Shown piece by piece: positions 1-43,053 of a DNA stretch of 43,053 nucleotides (positions are counted from its first letter, which is position 1; the number at the start of each line of letters is the position of its first letter). The position numbers and the translations under genes were made by a program. Origin of the DNA: Albidovulum sp. (GTDB lineage: Bacteria > Pseudomonadota > Alphaproteobacteria > Rhodobacterales > Rhodobacteraceae); NCBI GenBank assembly GCA_015487815.1, contig WFPA01000236.1, positions 1-43,053 on the forward strand, written 5' to 3'. The notes beneath the pieces are model-generated. The model saw only the letters and a program-made list of their open reading frames with translations, was not told the DNA's origin and did no database searches.

Positions 1-1369
1 CTGCCTGGTCCCCGAGATTGCCGGCATAGAAACGGAATTCGTCCGCCGTCTTGCGCAACTGGTCCACGGCCTGACCGGCAAACGCCGCATCGAGCCCGAT
101 ATCCAACGCCAACCCGTCCATGCCGGGCACCTTGAAGAGCCCGCTGGAGATTACCTTGAGGAACCGCGCCCACTTGTCCTGCATGGCGGTCAGCGCTTTG
201 AGCCAGGTGGCCTTGAGGCGATTGCCGACCGCGCGCATGCGCAGCACGATGCTCCAGGCGCCATCGCCAATGCGGGTCCAGACCTCGGCGGCCACGTCCT
301 TGAGAAGCCCGAGTGCGGCGCCGAACCCGCCCGCTTCCTTCACGAGGTGCCCGAACCAGTAGATAAGTTCGCCCGCCCCGACGATCAGGGCGCCGATCCC
401 GGTGCGGACGATAGCGGCGCGCAGGACATTCATGGAGAGCGCCAGCTTGCCCACGCCCAGCGCCGCCGCGGTGAGCGAAGCGACAACGCGGACGCCGAGA
501 ACCCCGGCGAAGGTCGCGGCGATGGCGGTGATCTCGCCGATATGGGCGAACAGGCCCTTGATCGCACGCCCGAGCGGCCCGGTGGTCTTGGTCACCGTGG
601 CAAAGGCATCGGCCATGGCCTCGAGCGCCGGGGCGGCCGCCACGGCCAGCTGGTTGGCGATGCCGCGCCAGAGTAGCCCCATGCGTGAGAGCGCATCGTT
701 GGTGCGCTGGATCTGCGCCGCGTCCTGCTCGGACACCGCCACGCCGAAGTCGCGTACGTCCTGCGTTGCCTGCCGCAAGGCAGCGCTGTCGATCCGCGAG
801 AAGATCAGCCCGGCACGCGCCCCGAAGATCTGCGAAGCAACCGCCGCACGTTGAGCCGCCGGGATGTATTGCTGGATGGCGTCCTGAATGGCTGTCAGCT
901 TCTGATCCATCGGCAGTTTCGCGAGATCGGTGGCCGAAAGGTGCAACTGCTCGAGCGCCTTCACCGCCGGCCCCGTCCCTTGCGCCGCCTGGGACAGGCT
1001 CTTGGTCATCATGATCGTCGCCTGCTCGACCTCACCCTGCGAGACGCCGGCCAGATCGGCGGCGCGCGCCAGCACCTGCAGGCTTGCGGTCGTGGTGCCG
1101 AGGGAGGCTGCCAGCTTGGCCTGTTCGTCGATCACCTGCAGACCGGAGCGCACCATGGCGATGCCGGCCGAGACGGCCGCCGCCGCCATGATCCCGGCGG
1201 CGATCTTCGCGCGCCGCGCGAATTTCGCCAGCCTCGCATTGGCAATCTCCATCTCGCGTGAGGCCTTGCCGAAGCCGCGTTTGCCAGCCTCACCGATGCC
1301 CTCGAGCTCCGCCCGCACCTGCTTGCCGCCCACCGCGGCAAGGCGGACACTGACCTTTTTTTCAGCCAT
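1..1369 (-). CDS. Tape measure protein, N-terminal part (runs off window)
   Basis: An open reading frame of about 456 codons starts at the ATG at 1367-1369 and stays open to the window edge, so the C-terminal part is missing. The N-terminus (MAEKKVSVRLAAVGGKQVRA) is followed by long alanine-rich helical stretches and hydrophobic segments around the middle, as expected of siphophage tape-measure proteins that set tail length and help DNA pass the membrane. Its start overlaps the stop of the frameshifted chaperone extension (1362), the arrangement G-T-H has in lambda. It is the last gene seen of the late operon. The call rests on composition and position, not on a recognised motif. Confidence 0.8.
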   Translation of the reverse strand, partial: MAEKKVSVRLAAVGGKQVRAELEGIGEAGKRGFGKASREMEIANARLAKFARRAKIAAGIMAAAAVSAGIAMVRSGLQVIDEQAKLAASLGTTTASLQVLARAADLAGVSQGEVEQATIMMTKSLSQAAQGTGPAVKALEQLHLSATDLAKLPMDQKLTAIQDAIQQYIPAAQRAAVASQIFGARAGLIFSRIDSAALRQATQDVRDFGVAVSEQDAAQIQRTNDALSRMGLLWRGIANQLAVAAAPALEAMADAFATVTKTTGPLGRAIKGLFAHIGEITAIAATFAGVLGVRVVASLTAAALGVGKLALSMNVLRAAIVRTGIGALIVGAGELIYWFGHLVKEAGGFGAALGLLKDVAAEVWTRIGDGAWSIVLRMRAVGNRLKATWLKALTAMQDKWARFLKVISSGLFKVPGMDGLALDIGLDAAFAGQAVDQLRKTADEFRFYAGNLGDQA

Positions 1370-1685
1370 GTTCCTGTTCCAATCGTTCGTTCAGCTTCGA
1401 GACCATCACCGCCTCGATCACGGGCAACATTTCTGCGACCGGTGCAGGATCGACGCCCAGCGCCCAGGCCATTGCCAGCGCCGCGCCCATGTCCCAGCCG
1501 ATGATCCCGCCGGAGGGGGCAACGCGCAGCTGCCCGCCGAGGCGACCAACCATGTCCCAGACCTGCATGCCCTCGATTGTCTGTGGCGCGTTCAGCCTTT
1601 GCGGGCAGTCCGGGCAGATGCCCTGGCAGGCCGCACAGTATCCCTCGCCCCCGCCGAAGACCCAGTCGGCAAGGGCGCGGAGGCG
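1362..1685 (-). CDS. Tail-assembly chaperone extension (GT-like, made by -1 frameshift)
   Basis: This frame has no stop from the slippery site at 1685-1691 down to the TGA at 1362 and lies exactly in the -1 frame relative to the upstream chaperone gene. It adds about 107 residues, giving a fusion of about 222 residues. The first part has a Cys cluster C-x2-C-x3-C-x2-C (YCAACQGICPDC), a likely zinc knuckle; the rest reads MQVWDMVGRLGG...VSKLNERLEQEHG. In lambda, gpGT binds the tape measure through the T part while G polymerises along it. The stop overlaps the tape-measure start, so translation is probably coupled. It could also be read as a 68-residue free ORF from 1568, but continuity with the slip site favours the fusion. 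Confidence 0.75.
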   Translation of the reverse strand, partial: RLRALADWVFGGGEGYCAACQGICPDCPQRLNAPQTIEGMQVWDMVGRLGGQLRVAPSGGIIGWDMGAALAMAWALGVDPAPVAEMLPVIEAVMVSKLNERLEQEHG

Positions 1686-2029
1686 TTTTTTTCCTGTTCC
1701 AGCAGCAGGCCTTTCGCCACATAGCCGGTCTGGAAGGCCTCGAAGAGCGGCCAGAGGTCGAGGAGGGCCTCGATGGCCTCGGGGCTGACGGGGATGGGAT
1801 TGCCGTCCGCGTTGCCAACACCCTCCCAGTCCAGGATTGCCAACCGGGCAACCGCCCTGGCGAAGGCCAGCGCGCTTTCCTCGTCCGAGGCATTCTCGGG
1901 CAGATCCTGCACGGCCGGGTCATTGCGGGCCGCCACCATCAGGGCCGTGGTCAGGGGGTGCAGTTTCACCCGCACCCCATGGCCGAGATCCAGCCACGCG
2001 GGTTCATTGGAAAGATCGAGTTTCAGCAT
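1592..2029 (-). CDS. Tail-assembly chaperone (G-like)
   Basis: The gene encodes 145 residues starting MLKLDLSNEPAWLDLGHGVR at the ATG at 2027-2029, three bases after the tail-tube stop. It sits between tail tube and tape measure, the fixed place of the G/GT chaperones in siphophages. The zero frame ends in a low-complexity Ala/Arg/Ser tail after the slippery site, typical of a frame that serves mainly the short product. I see no catalytic motif. The role, holding tape measure unfolded for tail assembly, is inferred from position and the frameshift signal. Confidence 0.75.
   Translation of the reverse strand: MLKLDLSNEPAWLDLGHGVRVKLHPLTTALMVAARNDPAVQDLPENASDEESALAFARAVARLAILDWEGVGNADGNPIPVSPEAIEALLDLWPLFEAFQTGYVAKGLLLEQEKNASAPLPTGSSAGARDTVRPARASARTARKG
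1685..1691 (-). promoter_or_regulatory. Programmed -1 ribosomal frameshift site A AAA AAC
   Basis: The minus strand reads GAA AAA AAC GCC in the chaperone frame, which places the canonical heptamer A AAA AAC in the correct X XXY YYZ phase. The -1 frame is open from here to 1362. A downstream GC-rich stretch could fold as a stimulatory hairpin, for example GCCGA pairing with TCGGC about 15-35 bases on. An upstream Shine-Dalgarno-like stimulator is not obvious. Confidence 0.8.
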
Positions 2030-2031
2030 GG

Positions 2032-2970
2032 TCAATAACTGCTCACCTGGTTCTTGAGAACGACCGTGCACATCTGCCCGGCCACGGAATCGTATGCCGC
2101 CTGCCAGTCGAAGCTCGTCTGGATGCCTTGCGGGCCCTGGATTTCCACCCGGGGGCGCGGCAGGTAGACGGCATGGGCGGTGATGGTCAGGCTGACATTG
2201 GCGGAGATGGTCCACGAGAACTCGAGGCTGGCGGCCGTCCCGTTCAGTGCCTGGTCCATGAGGGTATTGTCCGCGAACCGCACATCGATCTTGCCGGTCA
2301 GCGCGGCAATCGAGGGGTCGGCACCATCGATGCGCCCGTCCGCGCGAATGGTCTCGATCCGCTCGACATTGTTCGCATAAGTCAGGTCCGCCGAGACGAT
2401 ATTGCCAAGTGCGGTTCCGTTCCGCTTGATCGCCCCGTTGAAGTGGCCGAAGCGTTGGAAAGCGTAGGCCGTGGGGGTGCCAGCCGCCGTGGCCGTGGCA
2501 ACATTCTCGCCCTGGGCCACCAGCTTCACGTCCGCCGTCAGCAACCCCGAGCGCTGCATGGCGATGCTCAGCTGATCGAGCACGCAGCCCGTGTACATGG
2601 CGAACCGGGGTATTTCCGGCATCGCCACCTCGATCGCCATGCTGGGCAGGCTCCAGGACCCGGACTTGAAGGTGTGGGTCTTGTTGGTGGTGCCCGTGGT
2701 GGTCGGCGCCCCGAAGGCCGCCTTCAGCCAGAAGCCGAACGCCTCGGCATCGAGCGGCACGGTGATGTCGCCATCCGCTGTCACAGCGTCCTTCAATGGC
2801 GCCAGCGGGTCGCGGCCGTAGCCGAGAAGCTCGGACGCGAGCAGCGGCTGCTCGGCCCCAAGTGAAGCGCTGGCGAAGGGCATCTGCATGAAGCCGGAGG
2901 CTGGTGCGGTGCCATAGGTCGTCTCGAACGCGGCCGCGAGCTGCGACCGCGCCCCCTGTGCGCGTGCCAT
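2032..2970 (-). CDS. Phage tail tube (major tail) protein
   Basis: The gene encodes 312 residues starting MARAQGARSQLAAAFETTYG, preceded by a good ribosome binding site (AAGGAG, 7 bases before the ATG). The opening 'ARSQLAAAFETTYGT' and the later beta-rich, Gly/Thr-rich stretches resemble alphaproteobacterial siphophage tail-tube proteins. It lies between the tail terminator and the chaperones, the expected place. The family call is from recall of similar proteins; the positional support is strong. Confidence 0.8.
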   Translation of the reverse strand: MARAQGARSQLAAAFETTYGTAPASGFMQMPFASASLGAEQPLLASELLGYGRDPLAPLKDAVTADGDITVPLDAEAFGFWLKAAFGAPTTTGTTNKTHTFKSGSWSLPSMAIEVAMPEIPRFAMYTGCVLDQLSIAMQRSGLLTADVKLVAQGENVATATAAGTPTAYAFQRFGHFNGAIKRNGTALGNIVSADLTYANNVERIETIRADGRIDGADPSIAALTGKIDVRFADNTLMDQALNGTAASLEFSWTISANVSLTITAHAVYLPRPRVEIQGPQGIQTSFDWQAAYDSVAGQMCTVVLKNQVSSY

Positions 2971-3106
2971 GGTGTTCTCCTTGAATTGGGATCAGGCCAA
3001 GGGATCGGCCGTGGTGTAGTGAAGGATGACGGGTAGTGAGGCGGATCAGACGACAGTCCAGTGGACTGTCGTCCCGCCGAACGCGGCCTTCAGGCTGGCC
3101 GCAATG
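2971..3106 (-). other. Recombination scar: vestigial second copy of the tail-terminator 3' end
   Basis: The minus strand just after the tail-terminator stop again encodes ASLKAA, as in the last part of that gene. Further on it encodes PVILHYTTADPLA and a stop, matching the gene's own ending PVVLHYSIADPLR. So parts of a diverged terminator C-terminus persist in 136 bases without an intact gene. Between them lies a palindrome (3049-3060 GACGACAGTCCA and 3062-3073 TGGACTGTCGTC, one base apart). This looks like a mosaic-recombination seam. Confidence 0.7.
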
Positions 3107-3526
3107 TCACCTCAGCGGGTCAGCAATTGAATAGTGCAAGACGACCGGAATAACCGCCGCCTTGAGGCTGGCCGCCCCCTCGATCGGCAGATCGACCGGG
3201 CGCGGCGCTTCCGCCTCGACCCAGTCGCAAAGGCCTCCCAGCGTTCGGTCGGCGGCAAGCGCCGCGCCGATACTGGCGCAGAGCGTGTCAAAGGCACCAT
3301 CACGGTCGCCGCCCTGCACGACCGCCTCGATCTCCGCCCGGTGCTGGTAGTGGTAGGCGAGCGGCGACAGCGTCACCTCCGGCTCTCCCGGCTCGCCGTC
3401 GCTTAGGATCAGGAGGCCCTCCGCCGGAACGCGCTCCGGCAGAACCTCGCCGCGGAGGGCGGTGGCGGGCAGCGCCGAAAGCCGCGCATGCAGCGCGGCG
3501 AGGATGGTTTCGCGAGGCGTGGGCAT
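3107..3526 (-). CDS. Tail terminator-like protein
   Basis: The gene encodes 139 residues: MPTPRETILAALHARLSALP...SIADPLR. Proteins of this size and N-terminus next to the tail-tube gene in rhodobacterial prophages are tail-terminator/minor tail proteins (sometimes misnamed acyl-CoA transferase). They cap the tail tube at its head-proximal end. In an unperturbed module it would follow DUF6441 directly; here the four-gene cargo is inserted between them and ends 69 bases upstream. Confidence 0.65.
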   Translation of the reverse strand: MPTPRETILAALHARLSALPATALRGEVLPERVPAEGLLILSDGEPGEPEVTLSPLAYHYQHRAEIEAVVQGGDRDGAFDTLCASIGAALAADRTLGGLCDWVEAEAPRPVDLPIEGAASLKAAVIPVVLHYSIADPLR

Positions 3527-3595
3527 TGGGAATTCCGGAGGTTGAGGGGCGGCTTGCCCCCAACAACACGCTTAGCCAGGCGCAGACACCATGCG

Positions 3596-4273
3596 TTACT
3601 GCATGAACTCAAGTGATAGTTGTCGAGCGGTTTGTTCTGACTGATAGCGCCAGATACTCGCATCGAATTCACGTCGAGAGATGGATAATAAGTCTGCCGC
3701 AAAGCTAAACACTTCGCGGAGATAATCGTAGTTGTCGTCTTCCAAGCCCGCGAGTTCGGCAAAGCCCCGGATGTGGCGATCTACAGCGATGCAATCCACC
3801 CCCACCAGGCAGGCCATGTAGTCAACGGTTTTTGGGCCGACACCTCTCACTCGCCGGATATCCATCCGAAAGCGCTTGTCGCGTAGCGCTCTGCTCAGCT
3901 CGGATGTACTGTCAATTTCCGCCTCGACCATGAAGCCGACCAGGTCGTCAAAGCGTGACACCTTCTCCCGATGCTCCCATTGCAGGAACTTTGGGCTTCC
4001 TTCTTGCTCGATCACCGGGACCAAGTTGCTCATGGTCGTGGCATGCGGGAAGGTTCTAAGAATGGTGGCAATGCGGGGCTTCACAACTTTCGCGTAGTTC
4101 AGCCCGGCTTGTAGGACTGAGTCGGCAAGTACCGCGCCCATGTGCTGATAGACCGGCCGGCAAGAGACGCGCTGTCCCAGAACACCGGTTCGAACAGCAT
4201 GGTCGGCAACGCGCCGGGCGGCTTGCAGAGCGTTTGAACTGTTCAGGTTTTCCGCCACTTCTATTCTTTCCAT
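3596..4273 (-). CDS. HhH-GPD DNA glycosylase/lyase-like protein (OGG/Nth type)
   Basis: The protein has 225 residues. A helix-hairpin-helix (GVGPKTVDYM, residues 144-153) is followed by VDRHI (residues 164-168). By alignment with OGG1 (K249/D268) and Nth (K120/D138), K148 is the lyase lysine and D165 the catalytic aspartate, so both key residues are present. I see no C-terminal 4Fe-4S cysteine cluster. The start is the ATG directly after the TAG of the QueC-like gene, with no spacer, so the two are translationally coupled. OGG-like proteins are ancillary parts of type IV CBASS together with QueC-like ones. Here the target could be modified guanine in invading DNA or a nucleotide-processing intermediate; that is inference. 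Confidence 0.75.
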   Translation of the reverse strand: MERIEVAENLNSSNALQAARRVADHAVRTGVLGQRVSCRPVYQHMGAVLADSVLQAGLNYAKVVKPRIATILRTFPHATTMSNLVPVIEQEGSPKFLQWEHREKVSRFDDLVGFMVEAEIDSTSELSRALRDKRFRMDIRRVRGVGPKTVDYMACLVGVDCIAVDRHIRGFAELAGLEDDNYDYLREVFSFAADLLSISRREFDASIWRYQSEQTARQLSLEFMQ

Positions 4274-4894
4274 CTACGCAATGCCAGCTTCCACCAAGGC
4301 ATTCAGCCTCTCTACGCAGTTGGGGCAGGCTCCGCAAGGAAAGGAACTTGACGCCTGACAAGAGAAGGTCCGGCCGATAGGGACCCCAAGGTCCAGCGCT
4401 TGTCGGACGACGTCGACCTTGGCTTTCTCGCGGAACGGCGCATGGAAGCGTACGGCTCCGACACCACGTGAGAGCTCTTCGAGGCCGTTCATGAACTCGG
4501 TGCTGCAGTCTATTTCCTTGGCATGGTTGCTGTTGATGAAGCCCGAATACACGTCGAGGATCCGAAGCGTCTGGGCGCGAGCTGCGGCCACAGCGAAGAA
4601 CAGCATCGTCCGGTACGGGAGGTACAGGTCATCATCTGAGACGGCTTCTTTCCAAAGGTCCGCTTCCACGATCATCCGTGATGGCGAGCCCTTGAAGACG
4701 TCCGAGATATTCAGCCGTTCTGGCGGCATCGCCTCCTGCGGGAGGACTTCCTGCACTTTCGCCCATTCTGTCTCAACACAGTGCTGGCCGTAATCGAAGA
4801 ATATTGGATGAACTTCTGTCCCTTTGTTGACCAGAAGATAGCAGACCGTTGTCGAATCGAGTCCGCCAGAGACCATGACGACAGCCTTCTTCAT
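4274..4894 (-). CDS. QueC-like (7-cyano-7-deazaguanine synthase family) enzyme
   Basis: The protein has 206 residues. The PP-loop SGGLDST (residues 9-15) activates a carboxylate by adenylation. The C-terminus has four cysteines in QueC spacing (C179, C187, C190, C193: TFSC...PCGACPNC), the zinc site. The middle YLPYRTMLFF matches the QueC substrate region, but the stretch GFINSNHAKEIDCSTEF is diverged. Housekeeping QueC turns 7-carboxy-7-deazaguanine into preQ0. There are no queC partners (queD, queE, queF) here, and its neighbours are a glycosylase, a kinase/deoxyribosyltransferase and a Gly-start small protein. A defence role like QatC or type IV CBASS Cap9, which use the chemistry on a protein N-terminus, is therefore more likely. 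It overlaps the gene before it by ATGA. Confidence 0.85.
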   Translation of the reverse strand: MKKAVVMVSGGLDSTTVCYLLVNKGTEVHPIFFDYGQHCVETEWAKVQEVLPQEAMPPERLNISDVFKGSPSRMIVEADLWKEAVSDDDLYLPYRTMLFFAVAAARAQTLRILDVYSGFINSNHAKEIDCSTEFMNGLEELSRGVGAVRFHAPFREKAKVDVVRQALDLGVPIGRTFSCQASSSFPCGACPNCVERLNALVEAGIA

Positions 4895-6222
4895 GAACGC
4901 GTCGCCCTTAGTCTCGAAATAACTTCGAAGAGGCCGTTTAGGCAGCTATCGAGCTTGTCCGAATAGACCGCGCTACCCGCCATCACCATCGTGTTGGTAT
5001 TCTCTTTGAGCGGATCGAAGGTGATCACGGGCTTCTTCAGGGCAAGAGCCAGGCCAATTTCAACAAGTGTGCCTGGATCGCGCTCCAGCGGCAGTGCGAA
5101 AACAAGATCACACTCCTCGAGAAGGCCCAAATCACCCAGATATGCGGCTCGCATTTCATGCATCGAGCTTTGCGGTGTTAGCTCTCCGTTCTCTTGTACC
5201 GGGCGGCGAACCCGAAAATTATGATAGGTGAGCGCCCGAAGTGCTTCTTCGAGGTGCGTGCGGTCGACGTAGGAAAAATCGGGAGCGGCGAAGTAGATCT
5301 GGAAGTCCGGCCGTGCATGCCAAGGCAGAAATGTTCCGCCCAAGCCGCGCATTTGCTCGACGGAGAGCGCAAGGCTGCGCTGGACATCTCTTTTGAAGTC
5401 GTCCGGGTAGGTCGTCTGGGAGTAGCACGTTGCAGCGCGCGCTGCCCTCCATCCGGCATCAAAGACGGCGCCATCCAGCATGGACACGAAAACCGCTGAA
5501 TACACGTCACCGACACCGACCGAGTTGACGGTTTCGCCGAGGAGCGCCGGAATCTCGTCGACCCTGTCACAGCGAAGATCGAACACACGGCTGCCGCCGC
5601 GGTTTTCCTTCAGAAGGATAGCTTGCGGCGACAGATCGCGCAGATCAGCCAGCAGGCTGGACATATCCTCCGACGCTTTCTCCAAGAACATTGGAGACGA
5701 TGTAGAAGTCACTACGGCGGCAATGTTTCCTTTGAACGATGAGAGCAATTGAAGGTTCGGGAGATCATAGGCGATATCGAAGCTTGCCTGAACATCCTCG
5801 GCAAGTAGGGATCTCAGAACCGTGAGATCGTACTTTCCAGGGAATATCAGACAGGTTTTGAAGGTCTTTAGTGCGTTAACTTCACCGCGGTATTCGACAG
5901 ATTTTTCGTCCCTCAGAATGTCCTGATACGCTTGATCGGCGAGTTCGGTCGGATCACCAATCGCCATGACGTTGGGTGCGCCCTTGACCTCTGCCAGCCA
6001 GATGAATTCGCTGCATCCCAAGCGTTCGAGGTAAGCTCGCGCTTGATCGACCAGATAGCCGGGGCATACAGCGGCCACGGAAAAGTTCGCGTCTATTGCC
6101 CACAGCCCGCGGGCCGCGTGAACGATGCCGCCGAGCCGTAGTTTACTTTCAGCACCTGCCTTCGGCAGAGTGAAATCTACGTAGACCTCGCCGACCAGAA
6201 GAAGGTCTTGTCTAGGGTTCAT
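4891..6222 (-). CDS. PfkB-family sugar/nucleoside kinase fused to nucleoside 2-deoxyribosyltransferase
   Basis: The protein has 443 residues and two domains. Residues 1 to about 295 are a PfkB/ribokinase fold, starting QDLLLVGEVYVDF with the catalytic-loop signature GVGDVYSAVF near residue 238 (Asp is the expected base). Residues about 305-440 are an NDT/MTH538-type deoxyribosyltransferase: FQIYFAAPDF at its start and DPGTLVEIGLAL near residue 382, whose Glu matches the nucleophile. Together they would swap a base on a (deoxy)nucleoside and phosphorylate it. Gene ends overlap by ATGA on both sides, so it is a core part of the four-gene unit. The codons are poorer in GC than the phage genes around it. 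Confidence 0.8.
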   Translation of the reverse strand: MNPRQDLLLVGEVYVDFTLPKAGAESKLRLGGIVHAARGLWAIDANFSVAAVCPGYLVDQARAYLERLGCSEFIWLAEVKGAPNVMAIGDPTELADQAYQDILRDEKSVEYRGEVNALKTFKTCLIFPGKYDLTVLRSLLAEDVQASFDIAYDLPNLQLLSSFKGNIAAVVTSTSSPMFLEKASEDMSSLLADLRDLSPQAILLKENRGGSRVFDLRCDRVDEIPALLGETVNSVGVGDVYSAVFVSMLDGAVFDAGWRAARAATCYSQTTYPDDFKRDVQRSLALSVEQMRGLGGTFLPWHARPDFQIYFAAPDFSYVDRTHLEEALRALTYHNFRVRRPVQENGELTPQSSMHEMRAAYLGDLGLLEECDLVFALPLERDPGTLVEIGLALALKKPVITFDPLKENTNTMVMAGSAVYSDKLDSCLNGLFEVISRLRATRS

Positions 6223-6602
6223 GGTGTCCGCGGCGCGAAGTCCACGTTTACCGATGCAACTCGAGCCGATGCTGAGGAGTTGACGCGCCCCTCATATTTG
6301 AAGCCCGCAGCCATGCAGTCCGCGAGATAGTTGAATCTAGTTGGCAGCGCCCCCACGGTTTGGCCGCTGGAGTCGACGGCGAACAACCGACCGCGCTGCT
6401 CGATAGTTAGCGCAGTGTTGACCGGCGGAACGCCGCCGCTTGCGGTGAAGTAGTCACACTGCTCGACCTCTTCGAGGGCACACGAGAATGCCCGGGCGCA
6501 GCGATCTTCCCCACTTGCGCCGCCACCCCCGGCTCCCTCACCACCCTCTTTCGGGCGCGAGCCAGGGTAGTCCGAGAAGCTTCCAGAGCCAGTGCTACCC
6601 AT
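6219..6602 (-). CDS. Small glycine-start protein, probable conjugation or modification substrate
   Basis: The protein has 127 residues. A TTG 12 bases upstream would add four residues (MRNG). The ATG at 6600-6602 is chosen because GAGG (6609-6612) lies six bases before it, a near-ideal ribosome binding site that the TTG lacks. With this start the protein begins M-GSTGSGSFSDYPGSRP; Met aminopeptidase should remove Met and expose Gly. A Gly-rich linker (GEGAGGGGASGE) leads to a compact domain (residues about 35-127) with no family I recognise. QatB and type IV CBASS CD-NTases also begin with Gly/Ser-rich N-termini that are reported as targets of QueC-like enzymes. It is the first gene of the operon, as expected for an abundant substrate. 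Confidence 0.7.
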   Translation of the reverse strand: MGSTGSGSFSDYPGSRPKEGGEGAGGGGASGEDRCARAFSCALEEVEQCDYFTASGGVPPVNTALTIEQRGRLFAVDSSGQTVGALPTRFNYLADCMAAGFKYEGRVNSSASARVASVNVDFAPRTP

Positions 6603-6636
6603 ACCATTCCTCAAATCAGCATTTTGTGTTCCTGCG

Positions 6637-6665
6637 ATGATCTTTCAGTTGATCTGGTGTTTCAA
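6637..6665 (-). promoter_or_regulatory. Candidate sigma70-type promoter of the four-gene cargo operon
   Basis: The minus strand carries TTGAAA (6660-6665), 17 bases, then GATCAT (6637-6642), 5/6 and 4/6 matches to the -35 and -10 consensus. It sits about 35 bases upstream of the Gly-start gene, in the AT-rich 150-base gap that separates it from the DUF6441 gene. An own promoter would let the cargo be expressed in the lysogen while the late operon is silent. It is a motif match only. Confidence 0.4.
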
Positions 6666-6752
6666 GCCAAAATATCGATTTCGACGAGCATGGGAAAACG
6701 GCACGAGGGTTAGCGAACGCAACGAGCAAGGGTTTCGTCCGTTGTCGCGGTT

Positions 6753-7385
6753 TTATCCCAGCCGCCCCTCCACCCAATTCGCCACGATCAACCCCGGCAC
6801 GCTATCAAGCGCCCGCTCGGCATCGCGGTCGAGGTTCAGCCGCTTCGGCAGCTTGACCTGCGGTACCAGCAGGAAGATCGGCACGGTGGCGCGGCCCCGG
6901 CCGGTCTTGGAGCGGGAGGCGACGCCGAGGCCCTTGGTGTTGAGGCGGCCGTCGGCCACCAGCAGGCTGGGTCCTCGCCGGCGATAGACGAAACGCAGGC
7001 GCAGGCCGCGCCGGCGCTCCCATTCGCCGGGCGTCAGCTTTGCGCCGCGTCGCCCCTTGCCGGCGGCGGGCAGCGGGATCGCCAGCCAGAAGCCGTCTTT
7101 CGAGCGGATCAGCGGACCGGTGTCATGGGCGCCGACGATGACCGGGGCCTTCGACCAGACCAGTGCCGCGGCGTTCAGGCTTTCGCCGGCCTTCGGGTAG
7201 GTCTGGCTCCGGATCGAGTTCGCGAGCCGCCGGCCGAGGCCCGCGCCGGTGATCTGGCCACGCCAGGCGGTCTTGAGCCCGGTCCCGGCCTCGCGCATGG
7301 CGGCGGTGACGGCCTTCTCGCCGGCCTTTACCTCTGCCGCCATGGCGGCGACGAGGTCGGGCGTGATGTCGAGCTTCAGCTTCAT
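6753..7385 (-). CDS. DUF6441-family phage protein (head-tail/tail completion region)
   Basis: The protein has 210 residues, starting MKLKLDITPDLVAAMAAEVKAGEKAV at the ATG at 7383-7385, which overlaps the stop of the joining protein (ATGA). The N-terminal amphipathic helix with an Arg-rich middle (PGEWERRRGLRLRFVYRRRG) is like DUF6441/HK97 gp10-type proteins that follow the head-tail joining gene and act before the tail terminator. The role is inferred from gene order. Confidence 0.65.
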   Translation of the reverse strand: MKLKLDITPDLVAAMAAEVKAGEKAVTAAMREAGTGLKTAWRGQITGAGLGRRLANSIRSQTYPKAGESLNAAALVWSKAPVIVGAHDTGPLIRSKDGFWLAIPLPAAGKGRRGAKLTPGEWERRRGLRLRFVYRRRGPSLLVADGRLNTKGLGVASRSKTGRGRATVPIFLLVPQVKLPKRLNLDRDAERALDSVPGLIVANWVEGRLG

Positions 7386-7693
7386 GCTGGCCGCAGGTCC
7401 ACGGTCCAGACCAGCCGTTCGCGGTCGCGGACGGGCTCGCTCTGGATGAGGAAGGTTTCGCCATCGATCTCGATCCGGTCTCCCGGGCGTGGGGTCGGCA
7501 CTTCCGCCACGCGCAGGTCCAACCTTGTCGTCTCCGACCAGAGGCGGGCCTCGCCGAAGCCCGTCACCTCGTCTGGCCGCCGCAGAATGGCGCGCACCAG
7601 CACGGGCGCGCCACCCTCGGCGGTGTAGACCACGTCGCGGCCGAGATGCGGGTCGGCGAAGAGCGCCTCCACCGCCGCGGCGAAGGCCGTCAT
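7382..7693 (-). CDS. Head-tail joining protein (lambda FII-like)
   Basis: The protein has 103 residues: MTAFAAAVEALFADPHLGRDVVYTAEG and, near the end, the PGDRIEIDGETFLIQSEPVRD pattern typical of small beta-barrel attachment proteins. The start at 7693 overlaps the capsid gene stop (ATGA), showing translational coupling. It would sit at the head-tail joint. Confidence 0.65.
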   Translation of the reverse strand: MTAFAAAVEALFADPHLGRDVVYTAEGGAPVLVRAILRRPDEVTGFGEARLWSETTRLDLRVAEVPTPRPGDRIEIDGETFLIQSEPVRDRERLVWTVDLRPA

Positions 7694-8706
7694 CACGCAC
7701 GCCGCGCCGAGCGCAGCACCTGTGGGCGGGTGCAGATCGGCAGCGGGTTGGACTCGATCTCGAGGCGCACCCATTCGTCGCGGTCCCGATCCGGAATGGA
7801 GCGGGCATAGAGCGGCAGGCCGAGGGTGTTGACGGTCTCGAAGGTATCGGCCGGGGCGTAGTAGATCTCGAAGAGCCCCTCCACGCCCTCGGGATAGAAG
7901 AACGCCTTGTCGGGCGGCACGCCGAAGGCGGCGTTGCCGCGGTAGCGGCGGAAGGTGATGCCGCCGAAGCTCACCTCGTCGGCGACGCGCGAGCGCAGGT
8001 CGGCCGCGGCGACGGTGTTGAGATAAGTCTCGCGCACTTCCTTGTGGGCCACCAGATCGGCGAAGAAGGCCGAGCCGCATTCGGCGCGCAGCTGCACCGC
8101 GCCGGTGGAAAGGCCCCCGAGGCTGTCCTCGACGCTCTCGATCAGAGCCTGGCATTTCTTGCGCAGGGCGCCCGAGGCGGGATTGGTGGCCGCGAGATCG
8201 AAGTTCACCTCCGCCGCCGGGGTGATGGCGAACTCGGTGAAGTAGTCTATGACCACCGCCCCGTCCTTTGGATCGAGCACCTTGCCCTGGATGCCATTCA
8301 GCAGGTGATACTCGAAGGTGGCCTCGGCATCGTTTCTGAGACGGCGCAGGCGGCGGGCCACCTCGGCCTGGATCTGCTGGGTCTCGCTCTCGCTGCCAAA
8401 GGCCCGGATGCCCTGGATTTCGGAAGCCCAGAGCACGTCCTGCTTCTTGAACTGGCGGCAGACGAAGGCCCGCACGTCGCGCCGTTCCGGTACCTGCTGA
8501 TCATAGGCCGAGCCGCGCTCGGAGAACGGGATCAGCGACAGCGTGCCGTCGCGGGACTCGATCACGACGGTGCGCGCGCGCACGCCGCGCGGGCTGAAGA
8601 GCCCCGAGCCCGAGAGCGTCGCCGGCTTGAAGGGGATGTTCTCGAGCGCGCGGGTGAGCTCGATCACCGAGAAGGCGTCGGTGTCGAAGATGTCCATGGT
8701 GGCCAT
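7693..8706 (-). CDS. Major capsid protein (lambda gpE family)
   Basis: The protein has 337 residues, MATMDIFDTDAFSVIELTRALENIPF, the typical opening of the gpE/Phage_cap_E family. The conserved features VVIESRDGTLSLIPFSERG, the middle helix with ALxRLRxDAE-type pattern, and the usual length of about 340 all fit. It forms the icosahedral shell with the gpD-type protein directly upstream, the same pairing as in lambda. Confidence 0.92.
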   Translation of the reverse strand: MATMDIFDTDAFSVIELTRALENIPFKPATLSGSGLFSPRGVRARTVVIESRDGTLSLIPFSERGSAYDQQVPERRDVRAFVCRQFKKQDVLWASEIQGIRAFGSESETQQIQAEVARRLRRLRNDAEATFEYHLLNGIQGKVLDPKDGAVVIDYFTEFAITPAAEVNFDLAATNPASGALRKKCQALIESVEDSLGGLSTGAVQLRAECGSAFFADLVAHKEVRETYLNTVAAADLRSRVADEVSFGGITFRRYRGNAAFGVPPDKAFFYPEGVEGLFEIYYAPADTFETVNTLGLPLYARSIPDRDRDEWVRLEIESNPLPICTRPQVLRSARRA

Positions 8707-8784
8707 GGGAAGGTCCTTTCAGGCGAGCGCTTCAGGAGAAGTGGGAACCGGTTCTCCGCCCTGAAGCGCGATGATGGAGTGGTG

Positions 8785-9162
8785 TCAGCGCACCAGGATG
8801 CCGGCGGCGAGAAGCGCGGCGTGCGCCGCGTCGATCTCGGGCTGGGTCGGGGTGCCGGTGAACACCAGATCGTTGGCGTTGACGATGGCCGGGCCGCGCA
8901 GGAGCACGACCGCCTCCACGTCGGCGGCGGTGGCGTCCGCCTTGCCCCAGAGCACGGCGACGGCGGTCTCGGTGCCATCGGTGGCGGCCGGGTCGTGGGC
9001 GGCGTATTTGCCGCTCGCGGTGATCCTGCCGAGCACGGTGCCGGGCGCGAGCACCGGGTTACTGGTCCCGGTGGCGATGGTGACGACCTCGCGGGTGTAA
9101 TCGCGGAAGGCCTCCCAGACGAGGAAGCCGCCGGGATGGGTGGTCTCGGAAAGAACGGTCAT
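8785..9162 (-). CDS. Head decoration protein (lambda gpD family)
   Basis: The protein has 125 residues with the family features: an N-terminal extended arm (TLSETTHPGGFLVWE-like), ATGTSNPVLAPGTVLGRIT, and AVLWGKADATAADVEAVVLLRGPAIVN. Trimers of it stabilise the expanded head against DNA pressure. It lies between the protease and the capsid gene as in lambda. Confidence 0.9.
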   Translation of the reverse strand: MTVLSETTHPGGFLVWEAFRDYTREVVTIATGTSNPVLAPGTVLGRITASGKYAAHDPAATDGTETAVAVLWGKADATAADVEAVVLLRGPAIVNANDLVFTGTPTQPEIDAAHAALLAAGILVR

Positions 9163-9168
9163 GGTCTG

Positions 9169-10176
9169 TCATCCCCTGCGCTTGAAGGTGCGGTCGATGA
9201 TGTCGGCCCAGGGCCGCGCCGCGGGGCCCGGGCCGGGCTGCGGGTGAGTGGCCGAGATGTCGGGCCCGGCTTCGGCCCTGGCGGCGAGAAGGTGGGCGCG
9301 CACCTCGTCGAGGCTCGCGTCCTCTTCGAGGAAGCGGCCCGCCATCTGCGGCTGACCGGCGAGGCGGCAGAGATCGACGACGGCGCGGGCATGGGCCATC
9401 GCCTCGGCGCGGATCGCGGCGGGATCTGGCGGCGCGCCGCTGGCCGGTGGCGTCCTGGCCGACGGCTGTGGAGCGTCGGCGGCGGAAGCCAGGCCGTCTT
9501 CGGCTTCCTCGACGCAATCCGGGCCGTCGGCGGCCCCGGTGCTGACGCCGTCGGACTTGTCGCCGGACACGGGCCCAGCTTGCATGGCGTCGACCAGCAC
9601 CGGCGGTGCGTTGCGGAAGCGCCCGATGTCGAAGGTCGCGGCGATCCGGACAGGCTCGATCAGCCGGTCGGCAAACCCCGCCTCCACCGCCTCGGCGGCA
9701 TCGAACCACGTTTCCGCCGCCATCAGCCTGGCGATCTCGTCTTCCGCCTTGCCGGACCTGGCGGCATAGCCCCTGATGAGCGCGGCCCCGATCTTGTCGA
9801 GCGCCTCGGCCATGGCACGCATGTCGGCGGATGTGCCCATCACCAGCCCGGAAGGGTCATGGATCATCAGGAACGCGTTCTCGGGCATGACGATCTCGTC
9901 GCCCGCCATGGCGATGTAGGAAGCGGCCGAGGCGGCGATCCCGTCGATGGTGACGGTGACCTTGCCCGCATGGCGCCTGAGCGCGTTGTAGATCGCCACC
10001 GCGTCGAACACCGACCCGCCAGGGCTGTTGAGCCTGAGCGTCAGCGGGGCCTTGTCCGGCAGCGTGCCGAGATCGGCCAGGAACGCCTTGGCGCTGACGC
10101 CATGGGCGCCGATCTCGTCATGGATCGACAGCTCCGCGCCCTCGGCGGTGGCGCGGAACCGGTACCAGCTCTTCAT
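9169..10176 (-). CDS. ClpP-like prohead maturation protease
   Basis: The protein has 335 residues from the ATG at 10174-10176, preceded by GGAGGA that lies in the end of the portal gene. Residues 1-190 are a ClpP-like domain: LRLNSPGGSVFDAVAIYNAL (51-66), nucleophile Ser83 in DGIAASAASYIAMAGD, and His106 in MIHDPSG. The C-terminal third is Pro/Ala-rich with a helical end and may act as scaffold, as in lambda C/Nu3. It processes the portal and scaffold during head maturation. Confidence 0.88.
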   Translation of the reverse strand: MKSWYRFRATAEGAELSIHDEIGAHGVSAKAFLADLGTLPDKAPLTLRLNSPGGSVFDAVAIYNALRRHAGKVTVTIDGIAASAASYIAMAGDEIVMPENAFLMIHDPSGLVMGTSADMRAMAEALDKIGAALIRGYAARSGKAEDEIARLMAAETWFDAAEAVEAGFADRLIEPVRIAATFDIGRFRNAPPVLVDAMQAGPVSGDKSDGVSTGAADGPDCVEEAEDGLASAADAPQPSARTPPASGAPPDPAAIRAEAMAHARAVVDLCRLAGQPQMAGRFLEEDASLDEVRAHLLAARAEAGPDISATHPQPGPGPAARPWADIIDRTFKRRG

Positions 10177-10180
10177 GTGG

Positions 10181-11665
10181 TTACTCCTCCTTCGGGATGT
10201 CGTCTCCGGGCGCGGCGGAGGGCCGCTCCGGCGTGGCGCGTGGTCCCTGCCTCTCGCGGGCCCCCTTGCCGTAGGCGAGCCCCAGTTCGGCGGCGCGCGC
10301 GGCATCGGCCGCGTTCTCGCGGTCGATCTCCTCGATGTCGTAGCCCGTGGCCTCGACGGCCTTCCTGCGCGACATCAGCCCGGCTTCGATCGCGAGAAGC
10401 TGCGCCTGGATGTCCTTCAGGGGATCGACCCAGTCCCAGCGCGGCGGGATCCACTGCACGGCGCGCGCCGCTTCCATGTCGGGCAGATCGAGCGCGCCCG
10501 AGAGCACCGCCGCCTCGAGCCAGCGCGCCCAGACCGGCCGGCAGAGCTGATGGGCGATCACCCCGTGCTGCAACTGGCTGAAGCGGCGGCGGAACTCGAC
10601 GAGCTCGGCGCGCAGGCTCGAGTAGTTGGCCTGGCGCACATCGCCGGTGACCAGATGATAGGGCAGCCCCAGCGAGGCGGAGATCGCCAGAAGCGTGCGA
10701 TACTGGAACGCCTCGTAGCCGCCGCCCACATCGGCGGGAGACGAGAACGTCACGTCCTCGCCCGGCAGCAGCACCTGCAGCGTTCCTGGCTCGAGGCTCG
10801 CGATGCCGGTGCCGTCCTCCGCGTCCTCCACCGCGCCCATCGGCTGTTCCTCGGGCGCGGCCTTCGTGATGAAGCCCGCGAACATGGCCGCGGTCTTCTT
10901 CCGGTCGAGTTCGGCGTCGTCGTACTGGTCGAGCAGATGGAGCCGCACCATGGCCGGGGCCACATGCGGCAGGCCCCGGATCTGGCCGGCGTCGAGCGGG
11001 CGGTAGACGTGCAGCACGTCCTCGGCGGGCACGCGCACCGTTTCGGGTATTGGCGCGCCCCGATCGGTGCTGTCGCCCGGATGGCGGCGGCGGAAGTGAT
11101 AGGCCACGCGCCGGCCTACATGATCGAACTCGATCCCGCAGCGGATGGCGTTGCCGTTCGGGGCCGTCTCGGTCTTCTCGAAGGGCAGCATCTCGGACTG
11201 GAGAAGCTGCAGCTGGAACGGGACGAGCAGCCCATCCTCGGCACGTCTTGGGCGCAGCCGGACGAAGCACTCGCCGGCGACGAACATCTCGCGGGCAACC
11301 ATCGCCTGCAGGCCGTAGAAGTCGGTCAGCCCGTCGGCGTCGGCCTCGTCGGTCCAGGCGAGCCACAGCCGCTGGACCCGGTCGCGCAAATCCGAATCCC
11401 CGATCAGCGACGACGGCTTGATCCCGTCCCCGACCAGATTGGCGGCGAAGGCCTCGCAGGCGTTCGCCGCATAGCCGTTGGTGACCACGAGCTCCCGCGC
11501 GCGGGCCAGAAGACGGGGACCGCCCGAGGCGACCAGGGCGTTGATGTTCTCCAAGGGCGGGTTCCAGCCCCGGAGTCGTCGCTTCGCCATGGCGCCTTCG
11601 AGACGGGCGCGCACGGCAGCGGGGCCGCCGGTGGATCGGCGGCGGAAGCGGTCGAAGAGACTCAC
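10181..11665 (-). CDS. Portal protein (lambda gpB family)
   Basis: The protein has 494 residues with the lambda-family portal pattern: N-terminal RGWNPPLENINALVASGGPRLLARARELV, the VTNGYAANACEAFAANLVGDGIKP motif, then EMLPFEKTET and the VPAEDVLHVYRPLDAGQIRGLPHVAPAM segment. Twelve copies form the DNA entry channel at one capsid vertex, docking to terminase and gpW. Confidence 0.93.
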   Translation of the reverse strand: MSLFDRFRRRSTGGPAAVRARLEGAMAKRRLRGWNPPLENINALVASGGPRLLARARELVVTNGYAANACEAFAANLVGDGIKPSSLIGDSDLRDRVQRLWLAWTDEADADGLTDFYGLQAMVAREMFVAGECFVRLRPRRAEDGLLVPFQLQLLQSEMLPFEKTETAPNGNAIRCGIEFDHVGRRVAYHFRRRHPGDSTDRGAPIPETVRVPAEDVLHVYRPLDAGQIRGLPHVAPAMVRLHLLDQYDDAELDRKKTAAMFAGFITKAAPEEQPMGAVEDAEDGTGIASLEPGTLQVLLPGEDVTFSSPADVGGGYEAFQYRTLLAISASLGLPYHLVTGDVRQANYSSLRAELVEFRRRFSQLQHGVIAHQLCRPVWARWLEAAVLSGALDLPDMEAARAVQWIPPRWDWVDPLKDIQAQLLAIEAGLMSRRKAVEATGYDIEEIDRENAADAARAAELGLAYGKGARERQGPRATPERPSAAPGDDIPKEE

Positions 11666-11668
11666 CGC

Positions 11669-11884
11669 TCAGAGCCCCTTGGACGTCGTCACGCGCAGAT
11701 GCCGGACAATCCGGCGCCCCTCGGCCGCGGCGATCTCGCGGTCGAGCGCCTCGATGGCCCGGTCGATCTCGGCGAGGCTGCGGTATTCCACGGTCTTGCC
11801 GTCGTAAGTGACCCGGGCCACGCCCGAGGATCGTGAGGTCAGCAGCGCCTCGCGGCGGGTTTGCAGATCTGAAAGGGTTGCCAT
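11669..11884 (-). CDS. gpW-like head-tail connector
   Basis: The protein has 71 residues (MATLSDLQTRREALLTSRSSG...). It is the size of gpW and has the same alternation: helix, a short beta-hairpin with VTYDGKTVEYRSLAEIDRAIEALD, helix. It lies between large terminase and portal as in lambda. It stabilises packaged DNA and forms the base for FII. Confidence 0.88.
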   Translation of the reverse strand: MATLSDLQTRREALLTSRSSGVARVTYDGKTVEYRSLAEIDRAIEALDREIAAAEGRRIVRHLRVTTSKGL

Positions 11885-11887
11885 CGA

Positions 11888-14800
11888 TCAGCCCATGTAA
11901 TTCGAGCGCACGGTCCGTCGCCGTCGCGGCGCCGGGTGAGCCGTCCGCCGCTGCACCGCGCCGGTCGCGGTTTCTGCAGCCCCGACCGCCACCTGCCGCT
12001 CCAGCTCCGCCCACTGCGCCTCGGACCACCGGTCCGCCCCGGCGATCCAGGCGGCGGCGCGGGCATAGACGCGGGCGTCGAGCGCCTCGTTCCTCTCACG
12101 CAGCTTCTGCCATTCGAGCCTGGCGAAGCCCCGCTTGTTCTTCACCGTCACCAGTTGCTCGGCCACCAGCTGCTTGAGCCACTCGCTGTCCACCCAGCCC
12201 GGCAGATGCACGGTGCCGGGCGGGTATGTGGCGCCGGCCGCAATCTCGTCCGCCGTGGGCCGTTCCTGCCTGAGAAAGCGGTAGGTCTCGGCCTTGAAGG
12301 TTGACACCGCCACCGTCCAGAGCCGCGCGCCCCGGCGCAGGCGCTTGCCCCCGACAGTTGCGTCCACGTAAGTCGGGCCGGTCACTGGCGCCGCCCTGTT
12401 GAACCCCTCCACACCCTTCACCGGCGCCACCTGCCCAAAGCCCACGGCCCGCGCCCAGCCATAGACGGCGCTGGTCTCGTAGCCCGTATCGACGGCGAGA
12501 CGGGCAATGGTCAGGTGTGCGCCGCTCGCATGGATCCATGTCCGACCAAGAAGCTCCGACAGCTTTGCCCAGCACGCCGGATCGGCCGGCCCGCCCTCGA
12601 TCACCAGATGGTCAATGAGCCAGCTTTCCAGTCCACGCCCCCAAGCCCAGATATCAACCTCGACCCGGTCCTTCTGCACATCCGCCCCGGCGGTCAGGAA
12701 CAGGCCCCGCTCCGGCACCGTGCCCACCGGCCAGTCTTCCTTCAGCCCGGCCAGGCGCTGCCAGTCGGGTGCATCGCCGGTCTCCACCCAGGTCTCGCCC
12801 AGCGAGGTATTCACGAAGGTCTTCATCGCCTCGTCGCCACCGGCGCGCGCCGAGAGAAACGCCTTCACCATCGCCTCCAACCGCACCCAGGGGGAATAGA
12901 TCTCGTTGAGTTGGAACCCGGCGATACCGGCAAAGGGCCGTCGCGCCCGCCATTCGCCCTTGCCGACGGCCGCCCATCTTGTCTGGTCGTCCCACTTCGC
13001 GGCGCAGTGGATGCATTCGTAGCGCGCCGTCTCCGGCCGATGCTCACCCTGCTCGGTCTTCTCCCATCTGACCTGCCCCCAGATCAGCACCTGGGATTCA
13101 CCACCGTCCGGACACGGCACCCAGTATTGCCGCTGGTCGCTTTCCTCAAACGCCGTTTCGATCCGGCTCGCGCCCTTGTTGGTCGGCGTCGAGACCAGCA
13201 CGATCTTGCGGTTCCAGAACGTCACCGTGCGCTTTTTCGCCAGGTTTACCGGATCGCCCTCGGCACCCGCGCTGAACGGATAGCGGTCGACCTCGTCGCA
13301 GAGCAGCAGCCGGATCGGCCGGCTCGCAAGCCCCGAAGGCGCGTTGGCGCCGACAATTGTCAGATGCCCGCCCGGAAAGCGCTTGTGCAGGATCTTGTTG
13401 TTGCCATCACGCGATTTGGGGTCGGCGATCTTGTCCCTCAGGCACGGCGTGTCCCGCGCCATCGGCGAGAAGCGGTCCTTCGACCAGGTCTCGGCATCGC
13501 GCTCGGTCGGCATCACCACCATGATCGGCGCCGGGTCCTGGTCGATGTGGTAGCCGACGGCGTTGTTCAGCATCTCCGTGTTGTGGGTCGGGATCATTGA
13601 TCGTCCGGCCAGATAAAGCCGGTTCGGGCTGTCGACCTGGATGCAGCGCACCGGAACGCTGGCGACCCTCTCGACTGCGACAATCCGGCGGCGCTCGGTC
13701 TCGGTGGTGCGCCGGCCTTCGCGCGAGACAAGCCGCGCCCGCTTGCGCGCAAGCCGGAACACGGGCGTGTCCTCGTAGATCATGAAGGAGAAGCGCGTTG
13801 CCGGCTTGCCGAGTTTGCGCACCCCGTCGATCACCACGCTTGGCTGCTTTGCAACGGAGGTGAACTTGATCCCCAGCGTCGCCAGCAACTCGCCAAAGCC
13901 CTCGGCCAGACGCGGGTATATCGTGATGAACTCGCAGCGCCCGCATTCGGCAACATAACCATCCGTGTCCATCAGCCCCTGCAGCAGCGCCAGGCGCTGG
14001 TCTTTCGATGCCCTGAGATAGGCCGGTGGAATATGCTTGCCGGTATCCGGTGTCTTGCGCGACTTGATGAGGCCCAGTTCCCGCAGCCTCAGGCTGAAGG
14101 GTTTTGCCTCTGGCAGAACCGGATCGACCGAAGTTCCGTGCTTCCACTGCATGCCGAACTGTCGCCCGCATTCGGCGCAGTTGCCTCCCTTGTACCGGCC
14201 GACAACGTTCATGTCGTGCCCGCGTTGACAGATATGATCCGGCCAGGGAAAGGTCGGCCTGAGCGTCAGGATGTGCGCAAACCGCTTGTCCTTCGCCTTG
14301 ACCTCCACCGCCATGCCGCAGGCGCGCAGGTGATCGGCGATTTCGAGATCATCCTCATGCGTCGTGATCTGCGAGCCGTAGCTGTGCCCGTCACCCAACC
14401 ACACGCCGAGCACATAGGGCGGGATCGGCAGGTTGGCCTCGGGCAGTTCCAGCGCCCCCGCCACCGGGATGGCATAGCGATTGCGTCGTTTCGCACCAAA
14501 GCAATGCGCTGTCTCGGCAATCTCCCTGGTTGTCAGAACCATCCGGTGGGTCGTCATCGAACAGGTCCCCCATGGCGCGGCTCGCGCGCACCTCCGTGTC
14601 GGACTCCACCGCCCAGAGGTGATCGGCATCGGCGATGATCGAACTGCCGTCCGAGAACCGGACCCGGTAGCAGGGCCGGTCCATCATCACCCCGGTCGCT
14701 GCCGTCACCCGGCAGGGCCGGCCGCGTTCGTCGAAGATCACATCGCCGACCCTGATCTCGCCCATGGTCGTCCAGCCCCCGGGCGTCGGGATGGGCGTGT

Positions 14801-15089
14801 CCAGCGCCAGCGCCTTGCCCACCTGCGAACTCGACATGATGACCACGGTCTCGGCAGCGCCGTCGGAAATCGCCTCCATGATCCCACGCTGATATTCGGC
14901 CCGCGAGGTTTTCCACTGACCGGGTTCGGCGCTCGCCTCGGAACTCAGCCGCCGGTTCGCGTCCGCCCAGTCACTGATCGTCAGCTCCGGCGGCGGGGTC
15001 AGTGCCTTCAGTGCCCGGCGCACCGTCCTCTGCAAGACCTTCGTCCCCGGCGGGGTCAGGATCGTCGTTGTCTCGCTCAAGGCGCACAT
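11888..15089 (-). CDS. Large terminase subunit (lambda gpA family), interrupted by an intein and an apparent frameshift
   Basis: The extein adds up to about 655 residues, normal for gpA-type TerL. The N-part (MCALSETTT...) has the family signature LTISDWADANRRLSSEASAEPGQW and the Walker A start SSSQVGK at 14814-14831; the C-part resumes as TEMLNNAVGYHIDQDPAPIMVVMPTERDAE and contains LLCDEVDRYP (Walker B). It ends RTVRSNYMG at 11888. Intein DNA (13580-14813) separates GK from T of Walker A. The two halves lie in frames offset by one base, with the switch inside the intein near 14550-14575, so an uninterrupted product is not encoded as read. The ATG at 15089 is chosen over an upstream TTG; it overlaps small terminase. 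The role is ATP-driven DNA packaging. Confidence 0.88.
13580..14813 (-). other. Class 3 (WCT-type) intein with LAGLIDADG homing endonuclease inside terminase
   Basis: The intein starts with Ala (ALALDTPIPTPGGWTTMGEI) rather than Cys and ends MIPTHN before Thr+1. Block B has the Trp (DADHLWAV), block F the Cys nucleophile (VRCIQVD) and block G the Thr (PTHN), the W-C-T set of class 3 inteins known from DnaB and terminase of actinophages. The endonuclease domain has two LAGLIDADG motifs (VLGVWLGDG, LLQGLMDTDG) and between them a C-x2-H...C-x2-C zinc-finger-like insert (ICQRGH...CAECG). The length of 1234 bases is 411 codons plus one base, which gives the frameshift. It is inserted between K and T of Walker A, a classic conserved-site choice. 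Confidence 0.88.
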
Positions 15090-15543
15090 CCGTTTCCGCA
15101 AGTTCCTCCAGCGCCTCGCGCACGGCGCCGCGCAACACGTCCCGCACCGCCGCCGGAGTTTCCGCGCCCTGCAGCTGCGCCGCCAGCCGGTCGGGCAATG
15201 CCAGAAGCCGCGTGCGCAACAGCGCCAGCACCGCGATCCAGGCCGCCTCTACGTCTTCGGCGGCGATCACCGCGCCGCGCTTTTCCTCGGCCTCCATCTC
15301 GGCGAGATCGGCGCGCGCCCGGATGAGGCGCGCCCGCTCGGCGGCATAATCTGGAGCGCCGGCCTGTGCCCGTGCCGCCTGTTCGCGCAGGTAACGCACA
15401 TAGCCGCGCACCGAGCCGATCAGGTCGTACTGCCCGCGCGTGGCTTTCGGGATCACGCCCTCGCGGCTCAGCTGCTGCACCCGCCGCTCGGAGAGGTCCA
15501 GAAGCTTCGCGATCACCCCGATGGGCTGGCTGGGCGATGACAC
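14971..15543 (-). CDS. Small terminase subunit (Nu1-like)
   Basis: The protein has 190 residues from a GTG at 15541-15543 with GGGGAG eight bases before it. A winged-helix DNA-binding N-terminus (IGVIAKLLDLSERRVQQLSREGVIPKATRGQYDLIGSVRGYVRYL) is followed by a long helix and an acidic C-terminus (NDDPDPAGDEGLAEDG). It recognises the packaging site and recruits TerL. It overlaps TerL by about 120 bases. It is the first gene of the late operon, so the late promoter and possibly the cos/pac site should lie just upstream, around 15544-15657. Confidence 0.85.
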   Translation of the reverse strand: MSSPSQPIGVIAKLLDLSERRVQQLSREGVIPKATRGQYDLIGSVRGYVRYLREQAARAQAGAPDYAAERARLIRARADLAEMEAEEKRGAVIAAEDVEAAWIAVLALLRTRLLALPDRLAAQLQGAETPAAVRDVLRGAVREALEELAETDVRLERDNDDPDPAGDEGLAEDGAPGTEGTDPAAGADDQ

Positions 15544-15657
15544 GCGATTGCTCCCCGGCGCTGAACAAAGCCATGATATTGCTGCGATTATACTGGATGG
15601 GCCAGCCCTTCAGAGCGAAGCTGATTGCACGAAACAATGCAATCGACGGAGACAACG

Positions 15658-15834
15658 ATGACCTTCACCGAAGCCCTCGCAAACCCGGAAACCCGCCGCA
15701 TGATCGACGCGATCGAGGACATCCGCGCCTCGCTCGTCGGCCGGGAAGACGACATCATCCTCCTCGAGGCGCTCGAAAACGCCTACGCCGACTTCGAGCG
15801 CAAGACGGGCCTCGACCTTCGCGATTGCCGCTGA
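15658..15834 (+). CDS. Small phage protein of unknown function (58 aa)
   Basis: The ATG at 15658 has GGAG six bases upstream (15649-15652), so it is preferred over the longer frame from 15625. The product MTFTEALANPETRRMIDAIEDIRASLVG... is acidic and helical, with no motif I recognise. It starts a plus-strand set running against the late and early operons and is divergent from terminase with about 115 bases between, which must contain both promoters. Confidence 0.6.
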   Translation: MTFTEALANPETRRMIDAIEDIRASLVGREDDIILLEALENAYADFERKTGLDLRDCR

Positions 15835-15846
15835 AAGGAGACCACG

Positions 15847-16116
15847 ATGCCCCGCCTCAACCCGCAAACCACACCCCGCCATCAGCTTCGCGCCGAGAAG
15901 GCCCGGCGCAACCACGAAGCCGCGCTCGCCGCCTTCATCGGAAAGAAGGCCGAGATCGACGAGATGCTTGCCCGCCTGCAGGCGCTCAGCGACGACCATT
16001 TCGGGTTCGACCCCGAAGCCGTCAACTGGGGAGCCGTCGGGTCGATCGACCACGTTGCCAGCGACCTCAGGGAGATCACCGACTTCCTGTTCGGTGAAGG
16101 CGAATACGCCGAGTGA
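15847..16116 (+). CDS. Small phage protein of unknown function (89 aa)
   Basis: It starts with a strong ribosome binding site (AAGGAG, seven bases before ATG), 12 bases after the 58-residue gene. The protein has a basic N-terminal third (HQLRAEKARRNHEAALAAFIGKKAEIDEM) and an acidic C-terminal end (DLREITDFLFGEGEYAE); it looks like an antiparallel helical pair. No family is recognised. Confidence 0.65.
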   Translation: MPRLNPQTTPRHQLRAEKARRNHEAALAAFIGKKAEIDEMLARLQALSDDHFGFDPEAVNWGAVGSIDHVASDLREITDFLFGEGEYAE

Positions 16117-16140
16117 TCTTCGGCCCTGCCCGAACTCCGG

Positions 16141-16193
16141 CCCGCCCGCTGGCGGGCTCGGGGTCGTAGGAGGGGCGCGACGGTCGCGGCCCC
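16141..16193. other. Two adjacent hairpins between the 89-aa gene and the DUF3489 gene
   Basis: CCCGCC (16141-16146) pairs with GGCGGG (16151-16156) over a 4-base loop. Then GGGGC-GCGAC (16172-16181) pairs with GTCGCG-GCCCC (16183-16193) with one bulge and a very tight turn. Neither is followed by a T-run, so they are not textbook terminators. They may set differential mRNA stability or block readthrough. Confidence 0.4.
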
Positions 16194-16211
16194 GAACACG
16201 GAGACCCCAAG

Positions 16212-16784
16212 ATGACCCGACTTTCCGATACCCAACTCGTGATCCTCTCGGCCGCCGCGCAGCGCGACGACCGCAACGTCCTGCCGCTGCCCGGCTCCCT
16301 GCGAGGTGGCGCCGCCGCCAAGGTGATCGGCGCGCTCATGAAGCGCGGGCTGATTGCCGAGACGGCGACTGACCAACCGGCAAAGGCCGACGCTGCTCTT
16401 AACCGCATCTGGCGCAACGATGGTGACGGCTGTGCGACCCTGCTGCACATCACCGATACGGGGCTCGCAGCCATCGGCATCGAGCCGGAGGGTGGCGACG
16501 ACGCGCTCAAAGCCGCCGAGGTGGCGCCGAAGGACATATCCGCCAAAGCCGGCCCGGCGTCCAAGGCGCACACACCGCGCGCGGGCACCAAGCAGGCAAG
16601 GCTCATCGAGATGCTCCGCGCCGAGAGCGGCGCCACCATCGACGAGATGGCAGCGGCCCTCAACTGGAGGCCCCACACCGTGAGGGGTGCTCTTGCCGGT
16701 GTCCTGAAGAAGCGGATCGGGCTGACGGTCACCTCCGAGAAGATCGAGGGGCGCGGTCGGGTCTACGGCTTGCCGAGCGACTAG
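16212..16784 (+). CDS. DUF3489 domain protein
   Basis: The protein has 190 residues. The N-terminus TRLSDTQLVILSAAAQRDDRNVLPLPGSLRGGAAAKVIGALMKRGLI and the C-terminal winged-helix-like GTKQARLIEMLRAESGATIDEMAAALNWRPHTVRGALAGVLKKRIG are the two conserved parts of DUF3489 proteins. It is a likely small DNA-binding regulator. It has GGAG upstream of its ATG. In alphaproteobacteria DUF3489 is often found near DUF2924/serine recombinase genes; here that cassette is 17 kb away on the other side of the early operon. Confidence 0.8.
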   Translation: MTRLSDTQLVILSAAAQRDDRNVLPLPGSLRGGAAAKVIGALMKRGLIAETATDQPAKADAALNRIWRNDGDGCATLLHITDTGLAAIGIEPEGGDDALKAAEVAPKDISAKAGPASKAHTPRAGTKQARLIEMLRAESGATIDEMAAALNWRPHTVRGALAGVLKKRIGLTVTSEKIEGRGRVYGLPSD

Positions 16785-16808
16785 AGCCGCAGAACACCAC
16801 GGTCCGAT

Positions 16809-16834
16809 GCCGCCGTCCCGCATGGGGCGGCGGC
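16809..16834 (+). terminator. GC-rich hairpin, possible terminator after the DUF3489 gene
   Basis: GCCGCCG (16809-16815) pairs perfectly with CGGCGGC (16828-16834) over a 12-base loop, 25 bases after the stop. The following bases are CTTCTCGTTGG, only moderately T-rich, so intrinsic termination is possible but weak. Confidence 0.45.
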
Positions 16835-16841
16835 CTTCTCG

Positions 16842-16870
16842 TTGGACAGCTTTCTCACCCATGCTATTCA
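16842..16870 (+). promoter_or_regulatory. Weak candidate promoter for the 266-aa cargo gene
   Basis: TTGGAC (16842-16847), 17 bases, TATTCA (16865-16870) lies about 65 bases before the start codon in the AT-richer gap. Spacing is ideal but the hexamers match the sigma70 consensus only partly. Confidence 0.25.
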
Positions 16871-16936
16871 AGTTTCGATCGCGGGCGATGATTGGCACGG
16901 TTGGCAGTGACCATTTACACGGGGTGATGTTTCATA

Positions 16937-17737
16937 ATGACGAGCACCGAAGGCACTGACCAAGAAGACAACGGCAAGGTTAACGCGATGATCGGAGCGG
17001 GCGCCGATATCGCTGGTGCCGCAGTCGGCGGCGCGCTTGGTTTCTTGGCTGGGGGTCCGGGAGGTGCAGCGGCGGGCGGCGCCGGTGGTGCCATGGCCGC
17101 ACATGTCCTCCGTGGACTCGGTGAAGAAGCAGCAAATCGGCTATTAGGGCCGCGTGAAAAGGTGCGCGTTGGTGGTGCGCTAGCGATTGCTGCATCAAAG
17201 ATCCGAGACCGTATCGAACGAGGCGAAACACTCCGCCAAGATGGGTTCTTCGAGCCAAAAGGGAATGGACGCAGCGACGCAGATGAAGTGGCTGAGAGTG
17301 TTCTCCTTAAATGCCAGCGTGAAGCCGAGGAGAAGAAGATCCCTTATATGGCTTTTCTCATCGGGAACATAGCATTCGACGCGCAAATTAGCCCTGGTCT
17401 TGCTCATCAGATTGTCAAAACCACAGAAGCGCTTACCTACCGCCAACTGTGTTTGCTCAAGATCGCGGCGCTACGACAGAATTATCAACTAAGAGCAGGC
17501 GATTATCGGGGTCAGCAGCGCTTCGATAAATCGCTGTACGAGCTTCTCTACGAGTGCCTGGATCTCTATCACCGTGCTCTTGTGAACTTCGGGGGCGAAG
17601 TGGCCTTTGGTCCAACCGATATCAAGCCGGGCAGCATGTCCGTCCAAGGAATGGGTGCGGATCTTTTCAACCAAATGGGTCTCGCCACGATACCGCAACC
17701 TGATCTCGATCCGATTATCGCTGAGCTCTCGAAGTGA
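16937..17737 (+). CDS. Cargo protein with glycine-zipper hydrophobic segment, function unknown
   Basis: The protein has 266 residues. Residues about 18-56 form a glycine-zipper-like hydrophobic stretch (IGAGADIAGAAVGGALGFLA then GGPGGAAAGGAGGAMAAHVL) that could insert in a membrane. The rest (residues 70-260) is a soluble helical domain with KCQREAEEKKIPYMAFLIGNIAFDAQISPGLAHQIVK and ends DPIIAELSK. I do not recognise the family. Base composition is clearly poorer in GC than the neighbours (28 of 60 bases at 17341-17400), pointing to recent acquisition. Its 3' end overlaps the opposing 79-aa gene by 23 bases. A membrane-acting abortive-infection or superinfection-exclusion role is plausible but only inferred. 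Confidence 0.75.
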   Translation: MTSTEGTDQEDNGKVNAMIGAGADIAGAAVGGALGFLAGGPGGAAAGGAGGAMAAHVLRGLGEEAANRLLGPREKVRVGGALAIAASKIRDRIERGETLRQDGFFEPKGNGRSDADEVAESVLLKCQREAEEKKIPYMAFLIGNIAFDAQISPGLAHQIVKTTEALTYRQLCLLKIAALRQNYQLRAGDYRGQQRFDKSLYELLYECLDLYHRALVNFGGEVAFGPTDIKPGSMSVQGMGADLFNQMGLATIPQPDLDPIIAELSK

Positions 17738-17954
17738 TTTCTTTGGCTCGAAAGGCCTCGAACAGCCGCCGCAGAGCGAAGGACCGGGCCAGGCTGACGA
17801 TGGTGAATATCCCGCCCATCTTGAGGTTCTGCCCCAGCGTCGTGTGCAGCCCGAACACGGGGAAGATCAGGATCTGCGTCACGACGGCGACGCCGTAGCC
17901 GACCGCGACATTGGCGATGGCTTCGACCAGCGACATGAACCGGGATTGCTTCAT
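17715..17954 (-). CDS. Small membrane protein, DUF7220-like
   Basis: The protein has 79 residues (MKQSRFMSLVEAIANVAVGYGVAVVTQILIFPVFGLHTTLGQNLKMGGIFTIVSLARSFALRRLFEAF as its main part). Two hydrophobic helices are joined by a short polar loop, with a basic C-terminus. Proteins with the 'SLxExxANVxxGYGxA' opening are common in rhodobacterial prophages (DUF7220). Its start overlaps the methylase stop by ATGA, making it the last gene of the early operon. Function is unknown. Confidence 0.7.
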   Translation of the reverse strand: MKQSRFMSLVEAIANVAVGYGVAVVTQILIFPVFGLHTTLGQNLKMGGIFTIVSLARSFALRRLFEAFRAKEITSRAQR

Positions 17955-19183
17955 GCGGCTTCCCGTCCGTCCTGAATCTCTGCGAAGCTGCGCCCGTCAC
18001 CATCCAGCACCGCCTGCCGCCCCGTGAACCGCTGCCAGCGCTCCACGATCACGTCGACGTATTTCGGATCAAGCTCCAGAAGCGCCGCCTTGCGCCCGGT
18101 GGTCTCGGCTGCGATCAGCGTCGTGCCGCTGCCGCCGAAGGGATCGAACACCAGATCGCCCACGCGGCTGGAATTGCGCAAGGCACGCTCGACCAAGGCC
18201 ACCGGCTTCATCGTCGGGTGCAGATCGTTCTTCGCCGGTCGGTCGATCAGCCATACGTCGCCCTGGTCACGCGCCCCGCACCAGCGGCGCTTGGCACCCT
18301 CGGGCCAGCCATAAAGGATTGGCTCGTATTGGCGCTGGTAATCCGAGCGCCCCAGCGTGAAGCGGTCCTTGGCCCAGATCACGAAGGTCGACCAGTGCCC
18401 GCCGGCCTCGGTGAAGGCCTTCTGCAGCGTGTGCAGCTCGCTCGAGGACATGCAGATATATACCGCGCCCGCGGTGTGCGCGTTGATCAGCACGCAGGCG
18501 TCATAGAGGAACTGGCCGAAATCATCGCCCAGGGCATCGTTCCTGATCCGGCGATTCTTGCCGGACTTCTCGGCGCCGACCCCACCGGCATAGTCCACGT
18601 TGTAGGGCGGATCGCAGAAGCAGATGTTGGCCTTGCTGTCCCCAAGCAGTCGTCCCACGTCGGTTGCCACCGTAGCGTCACCGCAGAGCAGCCGATGCGG
18701 GCCCAGCAGCCACAGATCGCCCGGGCGGGTGACAGGGTCCTCCGGTGCGTCGGGAACCTCGTCGGCATCCTCGGCCGCCGCTTCCTCGACCCCGGACAGA
18801 AGCGCGTTCAACTCGTCTTCGGTGAAGCCCGTGAGCCCGAGGTCGAATTCGGCCTCCAGCAGGTCGCCCAGTTCCAGCCCCAGCAGGTCCTCGTCCCATT
18901 CGGCGTTCTGGGCCGAGCGGTTGTCCATGATCCGGAACGCGCGCGCCTGGGCCTCGCTCAGCCCCTTGGCCACATGCACCGGCGCGGTCTCGAGCCCCAG
19001 TTGCCGCGCCGCTTCCAGCCGGGTGTGCCCGGCCAGCACCACCATGTTCTCGTCCACGACGATGGGCTGGCGCCAGCCGAACTCGGCGATCGAGGCGGCG
19101 ACGGCAGCCACGGCCTTGTCGTTGCGGCGTGGATTGCGGGCATAGGGAATGATCTGCCCGAGCAGCAGTTCGATCACTTCCAT
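17951..19183 (-). CDS. ParB-like nuclease domain fused to a DNA methyltransferase
   Basis: The protein has 410 residues. Residues 1-135 are a ParB N-terminal-like domain (LLLGQIIPYARNPRRNDKAV; AGHTRLEAARQLG at 51-63). Residues 150-395 are a class beta amino-methyltransferase: catalytic DPPYNVDY (191-198) precedes the AdoMet motif DPFGGSGTT (347-355), with LHPTMKPVALVERAL between. This type is common in phages and methylates adenine N6 or cytosine N4. There is no cognate restriction gene, so it is an orphan that probably protects phage DNA from host enzymes or marks a replication or packaging site. Confidence 0.9.
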   Translation of the reverse strand: MEVIELLLGQIIPYARNPRRNDKAVAAVAASIAEFGWRQPIVVDENMVVLAGHTRLEAARQLGLETAPVHVAKGLSEAQARAFRIMDNRSAQNAEWDEDLLGLELGDLLEAEFDLGLTGFTEDELNALLSGVEEAAAEDADEVPDAPEDPVTRPGDLWLLGPHRLLCGDATVATDVGRLLGDSKANICFCDPPYNVDYAGGVGAEKSGKNRRIRNDALGDDFGQFLYDACVLINAHTAGAVYICMSSSELHTLQKAFTEAGGHWSTFVIWAKDRFTLGRSDYQRQYEPILYGWPEGAKRRWCGARDQGDVWLIDRPAKNDLHPTMKPVALVERALRNSSRVGDLVFDPFGGSGTTLIAAETTGRKAALLELDPKYVDVIVERWQRFTGRQAVLDGDGRSFAEIQDGREAA

Positions 19184-19606
19184 GACTTGTTCCTGGTGTG
19201 GTGGCCAAAACGAAGCGGGCCTGACCCGCGAAACGAACCGAAGATCCGCGAAACGAAATGGGGTCCGACCCCCGTTTCGGTTCAGGCGGGGTGTTTGGGG
19301 GCGTCAGCCCCTTGTTTCATTGGTTTTTGCGGCAAAGCGAAACGAAACGGGTATTTTCGGTGGCGTCACTGGGAAAGCCTTGCGCCAAGCCCCCCCGAAT
19401 ACGTCGGTGAATGAAAAGGACCCGTGAAATCAAAGGCTTACAAGGGCCCGGAGAAGGTTGTTCCGGTCAACCGATCCCCGCCTGCCCGTTTCAACTGCCT
19501 TGCTCATCCGCTCCATCCGTCTCTCACGCTTCGTTCGACCTTGCCCGATTTGTAGACCGCGCCGGGCAAGGGCAACACCCCCTGCGATGTCTCCCCGAAA
19601 ATTTTT
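19184..19606. other. 423-base gap with repeated GCGAAACGAA motif
   Basis: No convincing gene lies here. Three exact copies of GCGAAACGAA occur (19228-19237, 19248-19257, 19337-19346), and an inverted partial copy CGTTTCGG at 19273-19280. A short GGGGT/ACCCC hairpin is at 19260-19272. The gap separates DUF6362 from the methyltransferase within the early operon, so these could be operator sites for a promoter driving the methylase. Short plus-strand ORFs here have no ribosome binding site. Confidence 0.5.
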
Positions 19607-20053
19607 TCACAGGACGATTTTCCTTGACAGCCTGTCGGCGTTCTCGATCACGAAGCGCTTCGATCGCTTCGAAGGCGGCACCCGCCCGTTGAGCCGCCAG
19701 GTGATCAACGCGATGCCGTATTGCCAGTGGCGGCTGGCGGCGGGGCGGCTGAGGCCCAGCTCCCAGCAGACCTTCTTCCACGGCGTGCGGTTGGCGCGCA
19801 GCCAGACGATCCGGGCGTCCTCCTTCTCGAGCCAGCGGAGCCAGAGCAGCGCTTCCTCGGCCTCGGTGATCATGCGCGGACTCGGCAGCGGCCGACGCAT
19901 CCGTGGCGTCTGGCCCACCTGATCGGCGAAGCTGTGGAACACTTCCGGCCACGCGCTGAAATACCCCTGCGGCTTTACGGGTGGCATCTGGCGGAACACC
20001 TCGGCCGCCAGTTCCAGCCGGTCCTGCACCCGGGCCATCGTCCACTCACCCAT
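19607..20053 (-). CDS. DUF6362-family phage protein
   Basis: The protein has 148 residues from the ATG at 20053, which has GAGGAG five bases before it (MGEWTMARVQDRLELAAEVFRQMP). The ending ITEAEEALLWLRWLEKEDARIVWLRANRTPWKKVCWELGLSRPAASRHWQYGI has a helix-turn-helix look (sigma region 4-like) typical of DUF6362 proteins beside phage resolvase genes. It is likely a DNA-binding regulator. Translation is coupled to the 66-aa gene by overlap. Confidence 0.75.
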   Translation of the reverse strand: MGEWTMARVQDRLELAAEVFRQMPPVKPQGYFSAWPEVFHSFADQVGQTPRMRRPLPSPRMITEAEEALLWLRWLEKEDARIVWLRANRTPWKKVCWELGLSRPAASRHWQYGIALITWRLNGRVPPSKRSKRFVIENADRLSRKIVL

Positions 20054-20246
20054 ATCGCTCCTCCTCCCGCTTGCCATAGAGTTTCTCGCCCAACTGGCGC
20101 ACCAATTCCCGCTCGGGCCAGGTCAGCCGGTCGTCGTCGACGGACACCGCCAGCAGGCCCTGTTCGTGCCAGCCGTCGCGCTTGACCTGTTCTGGGTCAC
20201 GTCGCCGGCCGCCATAGCCGGGAGGAGTGAAGCGCATCGCTTTCAT
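20046..20246 (-). CDS. Small phage protein (66 aa), function unknown
   Basis: It starts MKAMRFTPPGYGGRRRDPEQVKRDGWHEQG at the ATG overlapping the RuvC-like stop (ATGA). It ends in an Arg/Glu-rich helix (LVRQLGEKLYGKREEERYG). Similar small proteins sit between the resolvase and DUF6362 in related prophages. No function is known to me. Confidence 0.7.
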   Translation of the reverse strand: MKAMRFTPPGYGGRRRDPEQVKRDGWHEQGLLAVSVDDDRLTWPERELVRQLGEKLYGKREEERYG

Positions 20247-20764
20247 GCCATGCCCCCCTTCGTCTCGATCGCCCACATGAGGATGGCGATGGCATCGGCC
20301 TCGTTGTCGTCGGCCGGGCTGAAGCCCCGGGCGTGGGCTGCGTCGATCATCGCCTGCTTGTTGGCGTTACCCTTGCCGGTGGCGTGTTTCTTGATGGTGC
20401 CAACGGGCACGCCCTCGTAAGGCACGCCGCGCAGTTCGGCCCACGCCGTCAGCGTGGCCATGAGACCCCCATAAACGTGGCTCGCGTCCACGCCCCTGTG
20501 GGCTCTGACTTCCTCGAACCAGATCGCCTCGATCGGCCCGGACAGCCGGTCGATCTCCGTCAGCCAGTTGGTGAAACGCAGATAGCGCATGCCGCCGCCG
20601 TCAAAGCGCCGGGGTTTGAAGCTGACCGTGCCGCTGGTGATCAGCCCATCATGGCCGCGCAAGGCCCAGCCGGTGGTGGTGCCGAGGTCCAGGGCGAGGA
20701 TGGTGCGGGATGGTGGATTCAGGGTTGCGCCCGGCTCGGTGCCAGGCAGAGTCGTATCAGCCAT
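20243..20764 (-). CDS. RuvC-like Holliday junction resolvase
   Basis: The protein has 173 residues. The RNase H fold acidic residues are visible: D26 in ILALDLGTTTGWAL, the Glu of IWFEEVRAHRG in the middle, and the paired acids of DDNEADAIAILMWAI near the end, with KKHATGKGNANKQAMI before them as in RuvC. Phages use such enzymes to debranch replicating DNA before packaging. It is the gene after primase/helicase in the early operon. Confidence 0.9.
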   Translation of the reverse strand: MADTTLPGTEPGATLNPPSRTILALDLGTTTGWALRGHDGLITSGTVSFKPRRFDGGGMRYLRFTNWLTEIDRLSGPIEAIWFEEVRAHRGVDASHVYGGLMATLTAWAELRGVPYEGVPVGTIKKHATGKGNANKQAMIDAAHARGFSPADDNEADAIAILMWAIETKGGMA

Positions 20765-20801
20765 GGGTGGTCTCCTCTTCTGGTTGGCTGCTCGGGTGGA
20801 A

Positions 20802-20843
20802 GACGACGGCGGTTGATGCTTGGCGGTAACGGCCGCCGTCGTC
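20802..20843. repeat. Perfect 11-bp inverted repeat between primase and resolvase genes
   Basis: GACGACGGCGG (20802-20812) and CCGCCGTCGTC (20833-20843) are exact complements around a 20-base loop, in the 108-base gap between the two genes. With no T-run after it on either strand, it is more likely an mRNA hairpin separating expression of the two genes, or a protein-binding site. Confidence 0.6.
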
Positions 20844-20872
20844 GGATCGGGTGGGTTGGAGGCCTGCGCGGT

Positions 20873-23803
20873 TCATGGATCAAGCTCACGCAGCCAGTCC
20901 GGGACGGGTGAACCTCGGGAACCTGCCGCAGGAGGTTCACACGGAGGTTCACACTGACAAGGCTTTGAACTCACGGGGCTTTGTGAACCTTGTGAACCTT
21001 GTGAACCTTTTCCGGCATCCCTCTTCGCACGCGTGTGCGCGCGCGTGTGCGTAAGGGTTGAGAGAGGTTCACAAGGTTCACAAGGTTCACATTTCCTAGC
21101 TAGATCAATGGCTTGATCGTGTGAACCTCGGTTCTGGAGGTTCACACTGGCCTCCCGAGGTTCACACATATCGGTCCCTCGCGAGCCCGATTGCGGACGC
21201 GATGGTTGCTCCGCGACCTTCAACTGCCACCTGACCGCCCGCCGAAACGTGCCCGCCTGAACCAGCCTGAGCGTCAGGTCGCCCACCCGGAACACGCGGT
21301 CCCGCATTTTCTTGATGGCGATCCCGAAGCTGGTCTTCTGTGCACGGTCCGTGTGGCCGGTGATCGGGGGCGCCGGATCGCAAAACAGGGCCACGTCGAA
21401 CAGGTCGGCCACGCCCACCTCGGCCGTGCCGAACCTGTCCCACCAGGCGGCGATGAAGGCGCTCCAGCCCGCGCCCTCGCTGTCCGAGGCCGCCATCATC
21501 TCGTCGAGGTTGCCGAGGAAGCCGGGGATGCCGGCGGTCTCGAGGACACCGCCGACGATCTGCGCCCAGTTCTCGAAGGAGCCGATGGTCCTCTGGCCCC
21601 GCGGTTTGCCGGCGGCGATCCATGCCTGGCAGAGCGTCAGGCAGGCCGCGACCAGCCGCGCGCGGTTGGCCCGCACCCACACCATCAGGTCAGGGTGGCG
21701 GAAGCCCGAGCGCTGCCAGGGCTGCTCGACATTGGCATCGAGCCGGATACGCACCAGGCGCCGCGCCATCTCGTTGGAAAACTCCGGGTTGTTGCCGGTC
21801 GCGATCCAGAGGCAGCGGATCGGCAGGCGCGCCATCTCGGAATGGCCGAGAATGCGGTCCTCCCAGAAGGGCGCGGTGAGCGCGGCGGCGACGGCCGAGC
21901 TGTCGAGCTTGGCGCGCAGGTTGTCGATCAGGATGATCGCGGGGATCTGTCGCAGCTTGGCGGTGACGCGCTTGCGCCATTCCTCGTCGTCGCGTCCTTC
22001 GGTCATGACGCTGGCGCCAGTGCCCGTGAGGATCGTGGCGATCGCGTCGACCATCAGCGTGGCGCCGGTGCCGGGCGTGGGTTTCTCGATCAGGTGCAGC
22101 GGGGTCGGCCCGTCGATCATGCCCCGTAGGAAACCGAGCAGCAGGAGCGCCACTGCATGGGCTCGTTCGGCCTTGCCGGTGAAGGGGAAGTCTCCCAGCA
22201 GGTCCTCGCAGATGAGCGTGCGCGCCGCGGCGATCTCGGACGGGGCCGGCCTGGTGGGGATATCCGGCACGGTGAACCCCGGCACCGGGACGTAGAGCAG
22301 CCGCGCATCGGGATGATAGCCCGGCATGGTGATCAGCGTGCCGCCTCTACCGAAGACCGGCGTGTTCACGATGCCGGTCAACACAGGCAGTGCCGGATCG
22401 GGCGTGGCAAGGACCGACTTGACCACGGGCAAGGGGGGTGGCGCCGGGATCTGCTCGCCCTTGGCATTCACGCGCACCCAGCGGGCAAGCCGCGCCAGCA
22501 TGTGGCGGAGCCTCTCCTCGTTGAGCGCGGTGGCGACGGGACGGCCCTCGTCGTCGGGCACGACCCATGTGGGCTGGCCCGCCAGCCGGAAGAGCCAGGG
22601 GCAGCGGTTCGAGGCCATGAGCAGGCTCCAGACCTGCTCGTTCGCCCGCGCCAGATCGCCCTCGTCGGCGCGGAGTGTCGGAACCCTGTCGCCCGTGCCC
22701 TGGTAGTTGAGTGGCCGGTGCTGTCCGATCTGCATGACTGTTTCCGCCTCGACGACGCTCTCCGCCGCCGAGATCGCGCGGGCCACGGCCTGTGCGCCGT
22801 TGGTCAGCAGCAGGTCGTTGAAGTCCTGACCTTCCTCGGGCGGTACCGCGATGGCGACGTCGCGCCCCTGTGCGCGCAGACGGCGGGCAGCGGCCTCGGC
22901 CGCCCGCAGGCCGGCGCCGGATGCGTCGTTGTCAGCGAGGATCACGATGCGCCTCGCGGCCGGCGGCAGGTCGACCTGCTCGAGCCCCGAGGTGGACAGG
23001 GTGGCCCATACCGGCAGATCGGGACGGGCGGTCATCGCCGCGAGCCCGGTCTCGATCCCCTCGGACAGTGCCAGCCTGTCGCCGTCACCGATAGGCGCGA
23101 GCCGCACGGCCCCGCCGGCAACGCGGCCGAGCATCTTCTTCACCTTGTCGAGCGGCGCCTTGCGGATGCCGCCATCAGAGTCGGCGGCGAGCCAGGTGCG
23201 ATGCAGCCCGATGACGTCGCCGTTCCGATCACGCACCTGGCCGACGAGTGCCGGATAACCGGTCTTCGTCTCGTAATGCGCCAGATCGGGGTGGAAGAGC
23301 AGATCGGCCGTGGCGGGGACAGCGAGGCCTCGGCCCGCAAGGTAGTCCGCGGCCGACGTGCCCGCGAGCGGTTCGGCCGCGGACAGGATGTGGACAATCT
23401 CAAGGCTGGCGTCCCGCTTGGGTGGCGGCGGCGTCGCTGGCGCCTGCCGCACTGGCGCGCCCGGGGAGACGCCCGCGACTTCTGCGGCCCGTGCAATCAG
23501 CGCGCGGCCCTTAAGCCCGGTCGCGGCCTCGATGGCGCTGATCGGTCCGCCTCCCTGATTGCCGTCGAAGTCGATCCAGTCGCCGGCATGGGGCCCGCGC
23601 AGGGTAATGACGCAGGAGCCGGTGTTCCGGGGTGCGTCGCCCCGGATATTGGCGAGCCGCCATTCGTCGCCGGAGCGGCGGCCGCGCGGGAACAGGCGCG
23701 GCACCCAGACTTCCGCGGACTCGCGCAGACGCTCGACGATCAGGTCGAGATCAAAGCGCGGCGCCTCGGGTTTGGGCGGGAGAGCATCGTTGAGATCAAG
23801 CAA
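20873..23803 (-). CDS. Phage primase/helicase with Toprim and AAA-like domains
   Basis: The protein has 976 residues. The N-terminal part (FDLDLIVERLRESAEVWVPRLFPRGRR...; DWIDFDGNQGGGPISAIEAATG) is a primase-type zinc-binding-like region. Residues 240-335 are Toprim: ALSEGIETGLA with E248 and ILADNDASG with D291/D293. Residues about 500-800 are a P-loop helicase-like domain: the Walker A position (near residue 577) reads TPGTGAT and lacks the usual Lys; Walker B-like AIILIDNLRAKLD and a sensor IATGNNPEFSNEM follow. The C-terminal 100 residues are low-complexity, with CEP and GSQ tandem repeats encoded by the iteron-like DNA. It should prime and unwind at the phage origin. It overlaps the helicase gene by eight bases. 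Confidence 0.85.
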   Translation of the reverse strand: MLDLNDALPPKPEAPRFDLDLIVERLRESAEVWVPRLFPRGRRSGDEWRLANIRGDAPRNTGSCVITLRGPHAGDWIDFDGNQGGGPISAIEAATGLKGRALIARAAEVAGVSPGAPVRQAPATPPPPKRDASLEIVHILSAAEPLAGTSAADYLAGRGLAVPATADLLFHPDLAHYETKTGYPALVGQVRDRNGDVIGLHRTWLAADSDGGIRKAPLDKVKKMLGRVAGGAVRLAPIGDGDRLALSEGIETGLAAMTARPDLPVWATLSTSGLEQVDLPPAARRIVILADNDASGAGLRAAEAAARRLRAQGRDVAIAVPPEEGQDFNDLLLTNGAQAVARAISAAESVVEAETVMQIGQHRPLNYQGTGDRVPTLRADEGDLARANEQVWSLLMASNRCPWLFRLAGQPTWVVPDDEGRPVATALNEERLRHMLARLARWVRVNAKGEQIPAPPPLPVVKSVLATPDPALPVLTGIVNTPVFGRGGTLITMPGYHPDARLLYVPVPGFTVPDIPTRPAPSEIAAARTLICEDLLGDFPFTGKAERAHAVALLLLGFLRGMIDGPTPLHLIEKPTPGTGATLMVDAIATILTGTGASVMTEGRDDEEWRKRVTAKLRQIPAIILIDNLRAKLDSSAVAAALTAPFWEDRILGHSEMARLPIRCLWIATGNNPEFSNEMARRLVRIRLDANVEQPWQRSGFRHPDLMVWVRANRARLVAACLTLCQAWIAAGKPRGQRTIGSFENWAQIVGGVLETAGIPGFLGNLDEMMAASDSEGAGWSAFIAAWWDRFGTAEVGVADLFDVALFCDPAPPITGHTDRAQKTSFGIAIKKMRDRVFRVGDLTLRLVQAGTFRRAVRWQLKVAEQPSRPQSGSRGTDMCEPREASVNLQNRGSHDQAIDLARKCEPCEPCEPLSTLTHTRAHTRAKRDAGKGSQGSQGSQSPVSSKPCQCEPPCEPPAAGSRGSPVPDWLRELDP
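20908..21165. repeat. Iteron-like array of GGTTCAC/GTGAACC, candidate phage replication origin
   Basis: Twelve copies of the 7-mer occur in 258 bases. Two blocks are tight: TGTGAACCT repeated three times at 9-base period (20982-21008) and its inverse AGGTTCACA three times (21065-21091). They form a large inverted repeat around a 56-base centre that contains alternating CGCACGCGTGTGCG tracts. Further single copies lie at 20908, 20934, 20946, 21121, 21139 and 21159. All lie in the 3' end of the primase gene. Lambda likewise has its origin iterons inside the replication gene O, so an origin is the leading reading. Confidence 0.6.
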
Positions 23804-25079
23804 GGATCACCAGCCCCCGCTCGGCCCGCGTGATCGCGGTATAGAGCCAGCGGTTCCTGTCGGTCGCCGAGCGACCGAAACCATCGTCGAACACGACCAC
23901 GTTCTCCCATTGCGAACCTTGCGCCTTGTGGCAGGTGATCGCGTAGCCCCAGCTGGACTCGATCAGCCCGCGCCGGATCTGCCATTCCCGCCGCGCCCGT
24001 TCAGGATCGTAGGCGATATGATCGGCGTACTCGCCACGCCAGAAGCGCTGCCGCCCGGCGATGCTTTCCCCATCCTCGGTCTCGACCATGGCGCTGAAAG
24101 CGAAGGCGTCGTCGGGGTCATGGCGCACGTCGCTCAGCGTCAGGAACATGCCGTTGATCAGCCCGAGATCATGGCGGTTCTTCAGGCAGATGATCTTCTC
24201 GCCGCTGCCGGTCGGGTAGTCGGCCTCGAACCCGGCCGCGCGCTTCATGGCGGTGTTCAGCCAGCGCCGCGTCGCGTTGGTGCCGCAGATCACCTGGCCG
24301 CCGCGCAGCATCTGCTCCGGGCCGACGTCTTGGCGTGGCATCTTCCAGACGTGGTCGTCATGCGCGCCCATCGGGATCGGCGCACCCTTTCGCGCCAGCG
24401 TCGCAAGGCGCAGGATCGCGCTGTCCCGCGCCTGCCGGTGCACCTCGGTCAGCATCACGTCGGGCGCCGCCTCGGTGAAGAATCCCGTGCCCTTCACGGG
24501 GGGCAATTGGCCCGGATCGCCCAGCACAAGGATCGGCTTGCCGAAGGCGAGAAGGTCGCGCCCCAAGTCTTCGCCCACCATCGACACCTCATCGAGCACG
24601 AGGAGGTCGGCGTCGCGCAGGATCGACTGCTCGTTTAGCAGGAACTTCGGCTGGTGGATGTCCTCGAGCCGCATCTCCAGTTGCGCGATCCGCGTCATGG
24701 CGAAATCGCGCTCGGCCGGGCCCATGCGCGGCAGGTCGCGGCGGAGCGCCGCCAGATCCTCGTTTGCGCGCGCGATCTCTTCCGGCGTTGCCTCCGAGAC
24801 CCGGTAGATCAAGCTGTGGATGGTCTGCGCTGGCGTGCCCTTGCGCGTCATCACGAGTGCGGCCTTGCCGGTAAAGGCGCCGAAGAGCACGCCGCCCGGT
24901 GCGCCGGGGATCATCGGTACAAGCCCCAGCGCCTCGATCGCCATGGCGGTGATCGTGGTCTTGCCCGTCCCGGCATAGCCGAACAGTCGGAAGATCTGCT
25001 GGTCGCGCCGCCGCGTCTCGTACCAGTTGCGGATGGCGGTGATGGCACGGCCCTGGGCTTGGGAAAGGGTGATGTTCAT
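23796..25079 (-). CDS. Dda/RecD-type SF1B helicase
   Basis: The protein has 427 residues. Walker A GYAGTGKTT (34-42); LLVLDEVSMV (Walker B); VLGDPGQLPPV (motif III); and the C-terminal AITCHKAQGSQWENVVVFDD with LYTAITRAERGLVIL (motifs V and VI) are all there, as in T4 Dda and RecD. It is a 5'-3' helicase for replication or recombination. The start at 25079 overlaps the nuclease stop by ATGA. Confidence 0.92.
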   Translation of the reverse strand: MNITLSQAQGRAITAIRNWYETRRRDQQIFRLFGYAGTGKTTITAMAIEALGLVPMIPGAPGGVLFGAFTGKAALVMTRKGTPAQTIHSLIYRVSEATPEEIARANEDLAALRRDLPRMGPAERDFAMTRIAQLEMRLEDIHQPKFLLNEQSILRDADLLVLDEVSMVGEDLGRDLLAFGKPILVLGDPGQLPPVKGTGFFTEAAPDVMLTEVHRQARDSAILRLATLARKGAPIPMGAHDDHVWKMPRQDVGPEQMLRGGQVICGTNATRRWLNTAMKRAAGFEADYPTGSGEKIICLKNRHDLGLINGMFLTLSDVRHDPDDAFAFSAMVETEDGESIAGRQRFWRGEYADHIAYDPERARREWQIRRGLIESSWGYAITCHKAQGSQWENVVVFDDGFGRSATDRNRWLYTAITRAERGLVILA

Positions 25080-25849
25080 GCTGTGGCCTCCCAGCAGCGC
25101 GCCGAGAACGGACAGAACCGGCAGAGATAGAAGTCGGAGCTCGTCGCGATTCGCGCCAGCAGTTCGCCCGCATCCGCGGCACGCAGCACATTGACCGCCT
25201 TGTCGGACAGCTCCTGCGCGGTTGGCGGGTCGAAGGCGACGTGCTCGTGGTAGAGTTCGCAGCTGTCCTTGTTCAGCGCGGTGAAGAGCGCCGAGCCGAG
25301 GCCCAAATAGGCCATGTAGATCTGCATCTGCCCGAAATAGACGGGCTTGGAGAGCCGGACGCCCTTCTTCGCCGTGTCCGACCATGACGACGCCTTCAGC
25401 GCCTTGTGTTCCCAGAGTACCGGCCAGGCGAGCCCGACCTCCGGGCCGTCAACGATCACGCCGTCAACATGACCCCGGATCCGGCCGCCCGCTGTCTCGA
25501 AGCCGAACTGGCCGCCGTCGCGCGTCCGGGTGCGCAGGTCGAACCCGGCCAGCCGCAGCCAGCGGATGGCGAGATCCTCGAAGACGTGACCCGCGGCGAA
25601 GATGCGCAGGCTGCGCCCCTCAAGTTCCTTGCCGGCATCGGGCGGCGTGTGGGTCACTTCAAAGACGAGGCGGCGCGCGCAGGGCTCGCCGATCCGGCTT
25701 GCGCCGAGATAGTCGCGAGGCCGCTGGCCTTCGTGCTCGGCCACGAGGGCGTCATCGAGCAGCGTGTTGATCCGCGCGCCGAGGGGTTCGGGATCACAAA
25801 CGTCCCGGCCGTAGACGAAGCGCGAGCAGTGATTGAGGTCTACCAACAT
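25076..25849 (-). CDS. Cas4/RecB-like PD-(D/E)XK nuclease with likely Fe-S cluster
   Basis: The protein has 257 residues. Nuclease residues are E91 (HVFEDLA), D129 (GHVDGVI) and E147-x-K149 (WEHKALK). Four cysteines in Cas4/AddB layout, C57 (GEPC) and C243, C246, C252 (CRFCPFSARC), would hold a 4Fe-4S cluster. It lies between a helicase and an SSB-like/Sak4-like pair, so it probably processes ends for recombination. It has no CRISPR context. Confidence 0.88.
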   Translation of the reverse strand: MLVDLNHCSRFVYGRDVCDPEPLGARINTLLDDALVAEHEGQRPRDYLGASRIGEPCARRLVFEVTHTPPDAGKELEGRSLRIFAAGHVFEDLAIRWLRLAGFDLRTRTRDGGQFGFETAGGRIRGHVDGVIVDGPEVGLAWPVLWEHKALKASSWSDTAKKGVRLSKPVYFGQMQIYMAYLGLGSALFTALNKDSCELYHEHVAFDPPTAQELSDKAVNVLRAADAGELLARIATSSDFYLCRFCPFSARCWEATA

Positions 25850-25858
25850 CCGCCCCCC

Positions 25859-26200
25859 TCAGAACGGCACGTCGCCAGCGTCGGACTGGCGCTGCATGGA
25901 TGCCTGAAATCCGTCGACACAGGCCTCGATCAGGCGGTCGATGTCCTCGGCCGGGCGGTCGAAGAAGGGCTCCATCAGCCCCATCTCGGTCAGCGCCTCG
26001 GCCAGGTCGCGGCGGGCCTCGCGGATCGCGCGGGTTTCCATGTCGGTCTTGTCGATCATTCCGTGGTTCCTCTTTGCGTTGGCCGAGCCCGCCCTCAGGC
26101 AGGCCATAGAGCAAAAGCGATAATGTGGATGGCGGTCCCACCGCAGGCCGTGGCAGTAGCCGAAGCCCCGGGCTTCACGGCCGCAGAGCGCGCAGGGCAC
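25859..26200 (-). CDS. Zinc-binding phage protein, DUF6511-like
   Basis: The protein reads CALCGREARGFGYCHGLRWDRHPHYRFCSMACLRAG near its N-terminus, a four-Cys zinc site, then GMIDKTDMETRAIREARRDLAEALTEMGLMEPFF and ends RQSDAGDVPF. The start is uncertain: GTG at 26200 gives 113 residues; a CTG at 26227 (LTPPELGRRV) would overlap the next gene's stop and match the conserved sequence I recall for homologues. No ribosome binding site decides it. Function is unknown. Confidence 0.7.
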   Translation of the reverse strand: MPCALCGREARGFGYCHGLRWDRHPHYRFCSMACLRAGSANAKRNHGMIDKTDMETRAIREARRDLAEALTEMGLMEPFFDRPAEDIDRLIEACVDGFQASMQRQSDAGDVPF

Positions 26201-26223
26201 GCGGCGGCCGAGTTCGGGGGGCG

Positions 26224-26457
26224 TCAGCCCATGAGCAGCAGATCGAGGTGCTCGCGTTCCTCCTCGTCTGGTGCGGCGGTGCGACGCTCGGAGGCCAGCA
26301 CGATGAAGCGGCTGATGGCGCTCACCGCCATGCATTCCAGATCGCGCCGGGTCAGGCTGGCGATGGGGCGGTCGAGCCGCCCCCGCGCCTCGAGCCAGCG
26401 CCCCATCGCAAGGGCCGCCTCCGTGGTGACATGCGCCTGCCATTCGTCCGGGCTCAC
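26224..26457 (-). CDS. Small phage protein (77 aa), function unknown
   Basis: The GTG start at 26455-26457 overlaps the stop of the SSB-like gene (GTGA). The product SPDEWQAHVTTEAALAMGRW... continues with LTRRDLECMAVSAISRFIVLASERR and ends EREHLDLLLMG. All helical by look. No family is recognised; it is kept because of coupling and position in the operon. Confidence 0.7.
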   Translation of the reverse strand: MSPDEWQAHVTTEAALAMGRWLEARGRLDRPIASLTRRDLECMAVSAISRFIVLASERRTAAPDEEEREHLDLLLMG

Positions 26458-27143
26458 GGGTTCAGCCAGGCCGGACCACCCGCGGCCTTCGGCGCGGCGG
26501 GCTCGGCGGCAGGTTGGCTGGCGGGCTGCGACTGCCCCCAGGCGGGTGCTGCGGGCTGCGCGGGCGCAGCGGCGGGCCGGGGCCTGTTCGAAGGCTGCGC
26601 CGGCACCGTCTCGCCGTCCATCACCTGTCTCCACTCGGGCGCCGTCGGCAGCACCACATGGTCGAGCTTGTTGGCGTCCTTGTAGGCGGGATTGCGGTTC
26701 GGCTCGATCCGGATCTTCGCAACGAACGTGATCCCGTCGAGATCGGCGAGCCCGCGCAGCACACGCTTGGCCCTGGCCGCCTCGCTCATGTCCTCGGGGT
26801 TCAGGCCCAGTGCGCTGTCGATCATGGCGCGAAAGGTCGATTTCGAGATCTTCCAGCCGATCGACTGACCCTGTTCGTCGAGCTTGCCGCCCTGAACGGT
26901 GAACATCTGCCAGAACTTGCGTCGGGCATGCGGCCCCTCAATCACCGTGAACTCGGCGTCGAGCATCAGCACATCGCTGCCGGGCTGGTTGGAAGGCTTC
27001 AGAAGTCCGCGATCCACCTCGCTCATCCCGTCCGTGCCGCCCTTGCGGATAGACATCCTCACCTTGGCGAAGGTGCCGTCCGGGATCAGGTCGCCGGACT
27101 GCTGCGGCGCTACATCATTCATGTCGAAGGTCATCTGGTTCAT
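26454..27143 (-). CDS. Probable phage ssDNA-binding protein (DUF669-like)
   Basis: The protein has 229 residues. An OB-like N-terminal domain (residues 20-165: LIPDGTFAKVRMSIRKGG...; MLDAEFTVIEGPHARRKFWQMFTV) is followed by a disordered Pro/Ala/Gln tail (from about 180) ending GGPAWLNP. This build and its place next to a Sak4-like ATPase are typical of phage SSB-like proteins. The tail lacks the acidic tip of bacterial SSB. Confidence 0.6.
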   Translation of the reverse strand: MNQMTFDMNDVAPQQSGDLIPDGTFAKVRMSIRKGGTDGMSEVDRGLLKPSNQPGSDVLMLDAEFTVIEGPHARRKFWQMFTVQGGKLDEQGQSIGWKISKSTFRAMIDSALGLNPEDMSEAARAKRVLRGLADLDGITFVAKIRIEPNRNPAYKDANKLDHVVLPTAPEWRQVMDGETVPAQPSNRPRPAAAPAQPAAPAWGQSQPASQPAAEPAAPKAAGGPAWLNP

Positions 27144-28000
27144 CCTTTCGGTGTGTGGTTGATCTTGGTGAGGAGCGCGCCGAGATCGGCAGGCTCGGTC
27201 ACGTCCAGCCGGCCGGAGCGGTCCTTCGCGGGCAGGCCCCAGGGATTGCCGGAGCGGCAGACGAGGCGGCGCGTCTCACCCTTTTCGGGGTCGTGCCGCC
27301 AGGCGGTCGCGCCACCCGAAACAGCTTCTGTGCCGGACTCGGAGCTGAAGAGGCCCAGCGTCATCACCTGGTCGACGATGCCGGGCAGCTCGCGCGCGGC
27401 CTTGCCGCCTTCCATCTGCGGCTGCCAGATTGTCCGGTTCATCTCGTCGGTGATCCGTTCGAGGATGCCGACGAAAATCACCGTCCGGCCGGGGGCATGT
27501 TGGAGGTGCTTCAAGAGCCCGATGACCTCGCGGGCGAGGAGCCCGTAGGCGCCACGGGTGTCCGGCTTGCCGGTCCGCTCGGAGATTGCCTCCGGGCGGG
27601 TCCGGGCCCAGGCCATCGCCTGCCGTGTTAGGTCCGTGATCGAGTCGACGAAGACGATGCGCTTGGTATCGAGCCGCGCGGCGAGTTCGGGATGGAGGTT
27701 CCGCAGATGCGCATGATGCGCCTCCGAGAAGTGCTCGTCAGGCTGCGCGGCCGGATTGGGCCCACCGATCAGGCAGGCGATATCGACCGCGTCGGAATAG
27801 CGGCGGATCGGCAGGCTGTCGCCGCGCCAGTCCTGCACCGACTTGAGCCCGGCCTCGAGATCGAGGCAGACAGTCTCTTCGGCGGGAAGCGTCGTCAGGA
27901 GCGTGGTCTTGCCGACGCCGCTCGGGCCGAACAGCGCCACGGTGGTCTTGCCTTGCGCCTCGCGCAGCCGCTCCTCGGCGGTGATGATCCTGAGCGTCAT
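27140..28000 (-). CDS. Sak4-like RecA-fold ATPase (AAA_24)
   Basis: The protein has 286 residues from the ATG at 27998-28000. Walker A is GPSGVGKT (25-32), Walker B-like IVFVDSITDLTRQAM, with ETVCLDLEAGLKSV and GRTVIFVGILERITDE as in the AAA_24/Sak4 family of phage single-strand annealing recombinases. Together with the SSB-like gene it forms the usual Sak4-SSB recombination pair. Overlaps by ATGA on both sides. Confidence 0.82.
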   Translation of the reverse strand: MTLRIITAEERLREAQGKTTVALFGPSGVGKTTLLTTLPAEETVCLDLEAGLKSVQDWRGDSLPIRRYSDAVDIACLIGGPNPAAQPDEHFSEAHHAHLRNLHPELAARLDTKRIVFVDSITDLTRQAMAWARTRPEAISERTGKPDTRGAYGLLAREVIGLLKHLQHAPGRTVIFVGILERITDEMNRTIWQPQMEGGKAARELPGIVDQVMTLGLFSSESGTEAVSGGATAWRHDPEKGETRRLVCRSGNPWGLPAKDRSGRLDVTEPADLGALLTKINHTPKG

Positions 28001-28482
28001 GCCGGCACCTCCTGCGGTTTGCGGGGCGCTGTGGGATCGTTGCTGGTCACGGCGGCGTAGAGCGCATCCAGCCGATCCGCTTCCGCCAGGCATTCGATCC
28101 CCTTGCGCCGCATGAAGCGCCGCGCATCATCGAGCAGCGCCGGTTCGGCAATCAGATCCGGGATCGCGACATATTCCTCGGCGCTCTCGACGAAATAGGA
28201 TTTCGAGCGCAGGTCCTTCACGAGCGGCGCGAAGGCAGCGCAGATCTCCGAGAAATCCGCCTGGCCCGACCCGTCGTCCCGATTGCGCAGGATGCGTTTG
28301 ACTTCCGAGACGATTCCGGTGCGCAACATGCGCAACGCACCTTCCTCGCGCGCCTGCGAACAGGTCAGCGGAAAGGCCGCCTCCATGATGTCGTCGGCAA
28401 TCCTGGGCGCGTTGTTGCCCAGGCGGGAGGCGATCTCCCAGACAGATGCGGCAAAGGCCGCCGATTGGCTATTGAGCATCAA
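27997..28482 (-). CDS. Phage protein of unknown function (161 aa)
   Basis: It starts MMLNSQSAAFAASVWEIASRLGNNAPRIADDIMEAAFPLTC and has a mixed alpha fold with EVKRILRNRDDGSGQADFSEICAAFAPLV. Coupled to the Sak4-like gene by ATGA. It has no known family that I recognise. Its place in the recombination block suggests an accessory role. Confidence 0.7.
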   Translation of the reverse strand: MMLNSQSAAFAASVWEIASRLGNNAPRIADDIMEAAFPLTCSQAREEGALRMLRTGIVSEVKRILRNRDDGSGQADFSEICAAFAPLVKDLRSKSYFVESAEEYVAIPDLIAEPALLDDARRFMRRKGIECLAEADRLDALYAAVTSNDPTAPRKPQEVPA

Positions 28483-29242
28483 ACCACTCCTTGATCCTGG
28501 TGAAAACGGCAGCGCCGCGGGCGATGGCCCGGGCGTCGAGATGGTGGAACGGGTCGTCCCGCGCCTCGCGCATGCCCTGTCGGGCGAGGGCGAGGTTTTC
28601 GTCGGTGGCCCACTCGGCGAAGGCGCGGAAGGTGCCAGTCACATGCTGCCAGGCGGCGCGTTCCGGCGTCGGCGGGACGTGGAGGGGATTGAGGCGGCTG
28701 GCGGGGCGCTGCGGACGCATCCCCCGCCTGGCTGCGGCAACCACCATCTTGCGCAAGGCGGCACGCGTCGGCTCCTCGCCCTGCTCGAGGCGCTCGTTCA
28801 GCGCGCGCCGGACGATGCCCGGCTCGGCTGCCTCGGCGTCACGGATCTGGCGGGCCTCGTGGATCTGGTCGCGGCGCAGGCCGAGATCGGCGGCAGAAGC
28901 AGTGTTGCGGTCCTCAACACTGCTCCGGTTGCCTCCATTGCGCTTGACCTCGCCGCGTGCCTGCGCGGCATCGTATTCGTCGGCGAGCCGACGCTTGGCG
29001 CGGGCCTCGATCTCGAGCGCGTGGGCCTGTGCACGATGGGCGGCTGCGACGAGATCGTCATGGGCACTCTTGGCCCTCTGCAGCCGGGCGGCACGTTTGG
29101 CCACGTCATAGGCCAGACCGGCCATGTCGCGCGCCTCGAGAACCTCGGCGGCGGTCTTGGCGCCGGCCAGCGTGCTGGCGGCGCGGTCGATCAGGCTGGG
29201 AAGGTCCTGCGCGTCAGGGGAAATCGGGGCGATTGCGGTCAT
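28469..29242 (-). CDS. Phage protein of unknown function (257 aa), helical
   Basis: The ATG at 29240-29242 overlaps the upstream gene's stop. The middle is Ala/Arg-rich coiled helix (ARLQRAKSAHDDLVAAAHRAQAHALEIEARAKRRLADEYD), then NGGNRSSVEDRNTASAADLGLRRDQIHEARQIRDAE, a ParB/KorB-like helix-turn-helix type pattern. A DNA-binding role is possible. The C-terminus ends TRIKEWFDAQ. Confidence 0.65.
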   Translation of the reverse strand: MTAIAPISPDAQDLPSLIDRAASTLAGAKTAAEVLEARDMAGLAYDVAKRAARLQRAKSAHDDLVAAAHRAQAHALEIEARAKRRLADEYDAAQARGEVKRNGGNRSSVEDRNTASAADLGLRRDQIHEARQIRDAEAAEPGIVRRALNERLEQGEEPTRAALRKMVVAAARRGMRPQRPASRLNPLHVPPTPERAAWQHVTGTFRAFAEWATDENLALARQGMREARDDPFHHLDARAIARGAAVFTRIKEWFDAQ

Positions 29243-29772
29243 TGCGCACCCTCCCGCGGCAGGATCGCGATCTTCAGGGCGCCGGTCTTGACGGTGCGCG
29301 CAGGCTCGAAGCCCTTGCGGATGGCCTCGGGCCAGGCGGCGTATTTGCGCTCGGGCACCCTGTAGGTGACGTCCACGTATTGGGCCGGGTCGTCGCCGGC
29401 CGCACGGATGCGTGCGACCATGGCAGCGAGTTGGCCCTGATCCCACTCGACGCGCTTGGGCAGATCGGCGACGACGGTGAAGTCGCCGTCATCGAACCGC
29501 ACCGTGCCGGTGTCCTTGCCGGCCGCCTGCCGTTCCTCGGCGGCGCGGGTGGCGTAGCGGATGGTCAGCGCCCCATCGAGGCGGGCCTTCGCAGCCTTGG
29601 CCTGCTTCAGGCGCTCGTCCACCTCGCGCTCGAGGATGGCGAGCAGGTCGACAGGCAGCCGGGCAATCTCGCTGGGGTCGAGCCCGGGCAGATCGTCGGG
29701 CGTGGGAGCATTCTCGGGGTATGGCATGAACGGGTCTCCATGATTGGCGAAGTGATCGAGAAAACCAGGCAT
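29239..29772 (-). CDS. Phage protein of unknown function (177 aa)
   Basis: It starts MPGFLDHFANHGDPFMPYPENAPTPDDLPGLD and has a charged coiled segment (ILEREVDERLKQAKAAKARLDGALTIRYATRAAEERQAAG) before a small beta-rich domain (VRFDDGDFTVVADLPKRVEWDQ). Similar proteins lie next to the 257-aa type gene in related phages. Function is unknown to me. Confidence 0.65.
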   Translation of the reverse strand: MPGFLDHFANHGDPFMPYPENAPTPDDLPGLDPSEIARLPVDLLAILEREVDERLKQAKAAKARLDGALTIRYATRAAEERQAAGKDTGTVRFDDGDFTVVADLPKRVEWDQGQLAAMVARIRAAGDDPAQYVDVTYRVPERKYAAWPEAIRKGFEPARTVKTGALKIAILPREGAQ

Positions 29773-30119
29773 CAGGCGGCCTCCGACTCTGCGAGCAGGC
29801 GTTCGAGCGGCACCGGTGTTGCGCGGGGTTTGGGCCGGGCGATGGCGAGATAGGCGAAACGGTCCGGGCCGAGGCGCTGCTGCACGAGATGCACGAGCCC
29901 TGCCTCGCAGGCACGAAACGCGGCCCGAGCCAGTGCGGCGAGGCGCTGGCGGTCCTTGTCAGTCAAGGTCGACATGCCCGGCATCACGTCGATCCCGAGA
30001 AAACCCCGGTGGTATTCCAGCCAGTCACCCGGCGCGGCCTGGCCAACCCAGGCGCAGAACGTGATGTCAGTCAGCGGATCGGCCGTGCGACCGGCGGCGG
30101 TAAAGGCGGTCTTGGGCAT
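29772..30119 (-). CDS. Phage protein of unknown function (115 aa)
   Basis: It starts MPKTAFTAAGRTADPLTDITFCAWVGQAAPGDWLEYHRGF with GGAG nine bases before the ATG at 30119; an ATG at 30134 is less well placed. The segment APGDWLEYHRGFLGID could be a small regulatory fold. It shares its stop base with the start of the next gene. Confidence 0.65.
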   Translation of the reverse strand: MPKTAFTAAGRTADPLTDITFCAWVGQAAPGDWLEYHRGFLGIDVMPGMSTLTDKDRQRLAALARAAFRACEAGLVHLVQQRLGPDRFAYLAIARPKPRATPVPLERLLAESEAA

Positions 30120-30143
30120 TGCAAGCATCTCCATGTCCTGCCT

Positions 30144-30347
30144 CTACTCATCGGTTCCGGAAAACGTCCCGGGCGGACGTGAGGCATCGGCATAGATCGC
30201 GACGAGCGGCGTTCCGTCCTCATGTGCGCCGGCCTTCTCGATGCGATAGGTGCGATGGTTCCTCAGCACCTCGGGAAGCTCCCAGCGGCGGTAGAGGCCG
30301 GGAATGCGGACCAGTTCGCCTGACGCGACCGAGTCATGTTCGTTCAT
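30144..30347 (-). CDS. Small phage protein (67 aa), function unknown
   Basis: The product MNEHDSVASGELVRIPGLYRR continues WELPEVLRNHRTYRIEKAGAHEDGTPLVAIYADASRPPG; it looks like a small beta-barrel. Only moderate support: in frame, between two operon genes, with codon use like its neighbours. Confidence 0.5.
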   Translation of the reverse strand: MNEHDSVASGELVRIPGLYRRWELPEVLRNHRTYRIEKAGAHEDGTPLVAIYADASRPPGTFSGTDE

Positions 30348-30432
30348 CGGTTCATCCTTTGCGGCGGCCCGCGCCGTTTCCGGGCCATTCGTTTGGGAAA
30401 AGCCACCCGGGCCCACGAAACGGGACATGCGC

Positions 30433-31149
30433 TCAGACGAATTCATGGAATGCCTCCCGCAGGCGGCGCTTGGCGCGCTGGTAGCGCTTGCGCGCGGCGG
30501 CCTCGGACAGGCCGAACGCCCCGGCAACCTCGCGCTGGGTGAAGCCGTCGACCGCCACGCGAAGGACCAGATCGCCGTCGCGACCAAGAAACCGTCCGAC
30601 ATCGCGGCGCAGGAACATCGCTTCCGCGTCGGCATCCATGCCCGGCGCACAGATGCTGTCCGGCTCCGCGTCGCAGTCGGCGTTCAGCCGGGCCGCTTCG
30701 CGGCAATGCGCCCGCAGGGTGTCGCGTTCGACATTTCTCAGGACGGTCGCGGCGATACGGTTGACGCGACCCAGATCGAGGCCACGCAGGGCCTCCGTCG
30801 CACGCGCGAGCACGTCCGACGAAACGTCATCCGAACCCCCGGCCTTGCGCCACAACAGCCGCCGGCGCACCGCGTCGAGCCCCGGCCAGAGCGCGAGCAG
30901 CGCGAGCGTCAGCGCGCAGTCGGAAGTAAGGCCATCGCCTTGCGCCGCAGCCACCAGGGCCCTGAGGATGCGGTTCTTCCACTCGGCGCAGCCGGTGGGC
31001 TCATGCAACTTGTCCAGAAGCGCGGCGGGATCTGTGAAACGCCCGAGTGCGGGATCGCCGCGCCGGAGCGCCTCGAAAGATTTCTGGAACTGAAGGGTTG
31101 CGGAGGAATTCATGAGGGAATCGTGGATCTCGTGCCATTTGAAGGACAT
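30433..31149 (-). CDS. Phage sigma factor-like regulator
   Basis: The protein has 238 residues. The C-terminus is a region-4-like HTH: VDGFTQREVAGAFGLSEAAARKRYQRAKRRLREAF (about 200-232), typical of ECF sigma factors. Upstream, VNRIAATVLRNVERDTLRAHCREAARL resembles region 2. It lies near the start of the early operon, so a role in switching host RNA polymerase to phage promoters is plausible. MNSS at 31113 is an alternative start; neither has a clear ribosome binding site. Confidence 0.7.
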   Translation of the reverse strand: MSFKWHEIHDSLMNSSATLQFQKSFEALRRGDPALGRFTDPAALLDKLHEPTGCAEWKNRILRALVAAAQGDGLTSDCALTLALLALWPGLDAVRRRLLWRKAGGSDDVSSDVLARATEALRGLDLGRVNRIAATVLRNVERDTLRAHCREAARLNADCDAEPDSICAPGMDADAEAMFLRRDVGRFLGRDGDLVLRVAVDGFTQREVAGAFGLSEAAARKRYQRAKRRLREAFHEFV

Positions 31150-31249
31150 CGGACGTCTGCCTTTCGGCCAGGCGTCGGGCGCCTTCTCGTGGCCAGGTCA
31201 GGACGTCGCGCGTCTCTTCGGTTGCAGGAGGTGTGTGGGGGCGCCCGCC

Positions 31250-31489
31250 TCAGAGTGCGGGCGCGTGGTTCAGCGTGCCGCAGCCACGGCAGGTGGCAAC
31301 GGCGGGCAGGCTCACGAAATATTCGTGGCCGCGGGCAAAGCGCAGGTGCAACTGGCCGTCCCGACAGATGCCGAGCAGCTTGTCACAGCGCGTGCAGCGC
31401 CATTCAGTGCCGTGATGGTCGGAATTAGCCGCGCGGGGCGCCGGGCCGTTCGCGTGCGCGTATCCGCGCTGAAAGTGGGGAGTCGGCAT
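31250..31489 (-). CDS. Com-like zinc-ribbon protein
   Basis: The protein has 79 residues, with WRCTRCDKLLG and ATCRGCGTLNHAP near its ends, the C-x2-C...C-x2-C layout and CxKLL/CGTxN signatures of phage Mu Com. In Mu, Com binds mom mRNA and activates translation of a DNA-modification enzyme. No mom-like gene is seen here, so another mRNA may be the target. The start ATG at 31489 follows GGAG-like bases (AGGAGCATTCCA). Confidence 0.75.
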   Translation of the reverse strand: MPTPHFQRGYAHANGPAPRAANSDHHGTEWRCTRCDKLLGICRDGQLHLRFARGHEYFVSLPAVATCRGCGTLNHAPAL

Positions 31490-31570
31490 TGGAATGCTCC
31501 TCTTGCTGAGTGAGCCTTTCCAATAGACAGCGATTTGTTCGACCGTCCCGCCCTTCAGGTTAGACGCTTG

Positions 31571-33802
31571 TTAGACGGCAACCACCGGTGCGGCATTGGC
31601 TGTGATCAGCCGCCAGTAACCGCGCTTCTGACCGGGGCCAATGTAGACGTCCTTGATGTCTCGCCATGTCGGCGCGCGGAAGGCTTGCTGCGGGCTGCGC
31701 GAGCCGGTCCCTTCCATCAGTGTCTTGACTTGAACGTCCGGACTTCCGGCCAGCGCCGCGGCGACCAGGCGCTCGAAGATCCTGATCTGATCGGCGCCCG
31801 TGAGAACGAGGGGCGGCTTGCCCGGAACATGCAGCGTTGCCGATTGCGGACCGGACTTCAGAACCCGGGGAACCTCGCCTCCGCCGGCGAGTTCGCGCCC
31901 GCCACGCCAGGCGAGTTCAAGCCCGTCGCGCGACAGGACGAACTCCTCGCTCTCCGGAGCAAGATTTTCCAAGAGCGGGGCGACCACGTTGGGGCCAAGA
32001 TATGCCGGTGTTGCCTGACTGACCGTCAGCACGATACCCACGCCCGCCTGATTGCGGGCCCGCATGAGAATGTCGAGCCTTTCAACGGTTTTCAGGTCAT
32101 CCAGGCGCCGCCCGAGATAGATTGGTACTTCGGTTTCGCCAATCTGCATCGCACCGAGACGGGTAAGATCGATATCCAGAACCTCAACCGCCCGTTTTCT
32201 CAACAGCGGTTTCAGCAGCGACATGAGCGTCTCGTGAAGCCATGCCGCATTGATCGCGTACATGTCATGGTCCGAAGCAGGCCGCTCGCCGGCGTCCTCG
32301 CCGAAGGGGCCGGTAATCTTGACCATGCCCTCCTTCTTCGATGGTTCGACCGAGCCTTCGCCTTCGATATCGCCGTCATCGATCAGAATCACATCCTGCC
32401 GATCTCGCCGTTCCAGAAGGCCACCCTCGATCAGCTGCTGCGGATCAAGGCCGAGTTCGCACAAGTGTTGCCCTGAAACTTCGTTTTCGACACCCTCGTG
32501 CAACTGCAGGAGCGCGGCGAACATCCCTCGCAGGTCGTCTTTATCGATCTGCCGGAAGGCATGGAGAATCCCCCATTCCTTCAACAGCGCAAAACCGAGG
32601 CTGCGTTCTTCCGGATCCTTGTGGCTTTGCAGGTTACAGCTCTTCGTGCCCGAGATCGTGATGTTGAGGGTGCGCTTTTTCGTGTCACCCGCACGCGTGT
32701 ATGCCACCGCGATGGTGATCTTGCTGAACGCTGCGGGCCGCCGGTAGACATTCTGCGGGCCCAGGTATTGGTTGGCGACTTCCTCGATATCGTCGTCGAT
32801 CGTGACCTTGAGCAGCAGCTTGCGGCGCCAGTTGCCGAGTCGAACTTCTGCCTCCAGCACACGGACGCGGCTGATGGTGTAGCCATCGATCATGGGGAGA
32901 TCGAGCCTGAGCGCGGAGCGAAATCGCGTGAGGTTGTAGCGCTTCCATGTCAGGGGCTTGCTCGAAATATCGTGGTGGAGAACGATCTCGGCGAAGGCAT
33001 CACCGACACGCTGGCGGGCCACCGGATTGTCGGCGCAGACCTCGATCTGGCGCAGCGACGGCGTATAGATCAAGGTCACTTCGTTGGGTGGGCGATAATA
33101 CATCGCCCGGCTGCGCCCGTCATCGCGGAGATGAAACACGCTCGAAAGCGGCCCTCCATGGCGCACAATCACCATGATGGAGGCTGGGTGCGCATCAGTT
33201 TGGGGCAAATCGATTGCCTTGACCGTGCAGGAGATTTCCGGGCGCAACTCGAGCACCTGTCGCGCCTTTTTTGCCAAAGCCGTCTCGTCCACGGCGGTGG
33301 CGTCGAGCGATTCTGCGTTCTCGAGATCGACCTCGAAGGCATCATAAAGCTTTCCGTGATCGCGGAACTGTCGCGCGAAATGAAAGCTTTCGGCATTCTC
33401 GAAGGTCTCGCGGGCATTCAGAAACGCCCAGATGCTCCGGCACAGGTGGTCCGGCTGCCGTTCGAACTCGCAGATGGCCTCATCGTCCAGTTGCCGCTCG
33501 ACAATCGTCTCGAGCGAAACAATGCCTTTTCCCCTGGCAAGCATACGCACACGGCGCGAGCGTTGTTCGACAGGCCGAAGTTCGTCGCGGGTAAACTGTG
33601 AAAGGCTCTCTGTGATGTTCTGCCGATAGGCATCGACGGCGGCATCGTCCTCCGGCAAGGGCACGTCTTGCGGCAATGCGATCACGGGTTCGTTCTCGTC
33701 CTCACGTTCACCCAGCAGCGCGTGGAGGAGGTCTGTCCGCGCCTCTTCGAGCAGGCCAAGGGTTTCGGGACCAAGGGGGAGTGACTTGCGCGGCATCAAC
33801 AC
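31571..33802 (-). CDS. Large protein of unknown function (743 aa)
   Basis: I do not recognise the family. The N-terminus (residues 1-140) is acidic and helical, with LLEEARTDLLHALLGEREDENEP and YRQNITESLSQFTRDEL. The middle (180-400) is mixed and rich in beta strands (ISCTVKAIDLPQ; IMVIVRHGGPLSSVFHLRDDG). Residues about 440-640 include ELGLDPQQLIEGGLLERRDRQDVILIDDGD and IDLTRLGAMQIGETEVPIYLGRR. The end reads WRDIKDVYIGPGQKRGYWRLITANA. No nuclease, ATPase or membrane motif is visible. It stands alone between the early operon and the recombinase cassette, where a lysogeny or defence gene would be expected. Codon use is less GC-biased than the phage core. Confidence 0.8.
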   Translation of the reverse strand: MLMPRKSLPLGPETLGLLEEARTDLLHALLGEREDENEPVIALPQDVPLPEDDAAVDAYRQNITESLSQFTRDELRPVEQRSRRVRMLARGKGIVSLETIVERQLDDEAICEFERQPDHLCRSIWAFLNARETFENAESFHFARQFRDHGKLYDAFEVDLENAESLDATAVDETALAKKARQVLELRPEISCTVKAIDLPQTDAHPASIMVIVRHGGPLSSVFHLRDDGRSRAMYYRPPNEVTLIYTPSLRQIEVCADNPVARQRVGDAFAEIVLHHDISSKPLTWKRYNLTRFRSALRLDLPMIDGYTISRVRVLEAEVRLGNWRRKLLLKVTIDDDIEEVANQYLGPQNVYRRPAAFSKITIAVAYTRAGDTKKRTLNITISGTKSCNLQSHKDPEERSLGFALLKEWGILHAFRQIDKDDLRGMFAALLQLHEGVENEVSGQHLCELGLDPQQLIEGGLLERRDRQDVILIDDGDIEGEGSVEPSKKEGMVKITGPFGEDAGERPASDHDMYAINAAWLHETLMSLLKPLLRKRAVEVLDIDLTRLGAMQIGETEVPIYLGRRLDDLKTVERLDILMRARNQAGVGIVLTVSQATPAYLGPNVVAPLLENLAPESEEFVLSRDGLELAWRGGRELAGGGEVPRVLKSGPQSATLHVPGKPPLVLTGADQIRIFERLVAAALAGSPDVQVKTLMEGTGSRSPQQAFRAPTWRDIKDVYIGPGQKRGYWRLITANAAPVVAV

Positions 33803-33981
33803 ACCTCAACGACTGTATTTTGTGAACGGGTTTTCAACCTTGGATAATCCTTGGAGATGGTGCCAACAAGTGCTTTGTTCCCCTTGCGTTCCTTGAGCTT
33901 GAACGAAGGCTGCCAGCACTGTCCCACTTCAGGCGTGGAATCGGCTTTTCGATGTCAAAGCCCACTCGAAGTTCCCTGCCC

Positions 33982-34185
33982 ATGAAACGCCCCAATCCCC
34001 TGCCACCCGCCAACATGACGCCCCGCGAGCGCCGGGCGGAACTCTGCACGCTGCTGGCCCTCGGCCTGATCCGCCTGCGGATGCGGGAACAGGGGCAACA
34101 TATCGAGGGAACTGGAGAATTTCCGCTACACAACTCAGGCATTCAGAGCGGTAGTGCGGGTCCAACCGAACGGAGGACCGAATGA
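33982..34185 (+). CDS. Small ORF preceding DUF2924 (67 aa)
   Basis: The product MKRPNPLPPANMTPRERRAEL continues CTLLALGLIRLRMREQGQHIEG and is typical of the small ORF found ahead of DUF2924 genes. It overlaps DUF2924 by ATGA, supporting a real coupled gene. An in-frame ATG at 33952 could extend it by ten residues. Function is unknown. Confidence 0.65.
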   Translation: MKRPNPLPPANMTPRERRAELCTLLALGLIRLRMREQGQHIEGTGEFPLHNSGIQSGSAGPTERRTE

Positions 34186-34631
34186 ATTTGCCTGATCCCA
34201 TCCCCGCGCGCCTGGCCGCGCTGAAGGCCATGAAGACGCCCGAACTGAAGGCCCTATGGCGCGAGCTGTTCGACAGCGAGCCGCCACCCTTCAACCGGCG
34301 TTACCTTGAAAGCCGACTGGCCTATCGCGTTCAGGAACTCGCCTATGGCGGGTTGAAACCGGAGACGGTGAAACGGCTCGAACGGCTCGGAGAAGAACTC
34401 GACGGCGGTGATCGCAGCAAGAGCCGCGTCCGGGCCGATCTCAAGCCCATCGCCGGCACGCGCCTGATCCGCGAGTGGCAGGGAGTGGAGCATGTCGTCA
34501 CCGTCACCGCCGACGGCTATGAGTGGCAGGGTCGGCCCTACCAGTCGCTGTCCTCGGTCGCCCGCGCCATCACCGGCACTCGCTGGAACGGCTGGGTGTT
34601 CTTCGGGCTGAAGAACCGGAGCCGGCGATGA
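34182..34631 (+). CDS. DUF2924 domain protein
   Basis: The protein has 149 residues with family features: LAALKAMKTPELKALWRELFDSEPPPFNRRYLESRLAYRVQELAYGGL and the C-terminal beta domain GTRLIREWQGVEHVVTVTADGYEWQGRPYQSLSSVARAITGTRWNGWVFFGL. DUF2924 genes sit beside serine recombinases across alphaproteobacteria; an accessory DNA-binding role in recombination is the likely reading. Overlaps the recombinase by ATGA. Confidence 0.88.
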   Translation: MNLPDPIPARLAALKAMKTPELKALWRELFDSEPPPFNRRYLESRLAYRVQELAYGGLKPETVKRLERLGEELDGGDRSKSRVRADLKPIAGTRLIREWQGVEHVVTVTADGYEWQGRPYQSLSSVARAITGTRWNGWVFFGLKNRSRR

Positions 34632-35935
34632 CGGGAGTGAAGATCAAGCGCCGCTGCGCCATCTATACCCGCAAATCCTCCGAAGAAGGGCTGGAGCAGG
34701 AGTTCAACTCGCTCGACGCCCAGCGGGAGGCCTGCGAGGCGTACATTGCCAGCCAGCGCTCCGAGGGCTGGGTGCTGGTCCGCGACCGTTACGACGACGG
34801 CGGCATCTCGGGCGGCACGCTGGACCGGCCCGGCCTGCAACGGCTGATAGCCGATATCGAGGACGGGCTGGTCGATGTGGTCGTGGTCTACAAGATCGAC
34901 CGGCTCAGCCGCTCGCTGGCCGACTTCGCCAAGCTGGTCGAGGTGTTCGACCGCAATGACGTCACCTTCGTCTCGGTCACCCAGTCCTTCAACACCACCA
35001 CCTCGATGGGCAGGCTGACGCTGAACATCCTGCTCAGCTTCGCCCAGTTCGAGCGCGAGGTGACGGCCGAGCGCATCCGCGACAAGTTCGCCGCCTCCCG
35101 CAAGAAGGGCATGTGGATGGGCGGTGTGCCGCCCTGGGGCTACCGCGTCGAAAACCGCAAGCTCGTCATCGACGCGGAACGCGCGGAACATGTGCGCTGG
35201 ATCTTCGCGCGCTTCATTGAGATCGGCTCCGGCACGGAGCTTGCACGGGAGGTGGAAAAACGCGGTCTGCGCACGCCACGCGGCAACCGGATGGACAAGA
35301 AGTTCCTCTACCGCATGCTCAACAACCGCGCCTATATCGGCGAGGCCGTGCACAAGGGGCAGAGCTATCCGGGTGAGCACAAGGCGATCATCGACCGCGC
35401 GACATGGGACAAGGTCCATGCCATCCTGAAGGAAAGCCCGCGCAAACGCGCCGCGCGGACCCGCGCCGAGACGCCGGCGCTCCTGAAGGGGCTGCTTTAC
35501 GGCCCCGATGGCGCTGCGTTCTCGCCCAGCCACACCCGCAAGGGCGGCAAGCTCTACCGCTATTACGTCAGTCAGTCCGTGCTGAAGCACGGCGCCGGGT
35601 CCTGCCCCATCGGCCGGGTGCCGGCGGGCCAGATCGAGGCGGCCGTCATCGACCAGTTGCGCGCTGTGTTCCGCCAGCCGGAGATCGTGGCGGGAACGTG
35701 GAAAGCAACCAAGGCAAAGGACGGTGGCATCACCGAAGCCGACGCCCGCGCGACGCTCCAGCAGCTTGACCCGCTGTGGGACGAACTCTTCCCCGCCGAG
35801 CAGGCCCGCATCGTGGCGCTGCTGGTCGAGCGGATCGACATCGGCACCGAGGGGCTCGACATCCGGCTGCGGGTGGACGGGCTCCATGGCCTCGCGCGCG
35901 AGATGATGGCCGGCGACAGGGAGAAAGCAGCATGA
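34628..35935 (+). CDS. Large serine recombinase (candidate integrase)
   Basis: The protein has 435 residues. Catalytic serine in AIYTRKSSEEG near the N-terminus, with the resolvase features DDGGISGGTLDRPGLQRL and VVYKIDRLSRS, then TLNILLSFAQFEREVTAERIRDK. The recombinase domain (residues 160-290) has GMWMGGVPPWGYR and LYRMLNNRAYIGEAVHKGQSYPGEH. The zinc-ribbon region (about 300-340) has LLYGPDGAAFSPSH where most LSRs have the first CxxC pair, so the cysteines are missing. It is the only integrase-type gene seen. Coupled on both sides by overlaps. Confidence 0.9.
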   Translation: MTGVKIKRRCAIYTRKSSEEGLEQEFNSLDAQREACEAYIASQRSEGWVLVRDRYDDGGISGGTLDRPGLQRLIADIEDGLVDVVVVYKIDRLSRSLADFAKLVEVFDRNDVTFVSVTQSFNTTTSMGRLTLNILLSFAQFEREVTAERIRDKFAASRKKGMWMGGVPPWGYRVENRKLVIDAERAEHVRWIFARFIEIGSGTELAREVEKRGLRTPRGNRMDKKFLYRMLNNRAYIGEAVHKGQSYPGEHKAIIDRATWDKVHAILKESPRKRAARTRAETPALLKGLLYGPDGAAFSPSHTRKGGKLYRYYVSQSVLKHGAGSCPIGRVPAGQIEAAVIDQLRAVFRQPEIVAGTWKATKAKDGGITEADARATLQQLDPLWDELFPAEQARIVALLVERIDIGTEGLDIRLRVDGLHGLAREMMAGDREKAA

Positions 35936-36312
35936 AATCCGCCGCCACGCCCGACACCATCACCATCCACGTCCCCTTCCGCATCGTCAAGCGCGGCGGG
36001 CGCAAGGAGGTGCAACTGCCCGACGGCGCACCGGTTCAGCGCCGAATCGACAGCACCCTGATCAAGGCCCTGGCCCGCGCCTTTCGCTGGAAGCGCATGC
36101 TGGAATCGGGCGAATTCACCACCATCAACGAACTGGCCGAGCGCGAAGGCATCGCGCCCTCCTACATGACCCGCGTCATGCGCCTGACCTTGTTGGCGCC
36201 GGATATCGTGGAGGCGATCCTGGATGGCACGCAAGGGCCGGAGGTGACGCTGGCGCGGTTGCTGAAGGGGTTTCCCGTGGAGTGGGAGGGGCAACGTGTT
36301 AGACTCTGTTGA
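35932..36312 (+). CDS. HTH protein of the recombinase cassette
   Basis: The protein has 126 residues. A short beta N-terminus (TITIHVPFRIVKRGGRKEVQLPDG) is followed by a helix-turn-helix TINELAEREGIAPSYMTRVMRLTLLAPDIVEAILDG. It starts within the stop of the recombinase gene (ATGA) and is probably a DNA-binding regulator or directionality factor of it. The same gene set occurs in many alphaproteobacteria, to my recollection. Confidence 0.8.
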   Translation: MKSAATPDTITIHVPFRIVKRGGRKEVQLPDGAPVQRRIDSTLIKALARAFRWKRMLESGEFTTINELAEREGIAPSYMTRVMRLTLLAPDIVEAILDGTQGPEVTLARLLKGFPVEWEGQRVRLC

Positions 36313-36534
36313 GAGGTGTGGATACTCTTGCCCTGTACTCGTTACCGACCCTGGCACCAAGCGTTGCGGTGGTATGGAATTCGCCTTAACTCGCCGACTG
36401 TTTCACGATACAGTGTTCATATACTGACCATGACCCGAGGGCCGGGACATTGAGACAGAAAAAAATGTCATGGGCAAGCGTGACTTGTCCAATATTCAAA
36501 GCATGAATTTCGAGTTGGGGAGGTTCGTTTGTGA
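36313..36534. other. 222-base AT-richer gap upstream of the Shango genes
   Basis: The gap holds no gene. It should contain the Shango promoter, but I find no convincing -35/-10 pair. GGGGAGG at 36517-36523 lies 11 bases before the ATG of the TerB gene and serves as its ribosome binding site. GC falls here compared with the recombinase cassette, marking a cargo boundary. Confidence 0.5.
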
Positions 36535-39135
36535 ATGGGGCGTGTTTTCAAATTTCTACGAATAATTTTCTTCTACACGGTCTTTCTATTTCTCTCTACG
36601 ATTGTGGTGGCTACGACGCTTCAATCTTGGCCGGAAAGCACGAAAGTAATATTGACCTTCGTTACTCCAGCTTTTCTGGTTTGGTTGAATGAAAAATGGC
36701 GAGCGGGACGACCGAAAAAATCCGATAGAAATAAGGAAACCCAAGGCAGCCGCCAATCCCCAGCACCCTTGGAACCTCCTGTTTCTGGGAGTCCGCGAAA
36801 AAACAATCCCGTGCCCCCAAGTTCAGGATTTGGCACTACAGGCAAGGATCGAGTGGCCCCGGCAGCAGGAGCAGAATTGTACGCCCACTATCGTGAACCG
36901 GATAGCAACTCTAAACGGCACTACGGCCGTCCGAAACCGGATCAAGCTTCAATCCCCCGAGACACGAGAGAAGTCAGGCCGGAACGGACCGACATCAGCA
37001 CCATCCAGAAAAAAGGAAATGTCCCTGACACTGCCCGAAGACGCTATCACCAAGGCTGGGTGCCTCCAGGGGAGTCCGCATCGGTCCGCGGCCGAGATAT
37101 CGGCGGCATGGTCTATGTGGGCACTCCACCGCTATTGAACACGTATGGCGTCCGCGAAAAATGCCGCGCCTACATCGACCCGTCATTGCCAGTGGCCAGA
37201 TCGGGCGATGATCTTGACGGGGATGGTATGCCCTACTGGCCTGGTTATTCTGACATCTCACCGCGATGTCGTGCCACCTATCTGGATTGGCTGGCGGGCG
37301 GGAGGGTGGATACCGCCTACAATCCAGGATACATGTTTCTTTATTTTTACGGGCTGGAACGGCGTTTTTTCGTTGGGGATCCGCCCGAGGAGGAAAAGCA
37401 GAAAATCAGAGAAGAGGTTCAGCGACTTGCCCAACTCTACGCTGAGAATCGTTCGGTCCAACGTTATCTGGGCGAATTCCTCGAGATAGCAAAGGTCGCG
37501 ACGATAGGAATTGATGACTTCGCGCCGGTTTACCAGTTTTCGGGCTGGGAATTACCCCTTTCCGTGAAAGTTGCCATCGGCACACGCGTGAGCAAGGGGG
37601 AAAGGCTTGATGCTGACTGGGTTCTGAGCTGGTTCCTCTGTCATCCGGAACGTAGCTTGCGGACCCCGGCAACAAGGTGTCGGGACGAATTTCTCGCGCT
37701 GTTCAGGTTGCGATTCAAGCAGCGGTTTCCTGACGGATTGAAGGTCATCAGACCCCGCAAGACCTTGAAGGCTTCCTATCGGGCAGCGTCGAGCGAATTC
37801 GAGACAACGATCAACCCGTCGATCGATGGCAAGCCGGTTCCGGACATTTCCGGGCTGCGTAAACCTGTCGAAATCGCGCAGGAGATTGCGGATGAGGTCA
37901 TGGACGAACTGGACAAGTTCAGCCGCTTCCTCGGCCGTAGTCCCGATGGTCGTGGAAGTGTCGAAGGACACGCTCTTTTGCCCGTTGAACTCTGGGCCCT
38001 GTTCCCTTCGGAAGAGCTGGATGCCGTGAAGACTTGGGCTGCCGGAATCGTGTCCGATGGCGGGCTTGTATCAGCGGCAGACGTGATTGAACGTCTTGAG
38101 GGTGAGTGCCCCGAGAAAATCGGAAAGAGACAGTTGACCAGTGCCGCGGATGCTCTCGCCCGGATCGGCTTCGGCCTCGCTCCGGATCCGCGATTTGCGA
38201 TGCGCTCACCGAAACGCGATGAGCCCGTCGTTCTCTTCGATCTCGGCGAGACGGTGGAAAGACTCGAACAGGTTTCACCCAGATATCGCACCGCGCTCAT
38301 GGAGCTGGCGCTTGGCGCGTTCGTCGCACATGCGGACGGCCGGATCACAGATTCCGAGCGGCAAAGCCTCGAACAGCAAGTCGCAATGACTGAAGGTCTC
38401 ACAGAGCAGGAGTCGCGTCGGCTTCGGGCCAACCTGAGCTGGTTCCTCGCGGTGCCGCCAGACATGGGTCTCTTACGCCGCAAGCTCAAGGATATTGGCG
38501 AAGACAGCCGCACCGCCCTGCGTGCCGCCCTGGTCGCGGCGGCTCATGCCGACGGGATACTCCAGTCGGAGGAAGTCGCAAGCATCGAGAAAGTCTACAA
38601 GGCACTTGGTTTCAACCCCGCTCTCGCCTATTCTGACCTTCATGCCAGTGCCGTCGCGGACGAGCCCAGGACAGTTCGCGCTGCACTGCCTGGCGCCCCC
38701 GGTGAGGCGATTCCGGACGAACCTCTCCCCTCTGGTCCGACGCTCGATGCATCGCGGATCGCATCCATCCAGTCCGATACCGCACGCGTGTCTTCGGTTC
38801 TGGGGCAGATTTTCGGGGCCGAAGAGGATGACGAATTCCCGGCGGATGGCAGGGACCGTCGGCGGCTTGCCGGACTGGACGACAAGCACGCGGTGTTGGT
38901 CTGCGAACTTGTGGAGCAGGAGCACTGGAGCGAGGACGCGTTTGAAAGCCTTTGCTCGCAACACGCGCTCCTTGCTGCCGGGGCGCTGGAGGCGATCAAC
39001 GAATGGGCGTACGAAAACCACGACGAGGCGCTGCTGGAGGAATACGATGGATATGATGTCAACCTGGAAATCGCCGAAGCGATAAAGCAGCAACGCACCA
39101 AGGAGGGCGCAAATGTCCAGACTGAAACCACGTGA
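36535..39135 (+). CDS. sngA: Shango TerB-domain protein with N-terminal membrane segments
   Basis: The protein has 866 residues. Residues 5-27 (FKFLRIIFFYTVFLFLSTIV) and 36-50 are hydrophobic, so it should be membrane-anchored with the bulk in the cytoplasm. Residues 60-190 are low-complexity. TerB_N starts near 231 (MPYWPGYSDISPRCRATYLDW...FLYFYGLERRFF). TerB is at about 585-695 (ELALGAFVAHADGRITDSERQ; AALVAAAHADGILQSEEVA, two acidic D-x-D/E motifs likely binding metal). TerB_C ends the protein (EQEHWSEDAFESLCSQHALLAAGALEAINEWA). Shango is a three-gene anti-phage system of TerB, ATPase and helicase proteins; this is its first gene. The first 200 bases are very AT-rich compared with the rest. 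Confidence 0.88.
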   Translation: MGRVFKFLRIIFFYTVFLFLSTIVVATTLQSWPESTKVILTFVTPAFLVWLNEKWRAGRPKKSDRNKETQGSRQSPAPLEPPVSGSPRKNNPVPPSSGFGTTGKDRVAPAAGAELYAHYREPDSNSKRHYGRPKPDQASIPRDTREVRPERTDISTIQKKGNVPDTARRRYHQGWVPPGESASVRGRDIGGMVYVGTPPLLNTYGVREKCRAYIDPSLPVARSGDDLDGDGMPYWPGYSDISPRCRATYLDWLAGGRVDTAYNPGYMFLYFYGLERRFFVGDPPEEEKQKIREEVQRLAQLYAENRSVQRYLGEFLEIAKVATIGIDDFAPVYQFSGWELPLSVKVAIGTRVSKGERLDADWVLSWFLCHPERSLRTPATRCRDEFLALFRLRFKQRFPDGLKVIRPRKTLKASYRAASSEFETTINPSIDGKPVPDISGLRKPVEIAQEIADEVMDELDKFSRFLGRSPDGRGSVEGHALLPVELWALFPSEELDAVKTWAAGIVSDGGLVSAADVIERLEGECPEKIGKRQLTSAADALARIGFGLAPDPRFAMRSPKRDEPVVLFDLGETVERLEQVSPRYRTALMELALGAFVAHADGRITDSERQSLEQQVAMTEGLTEQESRRLRANLSWFLAVPPDMGLLRRKLKDIGEDSRTALRAALVAAAHADGILQSEEVASIEKVYKALGFNPALAYSDLHASAVADEPRTVRAALPGAPGEAIPDEPLPSGPTLDASRIASIQSDTARVSSVLGQIFGAEEDDEFPADGRDRRRLAGLDDKHAVLVCELVEQEHWSEDAFESLCSQHALLAAGALEAINEWAYENHDEALLEEYDGYDVNLEIAEAIKQQRTKEGANVQTETT

Positions 39136-40420
39136 ACGCGATGCCATCGTTCAGGCGCTCCGCGCAGGGGTCGTGCCAAAGCTGGGCCTGCGTCATATCC
39201 AAGTGGGGCGCGTGCGGGAGATCGAAGAACTGGTCAAGGACATGGACCGGATCGCCGACGGCGGCGCGGCAATACGTTTCGTCATAGGTGAGTATGGATC
39301 CGGCAAAACGTTCTTCATGAACCTTATCCGGCTCGTCGCGCTCGAAAAAGGCCTCGTTGTCATGTTCGCGGATCTCGCGCCGGACCGGCGCCTGCACGCG
39401 ACAGGTGGGCAGGCGCGTGGTCTCTACGCCGAGATGGCGCGGAACCTCTCGACCCGGACGAAACCCGATGGCGGTGCCCTTGCAAGTGTAGTCGAACGGT
39501 TCGTTTCGCAGGCACATCGTGATGCTGAAACCCGCGACATGCCAACCGGCAGCGTGATCCGTGAACGGCTTGGCCACTTCGAGGAACTGACGGGAGGATT
39601 CGAGTTTGCAGAGGTGGTCCGCCGTTACTGGGAAGGGCACGAAACCGGCGATGAGGATCTGAAATCGGCAGCGCTGCGCTGGCTCCGGGGTGAGTTCGCG
39701 ACACGGACAGACGCACGCAAGGCCCTTGGCGTGCGTACGATCATAGACGATGCTAGCGTCTACGACCATCTCAAGCTCATGTCGGCCTTCGTCCGGGAGG
39801 CCGGATACAAAGGACTTCTCGTCGGCCTCGACGAAATGGTGAATATTTACAAGCTCGCCTCATCTCAAGCGAGAAAGGCCAACTACGAACAGATCCTGCG
39901 CATTCTCAACGACGTGCTTCAGGGCAGCGCCGAAAATCTGGGTTTCCTGATGGGTGGCACGCCCGAGTTCCTCATGAACACGCGCCGCGGTCTTTACAGC
40001 TACGAGGCGCTTCAGTCCCGGCTTGCCGAAAACACATTCGCACGCGATGGGCTGGTGGACCTGTCCGGCCCTGTGATCCGCCTGACGAACCTGACGCCCG
40101 AGGATCTGTTCGTTCTGCTTTCAAACGTCCGCAGGGTCATGCAGGGCGAGGACGGCGCCTTTCCAGACGAGGCACTCGAGGCCTTCATGGCTCATTGCTC
40201 AAACCGGATCGGCGAAGCATATTTCCGTACCCCCCGAAACACGATCACCGCCTTTGTGAACCTGTTGTCCGTCCTGGAACAGAATCCAGGTGTGGAATGG
40301 AGCGATCTTGTCGAGAAGGTCGACATCGCCAGGGATCCCGGCGAGGATCTTGCCGACGTGGACGAGACGGTTGGTGCTGAGCCCTCGGGCGGCGATGATC
40401 TCATCAGCTTCAAGCTCTGA
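39113..40420 (+). CDS. sngB: Shango ATPase (BrxD/DUF2791-like)
   Basis: The protein has 435 residues. Walker A is GEYGSGKT (59-66), followed by FFMNLIRLVALEKGLVVMFADL; Walker B-like GLLVGLDEMVNIYKL (about 238-252), then NYEQILRILNDVLQGSAENLGFLMGGTPEFL. This is the DUF2791 family, which includes BREX BrxD. It overlaps sngA by 23 bases and has AAGGAGG before its ATG inside the upstream gene. With the helicase next to it, it likely senses or acts on phage DNA. Confidence 0.9.
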   Translation: MSRLKPRERDAIVQALRAGVVPKLGLRHIQVGRVREIEELVKDMDRIADGGAAIRFVIGEYGSGKTFFMNLIRLVALEKGLVVMFADLAPDRRLHATGGQARGLYAEMARNLSTRTKPDGGALASVVERFVSQAHRDAETRDMPTGSVIRERLGHFEELTGGFEFAEVVRRYWEGHETGDEDLKSAALRWLRGEFATRTDARKALGVRTIIDDASVYDHLKLMSAFVREAGYKGLLVGLDEMVNIYKLASSQARKANYEQILRILNDVLQGSAENLGFLMGGTPEFLMNTRRGLYSYEALQSRLAENTFARDGLVDLSGPVIRLTNLTPEDLFVLLSNVRRVMQGEDGAFPDEALEAFMAHCSNRIGEAYFRTPRNTITAFVNLLSVLEQNPGVEWSDLVEKVDIARDPGEDLADVDETVGAEPSGGDDLISFKL

Positions 40421-40429
40421 AGGCTTTCG

Positions 40430-42604
40430 GTGAGCGGAGCCTTCGACAAGCTTGTCCGCCCGGTTCAGAAATGGATCCGGAGACAGGGATGGGGCGAACT
40501 GCGCGACATCCAGGCGCGCGCCATACGGTCAATCTGCGACAGCGACACAGACCTGATCATTGCCGCATCTACGGCGGGGGGAAAAACCGAAGCCGCGTTC
40601 CTTCCGCTGATCTCGCAAGTCCTGGATGCGCCCGCGGACATGGCGGGCTTCGATCTACTTTACATAGGTCCACTCAAGGCGCTGATCACCGATCAGGCCG
40701 GGCGGCTCGATGACATTTGCCGCGAGGCGGAGCTTCCCGTGGTCCCCTGGCACGGCGATGTATCGCAGTCGATCAAGTCCCGCGCATTGAAGAAGCCAAG
40801 CGGTATTCTTCTTATTACGCCCGAGTCGCTTGAGGCCCTCTTCATCCGGCGGGGCCTTGAAATACCGCGTCTCTTCGGCACCACTCGCGCCGTGGTGATC
40901 GACGAACTTCACAGCGTTCTCGATAGCGAGCGCGGCATCCAGATGCGCTCCCTGCTCAACCGTCTGGAACTTGCGGTCAAACGACCGATCCGGCGCGTTG
41001 GGCTCTCGGCAACACTCGGGGACATGGAACTCGCCCGAACCTATTTGCGCCCCGACGACCCAACAAATGTCGCACTGATCGAGGCTGAAGGCGGCGAGGC
41101 CGAACTTCGACTCCAACTGCGGGGTTATATTTCGGGTGAGGAAGACGAAACCGCCCCCTCTGCCACCGACGCGATTTCCGCCCACTTGTTCCAGAATTTG
41201 CGCGGAAAGGACAATCTGGTGTTCGCGGGTGCGCGCCAGTCCGTCGAGATATATGCCGACAGGCTGCGCGAACTCTGTGAACGCGAACATCTTCCACAGG
41301 AGTTTTACCCCCATCATGCAAGCCTGTCGCGTGAACACAGGGATTTCGTCGAACGCCGTCTGAAGGACCCCCAGAAACCCACAACCGCAATTTGTACGTC
41401 GACGCTGGAGTTGGGCATCGACATCGGTGACGTTACCTGTGTCGCACAAATCGGGGCACCGTTCACTGTCGCGGCTCTCAGGCAGCGCCTCGGACGCTCA
41501 GGTCGTCGAGAAGGACAACCCGCGATCCTGAGACAATATGCGGTGGAAGCAAGGTTGACCCCAGAGAGCAGCTTTGTGGACAGGCTGCGTCTTGGCCTTG
41601 TACGGTCCATCGCGATGATTGACCTCCTCCTCGAAGGCTGGTGCGAACCACCCAGGCGTGAGGCGCTACATCTGTCGACGTTGGTGCATCAGGTCCTTTC
41701 GGTCATAGCCGAGCGGGGTGGGGCATCGGCCAGCCGTCTCTATCACGATCTGTGCCGCACAGGGCCGTTTCGAATGGTGACAACCGCAACCTTCGCTGCG
41801 GTCCTGCGCGCGCTTGGTGATGCGGATCCAGGCTTGATAGAGCAAACCGAGGGCGGGCTACTCTTGCTGGGACCCGGAGGCGAACGACTGGTTGAGCACT
41901 ACAGTTTCTACGCCGTTTTCAAGACACCCGAGGAATTTCGGCTGGTCGCCGAAGGTCGGGATCTCGGCACACTTCCGGTCGATAACGTCATGTCACCGGG
42001 GATGATGCTGATATTCTCGGGCCGCCGCTGGATCGTGCAGGAAATCCATGACCGGGAGAAGGTCATCATGGTGACCCCTGCGAAGGCGGGCACGCCGCCC
42101 GTTTTCGGCGGTGATCCAGGGGACATCCATGACAAGGTCGTTGAAAGGATGTTCGCGATCCTGGAAGGCGATAATCAGCCAGCATACATGAACCTCACAG
42201 CAAGAGAGATGCTCGAGGAAGCCCGCTTCAACTACGAGCAACTGGGGTTTGCAGAAAGCCGTATAATCTCTAGGGATAAAGGGTCTGCAATCCTAGCAAC
42301 CCGCGCCGGGACCGTGAAGACGGCAACACTCGCACTGGCACTTCGCAGCCAAGGATATCAAGTGGAACGCCACGATGGTTTCCTGGAAGTCAAGGCCGAT
42401 CAGGACGCCACGCCCCTGCTGGAAACCCTCAGGGCTTTAAGCGACGCGAAGCAGGTGGATCTGTTCGCAGACGGCACGAACCTGCAGTTCGAAAAGTTCC
42501 ACCCCTATCTACCCCGCGAATTGCTCGCCCAAGATGCCTTGTCGACAAGGCTCGATGCTGAAGCTCTGCCAGACCTTTGCAGCGAGCTTGTCAAACGGAA
42601 ATGA
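40430..42604 (+). CDS. sngC: Shango DEAD/H-box helicase (Lhr/BrxHI-like)
   Basis: The protein has 724 residues from a GTG at 40430, nine bases after the ATPase stop. Motifs: I ASTAGGKTE (46-54), II DELH (158-161), III SATLG (193-197), and VI QRLGRSGRREG (about 350), with TSTLELGIDIGDV (motif V region) before it. The C-terminal 300 residues carry a winged helix and an Lhr-like extension. It should translocate on nucleic acid and with SngB form the effector part of the system. Confidence 0.9.
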   Translation: MSGAFDKLVRPVQKWIRRQGWGELRDIQARAIRSICDSDTDLIIAASTAGGKTEAAFLPLISQVLDAPADMAGFDLLYIGPLKALITDQAGRLDDICREAELPVVPWHGDVSQSIKSRALKKPSGILLITPESLEALFIRRGLEIPRLFGTTRAVVIDELHSVLDSERGIQMRSLLNRLELAVKRPIRRVGLSATLGDMELARTYLRPDDPTNVALIEAEGGEAELRLQLRGYISGEEDETAPSATDAISAHLFQNLRGKDNLVFAGARQSVEIYADRLRELCEREHLPQEFYPHHASLSREHRDFVERRLKDPQKPTTAICTSTLELGIDIGDVTCVAQIGAPFTVAALRQRLGRSGRREGQPAILRQYAVEARLTPESSFVDRLRLGLVRSIAMIDLLLEGWCEPPRREALHLSTLVHQVLSVIAERGGASASRLYHDLCRTGPFRMVTTATFAAVLRALGDADPGLIEQTEGGLLLLGPGGERLVEHYSFYAVFKTPEEFRLVAEGRDLGTLPVDNVMSPGMMLIFSGRRWIVQEIHDREKVIMVTPAKAGTPPVFGGDPGDIHDKVVERMFAILEGDNQPAYMNLTAREMLEEARFNYEQLGFAESRIISRDKGSAILATRAGTVKTATLALALRSQGYQVERHDGFLEVKADQDATPLLETLRALSDAKQVDLFADGTNLQFEKFHPYLPRELLAQDALSTRLDAEALPDLCSELVKRK

Positions 42605-42903
42605 AGAGGCGACGCACACGCTCTGGTGACCAGTTCAGCGAACGTCCGACCCCGGTCGGTTTTCGGCAAACGCCACAGACATCGAAGTGTTTAGGTTGCG
42701 TTACAGATTTTTCTTTCGAAATCAGTGCATTGCGAAAAATTCACCAAATCACCGCAGTCATGAGGTTCAGAGAAAAACGGCCCGGAGAGACCAATTTCGG
42801 GCATTTTGCGCGGACAAAGGTGAATAGCCCACCTGCGTAACCCTTGAAAACAACGGGAAAATTCGGCGGCTATGGGGGAAGAGAAACATTCCTCACAGGA
42901 CGG
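42605..42903. other. 299-base gap between Shango and tRNA-Ser
   Basis: No gene with a ribosome binding site is found. The region is GC-poorer (for example TTACAGATTTTTCTTTCGA at 42701-42719) and may be the element's right flank or attachment region. No tRNA-derived repeat is seen within it by eye. Confidence 0.4.
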
Positions 42904-42993
42904 TGGCGGAGAGACAGGGATTCGAACCCTGGAGACGGTTTCCCGCCTACACGCGTTCCAGGCGTGCGCCTTCGACCACTCGGCCACCTCTCC
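42904..42993 (-). tRNA. tRNA-Ser (anticodon GGA)
   Basis: The minus strand folds as a class II tRNA: acceptor GGAGAGG (42987-42993) pairs with TCTCTCC, discriminator G, then an encoded CCA (42904-42906). The anticodon loop CTGGAAC in the stem CACGC/GCGTG gives anticodon GGA (Ser UCC/UCU). The T-arm GGGTTCGAATCCC is canonical and there is a long variable arm. Total 90 bases with CCA. It is likely the host chromosome border of the element or its integration neighbour. Confidence 0.95.
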
Positions 42994-43053
42994 GCTGCAG
43001 GGGCTTCTACATCCTCCCGGGCCTCTCTTGCAAGAGGCAGGAAGGAGAAAACC

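What the first reader, a model, noticed from the sequence alone, without database searches (positions are those of the whole stretch)
13580..14813. Class 3 intein in the Walker A motif of a lambda-type large terminase
The intein starts with Ala and has the Trp (block B), Cys (block F) and Thr (block G) set of class 3 inteins, which splice by a different first step. Class 3 inteins are best known from mycobacteriophage DnaB and terminase, so one in an alphaproteobacterial prophage shows wide phage-to-phage spread. It also has a Cys/His zinc-finger-like insert between the two LAGLIDADG motifs.
Basis: partly seen in the sequence, partly recalled or inferred. Interest (0 to 1): 0.75.

Follow-up and report, generated by a model that had tools for sequence, protein, structure and literature searches.

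The report
Split class 3 intein in terminase
A family of bacterial viruses appears to make its DNA-packaging motor protein as two overlapping pieces that an unusual type of intein should join, and this break in the gene is conserved rather than damage.

Summary
The intein is real. It lies on the minus strand at 13580-14813, between Lys and Thr of Walker A in a GpA-type large terminase (TerL). It has A1, Trp67, block F Cys, block G Thr-His-Asn and Thr+1; its closest solved relatives are class 3 DnaB inteins.

It is not. All 38 loci in hand with both halves (28 distinct DNAs, 68-99.7% identical) have the same +1 frame change, 256 nt after the start of the A1 codon. The second frame opens with ATG (27/28) or TTG (1/28) behind a Shine-Dalgarno-like block; the first stops at TGA 41 nt later in 24/28 (lost in the window and its three nearest relatives). 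Of 72 distant relatives, 71 read in one frame, four of them terminase inteins at the same site. Of 80 close terminases kept, 65 sites are empty, 12 split, 1 undecided, 2 cut, none cis.

Best reading: a naturally split class 3 intein in overlapping genes. IntN has an acidic tail; IntC keeps the LAGLIDADG endonuclease; the halves should trans-splice and rebuild Walker A. The papers searched gave one natural split class 3 intein (AceL NrdHF). Two chains and splicing are inferred; programmed frameshifting is the main rival.

The parts
14391..15101 (-). N-gene: TerL N-extein + IntN (open frame; tool start TTG, true start not determined). IntN from 14813; stop at 14393-14391
   Evidence: ORF; Pfam GpA_ATPase N-part 8.6e-8; frame and stop
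11888..14557 (-). C-gene: IntC (326 aa, 13580-14557) + TerL C-extein, read in the +1 frame from ATG 14557-14555
   Evidence: same frame, longer ORF from 14629; Pfam GpA_ATPase, GpA_nuclease, LAGLIDADG_3
13580..14813 (-). Whole intein, A1 to Asn, with one +1 frame change near 14557
14613..14615 (-). Trp67, W of the WCT triplet (block B)
   Evidence: invariant in 16 rows
14566..14571 (-). Shine-Dalgarno-like GGGGGA, 8 nt before ATG
   Evidence: duplex energy with 16S tail; best mean of 26 NTG columns present in at least 20 of 28 sequences
14555..14557 (-). Start codon ATG of the C-gene
   Evidence: ATG 27 of 28, TTG 1 of 28 distinct sequences
14514..14516 (-). Place of the conserved N-gene stop (TGA in 24 of 28; CGA here)
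14535..14569 (-). Possible hairpin over the C-gene start (weakly supported)
14387..14419 (-). LAGLIDADG motif 1 (PYVLGVWLGDG)
14168..14230 (-). Cys/His cluster C110-H114...C127-C130 of the C-half
   Evidence: invariant in 7 rows; the three Cys invariant in 20 rows
13955..13993 (-). LAGLIDADG motif 2 (LALLQGLMDTDGY)
13643..13645 (-). Block F Cys, first nucleophile of class 3 splicing
   Evidence: invariant in 16 rows
13580..13588 (-). Block G Thr-His-Asn
   Evidence: invariant in 16 rows
13577..13579 (-). Thr+1, second nucleophile and Walker A Thr
   Evidence: Thr or Ser at this place in the empty sites
14971..15543 (-). Terminase small subunit, just upstream
   Evidence: phrog_57, 1e-35

Best explanation
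This is a naturally split, mobile class 3 intein in the Walker A of a phage large terminase, encoded by two overlapping genes. Gene 1 makes the TerL N-extein (about 100 aa) plus IntN (99 aa in 24 of 28 sequences, 140 in this window), with an acidic tail. Gene 2 starts at its own ATG or TTG in the +1 frame, behind a Shine-Dalgarno-like block, and makes IntC with an embedded LAGLIDADG homing endonuclease plus the rest of TerL. Inferred steps: the halves meet through charge and strand pairing; block F Cys on IntC attacks the Lys-Ala bond; Thr+1 takes over the N-extein; Asn cyclises; TerL is ligated as ...SQVGK-TE..., restoring Walker A. The endonuclease copies both genes together into empty alleles. 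Shown by sequence: motifs, conserved frame change, start and stop codons, empty sites. Not shown: two polypeptides, splicing, cleavage.
For: Conserved frame change: 38 of 38 loci in hand with both halves (36, two), 28 distinct DNAs, no indel between A1 and Asn, no stop in either half. Each half is under purifying selection in its own frame: pairwise differences at codon positions 1/2/3 are 0.10/0.08/0.42 (IntN codons 1-70) and 0.13/0.09/0.45 (IntC after codon 16) in 21 representatives. The start codon stays a start (ATG 27, TTG 1 of 28) with the best mean anti-SD energy of 26 widespread NTG columns. TGA at +41 in 24 of 28 needs Ala codon GCT, used at 81 of 667 other Ala codons. In 20 of 28 the C-frame has a stop 15-18 nt before the start. 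The overlap is the least variable 12-codon stretch at third positions (windows starting at codons 1, 2 and 3 are the lowest of 315). 71 of 72 distant relatives are open in one frame from the intein N-end to the C-part; the split clade is one side of a branch, 97/98. The break maps to a hairpin loop of a cis homologue model. Of 80 TerL relatives kept, 65 are empty, 12 split, 0 cis.
Against: No protein data. The window, L002, L042 and L043 lack the +41 stop, so that stop is not essential. About 10% of other NTG codons have an upstream block as good as the median one here. Dual-frame constraint in the overlap would also arise with programmed frameshifting. A possible -2 re-pairing site is present in 28 of 28 at N-frame codon 98. 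A predicted hairpin over the start could hinder initiation. The sequences are related, so counts are not independent events. None of the 1701 class 3 inteins of a 2020 survey was split (PMC7891396).
Confidence: 0.82

Rival explanations
1. Programmed +1 (or -2) ribosomal frameshifting in the overlap yields one fused precursor, and the class 3 intein then splices in cis.
For: The frame change is conserved and the overlap is unusually conserved. A purine-rich block lies upstream, as at known frameshift sites (recalled). The -2 re-pairing at codon 98 is present in 28 of 28.
Against: No +1 re-pairing codon is conserved: at best 9 of 28 at codon 82, then 4 of 28 at codon 85. A shift at codon 98 would leave out the C-frame VLTT stretch, of which cis inteins share at least the second Thr. 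It does not explain a kept start codon (ATG or TTG) or the stop preference. The stop was lost in 4 of 28 while the frame change remained.
Confidence: 0.1
2. Two polypeptides are made but do not splice; the intein is decaying, or the TerL pieces work as a non-covalent pair.
For: No splicing data exist here; the stop of the N-gene drifted in the window and its three nearest relatives.
Against: A1, W67, Cys, Thr, His and Asn are invariant and both halves are under purifying selection. The break puts Walker A Lys and Thr on different chains, so an ATPase without ligation is unlikely (inference).
Confidence: 0.06
3. A sequencing error or a frameshifted pseudogene in this prophage.
For: A +1 frame break in a high-GC contig, seen alone, would look like that.
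Against: The same break in 38 of 38 loci from isolates and metagenomes, down to 68% nt identity, without any other indel or stop in the 28 distinct complete inteins.
Confidence: 0.02

Closest known systems
AceL NrdHF split intein (Ace Lake metagenome, class 3)
   Same: Natural split intein with class 3 mechanism, Ala at position 1, phage-like context, IntN of similar length (98 aa)
   Different: It is broken at the usual endonuclease site, the halves lie apart with a GIY-YIG gene between, it has an MCT triplet and a 48-aa IntC without endonuclease (PMC7891396). Here the break is earlier, the genes overlap, the triplet is WCT and IntC keeps a LAGLIDADG domain.
Mycobacterial DnaB class 3 inteins (6rix/6riy M. 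chimaera DnaB1; 6bs8 M. smegmatis DnaBi1)
   Same: Closest solved relatives by profile (8.5e-52, 2e-49); same blocks and WCT triplet
   Different: Cis mini-inteins in DnaB. DnaBi1 was split artificially between residues 94 and 95 (PMC10559147).
Cis inteins with the WCT set at the same TerL site (L040, L041, L053, L054)
   Same: Same insertion point in GpA_ATPase, same motifs, LAGLIDADG with Cys/His insert
   Different: One reading frame; 43-49% identical to the window intein
AceL-TerL, GOS-TerL, Cat-TerL
   Same: Natural split inteins in terminase large subunits
   Different: Class 1, with IntN of only 25-37 aa (review table, PMC11766414)

Membership tests
Class 3 intein | No Cys/Ser nucleophile at position 1 | tested here: met
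   Ala1 in the window and in all 16 rows
Class 3 intein | WCT triplet: Trp block B:12, Cys block F:4, Thr block G:5 | tested here: met
   W67, C305 and T324 (C-half numbering for the last two) invariant in 16 rows; aligned to the solved class 3 inteins
Class 3 intein | Internal Cys makes the first branched thioester | not testable with these tools
   Needs a bench test
Natural split intein | IntN and IntC lie in separate open reading frames | tested here: met
   38 of 38 loci with both halves
Natural split intein | Each half has its own translation start | tested here: inconclusive
   Conserved ATG/TTG with SD-like block; translation not observed
Natural split intein | Trans-splicing of the two halves | not testable with these tools
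   Needs a bench test
Natural split intein | Break at the usual endonuclease insertion site | tested here: not met
   The break lies in the earlier hairpin loop (model residues 72-79), before the strand at 105-108 and the endonuclease. A frequent feature, not a defining one: atypically split inteins exist (PMC11766414).
LAGLIDADG homing endonuclease intein | Two LAGLIDADG motifs with acidic residues | tested here: met
   LAGLIDADG_3 2.5e-5; PI-SceI by profile 1.7e-15; invariant D56 and D197/D199 of the C-half in 20 rows
LAGLIDADG homing endonuclease intein | Cuts the empty allele | not testable with these tools
   Patchy presence (65 empty, 12 split of 80 kept) is consistent with homing
GpA-type terminase large subunit | GpA ATPase and nuclease domains | tested here: met
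   PF05876 1.5e-74, PF20454 1.4e-92

The most novel reading that the evidence does not exclude
The split is a control device. Overlapping genes and a hairpin over the second start couple the two halves, and the need for two chains to meet before Walker A exists delays the packaging motor until late in infection. The endonuclease inside IntC lets a split intein home as one unit, unlike the split inteins with a separate endonuclease gene that I know of (recalled; AceL NrdHF in PMC7891396).
Probability: 0.22. Interest if true: 0.87.

Novelty: new variant of a known kind. Interest (0 to 1): 0.74.

Why it matters
A survey of 1701 class 3 inteins found none split, and one natural case (AceL NrdHF) was described from a metagenome (PMC7891396). 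This would be a second, conserved family, present in named isolates (Thalassobius, Thalassovita, Seohaeicola, Paradonghicola), with a different break point and the endonuclease kept in IntC. It gives up to 28 natural pairs to test as trans-splicing tools in which both nucleophiles sit on one half. It also suggests that frame breaks inside inteins, which annotation may treat as frameshifts or pseudogenes, can be the working state.

Tried and rejected
Sequencing error or pseudogene: rejected by the relatives.

Programmed frameshifting: searched for conserved re-pairing codons and for structure. No conserved +1 slip site was found; a -2 re-pairing is there in 28 of 28. The hairpin over the start ranks only 7th-8th of 117 windows by consensus energy. 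It has 96.5% of cells paired but weak covariation (47 of 500 shuffles reach the paired percentage, 28 of 500 the double changes), so I do not rest on it. The start region is not clearly less folded than elsewhere (30% of windows are weaker).

NCBIfam gave no intein call above its cut-off (best 19.8 bits to rSAM_Rv_intein, cut-off 700). The intein DNA had only partial plasmid matches (6 of 72,556 records, best 17% coverage). The read-through intein could not be folded; instead I folded a cis site-homologue (L053) and the C-half alone. In the C-half model the endonuclease is confident, but the first 30 and last 46 residues fall to block pLDDT 44-69, as expected if IntN is missing, though low confidence proves nothing.

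Paper searches: (several listings capped; most hits seen as listings only). None of the listings showed a second natural split class 3 intein. Two papers that bear on this (PMC4133565, PMC3133030) are not held.

Rows left out of the counts: L017, L009-L011 and L039 (N-half off the contig or cut). L052 (C-half cut) is in the 38 loci but not among the 28 distinct. L003-L008 repeat contigs of L013, L019 and L034-L037; L123 and L124 have the contig lengths of L046 and L052; L207 shows the L051 N-half. The 12 split loci are contigs already counted. So fractions are of those shown. In one search the one of 72 not found (L012) is a locus whose listed match starts before the intein; one search shows it in one frame.

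Full report
What is there. The intein lies on the minus strand from the Ala1 codon (14813-14811) to the Asn codon (13582-13580). It sits between Lys and Thr of the Walker A motif (SSSQVGK / TE) of a GpA-type terminase large subunit: Pfam finds the ATPase on both sides, the nuclease domain, and LAGLIDADG_3 inside the intein. A small-terminase gene lies directly upstream, and portal and head-protease genes downstream. The contig belongs to a genome of 2,810,393 bases. Its family by the tool also holds G005 and G246, whose contigs match in length those of Seohaeicola saemankumensis and a Rhodobacteraceae MAG.

Class 3. Ala1, Trp67, the block F Cys and Thr-His-Asn are invariant in an alignment of three members of this clade with 13 cis inteins. 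A profile of that alignment finds the solved class 3 inteins of Mycobacterium chimaera (6rix, 8.5e-52) and M. smegmatis DnaB (6bs8, 2e-49), and PI-SceI for the endonuclease (1.7e-15). The structure model of a cis site-homologue (L053, pLDDT 81.7) matches PI-SceI first and these class 3 inteins at ranks 17-23. In the one phage collection searched, 520 of 50,697 records match, so a relative of this intein in a phage is ordinary.

The frame break is conserved. Block B and what precedes it read in one frame; VLTTREI and what follows read in the +1 frame. A first viral scan gave seven full close relatives, all with 1324 nt for 441 residues, one base more than 3 x 441. With the further viral and genome scans, 38 loci (window included) hold both halves, and 38 of 38 have the same change: 36 and L032, L033. 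Leaving out L052, whose C-half is cut, these are 28 distinct DNAs of 68-99.7% pairwise identity, without indels from Ala1 to Asn and without stops in either half; 21 remain at a 95% cut. The second frame opens with ATG in 27 of 28 and TTG in 1 of 28 (L048; L052 also has TTG), 256 nt after the first base of the Ala1 codon. Hosts named in record titles include Thalassobius vesicularis, Thalassovita autumnalis, Seohaeicola saemankumensis and Paradonghicola geojensis. By contrast, 71 of 72 more distant relatives (34-46% identical at the search) are open in one frame from the intein N-end to the C-part; the other one, L012, is in one frame.

Why two genes. (a) The start codon stays a start codon. 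(b) A purine-rich block 8 nt before it pairs with the 16S tail better, on average, than before any other of 26 NTG columns present in at least 20 sequences, although about 10% of single NTG codons do as well as the median. (c) The first frame ends in TGA 41 nt after that start in 24 of 28. This stop needs the Ala codon GCT, used at 24 of 28 there and at 81 of 667 other Ala codons (the sequences are related, so these are no independent counts). (d) In 20 of 28 the second frame is closed by a stop 15-18 nt before the start, and no other ATG lies between (prints; L034 and L035 have a TTG directly before the ATG). (e) The overlap shows the lowest third-position variation of all 12-codon windows (0.27 against 0.45; the three lowest of 315 windows start at its codons 1-3), as expected if both frames are used. 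(f) No +1 slip codon is conserved (best 9 of 28); one -2 re-pairing is present in 28 of 28 but would skip the VLTT stretch. Against: the window, L002, L042 and L043 have CGA at that stop, so their IntN runs on to 140 or 152 aa. A predicted hairpin over the start is 96.5% paired but weakly supported by covariation; it would fit translational coupling, and might also hinder initiation.

Where the break lies. In the cis homologue model, residues 72-79 form a loop, partly of low confidence, between the strand that holds Trp67 and the next strand (LTLTT); the alignment puts the break there. The endonuclease comes later, after the strand at 105-108. So the break is not at the endonuclease site where AceL NrdHF and the artificial DnaBi1 split are broken (PMC7891396, parts 1 and 2 of 6 read, plus passages; PMC10559147, part 1 of 2 read). 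IntC therefore carries the endonuclease and, with the C-extein Thr+1, both nucleophiles. IntN has net charge -9 to -15 in the 24 sequences with the +41 stop and -5 to -9 in the other four, while the last 45 residues of IntC are positive (+2 to +6). Charge pairing of split halves is recalled from DnaE inteins, not tested here.

Origin and mobility. On a tree of 28 split and 15 cis inteins, the split ones are one side of a branch (97/98; one change). Nearest are cis inteins at the same place of GpA terminases (L040, L041, L053, L054), on long branches, so finer placement is unsure. Of the 80 best C-extein relatives kept (76-93% identity), 65 have an empty site, 12 the split intein, 1 an intein whose N-half is off the contig, 2 are cut, and none is cis. 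Of 394 family genomes, 6 match; the loci show the split arrangement for three: window, G005, and G246, whose C-half is cut. Of 390 order genomes, 4 match, two of them (window, G383) seen before; the window and G598 are split.

What is known. Hoffmann et al. found no split one among 1701 class 3 inteins and described AceL NrdHF as the first. Their count used complete intein domains, so a frame-split one would have been missed (inference from the method passage). A 2025 review names no other class 3 split intein in the passages seen (PMC11766414). PMC5050341 and PMC7664689 were seen as passages, PMC5222942 as abstract and outline. Nine paper searches (listed under Tried and rejected) gave no second case; subscription papers are mostly not held.

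Verdict. The class assignment stands by sequence. The implied damage is wrong. The best reading is a conserved natural split class 3 intein in overlapping terminase genes; two chains and trans-splicing remain to be shown.

Noticed in passing
window 36535-42604 (+): Three large genes match the PADLOC models SngA (1.3e-97), SngB (7.2e-176) and SngC (4.9e-278), a likely Shango-type defence system at the end of this phage-bearing contig (system name recalled).
   Followed up: partly
window 17951-19183 (-): A protein matching both ParB-like and DNA methyltransferase families (phrog_498, 4.3e-154; phrog_620, 1.7e-52).
   Followed up: no
L012:4001-5368: A related intein in one frame, 35% identical, on a 151-kb viral contig, after ...TDSGK of a protein that I did not identify.
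   Followed up: no
   Followed up: no
L045 and L050 (two contigs of Thalassovita autumnalis CECT 5118): One genome holds two different copies of the split intein, presumably two prophages.
   Followed up: no
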